DNA of 64,000 nt, taken from assembly GCF_014897675.1 (NCBI RefSeq), contig NZ_JABUXU010000001.1, positions 372,001 to 436,000 of the forward strand, in the 5' to 3' direction. The stretch comes from Advenella sp. FME57 (GTDB lineage: Bacteria; Pseudomonadota; Gammaproteobacteria; Burkholderiales; Burkholderiaceae_B). The position numbers were made by a program, and so were the translations under genes. How positions within the stretch are numbered: position 1 is the first letter of the stretch; every line of letters begins with the position of its first letter. Below, piece by piece: positions 1-64,000 of this stretch. The notes below the pieces were generated by a model. The model was not told the origin of the DNA. It did not search any database and saw only the letters and a program-made list of their open reading frames with translations.

Positions 1-37
1 CACGGGTTGCGATGGTCAGTTTTTTAAGTTCGGTCAC
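1..37 (-). CDS. hemC: hydroxymethylbilane synthase, N-terminal 12 codons only
   Basis: Partial gene running off the left edge. Reading the minus strand from a GTG at 37, the 12 visible codons give VTELKKLTIATR, and an AGGAA Shine-Dalgarno lies just upstream. The KLTIATR string matches the conserved N-terminal strand of porphobilinogen deaminase (HemC), which polymerises four porphobilinogens into hydroxymethylbilane in tetrapyrrole synthesis. Only this start is visible, so the assignment rests on a short but characteristic motif; any other protein beginning this way cannot be excluded. Confidence 0.5.
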   Translation of the reverse strand, partial: MTELKKLTIATR

Positions 38-181
38 GCGGGGTTCCTGCTAAATATATTTAAAATCACGAATCAGGGGAAAAGGCGGGCAGTCATGGCC
101 AGAAGCAATGGGCACAACCTGGCCGGCGCCCACCCAACACATGGCCAGGAGCACGGGTGTCGGGCCTTTGGCCCCCCTGCG

Positions 182-277
182 CTAACGCAAATAGTTAATG
201 GCTACGGTAACGGCTATACCGATTACCGCCAGAATAAGCAGACCTTGCAAGATACTGCGTTTGGGTTTTTCTTCCAT
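182..277 (-). CDS. small single-pass membrane protein, 31 aa (hypothetical)
   Basis: ATG at 277 to TAG at 182 encodes 31 residues. The start is basic and hydrophilic (MEEKPKRS), followed by a continuous hydrophobic stretch of about 18 residues (ILQGLLILAVIGIAVTV) and a short AINYLR end, the layout of a single-pass inner-membrane microprotein with the N terminus in the cytoplasm. An AAGG motif sits about 11 bases upstream of the ATG. It lies between the first terC gene and hemC on the same strand, downstream of the terC terminator, so it would need its own promoter. No family recognised. A chance ORF is possible, but the amphipathic layout and codons look genuine. Confidence 0.45.
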   Translation of the reverse strand: MEEKPKRSILQGLLILAVIGIAVTVAINYLR

Positions 278-326
278 AGTGTCAGACCTTCATACGAGTG
301 GCAGACCTGGCGTCTGCGGACATGTA

Positions 327-366
327 AAACAACAAACCCCGCCGGGGCGAAAAGCCTGGCGGGGTT
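327..366 (-). terminator. rho-independent terminator of the first terC gene
   Basis: On the minus strand AACCCCGCC (366-358) pairs with GGCGGGGTT (343-335), a 9-bp perfect stem followed by TTGTTGTTTT. It lies about 65 bases past the terC stop at 430. Confidence 0.85.
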
Positions 367-429
367 GCCTTCCGGCGCAACCGGATCAGGACAGCATCCG
401 GGTTGTCTCGGACTATCGGTCAACTCGGG

Positions 430-1152
430 TTAGTGCGTTTCAGTTACCTGCGACTTGCCCTTGCGGGAAGCCAGCCATTTACCCAGACCAACAACCAGAA
501 TTATGCCAATGACTTCTACCGCAATCTTAACAGTTTGCGGTGCTGGTCCGCCATTGAAGAATGTTCTTTCGGTAAATACGTCAGTAATCAACATGCCGCC
601 GGCCAGCCAGCCCAACAGACCTGCACCCAGCGTAATCACCAACGGATACTTGTCGATCAGCTTGAGCACGAGGGTGCTGCCCCAGATAATAATTGGCACG
701 CTGACAATCAGACCGAAGGCCACATAGGCCACTTCATGGCCTGGCGTGGTTTTCTGTGCAGCAGCGGCGATGGCAATGACATTGTCCAGGCTCATGACAA
801 AGTCGGCAATCAGGATGGTTTTGACCGCGGTCCACACTGAAGTGCCCCCGGACACATTACCATGCTCATCCTCTTCGGGAATCAGCAGCTTAATGCCGAT
901 CCAGATCAGCAATGCGCCACCTACAATTTTCAGATAAGGAATCTCCAGCAACTTTAGGGCAAATGCAATCAGGATCACCCGCATAATGATGGCACCGAAA
1001 GTGCCCCAAAGAATGCCCTTCATGCGTTGCGCTTTTTCCAGATTGCGGCATGCCAAGGCAATGATGACGGCGTTGTCACCACCTAAAAGTATGTCAATGA
1101 GAATAATCTGGAATATTGCGGTCCAGCTCAGGGTCTGAAAAAACTCAAGCAT
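430..1152 (-). CDS. TerC/YkoY-family integral membrane protein (copy 1)
   Basis: A 240-residue polytopic membrane protein of the TerC family (the YkoY/Alx/MeeY-type exporters, linked in other bacteria to manganese efflux or metalation of exported proteins). Two TerC signatures with membrane-buried acidic residues are visible: LGGDNAVIIALA near residues 22-33 and MSLDNVIAIAAAA near residues 120-132, set among about seven hydrophobic segments. The central loop is acidic and has a His (PEEDEHGN). A second TerC gene lies 258 bases upstream on the same strand; each has its own terminator, so they are probably separate units. Its leader (1153-1290) carries two strong inverted repeats. Substrate is inferred from the family only. 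Confidence 0.88.
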   Translation of the reverse strand: MLEFFQTLSWTAIFQIILIDILLGGDNAVIIALACRNLEKAQRMKGILWGTFGAIIMRVILIAFALKLLEIPYLKIVGGALLIWIGIKLLIPEEDEHGNVSGGTSVWTAVKTILIADFVMSLDNVIAIAAAAQKTTPGHEVAYVAFGLIVSVPIIIWGSTLVLKLIDKYPLVITLGAGLLGWLAGGMLITDVFTERTFFNGGPAPQTVKIAVEVIGIILVVGLGKWLASRKGKSQVTETH

Positions 1153-1180
1153 AATGAAAGATCACCTCTGTTAGATTTGT

Positions 1181-1268
1181 ATGATATGCAGGTGGGCCTG
1201 GCGACTGCCGAATGCCCTCTGATGTGCCGGCACCTGCATCGTATCGCGCCGCGCATTGGGCGCGCGGC
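1181..1268 (-). promoter_or_regulatory. structured 5' leader of terC copy 1
   Basis: Two inverted repeats precede the gene: a GC-rich 7-bp stem (1248-1254 with 1262-1268) and a stem built on TGCAGGTG/CACCTGCA (1187-1194 with 1231-1238), extendable with mismatches to about 14 bp. TerC relatives are often controlled by manganese yybP-ykoY riboswitches, but the hallmark GGGGAGUAG core of that class is not present here. Role unknown. Confidence 0.4.
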
Positions 1269-1333
1269 AACACAATGGACACGACCTGCTCGACCACCCA
1301 ATCAGCTACGGCTCGGTGTGATTGGCGAGAAGG

Positions 1334-1362
1334 TATAAAAAAAGGGCACTTGAGCGCCCTTT
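1334..1362 (-). terminator. terminator of the second terC gene
   Basis: Minus-strand stem AAGGGCGCTCAAGTGCCCTT followed by a run of T, about 50 bases past the stop at 1411. Confidence 0.85.
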
Positions 1363-1410
1363 CCTGCTCCAGACTGCGAGCAATTATAAAACAGAGTGTT
1401 CAGTGCTACG

Positions 1411-2106
1411 TCAGTTTTTTGTACGAGCCACAAAAATTTTGCCCAGCACAACAACTAGAAGTGCACCTGCAATACCCATGGTAACGGCCAGTTGATGGTG
1501 CGTCATGTGCGCCAGCGCCGCCCAGCTCTCGGTACGGGGCTCAATCACAGGATCGCCGACAAACATTTCACCTGCAATATAGCCGAGCAGCGCCGCGCCC
1601 AGCCATACGATGAGCGGAAACTTTTCAATGACGCTCAGCAGCAAGGTACTGCCGAAAATTACAAGCGGAATACTCAGTGCGAGGCCGATGACCAGCAGCG
1701 TGGTATCGCCATGGGCTGCAGCAGCAACCGCAACTACGTTATCCAGGCTCATTACCAGATCAGCAACCAGAATGGTTCGAATCGCGCTCATCAGAGTGGC
1801 ATGGGACTTTTCATGCCCGCCCTGCTCGTCATCCGAGTTGACCAGAGAAACGCCGATATAGACCAGCAGCACGGCGCCGATGATTTTCAGATAAGGAAGC
1901 ATCAGCAGTTTGGCTGCGACCAGTGTGAGAATAATCCTCATTACGATGGCCGCGCCCGAGCCGATCACAATTGCCTTTTTCTGCTGATTTTCCGGCAACG
2001 TGCGGGCCGCCAGAGCGATAACCACCGCGTTGTCACCCGACAGCAGAATATTTACCCACACAATTTCAAGCAGGGCGAGCCAGAATGCCGAAGAACCTAT
2101 ATCCAT
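1411..2106 (-). CDS. TerC-family integral membrane protein (copy 2)
   Basis: A 231-residue paralogue of the neighbouring TerC protein. It carries the same two signatures, LSGDNAVVIALAAR near residues 22-35 and MSLDNVVAVAAAA near residues 118-130, with about seven membrane segments, but its middle loop (NSDDEQGGHEKSH) and C-terminal half have diverged. An AAAGG motif lies about 8 bases before the ATG at 2106. Tandem but separately terminated copies suggest an old duplication with specialisation, for example to different metals or conditions; this is inference. A short perfect hairpin (2158-2164 with 2172-2178) lies in its leader. Confidence 0.87.
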   Translation of the reverse strand: MDIGSSAFWLALLEIVWVNILLSGDNAVVIALAARTLPENQQKKAIVIGSGAAIVMRIILTLVAAKLLMLPYLKIIGAVLLVYIGVSLVNSDDEQGGHEKSHATLMSAIRTILVADLVMSLDNVVAVAAAAHGDTTLLVIGLALSIPLVIFGSTLLLSVIEKFPLIVWLGAALLGYIAGEMFVGDPVIEPRTESWAALAHMTHHQLAVTMGIAGALLVVVLGKIFVARTKN

Positions 2107-2247
2107 AGTGAACCTTTCAAAGAGACTTTAAAATGAGAAAACGCTGTCGGTGTTGTCACCCGCGACATTGCCGCGGGTACTTTTTATTCGTGCCATCATT
2201 CTATGAATCTTTGCTGACAGTGCCCTGACTTTGGAACACGTATCAAA

Positions 2248-2297
2248 AGAAAGCGCCCCTGAAATCACATAAACACAGTTGTGATTTTCAGGGGCGT
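2248..2297 (-). terminator. terminator after sucCD
   Basis: A long inverted repeat (CGCCCCTGAAAATCACA against TGTGATTTCAGGGGCG, one bulge) ends in TTTCTTTT on the minus strand, 45 bases past the sucD stop. The symmetry would allow it to act in both directions. Confidence 0.85.
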
Positions 2298-2342
2298 TTC
2301 AGCAGCTATCGCCCGGATTGAGCGATAAGCCATAGAGGGAAC

Positions 2343-3224
2343 TTACAGTACTGATTTGAGCAATTTGCCCATTTCAGACGGATTGCGCGTGGTGCGAATA
2401 CCGCAAGCTTCCATGATTTCCAGCTTGGCATCTGCCGTATCGGCGCCGCCGGAGATCAGTGCACCGGCGTGGCCCATGCGTTTTCCTGGGGGTGCTGTCA
2501 CACCCGCGATAAAGCCAACGATCGGCTTTGTCATATTGTCTTTGGCCCATTCAGCGGCATTGACTTCGTCAGGTCCACCAATCTCGCCAATCATGACTAC
2601 CGCGTCTGTTTCAGGATCTTCATTGAACATTTTGAGGATATCAATGTGCTTGAGCCCGTTGATCGGGTCACCACCAATACCGACGGCACTCGACTGTCCC
2701 AGACCAAGTTCGGTCAACTGGGCAACCGCTTCGTAAGTGAGTGTGCCTGAGCGGCTGACCACGCCGATGCGGCCTTTTTTGCAGATGTGCGCTGGCATAA
2801 TGCCGATCTTGAGCTCATCGGGAGTGATCAGACCGGGGCAGTTCGGGCCCAGCAGCAGCGTTTTCTTGTTTTCCTGGCGCATACGGTTGCGAACGGCCAG
2901 CATATCGCGAACAGGAATACCTTCTGTAATGCAGATAACCAGATCCAGGTCTGCCTCTACCGCTTCCCAGATCGCATCGGCAGCCCCTGCCGGTGGAACA
3001 TAGATAACAGACACATTTGCGCCGGTTTGCGCCTTTGCATCCTTGACGGAAGCGTAAATAGGCACGCCTTCGAAATCCTCGCCTGCGCGTTTGGGATTGA
3101 CGCCAGCCACAAAGGCTTCTTTACCATTGGCGTAATCGCGGCACATACGTGTGTGGAACTGACCGGTTTTGCCGGTAATACCCTGAGTGATGACTTTGGA
3201 GTCTTTATTGATCAGAATTGACAT
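2343..3224 (-). CDS. sucD: succinyl-CoA synthetase alpha subunit
   Basis: This is the 293-residue alpha subunit of ADP-forming succinate-CoA ligase, which makes ATP and succinate from succinyl-CoA in the TCA cycle together with SucC. Visible features are the N-terminal CoA-binding segment (QGITGKTGQFHT, residues about 14-25), the middle signature SRSGTLTYEA, and the phosphohistidine loop GKRMGHAGALISGG near residue 250 with the active-site His. Length is typical. It starts 14 bases after sucC with an AAGGAA Shine-Dalgarno, so the two form an operon and are probably translated in balanced amounts. Confidence 0.97.
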   Translation of the reverse strand: MSILINKDSKVITQGITGKTGQFHTRMCRDYANGKEAFVAGVNPKRAGEDFEGVPIYASVKDAKAQTGANVSVIYVPPAGAADAIWEAVEADLDLVICITEGIPVRDMLAVRNRMRQENKKTLLLGPNCPGLITPDELKIGIMPAHICKKGRIGVVSRSGTLTYEAVAQLTELGLGQSSAVGIGGDPINGLKHIDILKMFNEDPETDAVVMIGEIGGPDEVNAAEWAKDNMTKPIVGFIAGVTAPPGKRMGHAGALISGGADTADAKLEIMEACGIRTTRNPSEMGKLLKSVL

Positions 3225-3238
3225 GAAAAATTCCTTGC

Positions 3239-4399
3239 TTACTTAACGGCGGCTACGACTTTGGTCGCGGCTTCAGCCATGGTATCGGCGCTGATGATTG
3301 GCAGTCCGGACTCGGCGAGCATTTTTTTGCCCATCTCTTCATTGGTACCCTTCATGCGTACAACCAGAGGGACCGAGAGGTTAACGGCTTTGCAGGCAGC
3401 GATAACGCCTTCGGCGATAACATCGCAGCGCATGATGCCACCAAAAATGTTCACAAGAATCGCCTTGACTTCCTTGTTTTTGAGCATGATCTTGAATGCT
3501 TCGGTGACCTTTTCAGCGGTCGCGCCACCACCTACATCCAGGAAGTTGGCGGGTTCTCCACCAAACAGCTTGATCGTATCCATGGTGGCCATGGCCAGGC
3601 CGGCACCATTTACCAGGCAACCGATGTTGCCATCCAGTTGAATGTAGGCCAGGTCAAACTTGCTGGCTTCGATTTCGGCAGGATCTTCTTCGTCCAGATC
3701 GCGATATTCAACGATTTCAGGGTGGCGGAACAATGCATTCGAATCAAAATTGAATTTGGCATCAAGTGCGACGATATCGCCTGAACCGGTCAGGATCAGC
3801 GGGTTGATTTCAGCCAGGGAGGAGTCGGTATCCCAGTACGCCTTGTACAGTTTCTGGAATTCGACGGCAGCCTTCTCGACCGACGCTTCGGGTACGCCAA
3901 TACCACGCGCCAGTTCCCGCGCTTCGTCATCGGTAAAGCCCTGGGCTGGGTCAACAAATACTTTCAGGATTTTTTCCGGTGTTTTTTCTGCCACTTCCTC
4001 AACATCCATGCCGCCTTCGCTGGATGCCATGACGCATACGCGCTGGCTATTGCGATCGGTCACAATGCCGACGTAATATTCTTTCTTGATATCCGCGCCT
4101 TCTTCAACGAGCAGACGGTTCACTTTCTGACCCGCAGCGCCGGTCTGATGGGTAACCAGTTGCATACCCAGGATTTCGGAAGCCAGCTGGCGCACTTCGT
4201 CAATGGACTTTGCCAGTTTCACGCCACCGCCCTTGCCGCGGCCGCCTGCATGAATCTGCGCCTTGACAACCCAAACCGGGCCACCGAGCTTCTCTGCGGC
4301 AGCAACCGCCTCATCTACGGAAAATGCGGGGATGCCGCGAGGCACCGTCACGCCGAATTTTTTCAGCAGCTCTTTGCCTTGATACTCATGGATCTTCAT
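3239..4399 (-). CDS. sucC: succinyl-CoA synthetase beta subunit
   Basis: This is the 386-residue beta subunit of succinate-CoA ligase. It starts with the family hallmark [17 protein letters not shown] and has an ATP-grasp domain over about residues 1-230 ([20 protein letters not shown] binds nucleotide). The C-terminal CoA-ligase domain contains the GGGA and [13 protein letters not shown] loops near residues 265 and 320. It is the first gene of sucCD. A same-strand DUF2889 gene lies 87 bases upstream, and whether it shares the transcript is not evident. Confidence 0.97.
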
Positions 4400-4486
4400 G
4401 TATTACCTATTAGCGTAGGATAAAAAAACAAATGCTCAGCGTTGCGCGAGCACACGAAATGAGACTATTTGAAGCCTGTACAACGA

Positions 4487-5062
4487 TCATGACTGCCTGA
4501 CCCGCCGTTTACCACCATCTTGCGAGTTGACATACCACTCCGGATAAAATTCCCTGACCACCGGAGAAGTGAGCGCCAGCGCGTGGCATCCTTCCAGCTG
4601 GAACGGCTTTTTCCCGGTTTTCTCTGCATGCTCGCGGCGCTGTGCCGACAAGCTCTGTACAAAGACCGTAGGCAGCAGCACCACCAGCTCGGACATATGC
4701 GTACAGCCATCGACACGACCGAAGCGGTCACGTACCGCCGCCCGGAACTGGCGCAGCAGATGCAGCCCGACCAGGCCACGGTAGGCCTCTTCAATGGCCA
4801 TACAGGCAGAATCGTAAGGTGCTGCCTGATATTTAGCCCGAACATCGGAGATCATTCCCTCTGGCGTGACCAGCAGAACGATTGTCATATCGTGCACCGG
4901 GTCGCCTGCCAGGTGCATTGCACCGACTTTAGTAGGAAAGTCATACGCTTTGACATCGACCAGATGCGCTTCAAGCTCCCACAGGGAATCCTCCCGGAGA
5001 TAGGCATCCATGGTGATACGGCGGGTGTGAATTGGCTTGCGTGCCGAAGAACCCAGAGACAT
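4487..5062 (-). CDS. DUF2889 family protein
   Basis: A 191-residue cytosolic protein of the uncharacterised DUF2889 family, common in betaproteobacteria. Family features are the N-terminal PIHTRRITMDAYLREDSLWELE region, an HDMTIVLLVTPEGMI strand segment near residue 60, and a CTHMSELV segment near residue 120 with conserved Cys and His. I chose the ATG at 5062 because the longer frame, from a GTG at 5134, runs through a good -10 hexamer (TATACT, near 5103-5108) that should be promoter. No clear Shine-Dalgarno precedes either start. It is the last gene before sucCD; function unknown. Confidence 0.75.
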   Translation of the reverse strand: MSLGSSARKPIHTRRITMDAYLREDSLWELEAHLVDVKAYDFPTKVGAMHLAGDPVHDMTIVLLVTPEGMISDVRAKYQAAPYDSACMAIEEAYRGLVGLHLLRQFRAAVRDRFGRVDGCTHMSELVVLLPTVFVQSLSAQRREHAEKTGKKPFQLEGCHALALTSPVVREFYPEWYVNSQDGGKRRVRQS

Positions 5063-5223
5063 GTTCGAACGATTGAGGAGTAATTGGTCAGTAAACCGAT
5101 AAAGTATAGCGTACTCCCTTGTGCGCCCGCCCACAAAAAGGCCGTATTTGCGAAATTTTGCTGCAAAGCAAAATCAGCATAAAGTGCGCTGGAGCAAACG
5201 CGCACAGACACGAGCGACACCGG

Positions 5224-5266
5224 ATAAAAAAACCACGGAGTAGCGGCAAGCCGAAATCTCCGTGGA
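5224..5266 (-). terminator. terminator of metE
   Basis: Minus-strand CCACGGAG...CTCCGTGG (8-bp perfect stem) followed by seven T, about 85 bases past the metE stop. The space between is filled with short repeats of AACGCGG/AAACCGC. Confidence 0.9.
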
Positions 5267-5349
5267 AAAGGTTGGTAAAAAGCTCGCGCTCAAATCACAA
5301 CGCGGCATTCACTTCACAACGCGGTATGAATGTAAACCGCGATATGCAT

Positions 5350-7644
5350 TTAAACCGCAGCGCGCAATGCCTGTGCGGCGTTGACCATCTCGATCAGTGC
5401 GCTGCGCGTCTCGGGCCACTGACGGGTTTTCAGCCCGCAATCGGGATTGACCCACAACTGCTTGCGATCCAGACGGCTGGCCGCCTTGTTCATCAGTTGG
5501 ATCATCCACTGCCGATCCGGGACGTTGGGCGAGTGAATATCATAAACGCCGGGTCCGATATCGTTCGGATAGTTAAAGCGTTCAAACGCTTCGAGTAGCT
5601 CCATGTTCGAACGGGATGTTTCAATCGTAATCACATCGGCATCCATTGCGGCAATGGATTCGATAATGTCGTTAAACTCCGAGTAACACATATGCGTGTG
5701 GATCTGCGTTGTGTCCTGTACGCCCGAGGTGCTGACCCTGAAGCAATCGACCGCCCAGTCCAAATAGGCTTGCCAATCTGCCTTGCGCAATGGCAGGCCC
5801 TCGCGAAAAGCAGGTTCGTCAATCTGAATGACCCGGATGCCAGCTTTTTCCAGATCCTGGACTTCGTCGCGCAGCGCCAGCGCCAATTGCAGGCATGTTG
5901 CCTGGCGCGGCTGGTCGTCACGCACAAAAGACCATTGCAGCACCGTGACCGGACCGGTCAGCATCCCTTTCATGGGCTTGTCGGTCAGCGACTGAGCAAA
6001 GGCAGTCCACTCTACCGTCATTGGAATCAGACGAGCGACATCCCCGTAAATGATGGGTGGCTTGACACAACGGGAGCCGTAGCTCTGCACCCAGCCATTC
6101 TGCGTGAACGCAAAACCGGCCAGCAGCTCGCCGAAATACTCCACCATGTCGTTGCGCTCGGGCTCCCCGTGGACCAGGACATCCAGGCCGGCTTCTTCCT
6201 GAAACCTGACCACTTCGCGAATTTCCTGGCGAATGGCTTCTTCATATTTGGTATCGCTCAGGGCACCGGCCTTCCAGTCGCGGCGCACCTTGCGAATCTC
6301 CGGCGTTTGCGGGAAGGAACCAATGGTGGTCGTGGGAAAATCAGGCAGGCCCAGCGCCTCGCGCTGTTTACTTATGCGCTCGGCAAAGGGGGCACGCTCA
6401 CGCGCAACCGACGCTGCACCAGCCACACGATCGGTGACCGCCGGATTGTGAATCCGACGCGACACTTTGCGGTCGGCCAGCGCAGCGCGCTGGCGGGCAA
6501 GCGCAGCCGCCTGCGCTTCGGTAACCGTACCGTTCAATGTCGCAGCCAGCAGACTCAACTCGTCAAGCTTTTGTACGGCAAAAGACAGCCAGCTTATTAT
6601 TTCTTCGTCCAGCTGGGTTTCCTCGGCCAGGTCTACCGGAACATGCAACAGCGATGACGCCGGCGCCAGCCACAGCCGTTCGCCCAGTTGTGCCAATGCC
6701 GGTCCGACCAAAGCGGCGGCCTGATCCAGATCGGTGCGCCATACATCGCGACCACTGATGATGCCGGCTGACAGCACGCGATCGACCGGCCAGGCAGGCA
6801 GCACGCGAGCCAGTTGCTGCGGACCGCGAACCAGGTCAAAGTGCACCCCTGCCACGGCGAGCGAGGATACCAGTTCCATATTGTCGGCTACATCGCCAAA
6901 ATAGGTTGCCAGCAGAATTTTCACCGGCGTTGTGGCCAGTGCTGCGTACACCTGCCGGTAGGCATCTTGCCAGGCCGGTGGCAGATCCAGCACCAATGCC
7001 GATTCGTCTACCTGCACCCATTGCACACCCTGTTCGGCCAGGCGTGTGAGCACCTGCTTGTATATCTGGAGAAGCTGCGGAACCAGCGCCAGTTTGCGCT
7101 CATCTTCTGCGCTGGAAAACGATTCACCCTTGCTCAGCCACAGATAGGTCAGCAGGCCGGGAATCACCGGCTTGACCTTGTGGCCCAATGCCTGAGCCTG
7201 GGCAACTTGGTCAAACAGGCACGAACGCGCCAGGGAAAATGTCTGATCGGCAGCCAGCTCCGGAACAATATAGTGATAATTGGTATCGAACCATTTAGTC
7301 ATTTCACATGCGGCTGCCGGTTCACCACTGGGCGCGCGGCCACGTGCCATTCTGAACAGCGTATCCAGATCGACCGGTGCATTCTTCGGATGGTTGAAGC
7401 GTGGCGGCACAACGCCCAGCGCGGTTGACCACTCAAGAATATGGTCATACCAGGCGAAATCGCCAACCGTCACGAAAGCATTACCCGCAGCTTGCTGGAT
7501 TGCCCAGTGCCGCTCGCGCAACTGTCTGCCCGTCTCGATCAATTCCTTTTCGGTCGACTGCCCCGCCCAATACGCCTCCAGCGCTTTTTTCAATTCCCGT
7601 TTTACGCCAATGCGCGGAAAACCCAGGTTGTGTGTCAATGCCAT
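5350..7644 (-). CDS. metE: cobalamin-independent methionine synthase
   Basis: This 764-residue 5-methyltetrahydropteroyltriglutamate-homocysteine methyltransferase makes methionine without vitamin B12. Both homologous barrels are present. The N-terminal half begins with [20 protein letters not shown]. The catalytic C-terminal barrel begins with the [15 protein letters not shown] signature near residue 437, and its zinc ligands are seen in the [10 protein letters not shown] segment (His and Cys near residues 647-649) and NPDCGLKTR (Cys near 734). The length is as expected. It is transcribed away from metR, the usual arrangement for homocysteine-dependent activation by MetR. I see no B12 riboswitch in the leader. 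Confidence 0.97.
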
Positions 7645-7949
7645 GTGTAATCTCTATTAATAATATTCAACAGCCACGTCCATTTCCGATCCCGGAGTGA
7701 AGTGGCCTCGCATGAGAGCTGATTAAGTCAGTAGGCAGATTGTGCCGCGCCTGGAAAATGAGGACAGCTCAAATTCATTGATGTAATATTAGAAAAATTC
7801 ATACTTAAAGATAGTTGTCTGATTTTTAACGTTATTTCATGAGCAGATATACTTATAAGCAATGAAGTCACCGCGAACGGCGTCGGATTGAAGCTTTCTT
7901 GATACCATTCAGGCATTAATGAAGAAGTCTCACGCAAGCAATAATTACC
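7645..7949. promoter_or_regulatory. metE-metR divergent control region
   Basis: About 305 bases without a gene between the divergent metE and metR starts, AT-rich over 7770-7870, presumably holding both promoters and MetR operators. The best near-match to the MetR consensus TGAAN4-5TTCA that I see is TGATACCATTCA at 7900-7911 (one mismatch). No exact site was found by eye. A GCCAC/GTGGC hairpin lies in the metE leader. Confidence 0.5.
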
Positions 7950-8870
7950 ATGATTGAAATTAAACATCTTGAAACGCTGACCGCCATTCGTGAAGCAGGC
8001 AACCTGCAGGATGCCGCCGAACGCCTGTCGGTGACGCAATCGGCGCTCTCGCACCAGATCCGCGAACTGGAAAGCAGGCTCAATCTGAACTTGCTGAATC
8101 GCCGCACACGCCCTGCCCGTTTCACCACTGCTGCATTACGCCTGCTGACGCTGGCCGACGACGTCCTGCCGCGCATACGCAGCGCCGAACGCGAAATGCA
8201 GAAGCTGGCAGCAGGCAGCACGGGCCGCCTGTACCTGGCCATTGAATGTCACTCCTGTTTCCAATGGCTGATGCCCACGCTGGATGCCTTTCGCTTGCAA
8301 TGGCAGGACATTTCACTGGATCTGTCCGCTGCCTTTTCCTTCGCGCCCATTCCCGCCCTGATGCGTGGTGATCTGGATCTGGTCATCACCTCGGATCCCG
8401 TACCGAATGAATCGGTAGAGTATGTGGCGCTATTCAAATATGAACTTGTACTGGCGGTGGCCGCAGATAATCCTCTGGCCCGCAAGCGCTTTATCAAGCC
8501 GGCAGATCTGGGCAACCAGGTCCTGATTACCTATCCCGTGGAAGAAGAACGCCTGGATATTTTCACCGCGTTCCTGGATCCTGCAGGCGTGGAACCAGCG
8601 TCCATACGCAAGTCGGAACTGACCCCGATGATTATCCAACTGGTCAACAGCAACCGCGGTGTGGCGGCGTTACCGAACTGGGCGCTCACCGAGTATCAGG
8701 CGCAGGACTGGCTCAAAATCGTGCATTTGGGAGAAGCGCCCGGCATCTGGCGCACGCTGTATGCGGCCATCCGCACCGAAGACCGCCAAACCCCCTATAT
8801 TCAGGCGTTTGTGGAACTGGCCAGGGAAATCTCGTTCAAGCATTTGGCGGGCATTCGTATGGCTTCCTGA
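7950..8870 (+). CDS. metR: LysR-type methionine regulator MetR
   Basis: A 306-residue LysR-family transcription factor. The N-terminal winged helix-turn-helix (residues about 1-60: MIEIKHLETLTAIREAGN, then AERLSVTQSALSHQIRELE) is followed by a two-lobed effector-binding domain (residues about 90-300). The MIEIKHLxTLxAI opening and the divergent position next to metE identify MetR, which uses homocysteine as co-inducer to activate met genes. The Shine-Dalgarno is weak, consistent with low expression of a regulator. Confidence 0.93.
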   Translation: MIEIKHLETLTAIREAGNLQDAAERLSVTQSALSHQIRELESRLNLNLLNRRTRPARFTTAALRLLTLADDVLPRIRSAEREMQKLAAGSTGRLYLAIECHSCFQWLMPTLDAFRLQWQDISLDLSAAFSFAPIPALMRGDLDLVITSDPVPNESVEYVALFKYELVLAVAADNPLARKRFIKPADLGNQVLITYPVEEERLDIFTAFLDPAGVEPASIRKSELTPMIIQLVNSNRGVAALPNWALTEYQAQDWLKIVHLGEAPGIWRTLYAAIRTEDRQTPYIQAFVELAREISFKHLAGIRMAS

Positions 8871-9059
8871 CGGTCTGGAGAGCCCATAGTTGTTAAATGC
8901 ATACGCAAATGGATTTGTGGGTTGCAAACCGTAGCACCATGGATATATATTTCCATTAGGGAAAAAATATTGCTATGCGCAAAAACATCAATTTTTTCTA
9001 TGTTGCAGCGTTTCGCAATACTTTCTGTTTAATTCTTTGAAAGACAGGAGCAGAGGGAA

Positions 9060-10193
9060 ATGGCCGTGGGCAGTCAACATTCAGCATCCTTGGATCATTT
9101 GAGCAAACTTGCTGCAACAGCAGGTGTAACGATCAACGGAGATGCGCCGTGGGACCTTCGTCTCACAGATAACAGAGCAGCAGACCGCATTCTTGCTCAG
9201 GGGAGCATGGGCTTGGGCGAAAGTTATATGGATGGTCAGTGGGAATGCGACCAGATTGATGAAATGATCACCCGTCTGCTTAGGCATCGCATCGATGACA
9301 AAGTCAGAACAGCCGCTACTTTCTGGCATGTTCTGCGTGCCCGTTTTGTGAATAACCAGACCCGTTCCAAAGCCTGGGAAGTGGGCGAGAAGCATTATGA
9401 CCTGGGCAACGAATTTTTCCGGGATATGCTCGATACGCGCATGACCTACACATGTGGCTACTGGGATAACGCCAACACACTGGACGAGGCGCAGGAAGCC
9501 AAGCTGGATCTGGTGTGCCAGAAACTGGGGCTCAAGCCTGGCATGACCGTCCTGGATATCGGATGCGGCTGGGGCAGCTTTATGCGCTTTGCCGCCGAGC
9601 GTTACGGCGCGCACTGCACCGGCATCACTATTTCCAAAGAGCAGGCCGAATACGGACAAAAAATGTGCGACGGCCTGCCGGTACAGTTTTTATTGCAGGA
9701 CTATCGTGACCTGACGGGGCAATACGATCGCATTGTCAGCCTTGGCATGTTCGAGCACGTGGGGCGCAAGAATTACCGCACCTACTTTGAAGCAGCACGC
9801 AAGAACCTGAAACAGGACGGACTATTCCTTATGCACTCCATTGGCGGGAAGATTCGCGATCACGATCCCGATCCATGGATTCACAAATATATTTTTCCCA
9901 ACGGGGAGATTCCTGTGATTGGCCAGGTTGCTGACTATACAGAGGGTCTGTTTCTGATTGAAGACCTGCACAATTTTGGCGCCGATTACGACAAAACGCT
10001 CATGGCGTGGCATGCCAATTTCGAAAAGCATTGGGACAAGCACGCATCGCAATACTCCGAACGCTTCTATCGCATGTGGAGATACTATTTGCTCATTTGC
10101 GCCGGTTCATTCCGGGCGCGAGACAACCAGCTATGGCAATTTGTCCTGTCGCCCAATGGTGTGCCCGGTGGCTATCGACGGCCCAAGCTCTAG
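9060..10193 (+). CDS. cfa: cyclopropane-fatty-acyl-phospholipid synthase-type methyltransferase
   Basis: A 377-residue SAM-dependent methyltransferase of the Cfa/mycolic-acid cyclopropane synthase family, which adds a methylene group across double bonds of membrane phospholipid acyl chains. The N-terminal lipid-binding region (about residues 1-100, with GLGESYMDGQWECDQIDE) precedes a Rossmann domain with SAM-binding motif LDIGCGWGSF near residue 163. Also present are the HYDLGNEFF and GMFEHVG family blocks and the C-terminal YYLLICAGSFRAR segment carrying the conserved Cys. An AGGAG-type Shine-Dalgarno lies before the ATG. It stands alone between metR and recX. Confidence 0.93.
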   Translation: MAVGSQHSASLDHLSKLAATAGVTINGDAPWDLRLTDNRAADRILAQGSMGLGESYMDGQWECDQIDEMITRLLRHRIDDKVRTAATFWHVLRARFVNNQTRSKAWEVGEKHYDLGNEFFRDMLDTRMTYTCGYWDNANTLDEAQEAKLDLVCQKLGLKPGMTVLDIGCGWGSFMRFAAERYGAHCTGITISKEQAEYGQKMCDGLPVQFLLQDYRDLTGQYDRIVSLGMFEHVGRKNYRTYFEAARKNLKQDGLFLMHSIGGKIRDHDPDPWIHKYIFPNGEIPVIGQVADYTEGLFLIEDLHNFGADYDKTLMAWHANFEKHWDKHASQYSERFYRMWRYYLLICAGSFRARDNQLWQFVLSPNGVPGGYRRPKL

Positions 10194-10408
10194 ACGCAGC
10201 AGCCAACGCCATGCGAAAAAGCCTGGAGTTGCGTGGTTGACACAAACGCTGAGGGATGCCGCTGTGGCCATTGTTTGACAGCTGTTGCCTGATTGCGATT
10301 GTTTGGCCACACTGTTGGCCGTGGTTAATTGGCCGCAACTTATTGGCCACGGCTAATTGATTGCGGCTATTTAACTATGGCTGTCTGCGGTCGCATTGGG
10401 TAAGCAAG
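10194..10408. repeat. intergenic region with degenerate TTGGCC repeats
   Basis: Convergent cfa and recX flank 215 bases with no gene. A unit of about 28 bases (TTGGCCGTGGTTAATTG, then a CGCAACTTA-like end) recurs with changes directly after itself between about 10316 and 10372, and TTGGCC occurs four times in 70 bases. CCGCAA/TTGCGG can pair as a weak stem. No clear terminator. Confidence 0.4.
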
Positions 10409-10888
10409 TTAATCGTCTGACGGAGCGCGAACAATCTTTCTTACAATATCTGCGGAGAAACCACGACTGAGCAGAAAGCGCACTTGTTTGGCATATTCCT
10501 GGGCAGTAGCGTATGCCGCTCCCTTGAATTTTTTTTCCCAGACTGCTTTGGCGCGTTCGTATTCAGAGCTCTGTAAATTGTGAATTGCTGCATTGACATC
10601 ATCTTCAGATAGGTGATGTTGCCGCAATTTCGCGGCAATACGCATTGCTCCCCATTTTTGCGCAGTTACATTCGCAGTCGCCTGCAGAAAACGACTGTCC
10701 GATTGCCAGTTTTCTTTCTTCAGGCGCAGCATTACTGCGTCAAGCTCTTCCGGGCTTTCTGCGTGGGGGGCGAGTTTTTTTCTAAGTTCGTATTCCGAAT
10801 GCTCGCGCCTGGACAGATACGAAATACCACGGGCAAGCAGGCTGCGACCCTGGCCGCGCCTGCCCTGCCCTTGGGAAAAATCACTCAT
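10409..10888 (-). CDS. recX: RecX, regulator of RecA
   Basis: A 159-residue RecX family protein that binds RecA filaments and limits their activity. The repeated three-helix RecX motifs are seen as [21 protein letters not shown] (residues about 16-36) and further blocks ending [19 protein letters not shown] take the ATG at 10888, giving [14 protein letters not shown]; it overlaps the end of recA (stop 10883-10881) by 8 bases, so the two are translationally coupled. The longer upstream frame lies inside recA coding sequence. Confidence 0.92.
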
Positions 10889-11960
10889 TAGCTTCCGCAG
10901 CTTGGGCAACGTCTTCCGGATCGGGTTTGAACTCCTGAGCCAGGGCAATTATGCCTACGTTCTCGCGTACCCGGTTTTCGATTTCCATGCTCATCTCTCT
11001 ATGCTCTTTGAGATATTCTCTGACATTGTCCTTGCCCTGGCCGATACGGGTACCGCTATAGCTGTACCAAGCTCCTGCTTTGTCTACGATACCTGCCTTC
11101 ACGCCCAGATCGATGATCTCTCCCTCGCGCGAAATTCCAGCACCATACATGATATCGAATTCGGCCTCTTTAAAAGGAGGTGAAATCTTGTTCTTGACCA
11201 CCTTAACGCGCGTTTCATTGCCGACAATCTCGTCGCCCTTTTTGATGGAACCAATACGACGAATATCCAGGCGAACTGATGCATAAAATTTAAGCGCATT
11301 ACCACCAGTCGTGGTTTCAGGACTACCGAACATGACGCCAATTTTCATTCGAATCTGGTTAATGAAGATAACCATGCAATTGGTACGCTTGATGGAAGCG
11401 GTCAGTTTACGCAGCGCCTGGCTCATGAGACGCGCCTGCAAACCGGGCAGGCTGTCGCCCATATCCCCTTCGATTTCCGCGCGAGGCACCAGTGCGGCGA
11501 CCGAGTCAATAACAATCAGGTCGACCGATCCGGAGCGCACCAGCGCATCGGTAATTTCCAATCCTTGTTCACCGGTGTCTGGCTGGGAAATGAGCAGATC
11601 TGCCAGATTGACGCCCAGTTTGGAGGCATACTGTACGTCCAGCGCGTGCTCGGCGTCGATAAACGCGCAGGTGCCGCCGATTTTCTGCATTTCAGCAATG
11701 ACCTGAAGCGTAAGCGTGGTTTTACCAGAAGATTCCGGCCCGTAGATTTCCACAACACGGCCACGCGGCAACCCACCGACGCCCAGCGCAATGTCGAGCC
11801 CGAGAGAACCAGTGGAGACGACCTGGATGTCGTGCGAAACTTCGTTATCGCCGTAGCGCATAACAGAGCCTTTGCCGAACTGCTTTTCGATTTGAGAGAG
11901 TGCTGCGCTGAGTGCCTTGGCGCGGTCGGCGCGTGCGGCTTTGGATTGCTTGTCGTCCAT
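10881..11960 (-). CDS. recA: RecA recombinase
   Basis: A 359-residue ATP-dependent DNA strand-exchange protein and co-protease for LexA. Visible features are the Walker A motif GPESSGKTT (near residue 74), Walker [11 protein letters not shown] (near 148), loop L1 [10 protein letters not shown], loop L2 [28 protein letters not shown] and an acidic C-terminal tail ([14 protein letters not shown]). It forms an operon with recX. An SOS box lies 355 bases upstream (12316-12335), an unusually long distance; only degenerate CTG-spaced half sites occur nearer (around 12045-12065). Confidence 0.98.
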
Positions 11961-12315
11961 GGAGGGTCCTTGTGACTAAATAGAGAAACCAGATATCGCA
12001 ATATATAGACAAACTGCTTATGAATAAAGACGTGGATACCGTAAGTACAGTATTTTTACACAGGCTGGCCTGGCTATAAACCTATTACCACCCAATGAGC
12101 CAACCTGTAAGCCGCCCCGCTGCTGATTATGGTAACGCATTGCGCAGGGACGATAATGTCTTGTTTTCACACTCGCCTGCTTCATGCATGTACCGGATAA
12201 CAGCGATTCATTACAAATAATCCAAACAGATTATTCATTACAGATCTTCCACTACAAATTTTCCACAACAGAATTCGTACATATTGTGATAATCGGATAT
12301 TATCGCATTAAATTA

Positions 12316-12339
12316 TACTGTATATTTAGCCAGTATAAT
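12316..12339. promoter_or_regulatory. LexA operator with overlapping outward -10 hexamers
   Basis: TACTGTATATTTAGCCAGTA (12316-12335) fits the CTG-N10-CAG LexA box and matches the E. coli consensus at 16 of 20 positions by eye. A perfect TATAAT lies at 12334-12339 for rightward transcription, and another (ATTATA on the plus strand, 12312-12317) for leftward transcription toward recA. LexA bound here would cover both. The -35 regions are poor. Confidence 0.75.
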
Positions 12340-12345
12340 CATATT

Positions 12346-12554
12346 ATCTGCATTTTTTTATGAGTTGTTTGTTCTTTACCAATCCGATTCAGGACATTGT
12401 CAGAGCTTACGCATTATATTCCGTCTCTAATGGTGACGAAATGACAAGTTTCAATCCCCTTTTGAAGTTTCGTCAGCATTGTCAGCGCTACACCCCGTAA
12501 GTTTTACGTAGCGCTGAAAACCCGTATTAACCTGCCCCCGGGCAGGTTTTTTTT
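12346..12554 (+). ncRNA. candidate SOS-regulated structured transcript (sRNA or small mRNA)
   Basis: No gene precedes the strong plus-strand terminator at 12529-12554 (AACCTGCC cccg GGCAGGTT then eight T), so a short rightward transcript is implied. The nearest promoter is the LexA-box TATAAT at 12334-12339. In between are two more perfect stems: TGACGAAA/TTTCGTCA (12434-12441 with 12468-12475, inner TTTCAA/TTGAAG) and CAGCGCTAC/GTAGCGCTG (12483-12491 with 12508-12516). A 46-codon ORF (12360-12500) begins about 14 bases after the expected start of transcription, without a Shine-Dalgarno, so either a small RNA or a leaderless microprotein is possible. No known RNA family recognised. Confidence 0.5.
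12529..12554 (+). terminator. rho-independent terminator of the candidate SOS transcript
   Basis: 8-bp stem with a CCCG loop followed by eight T on the plus strand; on the minus strand no T tract follows, so it acts rightward. Confidence 0.9.
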
Positions 12555-12763
12555 GACCTGTTCCAGCACATCGGCAAACAATCTGCCGCCAGATGCAATA
12601 GACCTGCCCGAATAGCAGGCAGCGCTCGCACCGGTTGCCGACATCACAGGCGCCGCCCGCCCCCTATTGTGTTGACCGGCACAAAGTTTTCGGCGACAAG
12701 GCAGGCGCCCGGCGCATGTGCGACAACGATAGCCGGTACAATAAATGCTTTTGGCGTAAAAGT

Positions 12764-13669
12764 ATGTGGTTTAAGAATCTGAGCGTTTACCGGCTGGCTG
12801 CCGACTGGAAACCCACGCAGGAAGAGCTTGAAGACAAGCTGGCAAAAGCCGCTTTCGTTCCTGGCAATAAATCGGATATGAACAGCATGGGATGGGTTCC
12901 CGCTCGGGAAAACGGTATGCTTGCCCATGCCCTTAGCGGCCAGTATCTGCTGTCGCTTCGCATTGAAAAAAAACTGTTGCCTGCTACGGTCATCAATCAG
13001 TTTACCCGTGTCCGTGCACAGGAAATCGAAGAGCAGCAAGGATACAAACCCGGTCGCAAGCAAATGCGTGAAATCAAGGAAGAGGTAACCGACACCTTGC
13101 TGCCCAAGGCATTCAGCATATTCCGCGATACCCGGGTATGGATCGACACCCAGAATCATTGGCTGGTCATTGACGCTGCCTCGGCAACCAAGGCTGACGA
13201 AGTGATCGGCGCCCTGGCCAAAGTCATTGACCCGCTGCCGCTCAAAAGCCTGTACACCGAACAATCGCCCGCGGCCGCCATGACCGAATGGCTGCTTGCC
13301 GACGAAGCGCCTGCGATGTTCTCGATCGACCAGGATACAGAACTGCAATCATCATCAGAGAGCAAGGCGACCATTCGTTACGTTCGCCAGAGCCCCGAAA
13401 AGGAAGATGTTCAAAAGCATATCCAGTCGGGCAAGCAATGCACCAAGCTGGCGCTGACCTGGTCGGATCGCATTTCATTTGTATTGAGCGACAATCTGAT
13501 CATCAAACGTATCGCGCCACTGGACATCCTCAAGGAAAATCAAGACATGTCGGCCATGGATGAAGAAGAACGCTTCGATGCTGATATGACGCTGATGACC
13601 GCCGAAATGGCGGGGTTGCTGAGTGCGTTGGTCGAAGCACTGGGCGGCGAAAAACAGACTGCCAAATAA
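12764..13669 (+). CDS. rdgC: recombination-associated protein RdgC
   Basis: A 301-residue RdgC, a ring-shaped DNA-binding protein that restrains RecA-driven recombination. The family start [11 protein letters not shown] is at 12764; the frame is open for 43 codons further upstream, but that sequence is not RdgC-like and contains a TACAAT -10 candidate (12738-12743). Further family blocks are [10 protein letters not shown] (residues about 46-55), the [12 protein letters not shown] helix and a C-terminal Asp/Glu/Met-rich region. The length equals that of other RdgC proteins. It lies on the opposite strand from its functional partner recA, 800 bases away. Confidence 0.93.
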
Positions 13670-13718
13670 ACGCTGCCGTTTGATAAACGTGGTAGTTTGA
13701 TAGATACTGCAGTTTGAT

Positions 13719-13746
13719 AAAAGGGGCCGAAAGCCCCTTTTTTTAT
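13719..13746 (+). terminator. terminator of rdgC
   Basis: AAGGGGC cgaaa GCCCCTT followed by a T run, 50 bases after the rdgC stop. Three spaced copies of GTTTGATA precede it (about 13678, 13694 and 13712). Confidence 0.9.
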
Positions 13747-13884
13747 GAATGCTTTTTTATTGGAACAGCAGCACCCCTGGCCGTTGGCAGCCCGTAGCAT
13801 TGGCAAGCCACGCCTGCCGCTCCCTTTCTCCAGGCCTGCTATCACGAATGCGCTCGCCAATCGAGCAAACGCGTTCCCGTCTAC

Positions 13885-14394
13885 TTACTGCAGATTGATC
13901 GTAATGGTATAAGGCACCGGTGTGGCCTTGTGGGCAATCGCGGCCTGCTCCTGACGCGACTCCATGTCGGTCTTGAACAGAACCCGCAATTCGTAGAGCC
14001 CTTCGGACGGAATAATATATTCGACATCTCGTTGCAATGAATAGGCTTCCTGGCCGAACAGCGCCAGATCAATGGAAGCGTCTCCCTTCAAATTGACTTT
14101 CAGTTTCTGATCCTTGAAGGCGCGAAACTGATAGGACGAGTACCCTGCACCCAGAATATAGCCGGTGTACATGATGGCGTGCTCGTTCAGGGGAAAGCGA
14201 ACGCTCTGCGTCATATTGGTGAGCGAGTTGATGAGCGCTTCGTTGTGCTTTTGTTCAGCCTCCTGCTTTGCGGGAACCGGCTGCGCAACGGTCTCGACGA
14301 CCTGCTGCTCGATATATCCGACAATAATGACACTCAAAACCGTCACCAGGGCAATGAGCGCAATGAATTGTTTACTGAAAGAGTTCACACGCAT
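13885..14394 (-). CDS. membrane-anchored periplasmic protein, possible g-type lysozyme inhibitor (PliG-like)
   Basis: A 169-residue protein with an N-terminal membrane anchor (FIALIALVTVLSVIIVGYI, residues about 10-28) and a predicted periplasmic domain. The domain pattern, SSYQFRAFKDQKLKVNLKG, then GLYELRVLF near residue 135 and a final YTITINLQ strand, resembles the beta-sandwich of PliG/PliI lysozyme inhibitors and related pre-peptidase C-terminal domains. The resemblance is from memory and weak. It lies 133 bases downstream of uvrB on the same strand. Function not established. Confidence 0.5.
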   Translation of the reverse strand: MRVNSFSKQFIALIALVTVLSVIIVGYIEQQVVETVAQPVPAKQEAEQKHNEALINSLTNMTQSVRFPLNEHAIMYTGYILGAGYSSYQFRAFKDQKLKVNLKGDASIDLALFGQEAYSLQRDVEYIIPSEGLYELRVLFKTDMESRQEQAAIAHKATPVPYTITINLQ

Positions 14395-14527
14395 TTTTTG
14401 TCAGATCGAACTTGTTGAAAAACGGACTGTATCATAACCTGATTTGTAGGCAGCTTAAACCGCCACCGTGGCCCGAATGAAATATTGATTATGATTGACC
14501 ATAAAGGCATTGCTACGTCTGCGACTG

Positions 14528-16549
14528 TCAGCGCAACAACACCATTTCCTTGAGACGGGTCAACTGATCCCGGGCTGCTGCCGCCTGTTCGAATTCCAGA
14601 TTACGGGCATGATCCTGCATCTGTTTTTCCAGCCGACGGATCTCTTTGGCCAGCGCCTTTTCATCCACCAGCAGCGACTCAAGACGGATATCCTCGGCAC
14701 TGAGCGCATCTGGCGCATCCTGGATCACGCCATCGATCATCTCGCGCACCGATTTTCGCACGCCTTGCGGCACAATCCCGTGCTCAGTATTGAACGCAAT
14801 CTGCAAATTCCGACGCTTTTCGGTCTCGTCCATGGCGCGACGCATGGAGTCAGTGATGCGATCGGCGTACAGAATAGCCCTGCCATTCAGGTTCCTTGCA
14901 GCACGACCAATCGTCTGAATCAGGCTGCGCTCGGATCGCAGAAAACCTTCCTTGTCAGCATCCAGAATAGCCACCAGCGAGACCTCAGGAATATCCAGTC
15001 CCTCGCGCAGCAGGTTGATACCCACCAGAATATCAAAATGGCCCAGGCGCAGATCGCGAATAATCTCAACCCGCTCGACCGTATCGATATCCGAATGCAG
15101 ATAGCGCACTTTCATGCCGCTTTCAGTTAGATAGTCGGTCAGATCCTCTGCCATGCGCTTGGTCAGTGTGGTTACCAGCACCCGATCGCCAACCGCAATA
15201 CGCAACTTGGCTTCACCCAGCAGATCGTCCACCTGGGTGAGCGCCGGGCGCACCTCGACCATGGGATCGACCAAGCCGGTGGGGCGCACCACCTGTCGCA
15301 CTATATTGTCGGAATGCTCATTTTCATAGTCTGCAGGCGTGGCCGAGACAAATACGCTTTGCCGGACACGCTGCTCGAACTCTTCCATCTTCAGAGGCCG
15401 GTTGTCCATCGCCGACGGCAGACGAAAACCAAACTGCACCAGGGTCTCCTTGCGCGACCGGTCGCCACGATACATGGCGCGCAACTGCCCCATCATCCAG
15501 TGGCTCTCGTCAAAGAACATGAGCGCGTCCTGCGGCAGATAATCGATCAGCGTCGGCGGTGGATCGCCGGGCGCCGCACCAGACAGATGGCGGGAATAGT
15601 TTTCGATCCCCTTGCAAAAACCCAGTTCCTGCAGCATTTCAATGTCGAACCGGGTGCGCTGCTCGATGCGCTGCGCCTCAACCAGCTGGTTATTATCCAC
15701 AAAGAATTTGGTGCGATCACGCAGCTCTTCCTTGATGGTTTCAATGGCACGCAACACCGTATCGCGCGGGGTCACATAATGTGAACTCGGATAGACAGTG
15801 AACCTGGGCACGCGCTGGCGGATTTTGCCGGTCAGCGGGTCGAACAAATCAATGCTCTCGAGCTCATCATCAAACAGGTTCAGCCTGACTGCCAGTTCGG
15901 CGCTCTCAGCCGGGAAAATGTCGATTACTTCGCCGCGCACACGGAACGTGCCCCGGGTGAAATCAATGTCATTGCGCTCGTACTGCATGGACACCAGGCG
16001 CGCCAGGATTTCCTGTCGTGGCGTGCGATCGCCGGTGCGAAGCACCAATACCATGGCGTGGTAATCACCCGGATTACCAATACCGTAAATGCAGGAGACC
16101 GTACCGACAATGATGGTGTCACGCCGCTCCAGCAGGCTTTTGGTAGCCGACAGACGCATCTGTTCTATATGTTCATTGATTGACGAGTCTTTCTCAATGA
16201 ACAGATCACGCGTGGGCACGTAGGCTTCAGGCTGATAGTAATCGTAGTAAGACACAAAATATTCCACCGCATTGCGTGGAAAAAACTCCCGAAACTCCGA
16301 ATACAACTGGGCGGCCAGTGTCTTGTTCGGGGCCAGCACCAGCGCCGGACGGCCCAGACGGGCGATCACATTGGCCATGGTGAAGGTTTTGCCCGATCCA
16401 GTGACGCCAAGCAGCGTCTGGTACATCAAACCATCGTCAATCCCTTGTGTGAGCGCTTCAATGGCGGCGGGCTGATCGCCGGCTGGCGGGTACGGCTGGT
16501 ATAGCTGAAACGGGCTGTCGGCAAACTCGATAAATCCGGCTTCGCTCAT
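14528..16549 (-). CDS. uvrB: excinuclease ABC subunit B
   Basis: A 673-residue UvrB, the damage-verifying helicase of nucleotide excision repair. Features in order are Walker [13 protein letters not shown] (near residue 49), the beta-hairpin [12 protein letters not shown] (near residue 102), Walker B DESHWM, helicase motifs V-VI ([14 protein letters not shown] and QTIGRAARN), and a C-terminal UVR motif ([20 protein letters not shown]) that binds UvrC. Length is typical. It is divergent from the aminotransferase gene with 101 bases between. I see no CTG-N10-CAG SOS box in that gap. Confidence 0.97.
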
Positions 16550-16650
16550 AGATTGTGCATCCAGGGTTAAATTGGCGCTGTTTTAGGCGTACAATCTTCC
16601 ATTATCCACTTTAATTGACCTTCCCTGCAACCTTACCTTTTCATATAACG

Positions 16651-17850
16651 ATGACCACTCTTTTCAATGCTGTCGAGCTCGCCCCCCGTGACCCGATTCT
16701 GGGTCTGAATGAACAGTACAATGCCGATACCCGTGATACCAAAGTAAATCTGGGTGTAGGCGTGTATTACGATGATAATGGCAAAATTCCACTGCTCAAG
16801 GCAGTTCAGGAAGCCGAGAATCAACGCGTTCAGGCGCACGCAGCACGCGGCTATCTGCCCATTGAAGGCATCGGCAATTACAACAAGGGAGCGCAGGAAC
16901 TGCTTTTCGGCAAAGACGCCGACGTCATCACAGAAGGCCGCGCCCTCACCTTCCAGGCACTAGGCGGCACAGGCGCACTGAAAATTGGCGCCGACTTCCT
17001 GAAACAGCTGCAACCGGATGCAACCGTTTATATCAGCGACCCGAGCTGGGAAAACCACCGCGCGCTGTTCGAGCGCGCCGGTTTCAACGTGCAAACCTAT
17101 AGCTATTATGATGCGACGACGCACGGCCTGAATTTTGACGGATTCGCGGCCGCGGTCAAAGCCATGCCGCAAGGATCTATCATCGTGCTGCACGCATGCT
17201 GCCACAACCCGACCGGTGTTGACCCGACCCTGGAACAATGGCAGCAGATTGCCACTTTGGTCAAGGAGCGTAACCTGGTGCCGTTCCTGGACATCGCTTA
17301 TCAGGGTTTTGGCGAAGGCCTGCAGGAAGACGCCGCCGTGGTGCGCCTGTTCGCTGATCTTGGCATGTCCATGCTCATCAGCTCCTCGTTCTCCAAATCC
17401 TTCTCCCTGTACGGCGAACGTGTGGGCGCGCTCACTGTCGTGACGACCAGCAAGGATGAGGCCACGCGTGTCCTGAGCCAGATCAAGCGGGTTATCCGCA
17501 CCAACTATTCCAACCCCCCTACTCATGGCGGTATGGTGGTGGCGCAAATCCTGAATACGCCGGAACTGTTCGCCCAATGGGAAAGCGAACTGGCGCAGAT
17601 GCGCGAACGCATTCGCGATATGCGCAAGCAGCTCACGGACAAACTGAATGCCGCCGGTGTCAAAAAGGACTTCAGTTTCGTGATGTCCCAGCGCGGCATG
17701 TTCTCCTATTCAGGTCTGACCAAAGAGCAGGTAGAGCGTCTGCGCAATGAGCACGGCATCTACGCGGTCAACAGTGGGCGGATCTGCGTTGCTGCGCTCA
17801 ATAGCCGCAATATCGACAGCGTGGTGAAGGCGATCGCTGCCGTGCTGTAA
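16651..17850 (+). CDS. aspartate/aromatic amino-acid aminotransferase (class I)
   Basis: A 399-residue class I PLP aminotransferase of the AspC/TyrB branch, transferring amino groups between aspartate or aromatic amino acids and 2-oxoglutarate. The PLP lysine lies in SSSFSKSFSLYGERVGAL (near residue 246), and further family blocks are NLGVGVYYDDNGKIPLL, HACCHNPTGVDP and SQRGMFSYSGL. I place the start at MTTLFNAVELAPRDP (16651), not 12 codons earlier, because that is where family homology begins. Divergent from uvrB. TyrB versus AspC preference cannot be settled from sequence alone. Confidence 0.92.
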   Translation: MTTLFNAVELAPRDPILGLNEQYNADTRDTKVNLGVGVYYDDNGKIPLLKAVQEAENQRVQAHAARGYLPIEGIGNYNKGAQELLFGKDADVITEGRALTFQALGGTGALKIGADFLKQLQPDATVYISDPSWENHRALFERAGFNVQTYSYYDATTHGLNFDGFAAAVKAMPQGSIIVLHACCHNPTGVDPTLEQWQQIATLVKERNLVPFLDIAYQGFGEGLQEDAAVVRLFADLGMSMLISSSFSKSFSLYGERVGALTVVTTSKDEATRVLSQIKRVIRTNYSNPPTHGGMVVAQILNTPELFAQWESELAQMRERIRDMRKQLTDKLNAAGVKKDFSFVMSQRGMFSYSGLTKEQVERLRNEHGIYAVNSGRICVAALNSRNIDSVVKAIAAVL

Positions 17851-17901
17851 TCAATAGCGACGCAAATCCGCGGCCTGCGGGCAATTTGTCACTGAAAACG
17901 C

Positions 17902-17953
17902 TTGCCAACTGGCAGTGAATGCGTCAGAATACGGACTGTATATACATACAGTC
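17902..17953 (+). promoter_or_regulatory. lexA promoter and LexA operator
   Basis: TTGCCA (17902-17907), 17-base spacer, CAGAAT (17925-17930) form the promoter. Immediately downstream lies the near-perfect palindromic LexA box GACTGTATATACATACAGTC (17934-17953), extended outward by flanking ACG/CGT. Bound LexA would block transcription start, giving autoregulation. Confidence 0.92.
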
Positions 17954-17987
17954 CGTTTTTTATTTGTCTCTTTCATTACGGGGAATC

Positions 17988-18671
17988 ATGAGCCTGAAGC
18001 TTACCGCGCGCCAGCAGGAAATTTTGAATCTGATCAAAGCCGCAGTGGACCGTACCGGCTTTCCGCCAACCCGTGCAGAGATTGCGGCGGCGCTGGGATT
18101 CAAATCGCCTAATGCTGCGGAAGATCATTTGCGAGCGCTCGCTCGAAAAGGGGCCATTACGCTTACCGCAGGGGCCTCGCGCGGTATCCGTCTTGTTGAA
18201 GATGCCGAATCGGCAGCAGCAGGCTCGTCGTCCGGCAGCGCATCAGCCAGTATCGGCGTTTCTCTGGCAGACAGTCTGCGCCAGCTAATATTGCCCGTAG
18301 TTGGTAAGGTGGCTGCAGGCAGCCCCATCCTGGCCACCGAACATATTCATCGCGAACTCTCGGTAGACCCGTCCCTCTTCGAACAGCAGCCCGACTATCT
18401 GCTCACCGTCAAGGGGCAGAGTATGCAAAACATCGGCATCATGGATGGCGATTTGCTGGCCGTCAAACGCTCGCCGGATGCACGCAATGGCCAGATCGTC
18501 GTTGCCCGCATCGATGATGAGGTGACAGTCAAGCGCTTCAACCGCAGGGGCCGCATTGTCGAACTGCTACCGGAAAACGACGATTTCTCCCCCATTATCG
18601 TCTCCGATGAAAATGATTTTGCCATCGAAGGGATTGCAGTCGGCCTCATCAGGCCGCATAATCTGCACTGA
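17988..18671 (+). CDS. lexA: LexA repressor
   Basis: A 227-residue SOS repressor. The winged HTH domain (residues about 1-65, with [17 protein letters not shown] and [14 protein letters not shown]) is followed by a longer-than-usual Ala/Ser-rich linker. The C-terminal S24 peptidase domain has the self-cleavage site as VAAGSP (Ala-Gly), the catalytic Ser in [13 protein letters not shown] and the catalytic Lys in [10 protein letters not shown]. The start at 17988 has a GGGGAA Shine-Dalgarno; the frame open upstream runs through the operator. It probably also transcribes benE, 18 bases downstream. Confidence 0.97.
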
Positions 18672-18689
18672 TTCCCTTTCGGTGCAGCT

Positions 18690-19886
18690 ATGAATGCCTG
18701 GCAGCATTTCAAAAACGACTTTTCCACATCGGCGTCCATAGCAGGACTGATTACCGTCCTGGTTTCCCTGACAGGACCGGTAGCCATTATTATTCAGGCG
18801 GCCAAGGCTGGCGGGCTCAGCCAGATGCAACTTACAAGCTGGATCTGGGCCATGTCCATCACTAGCGGCGTATGCGGTCTCTGGCTCAGTATCCGCTACC
18901 GCACGCCTATAGTCTGCGCTTTTTCCACCGGTGGCGCGGCGCTGCTTATTGACGCGCTTCCTCAATATTCCTACGACGATATTATTGGTGCGTATATATT
19001 TGCCGCACTGCTGGTTGTGTTGCTGGGCGTCAGCGGCCTGTTCTCCCGCCTGATGCAGCATGTGCCCCGCAGTATCGTTTCGGGCATGCTGGCCGGCATA
19101 CTGTTTGCATTCGGCGCCCACCTGTTTGTATCTCTGCAACAGGCCCCGGCGCTGGTACTGCCGATCATTCTGGCCTACCTGGTCATCAAGCGCGCCATAC
19201 CCCGCTATGCAGTGCTGGCGGCCCTACTCACCGGTATCGCGGTATGCGTCGCGCTGGGTCAGCTCAATACGCAGGTGCTCAGTTTCAGCCTGGTTATCCC
19301 TGAGTTTACGACGCCCGGCCTGTCGATACCGGCGCTTGTGGGGGTCGGCATTCCACTGGCCTTTGTGGCACTGGCCTCGCAATACGCGCCGGGTGTTGCC
19401 GTGCTACAGTCCAGCGGGTATCACCATACGCCGATCTCCCCGCTCATTACCACTACCGGTATTTCGACCGTTCTGTTTGCGCCTTTCGGCCTGCACGGCA
19501 CCACGCTGGCCGCAATCACAGCCGCAATATGTACCGGCCCGGAATGCCACCCCGATCCGCAACGACGTTATGTTGCAGGCATCGTGTGCGGTGCATTCTA
19601 TATATTTTTCGGTTTGTTTGCGACCGTGGTAACCACGCTGTTCATTGCCATACCGGAAACATTTGTTGCTTCTCTGGCCGGCCTGGCTTTGCTGGGCGCC
19701 CTCTGCTCGGGACTGGCCGGCGCCATGGCCGAGGAATCAGAACGCGAGGCCGGCGTCATCACGTTTCTGATGACCGCATCCGGCGTCTCGTTCTTTGGTG
19801 TAGGGTCCGCATTCTGGGGCCTGATTGCCGGTGTGGCCGCGTATGCCATTCTGGTGTGGCGGCGTAAACCGCACAAAGCAACATAA
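18690..19886 (+). CDS. benE: BenE-family benzoate/proton symporter
   Basis: A 398-residue inner-membrane transporter with about 12 hydrophobic segments. The BenE family is shown by the N-terminal FSTSASIAGLITVLVSLTGP, the middle IPLAFVALASQYAPGVAVL segment and the HGTTLAAITAAICTGPECHPDPQRRY block typical of benzoate:H+ symporters. It follows lexA by 18 bases with no visible promoter or terminator between, so it may respond to LexA control passively. No benzoate catabolic genes lie nearby, so the substrate may be another aromatic or carboxylic acid. Confidence 0.88.
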   Translation: MNAWQHFKNDFSTSASIAGLITVLVSLTGPVAIIIQAAKAGGLSQMQLTSWIWAMSITSGVCGLWLSIRYRTPIVCAFSTGGAALLIDALPQYSYDDIIGAYIFAALLVVLLGVSGLFSRLMQHVPRSIVSGMLAGILFAFGAHLFVSLQQAPALVLPIILAYLVIKRAIPRYAVLAALLTGIAVCVALGQLNTQVLSFSLVIPEFTTPGLSIPALVGVGIPLAFVALASQYAPGVAVLQSSGYHHTPISPLITTTGISTVLFAPFGLHGTTLAAITAAICTGPECHPDPQRRYVAGIVCGAFYIFFGLFATVVTTLFIAIPETFVASLAGLALLGALCSGLAGAMAEESEREAGVITFLMTASGVSFFGVGSAFWGLIAGVAAYAILVWRRKPHKAT

Positions 19887-19925
19887 CGTGACCGGCTTAT
19901 AAGCCTGGTAATGACTACTCTTTCA

Positions 19926-20519
19926 TTACATCAATTGGGCACGGCACTGGTTATATTGGGCCGTATAACGGGCCGCCCGCTCCCTGACAATTTGAGCGGT
20001 GCGCATGAGCCAGGCTTTGGCCTGATAGCTTTTGTTGCGATAGCCACTCCAGCCTTCGTGATAATTCAGATACTGGCCGTAGGCATCCCATTTGGATGTG
20101 CCGTTAAGCACCTGTGCCTTGGACATATACCAACCCATGAAATCCAGTGCATCCGCAAAGTCATCGCGACTGGCACTCTGGCCGGTATCGCGCTCGTAAT
20201 CACCCCATACTTCGTCTTTGGCCTGGGCATAGCCATAAGCTGAACTGACCCGCCCCCAGGGAATAAACCATAGCAAATAGTTTTTGGGAGGCTTGGCATC
20301 GTGCCGATACGACGATTCCTGATACATCATGGCAAAGGGTACCGGGATCGGCACGCCCCATTTTTTCTGCATATCCAGCGCTGCAGTGTGCCACCGCGGT
20401 TTCTCCTGAAATATTGCGCACAGATCTTCCGCATTTTTCGGCGGCGTTGTAGAGCAACCAGCCAGTGTCGCAGCACCGGCCAGCATGCCAATTGTAAATA
20501 TTGTTTTCAATTGCAGCAT
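19926..20519 (-). CDS. SLT-domain lipoprotein (putative lytic transglycosylase)
   Basis: A 197-residue lipoprotein. The signal ends in a lipobox (ATLAGC, Cys near residue 22), placing it in the inner or outer membrane facing the periplasm. The domain carries a lytic-transglycosylase-like catalytic region with FAMMYQESSYRHDAKPPK (candidate catalytic Glu near residue 68), then SAYGYAQAKDEVWGDYE and LNYHEGWSGYRN, as in soluble-transglycosylase-fold proteins that cleave peptidoglycan glycan strands. Gene ends convergent with benE. Activity is inferred from the family. Confidence 0.82.
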   Translation of the reverse strand: MLQLKTIFTIGMLAGAATLAGCSTTPPKNAEDLCAIFQEKPRWHTAALDMQKKWGVPIPVPFAMMYQESSYRHDAKPPKNYLLWFIPWGRVSSAYGYAQAKDEVWGDYERDTGQSASRDDFADALDFMGWYMSKAQVLNGTSKWDAYGQYLNYHEGWSGYRNKSYQAKAWLMRTAQIVRERAARYTAQYNQCRAQLM

Positions 20520-20629
20520 GGGTTAATTACCTTAATCGCCTATTTGCAAATATTGTAAAGAATATGGTCTTGAATTTGAAAAAAATCATCTAGAATGGGC
20601 ATCATCCTAATTTAGGGTTAAGCACCATT

Positions 20630-21745
20630 ATGGCTTATTTGAACCGCTCCGGTATTTACTTCAATACCTTTATCATCATTCTGATTGCGGTCTCGCTCGC
20701 ATTCCTGCGAATGCTCGTACCCTTTTACGGCGCAATTTTCTGGGCAATTGTCCTGGCAGTGCTGTTCCGTCCACTGCAACTGTGGATACTAGAGCGCATG
20801 CCCGGCAGGAACACCAGTGTATCGATTATCACACTTATTATCTGCCTGCTGATTGCCATCATTCCGCTTATCCTGATTTCCATCTCGCTGATCAACGAAT
20901 CGCTGTTGTTCTATCAGCGTATTGAATCCGGGCAATTCAATATCGCCGAATACATCCGACAGGTGTCAGATGCGCTGCCCGCATCGGTCCGCGATTTTCT
21001 GGCCAGGTTCGAGATTTACAACCTGTCTTCGCTTTATGCCAAAATTTCATCTGGCATGATGCAGGGCAGTAAGTATCTGGCCACACAGGCGCTCAATATT
21101 GGCCAGAACTTCTTTGCGTTTCTGGTTGAATTCTGCATTATGCTGTATTTGCTGTTTTTCCTGCTCAAGGATGGACCGGCGCTCACACACCGTATCAAAA
21201 ACCTGATTCCATTGACCGACGACCACAAACAGTTTCTGTTCCAGAAATTCAATACAGTGGTGCGGGCAACGGTCAAGGGTAATGTGGTCATCGCCGCGGT
21301 GCAGGGCGTACTCGGCGGCGTGATTTTCTGGATTCTGGGAATTCAGGGCGCCTTGCTATGGGGCGTGATCATGGGTTTCCTGTCTCTGCTGCCCGCCGTG
21401 GGCGCCGCCATTGTATGGCTGCCGGTTGCCGTGTATTTTTTGATTACCGGTCATCTGTGGAATGGCATTGTCCTGGTTCTGTTCGGCTTCCTGGTCATTG
21501 GCCTGTCGGATAATATTCTTCGCCCGTTGCTTGTGGGCAAAGACACGAAAATGCCAGACTATCTGGTTCTTATTTCTACGCTCGGAGGCCTTTCCCTGTT
21601 TGGTCTGACGGGCTTTGTGATTGGCCCGCTGATTGCCGCCATGTTCATCGCCATCTGGGATTTGTTCCCGGCGGCGATCAATCTGAATGATCAAAACAAG
21701 GCAGTGCCGGTGACGCATCGCCGCCCACCGCCCCCTGCCAAATAG
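20630..21745 (+). CDS. AI-2E family (PerM/YdiK-type) permease
   Basis: A 371-residue polytopic membrane protein of the AI-2E/PerM family. N-terminal membrane segments (residues about 10-45 and 60-90) are followed by an amphipathic cytoplasmic region, then a C-terminal bundle with the family signature GVLGGVIFWILGIQGALLWG and the block SDNILRPLLVGKDTKMPD. Relatives have been proposed as exporters of autoinducer-2 or as Na+/H+ antiporters; which applies here is unknown. It has its own intergenic promoter region and a terminator-like hairpin after it. Confidence 0.9.
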   Translation: MAYLNRSGIYFNTFIIILIAVSLAFLRMLVPFYGAIFWAIVLAVLFRPLQLWILERMPGRNTSVSIITLIICLLIAIIPLILISISLINESLLFYQRIESGQFNIAEYIRQVSDALPASVRDFLARFEIYNLSSLYAKISSGMMQGSKYLATQALNIGQNFFAFLVEFCIMLYLLFFLLKDGPALTHRIKNLIPLTDDHKQFLFQKFNTVVRATVKGNVVIAAVQGVLGGVIFWILGIQGALLWGVIMGFLSLLPAVGAAIVWLPVAVYFLITGHLWNGIVLVLFGFLVIGLSDNILRPLLVGKDTKMPDYLVLISTLGGLSLFGLTGFVIGPLIAAMFIAIWDLFPAAINLNDQNKAVPVTHRRPPPPAK

Positions 21746-21785
21746 CCGGAATCTTTTTATAACATACTGTTTTTATTAGTAAATT

Positions 21786-21822
21786 AATGCCGCAGCTGAA
21801 ATTTGGGTTGCGGCATTCTTTG
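21786..21822 (+). terminator. hairpin after the AI-2E permease
   Basis: AATGCCGCA/TGCGGCATT forms a 9-bp perfect stem followed by CTTTGTCT; the T tract is weak. It overlaps the promoter of the next gene (TATAAT at 21827-21832). Confidence 0.6.
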
Positions 21823-21868
21823 TCTGTATAATGGATTTTCCAACTCACAACAGACGGAGGTCCTCGGT

Positions 21869-22087
21869 ATGTTCCCTGAATATCGTGATTTAATATCCCG
21901 GCTCAAAGAAGAAGACGCCAATTTCAAGCGCCTTTTCAAAAAACATAATGATCTGGACCAGGAATTGCAGAGCCTTGAAACACAGGATTTCAGTGAAAAA
22001 CATACTGAAATCGAGAAGAAGAAAAAAGAAAAACTGCAACTTAAAGATCAGCTTTACAGCATGTTGAAGGAAAGAGCGACTACCTGA
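21869..22087 (+). CDS. DUF465 (YdcH-like) small coiled-coil protein
   Basis: A 72-residue protein of the DUF465/YdcH family: MFPEYRDLISRLKEEDANF, the FxRLFKKHNDLDQEL helix, then a Lys/Glu-rich second helix (EKKKKEKLQLKDQLYSML) that would form an antiparallel coiled coil. The Shine-Dalgarno GGAGG sits at good spacing before the ATG at 21869; the frame open further upstream crosses the promoter and is not coding. Its cellular role is unknown. Short highly expressed relatives are common in proteobacteria. Confidence 0.9.
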   Translation: MFPEYRDLISRLKEEDANFKRLFKKHNDLDQELQSLETQDFSEKHTEIEKKKKEKLQLKDQLYSMLKERATT

Positions 22088-22227
22088 TCCGCGATATCAC
22101 GAAACGGGGTGCAATGCCCCGTATTTCGACCAAGTTTATCGTCACCCTGCTGGCTGAAATGCCTTCAAACTACTTTTGCTCAACAGCCCTATTTTTAGAA
22201 CGCCTGTTTCCGACTCGCATGATCGCG

Positions 22228-22258
22228 CAGCCTTTGCTTATTATGCAAGGGCTTTTTA
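22228..22258 (+). terminator. rho-independent terminator
   Basis: GCCTTTGC ttattat GCAAGGGC followed by TTTTTAT. It lies 140 bases after the DUF465 stop; the space between holds another hairpin (ACGGGG/CCCCGT) but no gene. Confidence 0.75.
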
Positions 22259-22556
22259 TATTCCGGACCACACTGTCCGCAATGCAATCTCTGCCTGAAA
22301 GGCACCCGCACCAATATGAGATCTGTGCCTCGGTTTATAGGACAGAGCCGACCGTTTGAATATCCTGGCGCAATGCGATTGGGATGGTGCGATCAATTTT
22401 GTGTTAATTGTGAGATGCGTGCCCGTCTCCCGCTTATGGGATAGAGCCAAAGAATACCGACTTTAGACAATGAACATTGTCTGGAAAACTACTGGAAATA
22501 ACTGGCTTATATTTGCGACTGCTTTAAATAACAATCACAAAAAAAATAAAAACCAG
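22259..22556. other. gene-free interval
   Basis: About 300 bases between a terminator and tRNA-Leu. No ORF with a plausible start and composition, no clear promoter. The end next to the tRNA is T-rich on the minus strand and may serve as its terminator tract. Confidence 0.5.
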
Positions 22557-22641
22557 TGGTGCCCAAGGGGGGACTCGAACCCCCACACCCGAAGGCACAT
22601 GGACCTGAACCATGCGCGTCTACCAATTCCGCCACCTGGGC
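22557..22641 (-). tRNA. tRNA-Leu (anticodon CAG)
   Basis: An 85-nt tRNA on the minus strand: acceptor GCCCAGG pairs with CTTGGGC, then the D arm (GGCGGAATTGGTAGACGC, typical of leucine tRNAs) and the anticodon loop TTCAGGT reading CTG codons. The long class II variable arm (TGCCTTCGGGTGT) and the T arm GGGGGTTCGAGTCCCCC follow, and the CCA is encoded at 22559-22557. Confidence 0.97.
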
Positions 22642-22684
22642 AAAACAGAAAACTGTTGTTTACTGTCGAAGAGCTAAGACAAGG

Positions 22685-22721
22685 ATTATATATACTCCTA
22701 AAAAAAAACGCCAGTAGGCGT
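22685..22721 (-). promoter_or_regulatory. terminator of an unknown upstream transcript and tRNA-Leu promoter
   Basis: On the minus strand ACGCC tact GGCGT (22721-22708) followed by nine T forms an intrinsic terminator. A TATAAT (22690-22685) follows directly, placing a start of transcription about 35 bases before the tRNA. The gene that the terminator serves is not apparent. Confidence 0.65.
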
Positions 22722-23007
22722 GCCCGTTTTCTTCAAAAAACCAGCGAGAAGTGGCTGATTGTTGTAAAAACACTTCAGACTTGCCGCCAGGCTTGCCAGG
22801 ATGTACCTCAGAACAGCACTGATTTCACGCTCCGGCTCCAAGTTCAGGCTCGCGCCAACCTTCACTTTCGCATACAAGGCCATAGCGCGCGCATGGCCCT
22901 GAAAGCGATGCCATATGACATATAATCTGTGCTGACGCGCAGATGCCCGCTGACAGCACACGCCCTGCCCCCTTATTCATTGCTTATTACTTTTTTCTTT
23001 TACCAAC
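22722..23007. other. gene-free interval with hairpin
   Basis: No convincing coding sequence. A GTGCTG/CAGCAC stem (about 22930-22963) and an orphan minus-strand terminator at its left end hint at a small minus-strand transcript. It also must contain the promoter of the downstream Bug gene, which has no obvious Shine-Dalgarno. Confidence 0.4.
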
Positions 23008-23997
23008 ATGACAACCCTTTCCTACGCTTCACGGTTCCTGCAACGGTTCCTCGCTGTTGCCATCAGCACCACAATCATTCCCCTGGCTGCCGCTGGTGAG
23101 TTTCCCGAAAAGGCCATCCGGCTGTCGGTGGGCTACCCTGCCGGTGGCCTGAGTGATGTCGTTGCGCGCAAGCTGGCTGAGAAAGTTGCCGATACGCTCA
23201 AGGTGCCGGTCATTGTGGAGAACCGCCCTGGCGCCGGCGGCACAATCAATATCGCCGAAGTGTCCCGTGCCAAGCCCGATGGCTACACACTGGCCTTTTC
23301 GGCCACCAGCCCGCTGACATTGACGCCATATTTCTCCAAAGTCAATTACGACCCGGAGAAAGCGGTCACCCCGGTGATCGGCATTATGTATTCCCCTGTC
23401 GTTCTGTTGGGGACACAAACACTCCAGACCAGCGATTTCAACGGCTTCATTTCGGCCGCAAAACAGGCGCCAGGCAAGCTGCGCTGGGCTACATCAGGAA
23501 TGGGCACAATCGGGCATATCATGTTCGGCCAGATCTCTCACGATGCTGGGCTGGACATGACCCTGATTCCCTATAAAGGCGGCAGCCAGCAAATGAACGA
23601 TGCGCTGGGCGGGCAATTTGAAGTTTTCTCCACCAATGTCTCCGCTACCCTGATAGAAAATATCAAGGCAGGCAAACTGCATGCGCTGGCGATTGGCGCC
23701 GAGCAACGAATCGAGGGCCTGCCCGGGACACCCACGTTCAACGAACTGGGACAGCCCAAGGCAAATCTGAAATCCAATTTTGGTATCGTCGCGCCGGCCG
23801 GCACGCCAACCCCGGTGATCGAAAAACTGAACAAGGCGTTTGATGCGGCCTTGCACGATCGTGATATTGCAGATAGTCTGCGGCAATCGGGCAATATCCC
23901 CAACGGCGGTAGCGCTGAAGTCTTTCAGCGGATTATTGATGAAGAGTCGCGTAATAATCGGGCGATCATCAAGCAGGCCGGATTGGCGGCCAAATGA
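23008..23997 (+). CDS. Bug-family (TctC) tripartite-type periplasmic binding protein
   Basis: A 329-residue periplasmic receptor with a signal peptide ending near VAISTTIIPLAAAGEF. Bug features are present: the VGYPAGGLSDVVARKLAEKV segment, NRPGAGGTINIAEVSRAKPDGYT (the aspartate/carboxylate-binding loop region near residue 75) and the second-lobe block PYKGGSQQMNDALGGQ. Bug proteins bind small carboxylates such as citrate, and are strongly expanded in Bordetella-like bacteria. No TctA/TctB permease lies beside it, so it is an orphan receptor; ligand unknown. Confidence 0.92.
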   Translation: MTTLSYASRFLQRFLAVAISTTIIPLAAAGEFPEKAIRLSVGYPAGGLSDVVARKLAEKVADTLKVPVIVENRPGAGGTINIAEVSRAKPDGYTLAFSATSPLTLTPYFSKVNYDPEKAVTPVIGIMYSPVVLLGTQTLQTSDFNGFISAAKQAPGKLRWATSGMGTIGHIMFGQISHDAGLDMTLIPYKGGSQQMNDALGGQFEVFSTNVSATLIENIKAGKLHALAIGAEQRIEGLPGTPTFNELGQPKANLKSNFGIVAPAGTPTPVIEKLNKAFDAALHDRDIADSLRQSGNIPNGGSAEVFQRIIDEESRNNRAIIKQAGLAAK

Positions 23998-24078
23998 TCC
24001 GCAGATATAAACCCCGCATATAACCCGGCGCATATAAGCGGACGAAATAACCGGTACATATCAACCGGCAAAGATCGT
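23998..24078. repeat. degenerate short tandem repeat after the Bug gene
   Basis: Five successive units of 12-15 bases of the form CCG-CATATAACC (CCGCAGATATAAACC, CCGCATATAACC, CGGCGCATATAAGC, GGACGAAATAACC, GGTACATATCAACC) start right after the stop codon. Confidence 0.55.
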
Positions 24079-24158
24079 CCGATTTGCCGTCCGCCCTGAT
24101 TCATACGCCGCGCCCGATGTACTGGTGGCGCGGCTAAGTTTTGCCGCGTTTTACCGCA

Positions 24159-24788
24159 TTACTTGCCCGCCTGGTGAACAAGGGACAGCAGGCCAGCTGC
24201 CAGAGTAAACAGGCCGGCAAATCCACGATTGAGGATCTTTTGCTGTTTGGCCGAATGCATCAACCGCAAGATCCGCGCAGCCAGCCAGGTATATGCGCCC
24301 ATGACAATGACGTCCACCACTGTCATGGTGATGCCCATCACAAGGTATTGCTGAGCTAGCGGCGCGCGCGGGTCAATAAACTGTGGCAGCACGGCAAGCA
24401 GGAACACCATTGCCTTGGGATTACTCATATTGACCAGAAAGCCGCGCAATACCAATCGGTGCACCGGCACATCCGGCGCCCGGGCATCCAGCTGGATCAC
24501 GCGCACCGGCGCCCGCCACTGTTGCCAGGCCAGATAAAGCAAATAAAAAACCCCAAACCACTTGATTAGCGCAAAGGCCCAACTGGTGGTGGTAAGCAAT
24601 ACGCCCACCCCGGCGGCAACAATCGAGATTTGCGCCGCCAGCGCCAGTTGCAGGCCCAGAATATTCCAGAGCCCAAGGCGCACGCCATGATTGACGCCGG
24701 CAGACATGGAAGCGATCGCGCCCGCGCCGGGCGAGATGCTGATAATCCAGCATGCCAGGAAAAACGCTGACCACAATTGCCATGACAT
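24159..24788 (-). CDS. LysE/RhtB-family amino-acid exporter
   Basis: A 209-residue inner-membrane protein with about six hydrophobic segments. The LysE/RhtB signature is at the N terminus (ISPGAGAIASMSAGVNHGVRLGLWNILGLQ, residues about 18-47), followed by YLLYLAWQQWRAP and FLVNMSNPKAMVFLLAVLPQF near residue 120. The family exports amino acids or related small molecules (lysine, homoserine, threonine). AAGGA precedes the ATG at 24788. Substrate cannot be set from sequence. Confidence 0.92.
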   Translation of the reverse strand: MSWQLWSAFFLACWIISISPGAGAIASMSAGVNHGVRLGLWNILGLQLALAAQISIVAAGVGVLLTTTSWAFALIKWFGVFYLLYLAWQQWRAPVRVIQLDARAPDVPVHRLVLRGFLVNMSNPKAMVFLLAVLPQFIDPRAPLAQQYLVMGITMTVVDVIVMGAYTWLAARILRLMHSAKQQKILNRGFAGLFTLAAGLLSLVHQAGK

Positions 24789-25388
24789 AATTAAAATCCT
24801 TCAAAAAGGCGAAACATACAGACGGTCACAGGCGCACAGCCACGTCGGCCCTTGGCCAGCGGGCGCTGCAATGACAGCAACTGAAAATTTGAAAAAACGA
24901 AAACGTGACAAGACTGGCTGCCCAACGGCAAGGGCGGCAAAAGCACGGGAAACGGCCGCGACCCAAGTCAATTGCGCAGATGCAGCAAGCGGCCATGAAC
25001 TGCTAGCGCCGACCAGAACAATATTATAAATCAATCTGCTGTTTTTATTCCGGGCTTATTTTGGGCGTCTCAGATCGACGGCACCAGCGCGCTTTTAACA
25101 ACCATCGGAAACATGCCATATTTTGACCGCCATGATACCGCTTTCTGACTGCCATGGCCGCAATCGCCTCGGCGTATTTCATCTGCTGCAGGACCGCTTT
25201 TCATCCTCGCCGACCCGGCTCTACGCCCGTGCTCGTCGCAATCTTGCCGATGGTTGTGAGCCAGGCGCAAAGAGACGCAAACACACAAGAAAAAAAACCA
25301 TGATCAATGTCACATTGTTTATCAAAATAGCGGTAACTAAATTACACTTAGGGATACATCAAAAAATCAGGCATTATCAGGAGATATC
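24789..25388. promoter_or_regulatory. long intergenic region with promoter for the Liv-type operon
   Basis: About 600 bases between divergent genes without a convincing ORF. A candidate promoter TTGTTT (25315-25320), 17 bases, TAAATT (25338-25343) lies 45 bases before the binding-protein gene. The stretch 24890-25300 is GC-rich and looks like decayed coding sequence, but I cannot identify it. Confidence 0.5.
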
Positions 25389-26609
25389 ATGCGAAAAGGC
25401 GCCCCGAAAGGCTTGTTGGCTATCATCACGAGTGTAATGACGTGTCTGGTTATGACGCCCGCCGTCCATGCGCAACCGGCCGATGAAATACGTATCGGCG
25501 AAATCAATAGCTACAAGATTTTTCCTGCTTTTCTGGAACCCTATAAAAACGGCATGGTATTGGCGGCGGAACAAGCCAATCAGGACGGTGGCATCAATGG
25601 CCGCAAGTTGAGAATCATTATCCGCGACGATGCCGGCAACCAGGGTAATGCCATCAAGGAAGCCCAGGCGCTCGTCAGCCGGGACAAGGTGCACGCGCTG
25701 ACCGGTGGCTTTTTATCCAACATCGGACTGGCGCTGGCTGATTTTGCGGCACACCGAAAGGTGTTTTATCTGGCCAGCGAGCCACTGACTGACAAACTGG
25801 TCTGGGCTGACGGCAACGACTATACCTATCGCCTTCGCGCTTCTACCTATATGCAGGTAGCCATGCTGGTGCCTGAAGCGGCCAAGCTCAATAAAAAACG
25901 TTGGGCGATCGTATATCCCAATTACGAGTATGGCCAGTCTGCTGCCGAGACCTTCAAAACCCTGTTGAAGCAGGCGCAACCAGATGTGCAATTCGTGGCA
26001 GAGCAGGCTACCCCACTCAATAAGGTCGATGCCGGCAATGTTATCCAGGCGCTGGGCGAAGCCAAACCGGATGCCATTTTCAATGTACTGTTCGGCCCTG
26101 ATGTCACCAAATTTGTCCGCGCTGGCACCACCCGCAAATTCTTTGAGAACATGCCGGTCGTCAGCCTGTTGACCGGGGAACCCGAATATCTGGACACCCT
26201 GGGAGCCGATACGCCAAAAGACTGGATCGTTACCGGTTATCCATGGCAATTTATCGACACGCCCGAGCACAAGGCCTTTCTTGATGCTTATCAGAAACGA
26301 TTCAACGACTATCCGCGGCTCGGTTCCATCGTCGGTTATATGGCCATCAAGTCACTTGCAGAAGGATTTCGCAAGGCAGGTACGACCGATACAGAGGCAA
26401 TCCGCAAGGCATTCTCCGGTCTTGAAGTCATCTCGCCGTTCGGCCCGATCTCCTATCGCGCGCAGGATCACCAATCGACCCTGGGCGCATATATCGGCAA
26501 GCTGGACGTCAAGGACGGTCGCGGCATCATGACAGATATTCGCTATATCGATGGCGCCACTGTCCAGCCCGATGATGCGCAAGTTGCCAAAATGCGCCCT
26601 GCCAGGTAG
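25389..26609 (+). CDS. branched-chain-amino-acid-type ABC substrate-binding protein
   Basis: A 406-residue periplasmic binding protein (type I fold, LivK/AmiC/UrtA group) with a signal peptide cleaved near PAVHAQPA. The N-lobe has IRIGEINSYKIFPAFLEPYKNG and the EQANQDGGINGRKLRIIIRDDAG block; the hinge segments include WAIVYPNYEYGQSAAETFK. It lies upstream of a fused permease and two ATPases, so it is the receptor of this importer. An AGGAG Shine-Dalgarno precedes the ATG. Ligands in this group include branched-chain amino acids, amides, urea and aromatic acids; not distinguishable here. Confidence 0.92.
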   Translation: MRKGAPKGLLAIITSVMTCLVMTPAVHAQPADEIRIGEINSYKIFPAFLEPYKNGMVLAAEQANQDGGINGRKLRIIIRDDAGNQGNAIKEAQALVSRDKVHALTGGFLSNIGLALADFAAHRKVFYLASEPLTDKLVWADGNDYTYRLRASTYMQVAMLVPEAAKLNKKRWAIVYPNYEYGQSAAETFKTLLKQAQPDVQFVAEQATPLNKVDAGNVIQALGEAKPDAIFNVLFGPDVTKFVRAGTTRKFFENMPVVSLLTGEPEYLDTLGADTPKDWIVTGYPWQFIDTPEHKAFLDAYQKRFNDYPRLGSIVGYMAIKSLAEGFRKAGTTDTEAIRKAFSGLEVISPFGPISYRAQDHQSTLGAYIGKLDVKDGRGIMTDIRYIDGATVQPDDAQVAKMRPAR

Positions 26610-26802
26610 CGGTGCAGCACGCAATGACTCCACCAGCCATAGACCGTACCCGGCACAGCCACATGGCCCGACAGCTACGCCGCCACAGGCTTGAACATTC
26701 CTCTGAAGCCGGCGCCTTGCCTTGCGCAGCTGCAAACGGCCAGGGGAACCCGGGAATGTGCCTGCGCCTGGCAGGCGACGTGCCCTGTGGTCAGGACTAC
26801 CC

Positions 26803-28722
26803 ATGGATCTGAGCGGATTTGCAGTTCTGTTTCTCAATGGCCTGGCCGGCACCTCTTCGCTATTTATGGTGGCTTGCGGACTATCGCTGATTTTTGGCGT
26901 CAGCCGCATAGTCAACTTTGCCCATGGGTCGTTGTATATGTTCGGCCTGTATGTTGCCTACAGTCTGGCCACGCATTATTTGCCGGCAAGCCCCGGTGGA
27001 TTCTGGCTTGCCGTGCTGCTTGCCGCGCTGCTGGTTGGTGCGCTGGGCGCCATTATCGAGTTGCTGGTGCTCAGACGTATCTACCAGGCACCAGAGCTGT
27101 TCCAATTGCTTGCCACGTTTGCCCTGGTCCTCGTTCTCAGCGATCTGGCGTTGTGGTTGTGGGGCCCCGAAGATCTGCTGGGTCCACAGGCGCCCGGCCT
27201 GGCCAGCTCCATTCCCATTTTCGGTCGGCAATTTCCGACCTATAACCTGCTGCTGATTCTGATCGGCCCGCTTGTGCTGCTATTGCTCTGGTTGCTGCTC
27301 AATCGCACCCGCTGGGGCACGCTCATTCGCGCGGCGACACAGGACAGGCAAATGCTTGAAGCACTGGGCGTCAACCAGAGCTGGCTGTTCACCGGCGTGT
27401 TCGCACTGGGCGCATTTCTTGCCGGCCTGGGTGGCGCGCTGCAGCTTCCCATCGAACCGGCCAGCCTGACCCTGGATTTGTTGACAATTGGCGACGCGTT
27501 TGCCGTGGTGGTCATTGGCGGCATGGGCTCCATTCCCGGCGCTTTTGTCGCCGCGTTTATTATTGCCCAAGTCAAAGCGCTGTGCATTGGGCTGGGAACC
27601 GTACATCTGGCCGGCATTGAGATTGCCCTTCCTCAACTGACCCTGGTGGTCGAATTTCTAATCATGGCCGTTGTACTTATCTTCAAACCCTGGGGCTTGT
27701 TTGGCGCACGCACCGGTACACCGCGCAATGCCGGCGCACCCGAAGCGCCTTACCAGCCGGCAAGCGTGCTGCTCAAAATCATCGGCATATGCGTAATCGC
27801 GATGCTCATTAGCGTGCCCCTGGCGATCGACGCCTTTCCGTATTTGCCGGTGTTGATACAGGATATCCTCATTGCCGTACTCTTTGCCGCAAGCCTGCAT
27901 TTCATCATGGGCGCAGGCGGCATGCACTCCTTTGGCCACGCGGCCTATTATGGGGTGGGCGCCTATGCTGCCGCATTGCTGCTGCAGCGTTATGCCCTTC
28001 CCATGTCCTTTGCTATTGCGCTAGCGCCTTTTGTCGCGGCCATCGCTGCCCTGATCTACGGCTGGTTCTGCGTGCGCCTGTCCGGTATTTATCTTGCCAT
28101 GCTCACGCTGGCATTTGCCCAAATCACTTGGTCCGTGGCTTATCAATGGAATGATGTCACGGGCGGCTCCAACGGACTGATCGGCATCTGGCCGGCCGCC
28201 TGGCTTGAAGACCCGGCCCATTTTTATTACTTTGTACTTGCCACCGTACTGCTGTCCGTACTGGCACTGCGCTGGTTATTGTTTTCACCGCTGGGCTATG
28301 CGCTCAGGGCCAGCCGCGACTCAATGCAACGCAGCGGCGCCATCGGCATCGACAGCATGCGCGTGCAGTGGATTGCATTTGTCATAGCAGGTTTTTTTGC
28401 CGGGCTGGCCGGCGCCCTCTTCGTATTTTCCAAAGGCAGCATCTCACCCGAAGAGCTATACGTGAGCAAATCGATTGACGGCCTTGTCATGGTCCTGCTG
28501 GGCGGTATTCAATCGGTCACCGGCCCCTTAAGCGGCGCAGCGTTTTATGTCTTGCTCCATGACTACATCACAGGGATTACCGAGTACTGGAAAGGGCTGT
28601 TCGGTTTAATTATCCTGTTATTGGTACTGCTGTTTCCGCAAGGCCTGGGTGGCCTTGGAAATCGGGTCGGACAGTGGTTTAGCAGAGAAGGTCGGGCACG
28701 ACCTGCAGGAAGGCAACAATGA
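26803..28722 (+). CDS. fused LivH-LivM ABC permease
   Basis: A 639-residue protein combining both permease subunits of a Liv-type importer. The first about 290 residues are LivH-like (FGVSRIVNFAHGSLYMFG near 30, GALGAIIELLVLRRIY, GDAFAVVVIGGMGSIPGAF near 230). A short linker (RTGTPRNAGAPEAPYQPA) leads into a LivM-like half (HSFGHAAYYGVGAYAAALLL near residue 370, GSNGLIGI, KGSISPEELYVSKSIDGLVMVLLGG near 550). Start at 26803 has AGGA upstream. The stop overlaps the livG start (ATGA). One polypeptide replaces the usual heterodimer; such fusions are known but less common. Confidence 0.92.
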   Translation: MDLSGFAVLFLNGLAGTSSLFMVACGLSLIFGVSRIVNFAHGSLYMFGLYVAYSLATHYLPASPGGFWLAVLLAALLVGALGAIIELLVLRRIYQAPELFQLLATFALVLVLSDLALWLWGPEDLLGPQAPGLASSIPIFGRQFPTYNLLLILIGPLVLLLLWLLLNRTRWGTLIRAATQDRQMLEALGVNQSWLFTGVFALGAFLAGLGGALQLPIEPASLTLDLLTIGDAFAVVVIGGMGSIPGAFVAAFIIAQVKALCIGLGTVHLAGIEIALPQLTLVVEFLIMAVVLIFKPWGLFGARTGTPRNAGAPEAPYQPASVLLKIIGICVIAMLISVPLAIDAFPYLPVLIQDILIAVLFAASLHFIMGAGGMHSFGHAAYYGVGAYAAALLLQRYALPMSFAIALAPFVAAIAALIYGWFCVRLSGIYLAMLTLAFAQITWSVAYQWNDVTGGSNGLIGIWPAAWLEDPAHFYYFVLATVLLSVLALRWLLFSPLGYALRASRDSMQRSGAIGIDSMRVQWIAFVIAGFFAGLAGALFVFSKGSISPEELYVSKSIDGLVMVLLGGIQSVTGPLSGAAFYVLLHDYITGITEYWKGLFGLIILLLVLLFPQGLGGLGNRVGQWFSREGRARPAGRQQ

Positions 28723-29534
28723 ATTTGCTTGAGATCAATCATCTGAGCCGACGCTACGGTGACTTTATTGCCGTGGACGATATCAGCTTTAGTTTGCAGG
28801 CCGGCGAACTGCTGGCGCTGATCGGCCCCAACGGAGCCGGTAAAACGACTACGTTCAATATGATCGGCGGGCAGTTGCCGGTCACGTACGGCAGCATCCT
28901 GCTTGCCGGCGAGTCCATTGCCAATCTGCCGGCAAGACAAATCTGGAAAAAGGGCGTGGGCCGCACCTTTCAGATTGCAGCGACCTTCAGTTCGTTCACC
29001 GTGCTGCAGAACATTCAAAATGCCCTGCTCGCCTATGGACGCCGCACTTATCAAATATGGCAGTCGGCTGACAGGCTGTACCGACAGCAGGCCAGCGCAT
29101 TGCTTGAACAGGTTGGCATGCTCTCGCAGGCAGATCGTCCATGCGCGGAATTGGCTTATGGCGATATCAAACGCGTCGAACTTGCCATGGCGCTGGCCAG
29201 TGAACCCAGGCTCCTGCTGATGGATGAACCCACCGCAGGTATGGCTCCCCGCGAGCGACAGGAGTTGATGACATTAACGCGTGACATCGCCCAGGCGCGC
29301 AATACCGCTGTATTGTTTACTGAACACAGTATGGATGTGGTGTTTGGATTTGCCGACAGAATACTGGTGCTGGCCCGTGGCCAGCTGATTGCGCAAGGCA
29401 CCCCGCGCGAAATCCGCGATGATCCCAAAGTCCGGCAGGTATATTTCGGTACGGGCTTAAATCTGCAACAAGACACCAGCCGGCCCTCCCCTTCGAGCCT
29501 TGGGACAGATACAGCAGACGGAGCACGCCCATGA
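28719..29534 (+). CDS. livG: Liv-type ABC ATPase (LivG-like)
   Basis: A 271-residue ABC ATPase of the LivG type. Features are Walker A GPNGAGKTTTF (near residue 37), the Q-loop in GRTFQIAATF, and a signature with LivG-style LAYGDIKRVELA in place of LSGGQ. Walker B is LLLMDEPTAGMAP (near 165), and the switch His is in FTEHSMDVVFG. A 30-residue Ser/Pro/Thr-rich tail extends beyond the usual C terminus. ATGA overlaps at both ends show tight translational coupling with the permease and livF. Confidence 0.94.
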   Translation: MNLLEINHLSRRYGDFIAVDDISFSLQAGELLALIGPNGAGKTTTFNMIGGQLPVTYGSILLAGESIANLPARQIWKKGVGRTFQIAATFSSFTVLQNIQNALLAYGRRTYQIWQSADRLYRQQASALLEQVGMLSQADRPCAELAYGDIKRVELAMALASEPRLLLMDEPTAGMAPRERQELMTLTRDIAQARNTAVLFTEHSMDVVFGFADRILVLARGQLIAQGTPREIRDDPKVRQVYFGTGLNLQQDTSRPSPSSLGTDTADGARP

Positions 29535-30289
29535 CCCGTTTATTGCCCTCTGCTCAGCCGGGTCAACAGCAAGCGCTATTGCAGGTGCAGAATCTGAACG
29601 CCTGGTATGGTGCGGCCCACATCCTGTTTGATATCAACCTGACTGTCAGAAAAGGCGAAGTGGTAGCCCTGATGGGCCGCAACGGCGCCGGCAAATCTAC
29701 GACCATTGAAAGCATCATGGGGCTGGTAAACCACCATGGCATCATTCAGTTTATGGGACACGATATTGCTGCCTGCAAGCCACATCAGATTGCCCGCGCC
29801 GGGATCGGTTTCGTCCCTGAAGAGAGACGGATTTTTGCCGATCTGAGTGTCATGGAAAATCTGGATACCGGCAGACAGCCACCGCGCGTCTGGCCGGATG
29901 GCCAGGCAGTGGCTCACTGGTCGGTCGAATCGATTTTTGCGTTGTTTCCAAATCTGGCCGACATGCGTACGCGTCGCGGAGGACAAATGAGTGGCGGCGA
30001 ACAACAAATGCTTGCAGTAGCGCGCACGCTGATGGGCAACCCTTACCTGCTGCTGCTGGACGAACCCTCCGAAGGCGTGGCCCCCATTGTGGTCGAACAG
30101 ATGATAAAGATGGTGCTTGCCTTAAAGGAGCAGGGAGTAAGCATTCTATTGTCTGAACAGAACATGAATTTCGCCCAACAGGTGTGCGATCGGGTTTACA
30201 TCCTGGAAAAAGGCCAAATCAAATACGAGAACACCATGGACGCACTATCCCATGACGTGCAGGCAAAAGCAAATTTTCTGGCGGTCTGA
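29531..30289 (+). CDS. livF: Liv-type ABC ATPase (LivF-like)
   Basis: A 252-residue ABC ATPase, partner of the LivG-like subunit. Features are LNAWYGAAHILFDINL near the start, Walker A GRNGAGKSTTI (near residue 45), signature MSGGEQQMLAVARTL, Walker B LLLLDEPSEGVAP and switch-His region SEQNMNFAQQV, in which His is replaced by Gln or Asn as is usual in LivF. It is the last gene of the importer operon; no clear terminator follows. Confidence 0.94.
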   Translation: MTRLLPSAQPGQQQALLQVQNLNAWYGAAHILFDINLTVRKGEVVALMGRNGAGKSTTIESIMGLVNHHGIIQFMGHDIAACKPHQIARAGIGFVPEERRIFADLSVMENLDTGRQPPRVWPDGQAVAHWSVESIFALFPNLADMRTRRGGQMSGGEQQMLAVARTLMGNPYLLLLDEPSEGVAPIVVEQMIKMVLALKEQGVSILLSEQNMNFAQQVCDRVYILEKGQIKYENTMDALSHDVQAKANFLAV

Positions 30290-30398
30290 GACAAGCGCCA
30301 CCAGCAGCAACGCAGATTCCGGTTTACCTTTACGCTCGCAATGACTGCCGCAGGCGCGTGTCTGCATGTGTTCTGCCTAAGAGCAATAGCACGGGCTA

Positions 30399-30407
30399 TG
30401 TTATAAT
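30399..30407 (+). promoter_or_regulatory. extended -10 promoter of fnr
   Basis: TGTTATAAT, an extended -10 element (TGn plus consensus TATAAT at 30402-30407), lies about 200 bases before the fnr start. I see no FNR box here, so autoregulation is not indicated. The leader of about 190 bases has no other gene. Confidence 0.6.
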
Positions 30408-30605
30408 ATGTAAGAAAGATATATGAATAAAAATCCGGGGGTTACGCGAATAATCCCTCTTGCATTGCACGTTGTGACGGCTACCCGCTGTTCGTGTAGT
30501 GTCGTGTCGCTGCAAGCCACCAATCCGGCTGCAATACCCGATCATAAAACTACAATTTACCGCCGCTCCGGCATTTCCGATTGCTATCTAGGTCACGCGC
30601 ATACC

Positions 30606-31364
30606 ATGATTAAACATCAGCTTCTAAACAAGGATTCCGTTTACTGCAATACTTGTGTGCTGGGGCATATTTGCGTACCGCAGGGGCTCAATGCACAAGA
30701 TGCGACACGACTGAACGAGTTGGTCAAGGAACGCATCCGTATCCCCAAAGGCACCCTCTTTTTTAAGGCAGGCGATAGGCTCACGGCCCTGTACGCTATC
30801 CGCTCCGGATCCATGAAACTGCAACTGGAAAACGAATCCGGCCACATGCAGATTACCGGTTTTGTCTTTGCAGGAGAAATTATCGGTCTTGATGCCCTTG
30901 CAGAAAACGTGCATGTTTCCAACGCCATTGCCATGGAAGATACAGAGGTTTGTGTGATCCGCATGAGCGATCTGAGTTATCTGTCCAAGGAAATTCCGGC
31001 ACTGGCCTATCGTGTCACGCGCCTGATGAGCCAGGAAATTTCGCGCTCGCACAGCATGGTTCTGTCGCTGGGGGCCATGCGTTCCGAACAAAGGCTTGCT
31101 GCATTCCTGATCAATTTGTCGCAGCGCTTCTCCTGCCTGGGCTATTCCGGCAGCGAGTATGTGCTTCGCATGAGCCGTGAGGAAATCGGCAACTATCTGG
31201 GTCTGACGCTTGAAACGGTCAGCCGCCTGCTGTCGCGATTTGCCAAGGAAGGACTGATCCGTATCCATCAGCGTGAAGTACGAATTCTGGACTTCAATGG
31301 TCTGCAGACGTTAATTCAAAACGAGAATATGCACCGTGCGGACTTGCGCAAGGCGCTTGCCTGA
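30606..31364 (+). CDS. fnr: FNR-family oxygen-sensing regulator
   Basis: A 252-residue CRP/FNR regulator. Cysteines at 14, 17, 23 and 116 have exactly the spacing of the [4Fe-4S] ligands of E. coli FNR (20, 23, 29, 122), so it should sense oxygen by cluster loss. A cyclic-nucleotide-fold domain (residues about 35-150) is followed by a dimerisation helix and a helix-turn-helix whose recognition helix LETVSRLLSRF holds the E--SR residues that read TTGAT half-sites. Start at 30606 matches family length. The frame stays open 61 codons upstream, but that part is not FNR-like. It lies next to the cbb3 cluster, which carries two perfect FNR boxes. Confidence 0.95.
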   Translation: MIKHQLLNKDSVYCNTCVLGHICVPQGLNAQDATRLNELVKERIRIPKGTLFFKAGDRLTALYAIRSGSMKLQLENESGHMQITGFVFAGEIIGLDALAENVHVSNAIAMEDTEVCVIRMSDLSYLSKEIPALAYRVTRLMSQEISRSHSMVLSLGAMRSEQRLAAFLINLSQRFSCLGYSGSEYVLRMSREEIGNYLGLTLETVSRLLSRFAKEGLIRIHQREVRILDFNGLQTLIQNENMHRADLRKALA

Positions 31365-31604
31365 ACGAGCCCGTCCTGCGAGCATCAGGCCAATCATGGC
31401 AGCCGGCATTCTCACCGCATCCCGAAGCAGCTAAACGGTCGAATGCAGGAAAGCGGCCGTTCAGGCGCCGGGGAACGGCCATTGGGGTTTGACAACCAGC
31501 CAAAATCCAGACGCTCATCAACAATGCATGACGGCCCAAACAGTAACCGCAACAGCCGGCCAATGCTGCGCCCCGATGCAGGGATTGAACCCTGTGCTAA
31601 GCAA
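31365..31604. other. gene-free convergent interval
   Basis: 240 bases between the 3' ends of fnr and the cco cluster. A GGCCGTT/AACGGCC stem (near 31456-31482) could act as a terminator but lacks a T run. A T-arm-like hairpin (31579-31594) is present without the rest of a tRNA. Confidence 0.4.
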
Positions 31605-31859
31605 TTAATCGTCCAGTTCGGTTTGCCTGGAAAACAGCGATAGATTATTACCGCTGTTGGCCATGAAAAAACTAAGTGTACTGGAGAAGGCGGCGGTCAG
31701 CCAGAAGAGGAAAAAACCGGCTGCATAGGCCAGTTCACTTGATATGCGGATGTGCCCGAACAAGGGAATATCCCGGGGATCAACCAATGCAAATACCACC
31801 CCGCTGGCAAATCCAGCAGCAAGAAACGACGGCCAAAATATCCACATAACAGTACGCAT
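31605..31859 (-). CDS. small two-segment membrane protein of the cbb3 cluster (hypothetical)
   Basis: An 84-residue protein with two hydrophobic segments (MWIFWPSFLAAGFASGVVFALV, residues about 5-26, and ELAYAAGFFLFWLTAAFSSTLSFFM, about 43-67). The ATG at 31859 has GGGAG seven bases upstream and begins two bases after the fixH-like stop, so it belongs to the cco operon as its last gene. I do not recognise a family. Placement suggests a role in cbb3 oxidase assembly or stability, but that is inference. Confidence 0.75.
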   Translation of the reverse strand: MRTVMWIFWPSFLAAGFASGVVFALVDPRDIPLFGHIRISSELAYAAGFFLFWLTAAFSSTLSFFMANSGNNLSLFSRQTELDD

Positions 31860-31861
31860 GA

Positions 31862-32095
31862 TCACTCCCGCTTGACGTTGCTGCGGGCTACCGGAACCAA
31901 CGGCCCGGTCCCTTCGCGAATCACCACCAGTCCCTGCTTGCGGGCATCCAGTCGCACATCGCGGTCGGGATTATTCTGAAACGCCAGGACAATGGTAATC
32001 ACGCAACCTATAATGGCCAAAAAGGGACCGGCCATCAGTAGCCACGGCCAAGGCTCCCTATACCACGGTCCGCTATCTCGTTCCTGCTGTTGCAT
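31862..32095 (-). CDS. fixH: short FixH/CcoH-like protein
   Basis: A 77-residue membrane protein. The N-terminal part (WYREPWPWLLMAGPFLAIIGCVITIVLA) matches the single membrane segment of FixH/CcoH, which associates with cbb3 oxidase during assembly, but the roughly 80-residue periplasmic domain of longer FixH proteins is missing and replaced by a short basic tail (DARKQGLVVIREG). Start ATG at 32095 has AAGGAG seven bases upstream; a TTG further upstream is less likely. It sits between ccoG and a small membrane gene. A minimal FixH is possible, as is a diverged CcoH-type protein. Confidence 0.7.
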   Translation of the reverse strand: MQQQERDSGPWYREPWPWLLMAGPFLAIIGCVITIVLAFQNNPDRDVRLDARKQGLVVIREGTGPLVPVARSNVKRE

Positions 32096-32109
32096 CCTTA
32101 TGCTCCTTG

Positions 32110-33606
32110 TCAATTAGGGACAAAAAAAGTTGTATCTTGTTGAGCCGATAACGTGCCTTCGGTCTTATCCGTGTTTTCAATATGCAGGGTCAATGGATGC
32201 AATCCCCTGGCCGAGTCCTGTACCGGTACGCGAATGACCATGGGCACCCATTGATTGGAAAAAGCCGGCACGTCGATTTGTTGCCCACCCTCTTCTCCGA
32301 CCAATACAGTCACTTGCGGGATATCACTGGAAGTGGCTTTGAGGACAAATTTCTGATCTTTTTCCGACATATTGATGACCTGAATGCGATAGATATTCTC
32401 GATCATTCCACCCGGTATCTCCCGTCCGAGCACGCCACGATCCCGTACGATATCGACCCTTAACGGCGAACGCAGCGAGAGCGAAACCAGCAAGCCGATA
32501 ATGAAGATGCTCAGCAACGCGATGTAAACATAAATGCGGGGCTTGAACAAACGCTTGCGGGCCTGTTTCCTGTCGAGCCTATCGAGCATGCCGCTTTCGG
32601 ATGTATAGCGGATCAACCCGCGCGGATAATTCATTTTGTCCATCACCTGATCACAGGCGTCGATACAGGCGCCGCAGCCTATGCACATATACTGCAGACC
32701 GTCTCTGATGTCGATTCCGGTCGGACAGACCTGCACACAGATCGTACAGTCAACGCAATCGCCCAGGCCTGCCTGGCTGGGAATGATTTTCTTGGAGCGA
32801 CGACCCCGCGGTTCGCCGCGAATCCGGTCATAGGTCACGACAAACGTGTCCTTGTCGACCATCACGCTTTGAAAGCGGGCATAGGGGCACATATATTTAC
32901 AGACGGACTCCCGCATAAAACCGGCGTTGCCCCAGGTTGCAAAGGAATAAAAGATCATCCAGAACCACTGCCAGAAGCTGAGTTCGAAATGCAGGAGCTC
33001 AACGCCCAGCTCCCGAATGGGCGAGAAATAGCCAATGAAAGTCGAGCCGGTCCACCAGGCCACCGCTATCCATAAAAAATGCTTGGCGGCTTTTACCCTG
33101 AACTTGCGCCAGCTCATTGGAGACTCATCGAGCCTGATACGGGCAACGCGGTCACCTTCGATCTTGCGCTCTATCCACATGAAAATTTCGGTATAGACCG
33201 TTTGCGGACAGGCATATCCACAAAACAGCCGGCCGGCAAGCGCTGTAAACAGAAAAAGCCCATAGGCCGAAATGATCAGGATAATTGCCAGATAGAACAC
33301 ATCCTGCGGCCAGAGCACAATCCCAAAGATATAGAACTTGCGCTCTGCCAGATCGAACAACACCGCCTGGCGTCCATTCCATTGAAGCCAGGGCAAACCA
33401 TAGAAAACCGCCTGCGTGGCAAGCACCAGAATAATCCGCCATTTGGCAAACACGCCGTTCACGGAGCGTGGATATATTTTTGCGCGGATCTCCTCGACCT
33501 GCATACTGCTGTCGTCGGCAGAGACAGCCCGGGCCGGGACCAATCTTGGTGGTTGCCAGGCAGGCTCATCCTGATTGGCAGACTGCTCTGGTTGCTTATC
33601 AGACAT
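32110..33606 (-). CDS. ccoG: cbb3 oxidase accessory protein CcoG (FixG/RdxA)
   Basis: A 498-residue membrane iron-sulfur protein used in copper delivery to cbb3 oxidase (Cu2+ reduction). N-terminal membrane segments include the CGYACPQTVYTEIFMWIER block. There are two 4Fe-4S ferredoxin motifs (CVDCTICVQVCPTGIDIRDG, then CIGCGACIDACDQVMDKM, residues about 265-310), one more membrane segment (VYIALLSIFIIGLLVSLSL) and a C-terminal periplasmic Ig-like domain. Located immediately after ccoP in ccoNOQP-G order. Confidence 0.96.
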   Translation of the reverse strand: MSDKQPEQSANQDEPAWQPPRLVPARAVSADDSSMQVEEIRAKIYPRSVNGVFAKWRIILVLATQAVFYGLPWLQWNGRQAVLFDLAERKFYIFGIVLWPQDVFYLAIILIISAYGLFLFTALAGRLFCGYACPQTVYTEIFMWIERKIEGDRVARIRLDESPMSWRKFRVKAAKHFLWIAVAWWTGSTFIGYFSPIRELGVELLHFELSFWQWFWMIFYSFATWGNAGFMRESVCKYMCPYARFQSVMVDKDTFVVTYDRIRGEPRGRRSKKIIPSQAGLGDCVDCTICVQVCPTGIDIRDGLQYMCIGCGACIDACDQVMDKMNYPRGLIRYTSESGMLDRLDRKQARKRLFKPRIYVYIALLSIFIIGLLVSLSLRSPLRVDIVRDRGVLGREIPGGMIENIYRIQVINMSEKDQKFVLKATSSDIPQVTVLVGEEGGQQIDVPAFSNQWVPMVIRVPVQDSARGLHPLTLHIENTDKTEGTLSAQQDTTFFVPN

Positions 33607-33630
33607 GATTGTCGATTCTTCTATGCGTGA

Positions 33631-34533
33631 TTATTTGTTGGATAAGCCCCAAACATATGCGGCCAGAATACGGATCTGATCTTCAGACAAAATATGTTTC
33701 TGTGCCGGCATCACACCCTGGCGCCCGTGCAGAATCGTATTGACAATGGTCTCCCGGGAGCTGCCGCCGAGCCAGATCGCATCGGTCAGGTTGGGCGCAC
33801 CCAACGCCTGGTTTCCCTTGGCATCCATGCCATGACAGGCGAAACATACCTTTTTGTACCCTGCCTGCCCGGCGGCCAGCAGCGTCGGATCACTGGCCAG
33901 ACCGGAAAGAGAACGCACATAGTTGGCAATTTCATTGGCCTCTGAGGGTGTAATGGCCGCAGCAAGGGGCGCCATTACACCATGACGACCTTCTGTGATG
34001 GATTTGACAATCACCTCGGGTGTGCCACCGTAGAGCCAGTCGCTGTCGGCCAGATTGGGAAAGTTGGGCGCGCCTTTGGCATCAGAACCATGACATTGCG
34101 CACAGTTGTTCAGAAAGAGCCGCTTGCCGATGGCATTTGCCTCGGGATTGGCCGCGAGTTCCTGAACAGATAAGGCTGAAAATTTGTCAAATAATGGTTT
34201 GATTTGCGCCGCCTGTTCCTCGCGCTCGGCGACAACCTGCTTGGCAGAGGTAAATCCGAGCAGGCCTGGATAGGAACCGAGCGCCGGATACAACAACATG
34301 ATTCCCAGTGCGATCACGCAAAGCCCCAGATACATAACCGTCCACCAGCGCGGAACGGGATTATTGAGTTCGCGCAGGTCTTCGTCCCAGACATGGCCCG
34401 TATCTTCGACCTGCGGCGTTGCGCTCTTGAGCCATCGACGCTGGGTAAACAGCAGCCACACGCACCATGCTACCCCAGCCAAAGACACGATGGCAATGTA
34501 ATAACTCCAAGAATTACTGAAAAAATCACTCAT
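33631..34533 (-). CDS. ccoP: cbb3 oxidase diheme subunit III
   Basis: A 300-residue membrane-anchored diheme cytochrome c that passes electrons to CcoO/CcoN. Two membrane segments (about residues 10-30 and 63-85) are followed by two cytochrome c domains with heme motifs CAQCH (near 142) and CFACH (near 232) and axial Met regions (HGVMAPL and QGVMPAQ). Its ATG overlaps the ccoQ stop (ATGA). Confidence 0.97.
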   Translation of the reverse strand: MSDFFSNSWSYYIAIVSLAGVAWCVWLLFTQRRWLKSATPQVEDTGHVWDEDLRELNNPVPRWWTVMYLGLCVIALGIMLLYPALGSYPGLLGFTSAKQVVAEREEQAAQIKPLFDKFSALSVQELAANPEANAIGKRLFLNNCAQCHGSDAKGAPNFPNLADSDWLYGGTPEVIVKSITEGRHGVMAPLAAAITPSEANEIANYVRSLSGLASDPTLLAAGQAGYKKVCFACHGMDAKGNQALGAPNLTDAIWLGGSSRETIVNTILHGRQGVMPAQKHILSEDQIRILAAYVWGLSNK

Positions 34534-34700
34534 TTTTTATACCCTTCACCACGAGTTGTCGTTGCTTCGTCAGGGACGGCAAACGGCAGATGCGCTGCCT
34601 GTTCGTTATCACTCACACGATGCCTGGACCAGGCCCAGGCAATGATTCCGAAAAACGTCATAATGGATACGATGGTCATGATCCCGATTACGATGTCCAT
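34530..34700 (-). CDS. ccoQ: cbb3 oxidase small subunit CcoQ
   Basis: A 56-residue single-pass protein with one hydrophobic segment (IGIMTIVSIMTFFGIIAWAW, residues about 5-24) and a hydrophilic tail (FAVPDEATTTRGEGYKK), as in CcoQ/FixQ, which stabilises the oxidase. The position between ccoO and ccoP, with stop overlapping the ccoP start, makes the assignment firm despite its size. Confidence 0.93.
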   Translation of the reverse strand: MDIVIGIMTIVSIMTFFGIIAWAWSRHRVSDNEQAAHLPFAVPDEATTTRGEGYKK

Positions 34701-34723
34701 GTGTTCACCTTCCCCGTTCTGGT

Positions 34724-35383
34724 CTAGTTGGACGCTGTTGCGTCTTGCTCACGCATTGCAGCCAGGTATCCCACGCCCAGGCTTTGCAGATAGGCAATAA
34801 TGGCGTCCTCTTCGGTTTTGCCCTTGAGCGCGGCCGGTGCGTCGTTAATTTGTTGATCGGTATACGGCACGCCCAGGGTACGCAATGCCTTCATGCGCGC
34901 CTGAATATTTTCATTGGACACATCCTTGTTCTGCAGCCAGTAGTAGCCCGGCATATTGGATTCCTTCACCACGTCACGCGGGTTGCGCAAGTGGATACGG
35001 TGCCATTCATCCGAGTAGCGTCCGCCAACCCGGGCAAGATCGGGTCCGGTACGTTTGGACCCCCACAGAAACGGATGGTCATAAACGAACTCGCCGGCTA
35101 CCGAATAAGGGCCGTAGCGGGACACCTCGGACTGCAGCGTCCGGATCTGCTGAGAATGGCAGCCGACACAGCCTTCCTTGATGTAGACGTCCCGACCGAT
35201 GATCTGCAGTGCCTGCAGGGGCTCAACACCGGGCGCCGCCTTGGTGGTGTAATGCTGGAAAAACAGTGGCACGATTTGCACCAGACCGGCAACGGCAACG
35301 ACGAGGATCGAAAAGATAATCAGAAGCCCGACGTTTTTTTCCAGTGTTTCATGGGTAAACAAACGCTTTTTTTGATTCGTCAT
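34724..35383 (-). CDS. ccoO: cbb3 oxidase monoheme subunit II
   Basis: A 219-residue membrane-anchored cytochrome c subunit. The N-terminal anchor ([21 protein letters not shown]) is followed by a periplasmic heme domain with the motif [13 protein letters not shown] near residue 70 and an axial Met in SNMPGYYWL. The start at 35383 has an AAGAGA Shine-Dalgarno; the upstream extension lies within the end of ccoN. Ten bases after ccoN, same operon. Confidence 0.97.
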
Positions 35384-35393
35384 GATAAATCTC

Positions 35394-36866
35394 TTAAACA
35401 GCAGTAGTGGGTTGTGCAACGCGGGCATCATGGCCGACCAATTCAGGTACTTGCGGATTGACACCCTTGAGTCCCTTGATGGTCATGATCATGTTGTAGA
35501 ACATCACCAACACGCCACTGAGGAAACACATCCCGCCTACGATGCGGATGATGTACAGCACATATTTAGATGCCAGCGCCTGAATAAAAGCATAGGTCAA
35601 CGTACCGTCCGCTTCTGTTGAACGCCACATCAGCCCTTCCATCACGCCGGCAATCCACATGGATGCGATATACAGCACCACGCCGATGGTAGCCATCCAG
35701 AAATGAGCCTCGATCAAGGATTTGCTATACATAGATTCGCGTCCATACAGGCGGGGAATCATGTAATACAAGCTACCAAAGGTGATCATGGCGACCCAGC
35801 CCAGCGCACCGGAGTGGACGTGCGCGACAGTCCATTCCGTGTAGTGAGAAAGCGCATTCACAGTCCGGATGGACATCATGGAGCCTTCAAAAGTAGACAT
35901 GCCGTAGAACGAGAGCGCCACCACCAGAAACTTCAGGATAGGATCGGTGCGCAGCTTGTGCCACGCGCCGGACATGGTCATGATGCCGTTGATCATGCCG
36001 CCCCAGGAAGGCGCCAGCAGGATCAGGGAGAAAGCCATACCCAGGCTTTGGGTCCAGTCAGGCAATGAGGTATACAGCAGATGGTGCGGACCGGCCCACA
36101 TATAGGTAAAGGCCAGCGCCCAGAAGTGAACAATGGACAGACGATAGGAATAGATCGGGCGATTGGCCTGTTTTGGCACGAAGTAGTACATCATGCCCAG
36201 GAAACTGGTGGTAAGGAAAAAGCCCACCGCGTTGTGACCGTACCACCATTGCACCATGGCATCCTGCGCACCGGCATAGGCAGAATAAGAGTTGAACCAG
36301 CTATAGGGCAACTCGATGTTGTTGAAGATATGCAGGATAGCGATTGTCAGGATGAATGAACCGTAGAACCAGTTGGCCACATAAATGTGTTTCATCTTGC
36401 GTTTGGCCACCGTCCCGAAAAAGACGATCGCGTAGGCGACCCAGACCAGCGTAATCAGAATATCGATAGGCCATTCAAGCTCGGCATATTCTTTGCTGGT
36501 TGTGTAGCCGGCCGGCAGCGTGATCGCAGCAGCCACAATGACCAGTTGCCAACCCCAGAAAGTGAACGAAGCCAGTGGTCCACAGAACAGGCGCGTCTGA
36601 CAGGTACGCTGAACGACATAATAGGAAGTAGCAAACAGCGCACTACCGCCAAAGGCAAAAATAACTGCATTGGTATGCAGCGGGCGCAGGCGACCATAAC
36701 TGAGCCAGTCTACGACGTTCAGTTCCGGCCAGACCAGTTGTGCTGCAATGTAGACACCCACAAACATGCCGACAATTCCCCACACAACGGTCATGATGGT
36801 GAACTGGCGCACGACTGTGTAATTGAAGATCTCCGCGTCTGCGGAGCGCGCATTCTGGACACGCAT
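35394..36866 (-). CDS. ccoN: cbb3 oxidase catalytic subunit I
   Basis: The 490-residue heme-copper catalytic subunit with 12 membrane segments. It reduces oxygen at high affinity and pumps protons. Heme and Cu-B ligands are visible: His in [14 protein letters not shown] (near residue 63), the [12 protein letters not shown] block with the active-site His-Tyr region (near 210), [10 protein letters not shown] (two Cu-B His, near 260) and [11 protein letters not shown] (near 345). First gene of ccoNOQP-G. AGGGG Shine-Dalgarno; a perfect FNR box lies 57 bases upstream. Confidence 0.98.
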
Positions 36867-36896
36867 AAAATTTCCCCTAAAAAAACCTATTGTTAA

Positions 36897-36937
36897 ATCT
36901 TAAATAGATCACAGCGCAGCGATTTGATAAATATCAA
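36897..36937 (-). promoter_or_regulatory. FNR-activated ccoN promoter
   Basis: TTGATAAATATCAA (36924-36937) is a perfect FNR box. It is correctly placed for a class II promoter: a -10 candidate TAAGAT lies at 36902-36897, giving a start near 36889 with the box centred about -41.5 and a 23-base leader. Confidence 0.92.
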
Positions 36938-37250
36938 GTTGCTCCAAGACATAGACGAAACAGGCGCACAACCATGCGCAATCAGCCAGGTGGTTACGAG
37001 GAAAACAACAGTTTTTTCGTGGGGCGGCCGTAAAGCAAAGGCAATGGCCCACTGCTTTTGCCCGCCGTTTTGTCCGCCATTTTTCTCACTGCTTTTACTG
37101 GCGCTTACTCGCCCTTACTGGCCCTTTTCCTGCCTGGATACGACGTCCTTGCATTGACTGCAATCGACAGCCGCCGGGGCGGGCGCCCGGCGCTATCCTG
37201 GGAGACCTGATGCGTTATACGCTGCACGATACCGGTCGCCTCATCGCTTC
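36938..37250. other. gene-free interval between ccoN promoter and ccoS
   Basis: About 310 bases. It contains degenerate CTTACTGGC/ACTGCTTTT-type repeats (37050-37130) and a very GC-rich inverted repeat (about 37170-37195) near the end of ccoS that could stop transcription. No gene seen. Confidence 0.45.
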
Positions 37251-37472
37251 CTATCGCATTGGCAACGACGATTTGGCAGACGGCACGCGCGTCGCTTCAC
37301 TGCCCCACTCACTATCGGGCAGCGCGATTGCAGCATCTTCGTCCTGTAATATCACGCTTGCGTTTTCGTCACTGTCTTCAAATTGACCCGACATCACCGC
37401 CCAGTAAAGTACGCCGCCAATGCTCATGACAAACAGAAAAGCCAGGAAGACCAAGAGAAAGAATACGTCCAT
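37251..37472 (-). CDS. ccoS: cbb3 oxidase maturation protein CcoS
   Basis: A 73-residue single-pass protein: membrane segment (FFLLVFLAFLFVMSIGGVLYWAVMSGQF, residues about 4-31) followed by the CcoS motif GQFEDSDENASVILQDED. CcoS is needed for cofactor insertion into cbb3 oxidase. It follows the CcoI-like gene by 8 bases. The C-terminal tail is longer than in many CcoS proteins. Confidence 0.93.
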   Translation of the reverse strand: MDVFFLLVFLAFLFVMSIGGVLYWAVMSGQFEDSDENASVILQDEDAAIALPDSEWGSEATRVPSAKSSLPMR

Positions 37473-37480
37473 GGCAAGTA

Positions 37481-38461
37481 CTAGGCCGACGACGAGTTGA
37501 TCGCGACCGTGCCGGCCCCGACAGGCTTGCCAACCGTATAGTTTTTATAAAAATGCCAGGCATAAAACGCGACTGCCATCGACGACACCAGCATGGTTAT
37601 GGCAGCAAGCCATGGCTGCACCAGGCCAACCATGGCAAATGGAATCATAAGCAGATGCCACAACAATGAACCGTAAAGAGAGCGGCGGGCAACGCGGACG
37701 GTCTGCGCACGCAAGGCGATAAGTGCCTTCTGACTGAGTGGTGGACTGCCAAGAACAATGGCGCGTGCCGCTGCCTGTGCAGAGGGTACCGCCATGGCCA
37801 TGGCGCAAGGACAACTCATGACAAACAGCGCAACCAGCACCGACAGGGCGTGGTCCGAATCAATGAACATGTACCAGATGAGCGCGGACACAATGGAGAG
37901 CGCAATTTGTATACTTACGAAGTACAGCCCGACCCGGTCGGCCGTCTTGGCCAGCAGCCTGGACTCCTGATCGAAGCGCTGATCAACCGCAGCCCCAGCC
38001 GACTGCCTGGCGGCAAGCGCCAGATAGCGCGCCGTAAGCACGAAGGCAACGAACATGGCAATGGATTCGAAATAGACTTCGCCGGATTGGCGAAAGGTCG
38101 CGATAGCACTGGGAATAAAGGCCACCACAATGCCCAGGCCAATGGGCCAGTTCATGGACTGCTGATGGGTGTCATGCGGGTCCCGGCCGACAAAGCCACG
38201 CCAGATAGGCCAGGCGCAATAAAGCAGCACCGGCACGGTCAGCAGCAGGCTGCACCAGTTCATGACAATAATGGCCGTGTCCAGCGTATCGACTGTTTCT
38301 GCATCAACGTAGCTGGCACGAAGATAACCCGGGAAGGCGAACATCATGACCTGCATCATGACCAGCCAGGCCAAACCAAGCCGGGCAAGCATGTGTCTGC
38401 GCTGCAGGCGTTCCTGAGCGCCCAGGTCGCTGGGGATCGAGAAAATGGAGGCGGGTTTCAT
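37481..38461 (-). CDS. ccoI: CcoI-like P1B-ATPase remnant: membrane core only, no ATPase domains
   Basis: Resembles the copper ATPase CcoI/FixI of cbb3 clusters, but with 326 residues it is less than half the usual 700-800. The eight membrane segments are all there, including the metal-site motif SCPCAMAMAVPSA (CPC at 217-219) and a MLVSS block in the last segment. Missing are the N-terminal metal-binding domain, the A-domain (TGE) between segments 4 and 5 (only about 25 residues remain), and the whole P/N region (DKTGT, GDG) after CPC (about 25 residues remain). The usual YN of segment 7 is WH. The frame is intact, so this is not simple decay. It cannot hydrolyse ATP. A longer start (GTG-free ATG at 38473) overlaps a -10 candidate. 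FNR box upstream; ccoS follows. Confidence 0.85.
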   Translation of the reverse strand: MKPASIFSIPSDLGAQERLQRRHMLARLGLAWLVMMQVMMFAFPGYLRASYVDAETVDTLDTAIIVMNWCSLLLTVPVLLYCAWPIWRGFVGRDPHDTHQQSMNWPIGLGIVVAFIPSAIATFRQSGEVYFESIAMFVAFVLTARYLALAARQSAGAAVDQRFDQESRLLAKTADRVGLYFVSIQIALSIVSALIWYMFIDSDHALSVLVALFVMSCPCAMAMAVPSAQAAARAIVLGSPPLSQKALIALRAQTVRVARRSLYGSLLWHLLMIPFAMVGLVQPWLAAITMLVSSMAVAFYAWHFYKNYTVGKPVGAGTVAINSSSA

Positions 38462-38471
38462 ACCACCGATC

Positions 38472-38510
38472 ATAGTATCGATCGGAGAAAGCGATCTTGA
38501 TCTATATCAA
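38472..38510 (-). promoter_or_regulatory. FNR-activated promoter of the ccoI-like gene
   Basis: TTGATCTATATCAA (38497-38510) is a second perfect FNR box. A -10 candidate TACTAT lies at 38477-38472. Class II spacing puts the start of transcription near 38462-38465, directly at the ATG at 38461. Confidence 0.88.
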
Positions 38511-38563
38511 ACTATTCGGTACCTGCAGCGCATTGCGCCCGCCCGCGGTTCATCGTGGCCTGC

Positions 38564-39478
38564 TCAGACGGGGTTGAACACGCCCTGCGACAAATACCGA
38601 TCACCACGATCACAGACGATGAAGACAATGGTTGCGTTATTGACGCGTTCGGCGGTGCGCAAGGCAGCCACCAGCGCACCCGCGGACGAAATGCCACCGA
38701 AGATGCCTTCACTGGCGGCCAGGTGACGGGCCATATCTTCGGCCTCCTGTTGCCCGATCAGCTCGAAGTGATCAACGCCTGCCTGGTTATAGATGGCCGG
38801 CTGATATTCTTCGGACCATTTCCTGATGCCTGGAATCGATGCGCCGGGAGCCGGTTGTGCACCGATGATCTGGATATCGGCGTTACGCGATTTCAGGTAA
38901 GAGCCAACCCCCATGATCGTGCCGGTGGTTCCCATGGCGCTCACGAAATGCGTAACCTGTCCGTCTGTCTGGTTCCAGATTTCCGGTCCGGTGCCTTCGA
39001 TGTGGGCGCGTGGATTATCGGGATTGGCAAACTGGTCGAGCACCTTGCCCTTGCCTTCGGCCTGCATAGACTGCGCCAGATCCCGGGCATACTCCATGCC
39101 GCCTTTGTCTGCCGGCGTCAAAATCAGCTGGGCGCCGTAAGCATTCATCGACGCACGGCGTTCCACAGACAGGTTATCGGGCATGATCAGAATCATTTTA
39201 TAGCCACTGATGGCAGCGGCCATGGCCAACGCAATACCCGTGTTGCCGCTGGTGGCTTCGATAAGCGTATCGCCGGGCCGGATGTCGCCGCGTGCCTGCG
39301 CATGCCGGATCATGGATAATGCCGGCCTGTCTTTGACTGAACCGGCTGGATTGTTGCCTTCAAGCTTGGCCAGAATCACATTGCCGCGCGCCTCGCCCAA
39401 GTGTGCTGGAATGCGCTGCAAGCGTACCAAAGGGGTGTTGCCGATGGTATCTTCGATTGTGGGGTACGATTTTGTCAT
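38564..39478 (-). CDS. cysM: cysteine synthase B
   Basis: A 304-residue PLP enzyme making cysteine from O-acetylserine and sulfide or thiosulfate. The PLP lysine lies in NPAGSVKDRPA (near residue 45), the substrate loop in EATSGNTGIALAMAAA, and the glycine-rich phosphate loop in GTTGTIMG. CysM rather than CysK is indicated by the SVERR segment and the C-terminal IVFIVCDRGDRYLSQGVF. Start at 39478 gives MTKSYPTIEDTIGNTPLV; the open frame upstream is not homologous. Confidence 0.95.
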   Translation of the reverse strand: MTKSYPTIEDTIGNTPLVRLQRIPAHLGEARGNVILAKLEGNNPAGSVKDRPALSMIRHAQARGDIRPGDTLIEATSGNTGIALAMAAAISGYKMILIMPDNLSVERRASMNAYGAQLILTPADKGGMEYARDLAQSMQAEGKGKVLDQFANPDNPRAHIEGTGPEIWNQTDGQVTHFVSAMGTTGTIMGVGSYLKSRNADIQIIGAQPAPGASIPGIRKWSEEYQPAIYNQAGVDHFELIGQQEAEDMARHLAASEGIFGGISSAGALVAALRTAERVNNATIVFIVCDRGDRYLSQGVFNPV

Positions 39479-39633
39479 GATAGGTCTGAATGGTATGTGG
39501 GATACCCCGAAAATCCATATGGGCATCGTAAGTTGCGAACGAACCCTGCCTTCCCGAAGTGGGCTGAACAGGCGCTTGGTGAGGGTAATCATAGCACTCA
39601 TAATCGGGCTTGCATGGCTTATTCCCTGACCGA

Positions 39634-40170
39634 TCAATGGGTTTTGCCCTGTGCTTCGGTGCCGGCAGGCCCCTTCTGCAGGCCTGCCGGTTCACTGCCT
39701 GCCCGCGGGCGTGGCCGGATCAACATGGGCATGGTGGGAAGGGACCGGCCTGCCAGGTTGCCACCATGCTTCTGATCGTTTGCTGTTTCATTGCTGGCAG
39801 CCACATGGGGCCTGACAGATGTGGAGTGATCAGAGCTTGCAGGCCTGCTGCTGCGCGATCCAGCACTGGCCGGATGGTGCACTGAGCGCCCAGCGACCGA
39901 ACCTGTCCGAACGCCCTGTTCGCGCAATTTCTGCAGTTTTTTCGGCCCCACGCCCGCAACTCTGGCCGCCAGATCCTCCATGGACACAAAGCGGCCCTGC
40001 TCCCGGGCCGCCAGAATGCGGTCAGCCAATTTGTCGCCAACGCCTTTGATCGCACGCAGTTGGGCTCGCGTGGCCTGATTCAGGTCCAGTGCATTAACGG
40101 TAGAAGACGCCAACACAAGAAAGAAACAAAACAGCCAGGCTCGGGAGCGGCAGCAGCGGACGAATGGCAT
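39634..40170 (-). CDS. ComEA-like helix-hairpin-helix protein with long basic tail
   Basis: A 178-residue secreted or membrane-tethered protein. Signal sequence (AWLFCFFLVLASSTVNA, residues about 10-26) leads to two helix-hairpin-helix motifs: LDLNQATRAQLRAIKGVGDKLADRIL and VSMEDLAARVAGVGPKKLQKL (to about residue 83), the double-stranded-DNA-binding unit of ComEA. The remaining 95 residues are a low-complexity Ser/Arg/Pro/His-rich tail not found in typical ComEA. Start at 40170 is set by the signal peptide. DNA uptake function is inference, as no other com gene is in view. Confidence 0.78.
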   Translation of the reverse strand: MPFVRCCRSRAWLFCFFLVLASSTVNALDLNQATRAQLRAIKGVGDKLADRILAAREQGRFVSMEDLAARVAGVGPKKLQKLREQGVRTGSVAGRSVHHPASAGSRSSRPASSDHSTSVRPHVAASNETANDQKHGGNLAGRSLPTMPMLIRPRPRAGSEPAGLQKGPAGTEAQGKTH

Positions 40171-40349
40171 ATGCAAGACAAGACGAAGAACGGTGAAAAA
40201 TGATGTCTGTAGTGTGCCATAGCGGCGCTTGTGCAGCACGAACACGCAGATAGAATGATCCGCGGGTAGAATCCGACGCGAGCGATCCAGTACGTTCGGG
40301 CGCTGGGAAAGTACGGAAAGGGCGACGCGTGTGTGGCCACCCTCAACGA

Positions 40350-40386
40350 CAATAAAAAACCCGGGCGCACCTGATGTGCCCCGGGT
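40350..40386 (-). terminator. terminator of the gyrA-rfaD gene run
   Basis: Minus-strand ACCCGGGG...(C)CCCGGGT stem, with inner GCAC/GTGC pairing, followed by TTTTTATT, about 100 bases past the rfaD stop. Confidence 0.88.
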
Positions 40387-40482
40387 AAGTTCGGTGAACG
40401 TGATAAACCTGATGAGTCTGGTAAATCTGGTATGTCTGACGTGGCCCAAAATAAGCCCGAATGCCGTCAAAGGCTGGAAGCC

Positions 40483-41475
40483 CTATGCGTTATCCGAACG
40501 CAATCGGCGGATATAGCTGGATACGCCCTGCTCCACATCGTTCATCTCAGCCTTGAAACCGGCAGCACGCAGCCGGGTGGTGTCAGCCTGAGTGAAACTT
40601 TGGTAGCGCCCTTTGAGATCATCGGGGAACGGAATATAGCGAATCAGCCCTTCGCGAACCAGCGCATCCAGTGACAGGCGCGTTTCGTTTCTCTCTTCCC
40701 TCAGGGTATTGACGACCGCGCAGGCGATGTCGTTAAAGGGCTGCGCCCGGCCTGTACCGCAATTGAAAATGCCAGACTGTTCAGGGTGATCCAGGAAAAA
40801 CAGATTAACCGCGACCACGTCGTCCACAGAGATAAAATCGCGCCGCTGACCGCCATCTTCGTAGCCATCCCAACCGCCAAAAAGCCGCACATGGCCTTCC
40901 GAGAGAAACTGGTTCATATTATGGAAGGCAACGGAGGCCATGCGGCCCTTGTGCTGTTCATTCGGGCCATATACATTAAAGTATCGAAGACCCACGACCT
41001 GTGTCGTACGGTGTTCAAAACGCTCGCGCACCACCTGGTCAAACAGGAACTTCGAATAGCCGTAGACATTCAGTGGCTTTTCATTTTCAAGCGCCTCGAT
41101 ATAATCCGGCCCGGCGCCGTATACAGCAGCGGAAGACGCGTAAATAAACGGGATGCTGCGGGCCTGGCAGAAATTGAATAACTCCAGCGTGACCCGATAG
41201 TTGTTATCCATCATGTAACGCCCGTTTCTTTCAGTCGTATCCGAACAGGCGCCCTGATGAAAAATGGCGGTAACCGGGCCGAACTGGCCGCTGTTGACCC
41301 GGGTACGAAATTCGTCCTTATCCATATAGTCGGCAATGATTCCTGACCGCAGATTGACGAACTTGTCGCCATCGGTCAGATCATCTACTGCCAGGATATT
41401 GGTAATGCCCCTGTTGTTCAGGCCGCGCACAAGATTGCTGCCAATGAAACCCGCGGCTCCGGTTACGATAATCAT
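40483..41475 (-). CDS. hldD: ADP-L-glycero-D-manno-heptose 6-epimerase
   Basis: A 330-residue short-chain-dehydrogenase-type epimerase making ADP-L-glycero-D-manno-heptose for the LPS inner core. Rossmann motif [17 protein letters not shown] at the N terminus, catalytic [10 protein letters not shown] (Tyr and Lys near residues 140-144) and the family block [19 protein letters not shown]. The start overlaps the hldE kinase stop by 4 bases. The two enzymes act in the same pathway. Confidence 0.96.
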
Positions 41476-42401
41476 GTCAGCTCCTCTGCACTTACAATAG
41501 ATGTTCCAAGTTTACCTACTACTATACCACCGGCCTGGTTCGCCCACTCGACGGCCTCATGCCAGTCCGCGCCCGCGGCGCGGGTTACGGCCATCGTTGC
41601 CAGGACCGTATCGCCGGCTCCGGAGACATCAAAAACCTCTTGTGCGGCAGCATCCACATGGTACCGCCCCGCTTCCGTGTATAAAGTCATTCCCTGCTCC
41701 GAGCGTGTAATCAACAGTGCTTCAAGCGCAAGCCGTTGGCGCAGACTCTGGGCAGATCGCGTCAGTTCTTCTTCCGTTTTCCATTTGCCAACTGCTTGCT
41801 GCATTTCTCCGCGGTTCGGAGAAATCAAGTTTGCTCCCGCGTAGCGTTCATATTCGTCCCCTTTGGGGTCGACCAGCACCGGTATCTCGCGTTCGCGCGC
41901 CAGTTTAATCAGCACTGAACAGTGAGTGAGCACACCTTTGGCATAATCGGAGAGGACAACAATGTCATGCTCGTCCAGCAGGCGGCGATACTGTTGTTCC
42001 AGTTGCTGCAGGGTCTGCGCATCAGGCAGATAGTCAAAATCAATCCGCAACAATTGCTGCTGGCGACCCAGCACACGCATTTTCAGCGTTGTATGCATTG
42101 AGGGGTCGGTTAATAATTGGGTGTCGATACCCGCTTCGCGCGCCAGCCTGGCGATCTGCTCGCCGGCCTCGTCATCGCCCACGATACCTAACAAGGTGAC
42201 TCCACCGCCGAGCGCAACAATATTGCGGGCCACGTTGGCCCCGCCGCCCAATCGGTCTTCCCGTTTGGCCACTCGCACCACCGGTACGGGCGCCTCTGGC
42301 GAAATACGCTCGACTTCACCAAACCAGTAGCGATCAAGCATTACATCGCCCACCACCAGAACACGGATCTGCCTGATTTTTTCTATCGGAAATGCACGCA
42401 T
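41472..42401 (-). CDS. rfaE1: D-glycero-beta-D-manno-heptose-7-phosphate kinase
   Basis: A 309-residue PfkB-family kinase corresponding to the kinase half of E. coli HldE. Features are [29 protein letters not shown] at the start, the substrate [14 protein letters not shown] block (near residue 50), and the catalytic [11 protein letters not shown] loop (near residue 255). The adenylyltransferase half is absent, so a separate hldC/rfaE2 must exist elsewhere. Start at 42401 lies 4 bases after the lapB stop. Confidence 0.95.
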
Positions 42402-42405
42402 ACGA

Positions 42406-43626
42406 CTATTCCTCTGGGCGGCGTGGCGAGTAAGTTTCCCATGAGTTGCAGCCAGGGCATTGCCAGTAATAGGTCTGTGCCTGGAATCCGCAGACCCGGC
42501 AGGCATATTTATCCATACGCCGCGTATGCTTGTCAATCATGGTTCGCAATAATGACAGGTCAAAATCGGGCATATGCTGCTGCAGTTCGCCTTGCCCGGC
42601 CGAACTTTGCTCTTGCGCCAGTTCACTTTGCAGTACTTTATCAAAGCCCAGCAACGACGGATGCTGACGCAGAGAATCCTGGGCAAACTGCCAGCCGGGG
42701 GCGAACCCCTGCTTGCGCAATGCGGCAAACACCACTTCGAATACATCCAGTGACGGATGCGCAAAATAATGGTCCCTGAGCAGGCTGACCGCCTGTTCTT
42801 CCTGGCCACTGGCAGCGAAATTGTCCATGATCTGCTTTGCCACCAGACCGGCGAATTCAGGCGAGCGTTCCAGCGCCAAGAGCAGCCACTGGCGCTCTGT
42901 GCTGACATCGCCCAGGCGGCGAGCCAGATAGGCACGCAAAATGGCGATACGTGCGTAAGAGGCCTGTGAGCCGCCCTGCTCCAGGTTGTGCCTGGCCTCG
43001 CGCTCGGCGGCATCCAGCTCTGCAGCAACACGGTCAAAATCCGGCTCTTTCGCACTTAATACGGCCTGCGCCCGTTCGCAATGGTAATGAACGCGCTGCG
43101 GCAACGGCTCGTCAGTCAGTTCACGCAAGCGCGCCGCAACGGCGATCGCTTTTTTCCAATCGTGCTCGGCTTCGTAAATGCGAATCAGCGCTCGGGTAGC
43201 GGAAACATCATAACTGGTATTTTGCACTTCCTTGAAGGCATTTTCAGCGCGGTCAAACATACCCGCCTTGAAGTAATCCTGGGCGATTTCATGCAGCGCA
43301 TGCTCCCTGTCGGCCCGCGGTAAATCTGAACGGGAAAGCAGGCTTTGATGGACCCGAATGGCCCGCTCAATCTCTCCGCGACGACGAAACAGGTTGCCAA
43401 GCGCAAAATGCAATTCCGTTGTTTCGGAATCGAGTTTGGCTACTTCGACAAACGCATCAATAGCCTTGTCGTGATCTTCATTGAGCAGAAAGTTGAGCCC
43501 GCGAAAATAAGAGTCGGGCAGATTCCTGCTTTCAGATACGATCTGTCGAACATCCACCTTGGCTGCGATCCACCCCAGTCCGAACAAAATGGGGATCAGA
43601 ATCAGCCACCATGCTTCAAAGTCCAA
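42406..43626 (-). CDS. lapB: LPS assembly protein B (tetratricopeptide/rubredoxin-like)
   Basis: A 406-residue LapB (YciM), which with FtsH controls LpxC stability and so LPS synthesis. N-terminal membrane segment (WWLILIPILFGLGWIAA), a run of TPR repeats (from YFRGLNFLLNEDHDKAIDAF to about residue 340) and a C-terminal rubredoxin-like zinc knuckle (YACRVCGF and YWQCPGCNSWETY). No ATG fits; I place the start at TTG 43626, which gives MDFEAWWLILIP as in homologues and has GGGAG seven bases upstream. It overlaps the end of lapA by 11 bases, so translation is coupled. Confidence 0.9.
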   Translation of the reverse strand: MDFEAWWLILIPILFGLGWIAAKVDVRQIVSESRNLPDSYFRGLNFLLNEDHDKAIDAFVEVAKLDSETTELHFALGNLFRRRGEIERAIRVHQSLLSRSDLPRADREHALHEIAQDYFKAGMFDRAENAFKEVQNTSYDVSATRALIRIYEAEHDWKKAIAVAARLRELTDEPLPQRVHYHCERAQAVLSAKEPDFDRVAAELDAAEREARHNLEQGGSQASYARIAILRAYLARRLGDVSTERQWLLLALERSPEFAGLVAKQIMDNFAASGQEEQAVSLLRDHYFAHPSLDVFEVVFAALRKQGFAPGWQFAQDSLRQHPSLLGFDKVLQSELAQEQSSAGQGELQQHMPDFDLSLLRTMIDKHTRRMDKYACRVCGFQAQTYYWQCPGCNSWETYSPRRPEE

Positions 43627-43993
43627 CTGCGGTCTCCCGGACAGGCGTCTGCAGGGCGGTACTTGTCGAGGCCACGCTGCTGCGCAGGCGCAATTCTTCG
43701 GCCTTGAGCGCTTCCAGCGAATGGCGGGTATCGGCCACGTCACGGTTCAAACGCTCTACCTCGCCTTTGAGACGCCCGACTTCACGGGTTTTACGCAAGC
43801 GTGTAGGAATACTAATCAACCACGCAAACAGTGCGCCAACGAAAAATGCAAGCAATAGCACGACTATGAGTGGCACACCTGCAAACGTATAATCACCAAA
43901 AAACCGCACAGTGACGGGGTCGGTGTTTTTGAGCGCGAACAATAGGACCAACAGAAAAAGTATGATTCGCAATGCCCAGACAATGTAACGCAT
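43616..43993 (-). CDS. lapA: LPS assembly protein A
   Basis: A 125-residue protein with two membrane segments (IILFLLVLLFALKNTDPVTV near the start and PLIVVLLLAFFVGALFAWLI) and a C-terminal coiled coil (VGRLKGEVERLNRDVADTRH). LapA is LapB's partner in the inner membrane. Gene order lapA-lapB is as in other proteobacteria. Confidence 0.9.
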   Translation of the reverse strand: MRYIVWALRIILFLLVLLFALKNTDPVTVRFFGDYTFAGVPLIVVLLLAFFVGALFAWLISIPTRLRKTREVGRLKGEVERLNRDVADTRHSLEALKAEELRLRSSVASTSTALQTPVRETAVGL

Positions 43994-44052
43994 TGGCCTG
44001 CTCCTGAAATTGAATTATTCGCCATTGTAATGCGAATTGACTGTCTAAAAAA

Positions 44053-44083
44053 CAAAAACCCCGATTTTGCAATCGGGGTTTTT
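44053..44083 (-). terminator. terminator after ihfB
   Basis: AAAAACCCCGATT ttg(c) AATCGGGGTTTTT, symmetric with A and T flanks, so it could act in both directions. It separates rpsA-ihfB from lapAB, so lapAB may have its own promoter or depend on read-through. Confidence 0.88.
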
Positions 44084-44118
44084 GGACATCATAAAAAACG
44101 AGCACCTGCCTGGTTTGA

Positions 44119-44481
44119 TCAGAGATTGGCTACCTTGGCCGCCTGAGCGTCAAAATGACCATTCTCGGATGGATCCTGCTTGGTGTCGTCAGCAGAGGTA
44201 AAAACAGAATCAACGCGCTCGCGCAACTCTTTGCCCGCCTTGAAGTGAGGTACCCGCTTGCCGGGCACCATCACCTGTTCGCCGGACTTGGGATTGCGCC
44301 CAACCCGTGGAGCACGCGTTGACAGCGAGAAGCTGCCAAAACCGCGAATTTCGATGCGCTGACCTCTGGATAGAGCAACGGTCATGGCATCAAGCATCGT
44401 CTTGACAGCGAAGTCGGTGTCACGGGCAGCCAGCTGTGGATAGCTGGCCGCTAGTGCTTCAATCAACTCTGATTTAGTCAC
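44119..44481 (-). CDS. ihfB: integration host factor beta subunit
   Basis: A 120-residue DNA-bending protein of the HU/IHF family: [12 protein letters not shown] start, the [23 protein letters not shown] beta-arm region with the DNA-intercalating Pro in NPKSGE, and the final [14 protein letters not shown] helix. A 25-residue hydrophilic tail ([15 protein letters not shown]...) extends beyond the E. coli protein. It starts 3 bases after the rpsA stop. Confidence 0.95.
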
Positions 44482-44484
44482 AGC

Positions 44485-46197
44485 TTAATCGTCTTTAGCT
44501 TGGTCGAGCTTCGCCTTAAGCAAAGCCCCCAGGTTAGTCGTACCGGATGACGCGCTGGTATCGCTCATGCGCTGTAGCGCACCTGCGGTCTCAGCATTGT
44601 CACGTGCCTTGATTGACAACTGGATTGAACGCGCCTTGCGATCGACGTTCAGGATCATGGCTTCGATGTTCTGGCCTTCTTTCAGGACAGTGGTCGCGTC
44701 TTCGACACGGCCGGCTGAAATTTCAGAAGCGCGCAGATAGCCTTCAACCTCGAGTGACAGTGTAACTACCGCACCTTTGGCTTCGACAGACTTGATCACG
44801 CCAGGAACAACTGCGCCCTTGTCGTTCGTTGCAACGTAGTTGTTGAACGGATCGCCTTCGAGCTGTTTGATACCAAGAGAAATACGCTCTTTGTCGGTAT
44901 CGATCGCCAGAACCACGGCATCAATCTCGTCGCCTTTCTTGAAGTTGCGCACGGCTTCTTCGCCAGAATCAGCCCATGACAGGTCAGACAGGTGAACCAG
45001 ACCATCGATGCCGCCAGGCAGACCGATGAATACGCCAAAGTCGGTAATGGACTTGATTGCGCCATGAACTTTATCACCACGTTTGAAGTTGGTGGCAAAA
45101 TCTTCCCATGGGTTTGCACGGCATTGTTTCATACCAAGTGAAATACGACGACGGTCTTCGTCGATTTCCAGAACCATGACTTCAACTTCTTCGCCCAGGC
45201 TGACCACTTTACGCGGATCAACGTTTTTGTTGGTCCAGTCCATTTCGGAAACGTGTACCAGACCTTCGATACCAGTTTCGACTTCAACGAACGCACCGTA
45301 GTCGGTGAGATTGGTAACTTTACCGAACAGACGTGTACTTTGTGGGTAGCGACGCGCCAGACCAACCCATGGGTCTTCGCCCAGCTGTTTGACACCCAGG
45401 GAAACACGGCTCTTCTCTTGATCGAACTTGAGCACTTTGGCCTGGACTTCCTGACCAACGGACAGGACTTCTGATGGGTGGCGAACACGGCGCCATGCCA
45501 TGTCGGTAATATGCAGCAGACCATCAATACCGCCCAGGTCAACGAACGCGCCGTAATCGGTAATGTTTTTAACTACACCGGTAACCACTGCGCCTTCTTT
45601 CAGGTTTTCCAGCAGTTTCTGGCGCTCTTCGCCCATGTTCACTTCAAGAACGGAGCGACGTGACAGAACGACGTTATTGCGTTTGCGATCGAGTTTGATA
45701 ACTTTAAACTCCATCGTTTTGCCTTCGTAGGGTGTCGTATCCTTGACAGGACGCAGATCAACCAGTGAGCCAGGCAAAAAGGCGCGAATGCCGTTTGTCA
45801 TGACGGTAAGGCCGCCCTTCACTTTTCCAGTGATGGTGCCGGTTACCATTTCGCCGGACTCGAGCGCTTTCTCGAGTGACAGCCATGCAGACAGACGTTT
45901 TGCACGGTCACGGGACAGGATGGTGTCGCCGAAACCGTTTTCGAGTGAATCAATGGCAACAGAAACGAAGTCGCCTTCGGCAACTTCCAGTTCGCCCTGA
46001 TCATTCAGGAATTCTTCGAGAGGGATGAGAGATTCGGACTTCAATCCCGCATTGACTACGACAAAGTTGTGATCGATACGGACCACTTCGGCTGAAATCA
46101 CTTCACCTGATTTCATATCCTGGCTTTTTACGCTTTGAGCAAATAAATCGGCAAAGCTTTCGCCACCAGTGGCGTCTTGTAAAGAAATGGATGACAT
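44485..46197 (-). CDS. rpsA: 30S ribosomal protein S1
   Basis: A 570-residue S1 protein with six S1 RNA-binding domains (first from about residue 30; later ones marked by repeats of [17 protein letters not shown], [18 protein letters not shown] and [18 protein letters not shown]). It brings mRNA to the 30S subunit. Start at 46197 ([19 protein letters not shown]) is set by homology; the frame is open for 97 codons upstream through a leader with strong hairpins. The order cmk-rpsA-ihfB is the usual one. Autogenous control through its leader is known for S1 in E. coli. Confidence 0.97.
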
Positions 46198-46274
46198 TAG
46201 AAAAATCCCGGGACCGTCACGGTCTCCTGGCCTTAAAAACACGCTTTGGCAGAACAGCCTGCCGCGGCGGAGTG

Positions 46275-46360
46275 AAAAAATCTTTCGTCTGGGTTCAGAC
46301 GAAAGCCCTTGAAATTCAACGATAACGCAGGTGACTTTCGCGCCTGCCATGACCGTTGAA
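46275..46360 (-). promoter_or_regulatory. rpsA leader with tandem hairpins and terminator/attenuator
   Basis: On the minus strand a nested stem (TTCAACG 46360-46354 with CGTTGAA 46321-46315, inner GCAGG/CCTGC) is followed by a perfect 10-bp stem CTTTCGTCTG aacc CAGACGAAAG (46305-46282) and ATTTTTT. This is a textbook intrinsic terminator 80 bases before the rpsA start and 400 bases after cmk. Confidence 0.7.
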
Positions 46361-46702
46361 AAACTGCCCTGTACCTGTGGCGCAGCAATAATACCGGCTG
46401 CCCCCAGGAAATAATGGGTACTGCGACTGCAATCCTGCCTGTGCTGCATTAGCGAGCAGGTACTATCGGATATGAATGCGAGCGACAAACCCGTGTGGGT
46501 TTGGCATCACGGCTCACTGCCGGGTGGTAGATCGCTGCAGGCCCATGCCGCTGCATTCGAGAGCATGCAGACGCACTACTACCGCTCGCAGGCTACCAGT
46601 CTGGCCGCATGATTGGCACCCGGCGTTTGCTGACCCCTGCCCTAACATCCGCTGGCTAAAACCCACCAGTCCAAACCATTTACCTGAACAGCACGCAGAT
46701 CA
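46361..46702. other. cmk-rpsA intergenic region
   Basis: Roughly 340 bases without a supported gene. It must contain the principal rpsA promoter if transcription does not simply continue from cmk; a TATTAT element lies on the minus strand near 46389-46394, without a clear -35. Confidence 0.4.
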
Positions 46703-47383
46703 TTACGTTTTGTTACGCCAGTGAGCCAGGATGCGCTCGACGGTCTGATCAACTCCCAAATTGGAAGAATCAACCACCACGGCATCATCTGCTGGCTTAA
46801 GTGGCGCCACCAAACGGTTCTGATCTCGGTCGTCGCGCGCTTTCAAATCCTTTAACAAGTCGCCAAGATTAGCAGAAAAACCTTTTTCGATCAACTGGTT
46901 ATAGCGTCTTTTAGCACGCGCATCGACATCTGCAATCAGGAAAATCTTAAGAGAGGCATCAGGAAATACGACTGTACCCATATCCCGACCGTCGCAAACC
47001 AGGCCCGGAACCTGTCGAAATGCCCGCTGGCGCTCCAGCAATGCACCACGCAATGGTTGCAGCGGGGCTATCCGCGAGGCCATGTCGCCGATATGCTCCT
47101 GGCGCAACTGCTCAGTGACGTCGTCGTTGTCAAGCAACACTTTGTCGCCCTGGAAGCGGACATCCAGCTGTCTCGCAATATCGGCCAACGCCTGTTCATC
47201 AGTGTCGGCCACACCGCGCCTGAGCGCCGCAAGCGCGCTTAACCGGTAGAGCGCACCGCTATCGAGGACGGACCAGCCCAGCGCATCGGCCACCCGGGCA
47301 GCGACCGTGCCCTTACCGGAGGCGGTCGGGCCGTCAATGGCAATGACAGGTATGCGATTGTCCGCGTGAAACCCGCCAGTCAT
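46703..47383 (-). CDS. cmk: cytidylate kinase
   Basis: A 226-residue (d)CMP kinase. P-loop [18 protein letters not shown] near residue 17, substrate segment [14 protein letters not shown], the [13 protein letters not shown] block (near 130) and the RAKRRYNQL lid region. Its ATG overlaps the aroA stop (ATGA). Confidence 0.96.
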
Positions 47384-48717
47384 GATGCATCCTCCTGGGT
47401 GGTCGTGACCAGCGTATCATAAACCGAAAAATAGTCGGGAAACGTCTTGCTGACGCAGGCAGGATCCAGGATGGTGACACCAACCGGCCCGAATACGGCG
47501 AGCGAAAAGCACATGGCCATACGATGATCATCGTAGGTCGCAATCTGCGCTGTCTGCCATTTTCCGGGCTCGGGCGGCGTAATACGAATCCAGTCTGCAC
47601 CGGATTCAACCACTGCGCCCAGCTTGCCCAGTTCGGTATGCATGGCATGAATGCGATCGGTTTCCTTGACACGCCAGCTACCGATATTGCGCAACACGCA
47701 CGGACCGTCAGCGTACAGGGCCAGCACCGCCGCCGTCATGGCAGCATCTGGAATCAGGTTGAAATCCTCGTCAAATGCCGGCAGAGGCCGGTCTGCAACG
47801 CTTTGCGCTCTCTCGGAAATAAGACATTGATCCTGATAGGTGATTTTTCCACCGAGCCGTTCAATAAATTGCGCAAACGCGATATCGCCCTGAATGCTGT
47901 CCTTGCCAATGCCGTTGATCTGTACCGGCCCCTGGCCAAGCAGTCCCAGCGCCAGAAAGTAAGATGCGCTGGAGGCGTCGCCCTCGATTGCCACTGCATT
48001 GGGACTGGAGTATCGGCTATCCGCCACGATGGTAAAGCGCTCCCAGCCATCCTGCTGAACGGTCACACCAAAGCGCGCCATCAATTGCAGTGTAATGGCG
48101 ATATAGGGTTTGGATATCAGCTCTCCCTGGACCTGCAAGGTGACATCGTGGCCGACACGCGCCGCCAGGATCGGGGCCATCATCAGAAAGGCAGTCAGAA
48201 ACTGGCTGGACACATTACCCGAAATCGGGATCGGGCCGTCAACATGCAGTTGCGCCGGCGAAATTTGCAGTGGCGGATAGCCTTGTTGACCTTCGTAGCG
48301 AATCTGTGCTCCGACAGCCTGCAGCGCAGTGACCAGGTCCCCGACCGGACGCTCATGCATACGGGATACGCCATGCAGGCGGTAGTGGCCCTGCGCCATG
48401 GCCAGCGCTGCTGTCAGGGGACGAAACGCCGTACCGGCATTACCCAGAAACAAATCAGCCCGCATTTGTGGAAACGATCCCTTGCCGTGCACCACAACCT
48501 GATTGTCGCCTGCCTGATCAATCTGCAGCCCAAGCGCGCGCAGAGCGGCAAGCATGACGCGCGTATCATCGGAGTCGAGCAACCCGTCAATACGCGTACT
48601 GCCCTCGGACAGCGCCGCCAGTAGCAGGACCCGGTTCGAAATACTTTTCGAGCCAGGCAGCGCCATCTGCCCTCGGCCCCGTACCGCCGGGGCCAGATAT
48701 TGACTTACTTCACTCAT
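47380..48717 (-). CDS. aroA: 3-phosphoshikimate 1-carboxyvinyltransferase (EPSP synthase)
   Basis: A 445-residue EPSP synthase, sixth step of the shikimate pathway. Visible motifs are the shikimate-3-phosphate-binding [17 protein letters not shown] (near residue 18), the PEP-site [11 protein letters not shown] (near 95) and [15 protein letters not shown] (near 348). The NAGTAFRP form indicates a class I enzyme. The start at 48717 overlaps the tyrA stop (ATGA). Confidence 0.96.
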
Positions 48718-49622
48718 GATGGTGGATTCTCCCAATCTCGCCGCGCCTGGGCCGCGGCTGCCAGCCAGGCCTCGAACGCTTCATTGTTGCCGCTCTCCAG
48801 CATTTGTCGGGCCTGCTCCAGGCAGGTTTGAAAACGGGTAATTTCCTCTAGCATACACTCGCGATTGCTTGAAAAGATATCGCGCCACATGACCGGGGGT
48901 CCGGCAGCGATGCGCGTAAAATCACGAAACCCGCTGCCTGCGTACTTAAGCTTGTGATCGGGTTGTCCAGCGTCCAGCAAGCTGTACATATAGAGCGCCG
49001 ACAGAAAGTGCGGCATATGACTGACCGCGGCGAATATGCGGTCATGCTCTGCGGCGCCCATCGAACTGACGGTGGATCCGCAGGCTTCCCATAATCGGGT
49101 GAGCAGATCGACTTGCTCGGGCACATTCTCCTGCAAAGGAGTCAGGATAACCTGCTTCTGTTCAAACAGGAAAGCGTTGGCCGCGGCAGGGCCGGACGTT
49201 TCTGCGCCGGCAATGGGATGCCCGGGAACAAAATGCCCCACGCGATCGCCCAGCGAGCGTCGGGCCATGGCAGTCACCTGCTGCTTGGTACTGCAAACAT
49301 CGGTAATGATCGAGCGCGGCGCCAAAAATGGCTTGATGGCACTGCATACCGACTCGAATGCAGAAACCGGCGTTGCAATAACAATCACGTCTGCCTGCGA
49401 GACCTGCTCGAAAGACGCGATTGTGTCGATGATTCCCAGTTCCAGCGCCGTGTTGATACTTGCCGGATCGTGACTGATGCCCAGGACCTTGCCGACAACA
49501 CCATTGCGCTTGAGCGACAATGCCAGTGAGCCGCCGATCAGACCGACGCCGACCACGGCCAGAACCGGAATCCGAAGTGGCGGCAGCACAGCCGCTGCAC
49601 TCTCGCTGGCCTTGATTGCCAT
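48714..49622 (-). CDS. tyrA: prephenate dehydrogenase
   Basis: A 302-residue NAD(P)-dependent prephenate/arogenate dehydrogenase for tyrosine synthesis. Dinucleotide-binding motif VVGVGLIGGSLALSLK near residue 22, DVCSTKQQV block, the catalytic His in PGHPIAGAETSGP (near 137) and SHMPHFLSALY. Start taken at the ATG at 49622 (a GTG one codon upstream lies inside the hisC stop). It stands alone, not fused to chorismate mutase. Confidence 0.95.
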   Translation of the reverse strand: MAIKASESAAAVLPPLRIPVLAVVGVGLIGGSLALSLKRNGVVGKVLGISHDPASINTALELGIIDTIASFEQVSQADVIVIATPVSAFESVCSAIKPFLAPRSIITDVCSTKQQVTAMARRSLGDRVGHFVPGHPIAGAETSGPAAANAFLFEQKQVILTPLQENVPEQVDLLTRLWEACGSTVSSMGAAEHDRIFAAVSHMPHFLSALYMYSLLDAGQPDHKLKYAGSGFRDFTRIAAGPPVMWRDIFSSNRECMLEEITRFQTCLEQARQMLESGNNEAFEAWLAAAAQARRDWENPPS

Positions 49623-50758
49623 CACTTGCCCTGCACCTCTTTGAGCGCGCTGATGAACTTGGCGTTCTCCTCGGGCAGCCCGATAGACACGCGCAGATGC
49701 TCGGGCAGGCCGTCGCCGACAACCGGTCGCACGATCACGCCACGCTGTAGCAGTGCTGTATTTACTGCAGCAGCATCACCCACTCGCAGCAGAATGAAGT
49801 TGCCGAAGCTGGGGACAAATTCCAGTCCCATTTCTGCAAACTGGGCCGACAGCCAGCGCTTGCCGTCACGGTTCAACTCGTAGGTTTTTTCAAGAAACGC
49901 TGCGTCCTTGAGCGCCGCGACCGCAGCCACCTGGGCCAGCAAATTCACATTGAACGGCTGGCGAACGCGATTTAAGTAGTCGGTCATTTCCGGACGGGCA
50001 ATGGCAAACCCCATGCGCATGCCTGCCAGGCCATAGGCCTTGGAAAACGTACGGACCACGATAATGTTGGAAAAATCTCTTACCAGCTGGGCGCTGTCAA
50101 ACCGCAACTGCGGATCCAGATACTCGTTATACGCTTCGTCCAGCACCACAGTGACGCGATTGCCGTGGGCTGCATGCACTTTTTCAACAAAACTGCGGAT
50201 CACATCGCCGCTATGGAAGGTGCCTGTAGGATTATTTGGATTGGCAATAAAGACCAGACGCGTATCGTCGCCAATGGCTTCGAACATGGCCTGCAGATCG
50301 TGGCCGAAACTAGCCGCCGGCACTTTAATATGGGTGGCGCCGCGCGCCTGCGTTGCCAACTGGTACACAATGAATGCGTGTTCGGCATAAACACAGGATG
50401 CCTGCTGGTCCAAAATGGCCAGTGAAATAATTTCCAGCAGGTCGTTGGAACCATTTCCCACCGTCAGCCAATTGGCGGGGACCTGGTAATGCTCAGCCAG
50501 CGCCTGTTTGAGTGCAAAGGCATTGGGGTCGGGATAGCGACCCAGCGCCTGCCCTGGCACGCTGTCAAGAAATGTGCTGATCGCCTGACGCACGGAGTCG
50601 GACATGCCGAGCGGGTTTTCGTTGGATGCCAGTTTGACAATACTAGCAGGATCAAGCCCGTATTCACGCGCCAGATCCTCGATGGGCTTGCCTGCCTGGT
50701 ATGGCATCATCGCATCGACATTACTGGATATACCGAACCCACTGGCTATACCGGACAT
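49622..50758 (-). CDS. hisC: histidinol-phosphate aminotransferase (second type)
   Basis: A 378-residue class II-like PLP aminotransferase. Blocks: KLASNENPLGMSDSVRQA (near 42), FIANPNNPTGTFHSGD (near 170), PLP Lys in VVRTFSKAYGLAGMRMGFA (near 236) and the C-terminal VRPVVGDGLPEHLRVSIGLPEEN. Its place between pheA and tyrA suggests use in aromatic amino-acid transamination as well as histidine synthesis, a known double role for this paralogue group. AAGG Shine-Dalgarno present. Confidence 0.93.
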   Translation of the reverse strand: MSGIASGFGISSNVDAMMPYQAGKPIEDLAREYGLDPASIVKLASNENPLGMSDSVRQAISTFLDSVPGQALGRYPDPNAFALKQALAEHYQVPANWLTVGNGSNDLLEIISLAILDQQASCVYAEHAFIVYQLATQARGATHIKVPAASFGHDLQAMFEAIGDDTRLVFIANPNNPTGTFHSGDVIRSFVEKVHAAHGNRVTVVLDEAYNEYLDPQLRFDSAQLVRDFSNIIVVRTFSKAYGLAGMRMGFAIARPEMTDYLNRVRQPFNVNLLAQVAAVAALKDAAFLEKTYELNRDGKRWLSAQFAEMGLEFVPSFGNFILLRVGDAAAVNTALLQRGVIVRPVVGDGLPEHLRVSIGLPEENAKFISALKEVQGK

Positions 50759-50770
50759 TCAAATCACCTT

Positions 50771-51859
50771 CTATTGCATTGGGTAGGAACCCAGAATTTT
50801 GAAAAATGCGGACTGCTGTTTCAGTTCTTCCAGCGCCCGCGCCACGTTCTCGTCAGAGCAGTGGCCTAGCACGTCGACGTAAAAATAATATTCCCACTGG
50901 CCCGTGCGCGCCGGCCGGGATTCGAAACGAGTCATTGACACGCCATTGCGCGCAAAGGGGCTGATCATCTCGTATACTGCGCCAACGCGATTGGGCACTG
51001 CAAAAATCAGGCTGGTCTGATCGCGTCCGCTGGGCGCCGTTTCGATATTGCCGATGGCCAGAAATCGCGTCTTATTATTAGCGTCATCCTGGATACCGGA
51101 AGCGACAAGCCCAAGATTCCAGAAGACAGCCGCTGTTTCGCCGGCAATTGCCGCAACGCTTTCCTCCTGAGCGGCATGTTTGGCCGCCTCGGAATTGCTG
51201 GCTGCCGGCACGATCTCAAGCGTCGGGTGATGTTGCGATATCCATTTCTGGCACTGCGCCAACGCCTGCGGATGCGCCATGATGCTTTTGACGCCGTCCA
51301 TGGTGCCATGCTGGCTCATCAGACAGTGACGGATGGGAATGGAACGAACCCCATGCACCTTGACGGTAGAGTTAAGAAACAGATCCAGTGTCCTGTTGAC
51401 GGCCCCTTCGGTGGAGTTTTCAACCGGTACCATGCCGACATCGGCCTGTCCGGCCTCGACGGCACGGAACACCTCATCAAAAGATGGGCACGGCAGCGCG
51501 TGAACCGAATGGCCGTAGAACTCCATGGCAGCCTGCTCGGAAAATGACCCTTCCGGACCAAGATAGGCCACCGTCAGCCCTTTTTCCAGGCCCCGGCAAA
51601 CCGAGATAATTTCCGCCCAGACGGCCCGCACACCGGTTTCGGTAAAGATACCGTAGCGATTGAGCTCCTGAAGGCGCCGGATGACCTGAGCCTCACGCTC
51701 GGGCTTGAGCACGGCGCTGTCGGCCTGATGCTCGTACTTGACCCGGCCTACGTCGATTGCCGTTTGTGCCCGCTGATTAAGCAGGTCAAGAATATCGCGG
51801 TCAATCTGATCAATTTTGTCGCGCAGCGGTTTGAGCGCATCCTGTAGTGAATTATCCAT
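50771..51859 (-). CDS. pheA: bifunctional chorismate mutase/prephenate dehydratase
   Basis: A 362-residue P-protein. Residues about 1-90 are an AroQ chorismate mutase ([21 protein letters not shown]); about 93-275 are prephenate dehydratase ([15 protein letters not shown], with the catalytic Thr in the [10 protein letters not shown] block); about 280-362 are a C-terminal ACT domain for phenylalanine feedback ([34 protein letters not shown]). It overlaps the end of serC by 8 bases. Confidence 0.97.
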
Positions 51860-52985
51860 GTGTGCGCTCGAACTCTTTCATAAAGTCTATGAGTGTTGCA
51901 ACGCCTTCCATAGGCATCGCATTATAGATGGATGCACGCACACCGCCGACGGACTTGTGTCCTTTGAGTGCCAGCAGGTGATGTTGCGCAGCTTGTTTCA
52001 GAAACTGGGCTGTCAGCTCCTCGTTGACCAGCGTAAATGGCACATTCATGCGGGAACGGAAGGCCGGCTGTATTGGATTGGCGTAAAAATCGCTGCTGTT
52101 TATCTGGGCATACAGGGCCTGCGATTTGGCCAGATTGTGTTTTTCGATCTCGGTCAGCCCGCCCAATTGGAGCAACCATTTGAACACCAGCCCGCAAATA
52201 TAAATGCCGTAGCTCGGTGGCGTGTTGTAACGGGAGCGCTCTTTTGCCACGTTCACATAATCAAAGGCCGACGGCGTGCATGCGAGCGCGTGACCCAGCA
52301 TATCTCTGCGCACAATCACCATGGTGACGCCCGCGGGGCCCGCATTTTTCTGCGCACCGGCATACACCATGCCGGTTCGGGAAACATCCAGCGGGCGGGA
52401 CAGGAAATGCGATGAGGCATCAAGCACCAGTGGCACATCGGGCGCACCCAATGCCTGCATGTCGGGCATTTGGGCTATTTCCAGGCCGCCAATCGTTTCA
52501 TTGCTGCAATAGTGCAAATAAGAAGCATCGGGCTGCACGTGCCAGGAATCAAGCGGCGGCACCCAGCTCCAGGCTCCATATGTGACACCATCGATCTGCC
52601 GCTCTGTATCGGCAGCAGCAGCCACCCGCGCATTGCCATAGCGTTGCGCCTCTTTATGTGACTTGACTGACCAGCTACCAGTAAGGACGTAATCGGCATT
52701 CTTGGACGGATTGCGCGCAATCAGGTTCATCGGAACAATGGCATTTTCTGCCGTGGCGCCACCCTGCATGAAAATCACGGCATAATCGTCGGAGATGCCC
52801 AACAGGGTACGCAGATCGTCTTCAGCCTCGTCGCAGATTTGCGTAAATTCGGCGCCCCGGTGACTCATTTCCATGACCGACATGCCACTGCCGCGCCAGT
52901 CGAGCATTTCGGCAGCGGCCTGCTCCAGAACAGGCTTGGGCAGGACAGCCGGCCCGGCCGAAAAATTCCAAAATTGCGTACCCAT
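51852..52985 (-). CDS. serC: phosphoserine aminotransferase
   Basis: A 377-residue PLP enzyme of serine and vitamin B6 synthesis. N-terminal [31 protein letters not shown] block, the [17 protein letters not shown] segment and the PLP Lys in [15 protein letters not shown] (near residue 203). Length typical. It follows gyrA by 38 bases and overlaps pheA. Confidence 0.96.
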
Positions 52986-53023
52986 TGTTTACCCTAAAAT
53001 TAAGGTGATTTACTCTGAAAAAA

Positions 53024-55744
53024 TCAGGCCTCTGTATCGGTATCCGGTGTCGCCGAGCCGGGCGCATCACCCGATGGCTGGTTACTGCCATCGTCTTGCG
53101 AATCCGGCAGCCCGGTGGCAGGCAGCTGAGCTGCGTCAGCGTCAGCCTCATCGGCATCAACATCCGCATCGCTTTCCACGACGCGTCGTACGCCGGACAA
53201 GCTGCTGCCATCATCGACACTGATCAACGTGACACCCTGTGTCGCACGGCCCATTTCCCGCACTTCCGAGACTCGGGTACGAACCAGGACACCAGCAGTA
53301 GTGATCAGCATGATTTCGTCTGATGGGTTCACCAGAACAGCACCCACGACCTTGCCGTTGCGGGCGCTGGTCTGGATGGCGATCATGCCCTTGGTGCCAC
53401 GGCCGTGGCGCGTATATTCCGAAATAGAGGTACGCTTGCCGTAACCATTTTCGGTTGCGGTCAGCACGCTTTGTGACTCGTCACCGGCCACCAGCAGCGA
53501 AATAACCTGCTGATCGCCGTCCAGATTCATACCGCGCACGCCACGCGCAGTACGGCCCATTGGACGCACGTCATTTTCGTCAAAACGTACAGCCTTACCG
53601 GCATCGGAGAACAACATGACGTCGTGCTCGCCGTCAGTCAGATCGGCACCGATCAGATAATCGCCTTCGTCCAGGGCCACGGCGATAATGCCTGCCTTGC
53701 GCGGATTGGAAAAATCGGACAGTGGGGTTTTCTTGACTGTGCCGCGAGAAGTTGCCATAAACACAAAGCTTGTGTCGGAAAACTCGCGCACCGGCAGGAC
53801 AACCGTGATTTTTTCGCCGTCTATCAGCGGGAACATATTAACGATCGGGCGTCCGCGGGAACCGCGTGTGCCCTGAGGCACTTCCCAGACCTTGAGCCAG
53901 TACACCCGCCCGCGGTCAGAGAAACACAATAGAAAATCGTGCGTGTTCGCGATAAACAACTGATCAATCCAGTCGTCTTCTTTCATGGCCGTCGCCTGCT
54001 TGCCGCGACCGCCCCGCTTCTGGGCGCGGTATTCGGACAATGGCTGGCTTTTAATATAACCGCTATTGGATAGCGTAACCACCATGTCTGCAGGAGTAAT
54101 CAGGTCTTCCGTATCCAGCTCGGTCGCATTCATGACCACTTCGGAGCGCCGTACATCTTTGGCATTGGTTGAGAACTCGGCCTTGATGGCAACCAGCTCG
54201 TCAGAAATAATCGCGGTAATCCGCTCGGGTTTGGCCAGGATATCCAGCAAATCGGAAATGGTGTCCATGATGCCACGGTATTCATTAACGATTTTGTCCT
54301 GCTCCAGCCCGGTCAGGCGTTGCAGACGCATATTCAGGATTTCCTGTGCCTGGACGTCGCTTAGACGATACAGCCCATCTTCCTGCAACCCGAAAATATC
54401 GGCCAGGGTGTCCGGACGATAGGCGGCACTGCCGCCCAGTACGCTGCCATCGTCTGCCCGTTGCAGCAATTCGCGCACCAGCGAAGAATCCCAGTTGCGC
54501 GCCATCAGTTCCTGTCTGGCGACAGGCGGCGTAGGCGCACCCTTGATGATTGCGATGAATTCATCGATATTGGCCAGCGCAACGGCCAGGCCTTCCAGCA
54601 AATGTCCACGCTCGCGCGCCTTGCGCAACTGAAATACCGTACGACGCGTGACCACTTCCCGGCGATGGCTGAGAAAGTACTCGACCATCTGCTTCAGATT
54701 AAGCAGTCGCGGCTGCCCTTCCACCAGCGCAACCATGTTGATACCAAAGGTATCCTGCAATTGCGTGTGCTTGAACAGATTGTTCAGAATGACCTCGGGG
54801 ACTTCGCCGCGCTTCAGTTCAATGACCAGGCGCATGCCGTCCTTGTCAGACTCATCGCGGATATCCGAGATACCCTCGATTTTCTTTTCATTGACCAGCT
54901 CTGCAATGCGCTCCTGCAGCGTCTTTTTATTGACCTGGTATGGCAGCTCATCAACAATGATGGACTGACGATTGCCCTTTTCCATGTCTTCGAAATGGGT
55001 TTTGGCCCGCATGACCACACGCCCGCGTCCTGTACGGTAGCCTTCGCGTACCCCGGTCATACCGTAGATAATACCGCCGGTAGGGAAATCGGGAGCAGGA
55101 ATCAGTTCGATCAGTTCATCCAGGGTGCAACCCGGGTTGCGCAGGCAATACAGGCAGCCGTCGATGACTTCGCTCAAGTTGTGCGGAGGTATATTGGTTG
55201 CCATGCCGACGGCAATACCCGAGCTGCCGTTGATCAGCAGATTCGGTACGCGTGAAGGCAGCAACAGCGGTTCCTGCTCACTGCCATCGTAGTTCGGACC
55301 AAAATCGACCGTTTCCTGATCGATATCGGCCAGCAGCTCATGCGCAATTTTGGCCAGGCGGATTTCGGTATAACGCATGGCAGCAGCACTGTCGCCATCG
55401 ACTGACCCGAAGTTACCCTGCCCGTCTACCAGCATATAGCGCAGTGAGAAGCTTTGCGCCATACGGACGATGGTGTCATACACTGCCTGGTCACCGTGGG
55501 GATGGTACTTACCGATAACGTCACCGACAATACGAGCGGATTTCTTGTAGGCCCGGTTCCAGTCGTTGTTCAGCTCGTGCATGGCAAACAACACCCGGCG
55601 GTGCACCGGTTTTAGCCCGTCCCTGACATCGGGAAGCGCCCGGCCGACAATTACGCTCATGGCGTAATCAAGATAGCTTCGGCGCATTTCCTCTTCTAGC
55701 GATATTGGCAGGGTTTCCCTGGCAAAAGAATCCATAGTACTCAT
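53024..55744 (-). CDS. gyrA: DNA gyrase subunit A
   Basis: A 906-residue type II topoisomerase subunit. The breakage-reunion domain has the catalytic Tyr in [12 protein letters not shown] (near 125) and the quinolone region [19 protein letters not shown]. The C-terminal beta-pinwheel contains the GyrA box region (QKRGGRGKQ, near 575). A roughly 55-residue Asp/Ala-rich acidic tail ([16 protein letters not shown]...) follows. Counting from the second Met (codon 4), numbering equals E. coli and position 83 is Gln where E. coli has Ser. No strong Shine-Dalgarno decides between the two starts. First gene of the long minus-strand run. Confidence 0.98.
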
Positions 55745-56129
55745 AACTTATTTTGATGTGATACAAACGTCAGAAAATCCGGCAGGCGTTTTCCGGTCTC
55801 GCACGCGGGGCGAATCCGTCATTCTATCATTGTTACAGCCTGTTCAGCGCACCAAAAAGCGCGTAATGCGAACATTTATGGTCGATTTATATATTTGAGA
55901 CTTTACTTTAAGTATTGGGCTTTAATTTTTCATTTCTTTCAGGTGCTTGCTTCGAACTACGGGCTTTTGCAGCAAATTTGAAACAGGGTTTGTGGTTGAA
56001 ATCCAACAAATTTGGCGCATAAGAGACAATATTGGAAAGTTCCCTTAAAAATGTAGGACTTAGTCTCGGCAAAGACTTCAAAAATCGCTTAAGATTGAAC
56101 CACGAACAAGGGAAAACTAGTGCAACCCT
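55745..56129. other. gyrA-ompA intergenic region
   Basis: Nearly 400 AT-rich bases with no gene. The leftward gyrA promoter must lie here; I cannot fix it. The rightward ompA promoter is at its right end. Confidence 0.5.
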
Positions 56130-56158
56130 TTGAATCCATATCCAAGCGTTGCTATACT
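56130..56158 (+). promoter_or_regulatory. strong sigma-70 promoter of ompA
   Basis: TTGAAT (56130-56135), exactly 17 bases, TATACT (56153-56158). Start expected near 56166, giving a 65-base leader that ends with the strong GAGGAG Shine-Dalgarno. Confidence 0.8.
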
Positions 56159-56231
56159 GACCCTGAATTTCAATCTGCGGCGGGTTTCGCTGCGAGTCAA
56201 CTTTTAGCTATCAAGCTCAACGAGGAGAAAC

Positions 56232-56792
56232 ATGAACAAACCCTCTAAATTCGCATTGGCATTCGCCGTTGTTGCAGCCGCAACGTCAGGTGTAGCATCA
56301 GCGCAAACCGTCGATAACTGGGTTAATCCATACGGTCTGGTCTGGATGAACGGCACGAATGAACACTGCTGGCGCGACAATTTCTGGACACCCGCAACCG
56401 CAGCTCAAGGTTGTGGCGCTCCTCAAGCTGAAGTCGTTGCCAACAAAGTAACCTTCAACGCTGATACATTCTTCGACTTCGACAAAGCAACACTTAAACC
56501 AGAAGGCCGTAACATTCTGGATCAAGTTGCCCAGCAAGTTACTCAATTGAACCTGGAATCTCTGATCGCTACTGGTCACACCGATTCTGTTGGTACCAAT
56601 GCATACAACCAGAAACTGTCTGAGCGCCGTGCTGCTTCAGTCAAGAACTACCTGATCTCCCGTGGTGTTCCTGCTGACCAGATCATTGCTTCCGGCCGTG
56701 GCGAAACACAACCAGTTGCCTCAAACACAACCCGCGAAGGCCGTGCTAAAAACCGTCGCGTAGAGATCGAAATCGTAGGTACACGCCGCTAA
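56232..56792 (+). CDS. ompA: OmpA-family outer-membrane/periplasmic protein
   Basis: A 186-residue protein with a signal peptide cleaved near SGVASAQTV. A short Trp- and Cys-containing segment (VNPYGLVWMNGTNEHCW...QGC) replaces the usual eight-stranded barrel. It is followed by an OmpA C-terminal peptidoglycan-binding domain (residues about 75-183: FFDFDKATLKPEGRNIL, IATGHTDSVGTNAYN, LSERRAASVKNYL, RVEIEIVGTR). This small form is typical of Bordetella-like bacteria. The consensus promoter, strong Shine-Dalgarno and terminator suggest very high expression. Confidence 0.95.
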   Translation: MNKPSKFALAFAVVAAATSGVASAQTVDNWVNPYGLVWMNGTNEHCWRDNFWTPATAAQGCGAPQAEVVANKVTFNADTFFDFDKATLKPEGRNILDQVAQQVTQLNLESLIATGHTDSVGTNAYNQKLSERRAASVKNYLISRGVPADQIIASGRGETQPVASNTTREGRAKNRRVEIEIVGTRR

Positions 56793-56830
56793 TTTTCAGC
56801 GTCTCCTGCAAAAAGGCTCCTAGTAGCAGT

Positions 56831-56860
56831 AAAAAGGGCTCCTGTAAGGAGCCTTTTTTA
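56831..56860 (+). terminator. terminator of ompA
   Basis: GGCTCC tgtaa GGAGCC followed by TTTTTTA, 40 bases after the stop. A partial direct copy of its left arm (AAAAAGGCTCCTAG) precedes it at about 56810. Confidence 0.92.
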
Positions 56861-56992
56861 CGTCTGTCAGGACCCATTCCAGGCGTACTGTCTGGGGCGG
56901 ACTGGCCGGGCTTGCTGCCCCATCCGCCGCCAGTGGTGTAAAATGCGGCTATCACTATCCTATACACACCATACAACCGCCCACCACTGCTT

Positions 56993-57718
56993 ATGTCACA
57001 GACCAGCACGCCCTCTTCCCTGCCCGTCAATGCCAGTCAGGCCGAACTGGATAAATTTGGCGATCTTGCGGCAAAATGGTGGGACCCCACCAGCGAATTC
57101 AAGCCCTTGCATGCGATCAACCCGTTGCGCCTGGAATGGATCTCGTCTCTGGCCGGCGGCCTGGAGGGCAAGACCATCATTGATGTCGGCTGCGGCGGCG
57201 GCATTCTCGCCGAAAGCATGGCTGCCAGCGGCGCTTCGGTCACCGGCATCGATCTGGCGCAAAAGTCCCTGAATGTGGCCCGGCTTCATGGCCTGGAAAG
57301 CGGCGTGCAGGTGGAGTACTGCAACATCAGCGCAGAGCAGATCGCCAGCGAGCGGCCCGCGCAATACGACGTCGTGACCTGCATGGAAATGCTGGAACAT
57401 GTGCCTGACCCAGGCTCCATTGTCCGGGCCTGCGCCACCCTGGTCAAACCGGGCGGACTGGTCTTTTTTTCCACGCTGAACCGCAATTTCAAATCGTTTC
57501 TGTTTGCCATCGTCGGCGCCGAGTACGTGCTTAACCTGCTTCCACGCAATACGCACACTCACAGCAGCTTTATCCGCCCGAGCGAGCTGGCGACCAGCGC
57601 CCGCGCAGCGGGACTTGAGCCCATGTCGATGAAAGGCATGCAATATAACCCTATTACCGATGTCTACTCCCTGAGCAATGACACATCGGTCAACTATCTG
57701 ATGGCGACCTACAAATGA
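56993..57718 (+). CDS. ubiG: ubiquinone biosynthesis O-methyltransferase UbiG
   Basis: A 241-residue SAM methyltransferase carrying out both O-methylations of ubiquinone synthesis. Family blocks: [34 protein letters not shown] motif [15 protein letters not shown] (near residue 64), [15 protein letters not shown] and the [26 protein letters not shown] segment. Its stop overlaps the gph start (ATGA). Confidence 0.97.
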
Positions 57719-58398
57719 TCACCACTGTGCTTTTCGACTTTGACGGTACGCTGGCCGACAGCGCCCCTGACCTGGCGCACGCTGCAAATCTGCAGCGCCA
57801 GTATCGGGGAATGGCGCCACTGCCATATGAGATGCTACGCTGTGTCGCATCCCAGGGCGCGCGCGGGCTGCTGCGGGTGGCATTGGCGCTTACCCCGGAC
57901 GACGAAGACTACGAACCGACGCGCTTGCGGTTTCTCGAAGACTACCGTGCCTGCATGACCCGCAACACCACGCTTTTTCCGGGTATTGAGCAGTTATTCG
58001 GCAAGCTGGAAAATTCAGGCCTGCGCTGGGGTATCGTGACCAACAAGGCCGAAGCGCTGTCGCTGCCAATGTTCGATTATCTGCAATTGACCGATCGTAG
58101 CGCAGCCAATGTCTGTGGTGATACGCTTGCACATTCCAAACCGCACCCGGCGCCGCTGCTGCACGCCGCAAAACTGGCCGGGGTTGCACCCGAAACCTGT
58201 ATCTATGTAGGTGATGACGAACGTGATATCATCGCAGGCAAGGCAGCTGGCATGCCAACCGTTGCCGCCGCTTATGGCTATTGTGTGGATGCCAATGAAG
58301 TAAAGGCCTGGGATGCTGACCAAATTGCACTACTGCCCGAAGATGTGTGGGATGCCGTCGTAAAAATCAAAGAACAGGCAAGTATAGGAAAATCATGA
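57715..58398 (+). CDS. gph: phosphoglycolate phosphatase (HAD family)
   Basis: A 227-residue HAD-superfamily hydrolase. Catalytic motif [19 protein letters not shown] at the N terminus, motif II in [10 protein letters not shown], motif III Lys in [15 protein letters not shown] and motif [24 protein letters not shown]. In other bacteria the ubiG-gph pair is common; Gph removes 2-phosphoglycolate formed in DNA repair. Coupled to ubiG and to the following lipoprotein gene by 4-base overlaps. Confidence 0.94.
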
Positions 58399-58991
58399 AA
58401 CTGAGCACGTTTATACGGGCCACGGTGATGGCCACGGCGGGATTGCTGCTATCGGCCTGTGCCTCGTTCAGCAATGGCGGCATTGAGAATCCGGGCGGCG
58501 GCATTGCCGTTGACACCAGCGGACTGCCAGTGACACAGCGCAGCGTGACCACCCCGAGCAACTGGAATGAACTTATCGGGCAGATCCGTGCCTCCGATAC
58601 GCAAAATCTGGGGATCCAGGTCAACCGCGTGCGCGATGGAAGCCTGCGCGTGATTTTACCCGGAGGAACGACCTTTCGTGGCGGCAGCGCGCGCCTGAAC
58701 AACAAGATGAAGCCGGTGCTCAACGCGGTGGCAGGCGCATTTGACCAGTCGCCCTACTTGCGCATCAAGGTAGTCGGACACTCAGACTCTCAGGGAGACT
58801 CGGTTACCAATCAGACACTGTCGATCACTCGGGCCACGTCCGTGGCCAATTATCTTATTCAACGCAATGTGAAAAGTGTGCTGATCGAGCTCGAAGGCCG
58901 GGGATCAATTGACCCGCTAATGAGCAATACGACGGCGCAGGGACGCGCCGTAAATCGGCGGGTTGAACTTTATCTTTACGAAATCCGCTAG
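58395..58991 (+). CDS. OmpA-family lipoprotein
   Basis: A 198-residue lipoprotein with lipobox LLLSACAS (Cys near residue 22) and a C-terminal OmpA peptidoglycan-binding domain (ATGATG-type block seen as KVVGHSDSQGDSVTNQTLS, then ATSVANYLI and the final AVNRRVELYLYEI). It would tether the outer membrane to peptidoglycan. Start at 58395 overlaps the gph stop, and the lipoprotein signal begins right there. It is the last gene of ubiG-gph-lipoprotein, ended by the terminator at 59086-59112. Confidence 0.9.
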   Translation: MKLSTFIRATVMATAGLLLSACASFSNGGIENPGGGIAVDTSGLPVTQRSVTTPSNWNELIGQIRASDTQNLGIQVNRVRDGSLRVILPGGTTFRGGSARLNNKMKPVLNAVAGAFDQSPYLRIKVVGHSDSQGDSVTNQTLSITRATSVANYLIQRNVKSVLIELEGRGSIDPLMSNTTAQGRAVNRRVELYLYEIR

Positions 58992-59085
58992 AGAGCAGTC
59001 CTCTGGTATGACGGGATGCGGTGGTGCCGGCAATGTGTCGCTGCCCCGTGACAGCCAACACCACAGCACAAATTTGCCACGCAAT

Positions 59086-59112
59086 GAAAAAGGGAGCCGA
59101 AGCTCCCTTTTT
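59086..59112. terminator. bidirectional terminator (lipoprotein gene and tmRNA)
   Basis: AAAAAGGGAGC cgaa GCTCCCTTTTTT: a stable stem with A and T tracts on both sides, placed between two converging transcripts. Confidence 0.93.
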
Positions 59113-59404
59113 TATCCGTTCTGTTGCCAAGTGGATAAAGCTCCTAGCTAGCCAGTATTAGGCTGCTAATGCGTAACTTTCGTCATTTGCATTTAAAGGT
59201 TTTGCTTGATTTACGGTCATCGCCTACCGGCTGCCGATCTTCCTATCTTTTCCTGTCGAAACCATGGCGTCCCCATCAGCAGCATACTTGAACCCGACTT
59301 GCGGATGCAGCAGCAAATGCACTAACACAAATACGCTGTTGGTGGAGACGGCGGGAGTCGAACCCGCGTCCAGAAAACATTCAGTCAACCAGATATACAG
59401 CTTA
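59087..59404 (-). ncRNA. ssrA: transfer-messenger RNA, circularly permuted two-piece form
   Basis: tmRNA frees stalled ribosomes and tags the nascent protein. On the minus strand the acceptor piece comes first, with T arm GCGGGTTCGACTCCCGC and end CGTCTCCACCA (3' end at 59340). A spacer of about 65 bases follows, then the coding piece from 59274: GGGGACG, the D-loop-type ATGGTTTCGACAGG and the tag frame. GGGGACG pairs with CGTCTCC and includes the G-U pair at position 3 that alanyl-tRNA synthetase reads. This reversed order defines permuted tmRNA, processed to two RNAs. Promoter: TTGTGA (59440-59435), 18 bases, TATTAT (59416-59411). Confidence 0.93.
59158..59190 (-). CDS. tmRNA proteolysis tag ANDESYALAA
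   Basis: Resume codon GCA at 59190; the frame encodes ANDESYALAA and ends with TAA at 59160-59158. The ALAA end is the standard degradation signal for ClpXP/ClpAP. Confidence 0.93.
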   Translation of the reverse strand, partial: ANDESYALAA

Positions 59405-59478
59405 GATTACATAATACCACAAACTGTGGGCAATTCACAATACTACAAGCACTAGAAAAGCTATTGCATTTCAACAGG

Positions 59479-60030
59479 TTACTCCTGATCATCCCGCAGC
59501 AGCCGGTGCCACCCATCGACGCCCAGCTCCTGGACCACCGCGACATTGCGCTGGAAAATCACACTGGCATCCGGGTACTGCTCCGCCGCCTTATCCAGGC
59601 TGTCTTCGCGCAACAGATGCAAAATGGGATACGGCGCACGGTTGGTATAGTTGCTCAGATCGTCCGGCTCGGTATTGGCGAACTGGTAAAAAGGATGAAA
59701 ACTGGCAAGCTGTATTTCACCGACCAGTTCCAGTTCATCGAGCACCGCTTCGGCAATATCCAGATAGTCGTTAAAATCGCTGAACTGCTCGAACATACAG
59801 GGCACGACCAACAATGTGGTATCTGTCTGCTGCGCCGGCGTGTTCGCCAACCACCGCAACTCCTCGTAAAGCTGGGTCGTTAACGCGTGCCTGTCCTGCG
59901 CCTGGCAAATGGCGATGCGCACCTGGTCTTTCACATAGACGCTTTTGGCGAAAGGACAAAGATTGAGGCCGATGACCGCTTTTTCAAGCCAGCGGCGCAC
60001 ACGATTTTCGATCTGGCTGATATCGTTCAT
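59479..60030 (-). CDS. DUF1415 family protein
   Basis: A 183-residue cytosolic protein of the uncharacterised DUF1415 family. Family blocks: RVRRWLEKAVIGLNLCPFAKSVY near residue 10 with a conserved Cys, TTLLVVPCMFEQFSDFNDYL near residue 75 with a second Cys, LASFHPFYQF, and the NRAPYPILHLLREDSLDKA segment. Start at 60030 (MNDISQIE) is chosen because family homology begins there. Function unknown. It ends about 40 bases upstream of the tmRNA promoter, on the same strand. Confidence 0.85.
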   Translation of the reverse strand: MNDISQIENRVRRWLEKAVIGLNLCPFAKSVYVKDQVRIAICQAQDRHALTTQLYEELRWLANTPAQQTDTTLLVVPCMFEQFSDFNDYLDIAEAVLDELELVGEIQLASFHPFYQFANTEPDDLSNYTNRAPYPILHLLREDSLDKAAEQYPDASVIFQRNVAVVQELGVDGWHRLLRDDQE

Positions 60031-60203
60031 ACAAAAAAGAATTCCGGGAGTGGCGTCATAAGCACCGACTAGTGCAGGAAAAGTGTTCAAGGGATGCCCA
60101 TTTACCCAACGGCTGCACTGGGGCCGCCCAAGCTTGCGTAACTTGCTAAAATAGCCGGTTTACTTGGCATTATTCCGGGCAATGGCTTGCGGAGCACTTA
60201 CTC

Positions 60204-60998
60204 ATGACAGATACTAGCACAAACGCGCTTTTCATTATTACCAGCGCCACCAACGCGCCTTATGCTGGCAGCGCAGACCAGCAGCAAGCCGGCGATCCGG
60301 CCGGCAACGGCACATCGGGCGGCCGTGCCCACGGTAACGGCCAGCCACATGCCACCGGCAACCAGCCGGCGCAACGCTATGACAACCTGCTGGCCACGAT
60401 CAGCAGCATTAATACCCACGCGCCCGGCTCGCGCATTGCGCTCGTGGAGTATTCTGCCTATCCCTTGTCCCAGCCACAGCATGATGCCTTGATCGAGCAA
60501 GTGGACTATCTCATGAGTTACGCGGCCAACGAACAGATTCAGGGCTTTGATCGCAATCTGGGCAGCAATCAGGCGATTGCCGCCTTCAGTGAACTGACTT
60601 GCCTGCTGTGGTTTCTGCAAGTCGGGCAACACCATGACCTGTACAAACCATTCAAAAGAGTATTCAAAATGTCACCTGGCATACAGCTGGTGTCAGCCCC
60701 AACCGATACCGTGCACTTTGCCGACAGCGCCCAGGGGCGCTACGTGTTTCCCAACGCAACACTGGCCGCCAATGCAGCCGGTGCGCTGGCGCTGCAGTTT
60801 TCCAATGGCTACTGGAGCATGGATACAGCGCTGGTGCCGTCTTTTATTGCTTTATTGCAGGAGATGCTCGAGTCCATGCATAAGCTTAACCAGCAGGGAC
60901 AAGCGGTCTTTATCGAGAGCATGCTTTACAAATTTATTGACGCGAGCAAGATTTTCTATGATCTGAAGCCGGCTGTTGCAGGTCACTCCTCAAGATAG
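60204..60998 (+). CDS. unrecognised protein with low-complexity insert, possibly glycan-related
   Basis: A 264-residue protein I cannot place. Residues 8-14 (ALFIITS) look like the first strand of an alpha/beta fold. A Gly/Gln/Asn/His-rich low-complexity stretch (about residues 21-57) interrupts before RYDNLLATISSINTHAPGSRIALVEYS resumes an alternating strand-helix pattern. No signal peptide or membrane segment. A Lys/Phe motif FKRVFKMSPGIQLV sits near 150. Its 3' end overlaps the convergent rfbD end by 9 bases. The strand-helix layout and rfbD neighbour would fit a glycosyltransferase-like enzyme, but this is a guess. Confidence 0.65.
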   Translation: MTDTSTNALFIITSATNAPYAGSADQQQAGDPAGNGTSGGRAHGNGQPHATGNQPAQRYDNLLATISSINTHAPGSRIALVEYSAYPLSQPQHDALIEQVDYLMSYAANEQIQGFDRNLGSNQAIAAFSELTCLLWFLQVGQHHDLYKPFKRVFKMSPGIQLVSAPTDTVHFADSAQGRYVFPNATLAANAAGALALQFSNGYWSMDTALVPSFIALLQEMLESMHKLNQQGQAVFIESMLYKFIDASKIFYDLKPAVAGHSSR

Positions 60999-61958
60999 GA
61001 AATGACCGTCCTTGGCGCCCTCGCATAGCGCGTCCACAGTAGCGTCAACACCCTGCTGCCAGCAGGGCAACGACAGGCCGAAGGCTCCAGCCAGCTTGCC
61101 GGTGTCCAGCCTGCTATTCAAAGGCCGTCGCGCAGGGCTGCTGTATTCCAACGTACTGACTGGCACGACGCGATCAAGCGCCAGATCCAGCCCGTTAGTC
61201 CGCATGCGTGCAAAAATATGGCAGGCATAGTCGAACCAGCTGGTCTGTCCGCTGGCGGCCAAATGATATAAACCGTCTTCAATGGCTGCAGGATGGCGAC
61301 GATATTTATCAATTGCCGCTGCAGTAATATCGGCAATCAGGCATGCACTGGTCGGCGCGCCGATCTGATCGTTCACCACACGCACGCAATAACGGCTCAT
61401 GCCCATTTGCATCATCTGCTGCAGAAAGCCCCGGCCCTGACGGCTATATACCCAACTGGTGCGAAAGATCAGGTGCCTGCAGCCACTGCGGGCAATAGCC
61501 TGGTCTGCGGCCAGTTTGCTGCGTCCATAAATATTGGCCGGCCGGGCAATATCGGTCTCGGCCCAAGGCCGTGTTCCCGTGCCGTCAAAAACATAGTCAG
61601 TGGAGTAGTGAATCAACAGGGCGCCACATTGGGCCGCCGCCTGTGCCAACGCAGCCGGCGCTTCGGTGTTCACCAACATGGCGGTGGTCTGATTTTGCTC
61701 GGCCTCATCAACTGCCGTGTAGGCGGCCGCATTAACAATCACATCGGGCGACAGGGCAAGCGTGTGCTCGAACAATTGTGCCGGATCCAGGAAATCAGCT
61801 TGCCACAACCCATGCGGGCTGACACGCTCGACCGCAACTGCCCTCAGCCCGGACCCGTGCTGAGGCCTGCCAGGCGCGATAACCTGTCCTGACCGCGCCA
61901 GCGCCGATTGCAAGGCCCGCCCCACTTGACCTGTTTTCCCGAAAAGCACAATTTTCAT
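60990..61958 (-). CDS. rfbD: dTDP-4-dehydrorhamnose reductase
   Basis: A 322-residue short-chain-dehydrogenase-type reductase for the last step of dTDP-L-rhamnose synthesis. N-terminal dinucleotide motif VLFGKTGQVGRALQ, NAAAYTAVDEAEQN block (near 92), catalytic Tyr/Lys in ANIYGRSKLAADQAI (near 153) and FRTSWVYSRQGRGFLQQMM. Start at 61958 places the GxxGxxG loop at its usual distance. No rfbA/B/C beside it, so the other rhamnose genes lie elsewhere. Confidence 0.94.
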   Translation of the reverse strand: MKIVLFGKTGQVGRALQSALARSGQVIAPGRPQHGSGLRAVAVERVSPHGLWQADFLDPAQLFEHTLALSPDVIVNAAAYTAVDEAEQNQTTAMLVNTEAPAALAQAAAQCGALLIHYSTDYVFDGTGTRPWAETDIARPANIYGRSKLAADQAIARSGCRHLIFRTSWVYSRQGRGFLQQMMQMGMSRYCVRVVNDQIGAPTSACLIADITAAAIDKYRRHPAAIEDGLYHLAASGQTSWFDYACHIFARMRTNGLDLALDRVVPVSTLEYSSPARRPLNSRLDTGKLAGAFGLSLPCWQQGVDATVDALCEGAKDGHFLS

Positions 61959-62099
61959 TGTAGAGTCACCTTTGTCACCCACCCATCGTATTGCCCGTTG
62001 CCAATCCTGGCACCTGCTGCCGCTGTTGTGCCTGGTGCAGCAAGCCGCCGAGCCTCGTTATCGCACTGCGACTGCCATATGGACTGCGGCTACTGCATT
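61959..62099. other. short intergenic region
   Basis: About 140 bases between the RND pump gene end and rfbD start. No terminator, promoter or small gene that I can support. Confidence 0.4.
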
Positions 62100-64000
62100 T
62101 CACTCCGGGTCATTGAATAATTTGCCAGTATGGCGCCGAAAAAAATTACTCACATCGTCAACAATCAGGAACACTGCAGGGATCACCAGCAGGCTTAGAA
62201 ACGTGGACGTGATCAGGCCGCCCAGCACCGCGATGGCCATGGGTGAACGAAAGGCCGGGTCTGCAGAGCCCCAGCCGACCGCCAACGGAACCATGCCAGC
62301 GCCCATGGCAAGGGTAGTCATCAAAATCGGCCGTGCCCGTTTGTGGCAGGCGTCCCGAAGCGCTTCCAGGCGCGTCATGCCCTTTTCTTTGATCGCCAGA
62401 ATGGCATATTCGACCAACAAAATCGAGTTCTTTGTCGCGATACCCATGAGCATGATCAGGCCGATCAGCGACGGCATGGAAAAACTCTTGTCGGCCAACA
62501 GCAGCCCCACGAACGCACCGCCCAGCGATAGCGGCAACGCAGCCAGGATAGTCAAAGGCTGAAGAAACTGCTTGAAAAGCAGCACCAGGACAATATAAAT
62601 GCAGACAATCCCAATGACAATCGCCAGCCCAAAACTCTGGAACAACTCTTCCATAACCTCTGCATCGCCGATATCGATGACTGACACGCTGGCGGGCAAC
62701 GCTTTCATGGCAGGCAATTGCCTGACCTGCTTGACAACATCGCCCAGCGCTACCCCTGAAAGCTCAATTTCAAACGTAATATTGCGGGCTCTGTCATAGC
62801 GATTAATGACCGCCGGGCCGCCACCCAGACGCACATCGGCCACGCTGCTCAGCGGCACGGGCCCGTTTGCGCCAGGCACACGCAAATTCTCGATAAAGTC
62901 CAGGTCTTTGATTGCCCATTTTTCCAGCGCAACGACAATCGGGATCTGGCGCTGATCCAAATTGAGCTTGGACAATGCCACTTCGAAATCGCCGGCCGTG
63001 GCAACACGTAAGGTATCGGCCATCGCGGCACTGGTAACACCCAGTTGCGCCGCCTCATCGAAACGCGGATGCACTTCTATTTCCGGGCGTATCAGGCTGG
63101 CCGACGAGGAGATATTGCCCAGGCCCGCAATGGACTGCAGTTGCCGCCCAACCTGCAGCGCGGTCTGCATCAAGACGTCGGGTTGCTCGCTTGAGAGCAC
63201 CAGCATATATTTCTCGCCGGAACCGCCCAGCCCCACTTTGAGGCGCACGCCAGGAACCACTTGCAGACGCCTGCGAATATCAGCCTCAATCTCCTGCTTT
63301 ATCGGGCGCTCGTTACGCGGCTGCAGCAGCACGGTCAGCGTGGCCTTGCGCTCTTCCTGGGTCTGCCCGCCGGCAAACGGGTCGCCTCCCGCCGCTCCGC
63401 CACCGATACTGGTATACACCGAGAGCACCGACGGATTTTCCATGACCAGCTGGCGCACCTGCTCGGCCGTCTTCTCGGTTTGTACCAACGACGTGCCCGG
63501 CTGCATTTCCACATAGACCTGGGTCTGGGACAGATCATCGGCAGGCATGAAGCCCGTTGGCAGCAGCGGAATAATAACGATCGAACCAACAAAGAACAGC
63601 CCAGCGATCACTACGGTAACCCATCGATGACGCAGCGAGCGCTCCACCCACTTCATATAAAGCCTCATCCATCCCGGATCTTTGGGTGCCTGTTTCTTGC
63701 CTTTCAAAATGTAGGCACACATCATGGGCGTGAGCATGCGGGCAACAACCAGGGAGGCAAAGACGGCCATGGCGGCCGTCCAGCCAAATTGCTTGAAAAA
63801 CTTGCCGGCAATACCGCTCATAAACGCCGTTGGCAAAAACACGGCAATCAGGGTAAAAGTGGTGGCCACGACGGCAAGGCCAATTTCATCGGCAGCCTCC
63901 ATTGCGGCGCGGTAGGGAGATTTACCCGCCTGCAGGTGCCGCACGATATTCTCAACCTCGACAATCGCGTCATCCACCAAAATACCGACCACCAGCGACA
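62100..64000 (-). CDS. RND multidrug efflux pump, C-terminal 633 residues (truncated by window edge)
   Basis: Partial HAE1-family RND transporter (AcrB/MexB/MdtB type) that runs off the right edge. Visible part starts in membrane segment 4 with the proton-relay Asp pair (GILVDDAIVEVENIV), continues through FTLIAVFLPTAFMSGIAGKFFKQFG, the second large periplasmic loop (porter and docking domains, to about residue 415 of the visible part), and the last membrane block LIGLIMLMGIATKNSILLVEYAI with the conserved Lys. It exports hydrophobic compounds with a membrane-fusion protein and outer-membrane channel, whose genes would be upstream, outside the window. Confidence 0.93.
   Translation of the reverse strand, partial: SLVVGILVDDAIVEVENIVRHLQAGKSPYRAAMEAADEIGLAVVATTFTLIAVFLPTAFMSGIAGKFFKQFGWTAAMAVFASLVVARMLTPMMCAYILKGKKQAPKDPGWMRLYMKWVERSLRHRWVTVVIAGLFFVGSIVIIPLLPTGFMPADDLSQTQVYVEMQPGTSLVQTEKTAEQVRQLVMENPSVLSVYTSIGGGAAGGDPFAGGQTQEERKATLTVLLQPRNERPIKQEIEADIRRRLQVVPGVRLKVGLGGSGEKYMLVLSSEQPDVLMQTALQVGRQLQSIAGLGNISSSASLIRPEIEVHPRFDEAAQLGVTSAAMADTLRVATAGDFEVALSKLNLDQRQIPIVVALEKWAIKDLDFIENLRVPGANGPVPLSSVADVRLGGGPAVINRYDRARNITFEIELSGVALGDVVKQVRQLPAMKALPASVSVIDIGDAEVMEELFQSFGLAIVIGIVCIYIVLVLLFKQFLQPLTILAALPLSLGGAFVGLLLADKSFSMPSLIGLIMLMGIATKNSILLVEYAILAIKEKGMTRLEALRDACHKRARPILMTTLAMGAGMVPLAVGWGSADPAFRSPMAIAVLGGLITSTFLSLLVIPAVFLIVDDVSNFFRRHTGKLFNDPE

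Follow-up and report, generated by a model that had tools for sequence, protein, structure and literature searches.

A CcoI-type copper ATPase without its catalytic domains heads the cbb3 oxidase operon in much of the Alcaligenaceae

The cbb3 operon of Advenella sp. FME57 begins with a gene for a CcoI-like copper P-type ATPase that consists of the membrane core and lacks the cytosolic modules of the pump. Across relatives, this short form occupies the orthologous operon position, has a single origin, is under purifying selection and keeps the CPC and MxxSS motifs without exception. Modelling and family comparison further indicate a P1B membrane fold, a clade-wide replacement of Asn by His at the second metal site and near-complete co-occurrence with ccoN. 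The analysis suggests that, in much of the Alcaligenaceae, what was once a pump has taken on ATP-free copper handling. The reading we favour, and hold to be moderately probable, is that the protein is a CcoI orthologue whose three cytosolic modules were lost once, in an ancestor within the Alcaligenaceae, and which has since served, without ATP, as a Cu(I)-binding membrane hub in the maturation of CuB in CcoN.

The window analysed is a 64,000-nucleotide stretch of this genome. Its minus strand carries an open reading frame of 330 aa (37481-38473) with zero internal stops. A second ATG at 38461 is the start position in many homologues of the family alignment; because many homologues begin there and the FNR box then lies at -49, as in relatives, the gene probably spans 37481-38461 and encodes 326 aa. 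Residue numbers below follow the 330-aa frame. The gene and its putative metal-site motifs are:

37481..38461, minus strand: CcoI lacking the catalytic domains, 326 aa from the likely start (reading frame, family alignment, AlphaFold2 and fold comparison)
37805..37813, minus strand: CPC, residues 221-223 in TM6 (invariant in 101/101 short and 33/33 full-length proteins)
37655..37660, minus strand: W272-H273 in TM7, in place of the Y-N of full-length CcoI (H in 101/101 versus N in 33/33; W in 94 and F in 7 versus Y in 33/33)
37580..37594, minus strand: M294-L-V-S297-S298 (MxxSS) in TM8 (M, S and S invariant in 101/101 and 33/33)

An AlphaFold2 model built with an input of 41 homologues (pLDDT 86, pTM 0.81) contains eight long membrane helices, the sixth interrupted at CPC. 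The original prediction of an intact frame with eight membrane segments, CPC in segment 6 and MLVSS in segment 8 was thereby confirmed, with reading frame, model and alignment in agreement. A Foldseek search with the model returned nothing at E 0.001, and its top match was LpCopA (4bbj; E 1.4e-3, probability 1.00). VIA-align superposed the model on LpCopA 4bbj with Z 22.1 over 271 residues (rmsd 3.8) and on ATP7B 7si7 with Z 23.5, while the highest-ranked P-type ATPase not specific for Cu reached Z 11.0. By these comparisons the predicted structure has the eight-helix P1B membrane fold.

The N-terminal metal domain, the A-domain and the P/N region were reported missing from the start, and Pfam searches, motif counts and slot lengths bear this out. 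Pfam matched only the tail of PF00122 (profile positions 110-174 of 181, the last third), which was also the sole family matched in 41/41 aligned short-form homologues; the N-terminal metal domains PF12156 and HMA gave no match in any of the 41 at E ≤ 0.001. The P1B-1 copper ATPase model TIGR01511 scored 60.8 bits, below its curated cut-off of 397. Models with curated cut-offs overlook the window's protein, one Pfam fragment alone passing its threshold. Sites and motifs were compared between 101 distinct short proteins and 33 full-length CcoI from Burkholderiales, and likeness to CcoI motifs was judged against the latter. None of the 101 short proteins contains DKTG, TGE[PSAT], GDGxN or CxxC, versus 33/33, 27/33, 33/33 and 31/33 of the full-length proteins. 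Median slot lengths (44 short versus 39 full-length proteins) were 20 versus 175 residues at the N-terminus (about 155 fewer), 36 versus 142 in the A-domain slot (about 106 fewer) and 42 versus 292 in the P/N slot (about 250 fewer), and the membrane lengths between anchors were kept (MA-M2 121 versus 115, M3-M4 43 versus 43, TM7-TM8 24 versus 24). Two short forms, in genomes G668 and G650 (L225, L226), have about 34 additional residues between TM4 and TM5, as counted on alignments.

Set against P1B-1 ATPases, the short protein has CPC in TM6 and MxxSS in TM8 (each 101/101) and lacks the phosphorylated Asp of DKTGT with the P and N domains, the A domain with TGE, and the YN of TM7. Because the catalytic residues are absent, ATP-driven Cu(I) export by the short protein itself is not expected. 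Set against CcoI orthologues, it shares their descent and their place beside ccoS/ccoNOQP, and it lacks the N-terminal metal domains.

Relatives were sampled in 101 genomes, 61 from the window's family and 40 from other families of the order. The short form was found in 41 of the 61 family genomes, in stop-free frames of 312-370 aa, and in 0/40 genomes of the other families. The chance that relatives carry a full-length gene at this place, raised along with the original prediction, applies to few of them: the 61 comprise 41 with the short form in the operon and 5 with a full-length CcoI. The genera among the named hits place the family as the Alcaligenaceae; among the matches listed (80 of 411 confirmed stretches) these are Advenella, Pelistega, Pusillimonas, Oligella, Taylorella, Paenalcaligenes, Alcaligenes, Achromobacter, Castellaniella and Brackiella. 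A wider search of 268 family genomes gave matches at E ≤ 1e-10 in 221 and better than 1e-100 in 179 (hand count from the table). Weaker matches only were obtained in 37 of the 268, and the 12 inspected were 11 full-length ATPases and one gene cut by a contig end (G636). A few of the best ~155 matches lie within longer open frames of up to 828 aa, the match itself being unbroken. Outside the family, none of the 368 other genomes of a class sample, in which the window's genome is the sole member of the family, scored alike (best 1.5e-41 versus 3.6e-150). Short frames in two genomes from other families (G390, G162) proved to be full-length genes truncated by contig ends. In the genomes sampled, homologues with CPC and without DKTGT, the class originally proposed for mapping, belong to the Alcaligenaceae (CPC 101/101, DKTG 0/101), where the short form is of long standing. 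One genome (G488) holds two strong matches, C19:4315-5256 and C47:24103-25041.

The short form travels with the oxidase. Counted over 61 related and hence not independent genomes, it occurred together with ccoN above cut-off in 40 and with a fragmented ccoN in one (G007). ccoN above cut-off without the short form was found in four genomes (G020, G021, G035, G039), each with a full-length CcoI. Neither was found in 16, including G059 (partial ccoN, full-length CcoI) and G030 (ccoN pieces). Family genomes in which a full-length CcoI adjoins cbb3 genes are G020, G021, G035, G039, G059, G554, G575, G586, G609, G611 and G612.

Since the core tree and the ccoN tree each give one short-form clade, the gene trees show a CcoI pump that was reduced once, from a full-length CcoI. 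With the WH columns removed, the short forms formed one clade in the core tree (SH-aLRT 100), as they did after removal of the long branches L131 and L134 (bootstrap/SH-aLRT 100/100); a first FastTree run that included the WH columns also placed all 41 in one clade, with support 0.775. The ccoN tree, with 43 short-form rows and ccoN of ≤ 400 aa excluded, agrees on one short-form clade (support 98). The nearest full-length CcoI in the core tree are those of G612 (L255) and G035 (L107), at 98/94. The G035 gene (L107:6570-9053) may be a relic or an import; among the other matching members of its genus, the short form predominates.

The short ccoI heads the order ccoI-S-N-O-Q-P-G-H, that is, it stands at the ccoI position, in 41/41 genomes, with gaps where ccoS falls below the BLAST cut-off (L066, L069), where ccoG does so (L070) and where contigs end early (L061, for example, in ccoP). 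The surrounding features in the window are:

38497..38510, minus strand: FNR box TTGATATAGATCAA, exact match (perfect at 29/41 loci versus 1/820 shuffles)
37251..37472, minus strand: ccoS (TIGR00847, 28.9 bits versus a cut-off of 28.35)
36924..36937, minus strand: second perfect FNR box, upstream of ccoN, exact match
35394..36866, minus strand: ccoN (TIGR00780, 756.5 bits, cut-off 583.15)
34724..35389, minus strand: ccoO, start approximate (position and cross-locus homology)
34530..34700, minus strand: ccoQ (position and cross-locus homology)
33631..34533, minus strand: ccoP (position and cross-locus homology)
32110..33606, minus strand: ccoG (TIGR02745, 5e-150)
31862..32113, minus strand: short CcoH/FixH-like protein, 83 aa (PF05751 profile positions 1-38 of 150 only, 22.3 bits, under the cut-off of 23)

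The names ccoO, ccoQ and ccoP are presumed ones and do not come from a family model. The ccoS gene starts 8 nt past the stop of the short ccoI and the box at 38497-38510 is exact, so the operon with ccoS and the perfect FNR box stand as first described. Upstream of the short ccoI, the box has one mismatch at a further 5/41 loci (the 820 controls being mononucleotide shuffles), and the miss at L068 is meaningless since just 60 bases could be scanned there. Its offset is -48 to -50 in 18/41 loci and -49 here with the start at 38461. The 64-kb window contains two perfect boxes, versus a mean of 0.07 over 100 shuffles (two in one shuffle). As the second lies directly upstream of ccoN, transcription of ccoI-ccoS and of ccoNOQP may start from separate promoters. 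Several further observations concern the locus. The CcoH/FixH-like protein is likewise short in relatives, including some family members with full-length CcoI. A hydrophobic 86-aa frame after ccoH (31605-31865) matches no Pfam family and is conserved at 33/41 loci, with a median dN/dS of 0.051. In G039 (L109), G609 (L256) and G554 (L257), the order ccoN-O-P followed by full-length CcoI represents a different cbb3 operon type. In G007 (L036), ccoN and ccoG are split across several frames and the rest of the operon is intact; these splits may be sequencing errors.

Other copper-handling proteins were surveyed in the same genomes. The window's own genome encodes three full-length P-type ATPases, two of them CopA-like (above the TIGR01511 cut-off) and one ZntA-like. 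One CopA-like protein (L141:1658-4030) has two N-terminal CPMHP-type repeats, an HMA-like CxxC domain not being evident in its sequence. The own-genome P-type search recovered these three complete ATPases and the short gene and no orphan catalytic half, and a catalytic half encoded elsewhere was rejected on that basis. A full-length CcoI elsewhere in the genome, proposed as a check along with the original prediction, was sought and found to be absent, PF12156 giving no match (G000). Among the 61 family genomes PF12156 matched only in G035, a bearer of the full-length form; this test would overlook a CcoI without PF12156. The best other match in short-form genomes was 6.9e-9 among the matches listed, versus 1.7e-12 or better for the full-length CcoI used, and on these two grounds we rejected the presence of a full-length CcoI at another place in genomes that carry the short form. 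A TIGR01511 match above cut-off was present in 28/28 short-form genomes of the 61 genomes searched with that model. Sco/SenC (PF02630) matched in 41/41 short-form genomes with 2-6 copies each, a mean of 3.7 versus 2.85 in the 20 other family genomes (G016, G056 and G059 as zero), a comparison confounded by descent.

Pairwise dN/dS, calculated with our own Nei-Gojobori script, was 0.078-0.138 for the short ccoI within Advenella (median 0.112; 15 pairs, several with dS > 1) and 0.045-0.26 within Achromobacter (median 0.134; 210 pairs). The relaxed selection that would have spoken against a retained function is not seen in either genus. In Advenella the neighbouring genes gave 0.024 for ccoN and 0.061 for ccoG (10 pairs each, the broken L036 excluded), 0.051 for ccoP, 0.068 for ccoO, 0.139 for ccoH and 0.20 for ccoS. 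By this measure, the short ccoI is clearly constrained, yet less so than most of its operon neighbours.

The residues of the membrane core point to a remodelled metal site. The entry Met, M107, is present in 101/101 short and 31/33 full-length proteins, and residue 136 is acidic in 101/101 (D 75, E 26) and 33/33. Positions 227 and 225, Leu in 30/33 full-length proteins in each case, are Met in 99/101 and 81/101 short proteins, respectively. Residue 189 is Q in 101/101 short versus L, I, V or T in the 33 full-length proteins, and further non-ligand positions, among them W36, N72 and P121, have become invariant in the short form. The E205-like site (E 92, A 9 versus E in 31/33) and the D337-like site (D 69, N 32 versus D in 28/33) are suggestive only of a relaxed cytosolic entry, and conservation showed no clear bias towards either membrane face (gain over full-length 0.119 in the cytosolic versus 0.152 in the periplasmic halves). 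CPC, YN and MxxSS are important to the binding of Cu+ by AfCopA, according to excerpts from PMC9433437. With CPC and MxxSS invariant and with His and Met gained, the putative site is not decaying and looks rebuilt with softer ligands. The retained function claimed in the original prediction therefore stands, supported by a short form in 41/61 genomes, always at the ccoI position and under purifying selection; the TM7 change from YN to [W/F]H and the Met residues beside CPC were absent from it, as were the likely start at 38461 and the age of the short form as a family trait.

In the mechanism we propose, Cu(I) would be bound between TM6, TM7 and TM8 by CPC, H273, M294/S298 and perhaps M225/M227. 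The His and extra Met would make a site fit for holding or transferring copper rather than for the release step of a pump. The membrane core would then hand Cu(I) to a Sco/SenC-type chaperone or directly to CcoN, and whatever ATP-driven export occurs would be performed by a separate CopA. Since M107 is kept in 101/101, traffic from the cytosol could still take place. CcoS and CcoG, the partners first suggested, are candidates for an interaction with the core. Excerpts from PMC8475189 on R. capsulatus support such a hub in that a CcoI CPC mutant is without cbb3 activity and is not rescued by added copper, the N-terminal metal sites are important and not essential, a CcoI-SenC fusion is functional, and CcoI acts as a hub to SenC. 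Several observations count against it. The same excerpts state that CcoI transport requires hydrolysable ATP, and R. capsulatus is described, in the portion of the literature covered, as requiring CcoI despite having CopA. Caulobacter cbb3 depends on FixI even at copper excess (excerpts from PMC12617631). B. bronchiseptica living on cco alone was not obtainable despite high ccoN transcription (excerpts from PMC11257404), which, if that species carries the short form, may reflect a weak assembly route. The short CcoI is also less constrained than most operon neighbours, and its conservation favours neither membrane face.

Different roles for the bare core have to be weighed against a hub. Without P, N and A domains it could act as a passive Cu+ channel or uniporter that carries Cu+ down its electrochemical gradient, with import favoured, and that could feed cytosolic enzymes. 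The membrane potential favours inward movement of Cu+, and the whole conserved path is kept (M107, CPC and the acidic residue 136, each 101/101); yet the occurrence of the short form is bound to the cbb3 operon and to the presence of ccoN, a permanently open Cu+ path would be costly, and the Asn-to-His change would be expected to tighten binding, not loosen it, which together make a channel unlikely. Nor does a metal-independent assembly scaffold, holding CcoN, CcoS or CcoH and carrying its copper motifs as leftovers, fit readily: the complete loss of energy coupling, the operon linkage and the newly invariant non-ligands W36, N72 and P121 would suit it, but CPC, M294, S297 and S298 are invariant in 101/101 and the site gained His and Met, and we consider it unlikely as well. 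Even less probable, in our estimate, is a membrane partner to which a complete ATPase (CopA) would dock in order to supply cbb3. A Cu-ATPase above the TIGR01511 cut-off does accompany the short form in 28/28 of the short-form genomes among the 61 searched, but hetero-oligomeric P1B pumps are not known.

Decay was considered at the level of single genomes. Split or partial matches occurred in five of the 268 family genomes (G519, G532, G650, G658, G668). Four were rejected as decay: the frames of G650 and G668 are open with long TM4-TM5 loops, G519 contains an N gap and G658 meets a contig end. In G532 (L259:3001-4976), the short ccoI is interrupted near codon 164 by an IS481-like transposase gene, and ccoN lies in several frames, so that one of the five matches inspected is a truly broken copy, an insertion with ccoN also broken. 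G532 is probably B. pertussis, whose ccoN is a pseudogene according to excerpts from PMC13038864 and PMC11257404. Joint decay of oxidase and short CcoI would be expected if both work together, and this is a single case. As a general account, a decaying remnant or assembly artefact is extremely improbable: G532 is one genome, against which stand strong matches in 179/268 genomes by hand count, dN/dS of 0.045-0.26 and open frames in 41/41. The same low dN/dS, with presence in 41/61 and 179/268 genomes, rules out a private deletion or pseudogene.

Returning to the ATP-independent hub, its broadest form holds that a single conversion, shared by most cbb3-bearing members of the family, made a primary active transporter into a device that transfers Cu(I) without ATP. 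The core alone would serve as the hub for insertion, its His/Met/Cys site having been rebuilt, and CuB would be made without a supposedly obligatory ATP step; we regard this as evenly balanced between true and false. If true, it would be a rare survival of a P-type pump core without its engine. Models of cbb3 assembly in R. capsulatus and Caulobacter centre on ATP-driven Cu(I) export by CcoI, whereas much of the Alcaligenaceae (Achromobacter, Alcaligenes, Taylorella and Advenella among the matches listed) has the gene in place without the ATPase machinery. With the short form, pumping and copper hand-over, two functions of CcoI that the usual models can hardly tell apart, become separable, and the short form is a natural minimal protein for asking how Cu(I) reaches CuB. 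Consistent with the novelty first claimed, searches of the open-access literature gave no earlier description of the short form and no account of a conserved CcoI or other P-type pump stripped of its catalytic domains.

Among known systems, the short form resembles the CcoI of R. capsulatus, FixI and CopA2, as described in excerpts from PMC8475189, in operon position, eight-helix core, CPC, MxxSS and a Met-rich first helix. It differs from them in having no PF12156, HMA, P or N domains, only the tail of PF00122, [W/F]H in place of YN and no ATP-hydrolysing residues of its own. Compared with the full-length CcoI of G612 (L255) and G035 (L107), it has the same ccoS/N/O/Q/P/G/H neighbours (ccoS was not seen in L255), whereas those proteins have all of the PF12156, HMA, E1-E2_ATPase and Hydrolase domains and keep YN. 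With CopA (LpCopA 3rfu/4bbj, AfCopA 7r0g) it shares the membrane fold (Z 19.7-22.1), CPC, MxxSS and the entry Met, and with LpCopA an acidic residue at the position of E189, which we take to be the exit site. CopA, in contrast, is a complete ATPase with YN, to which the short form is 23-26% identical in VIA alignments.
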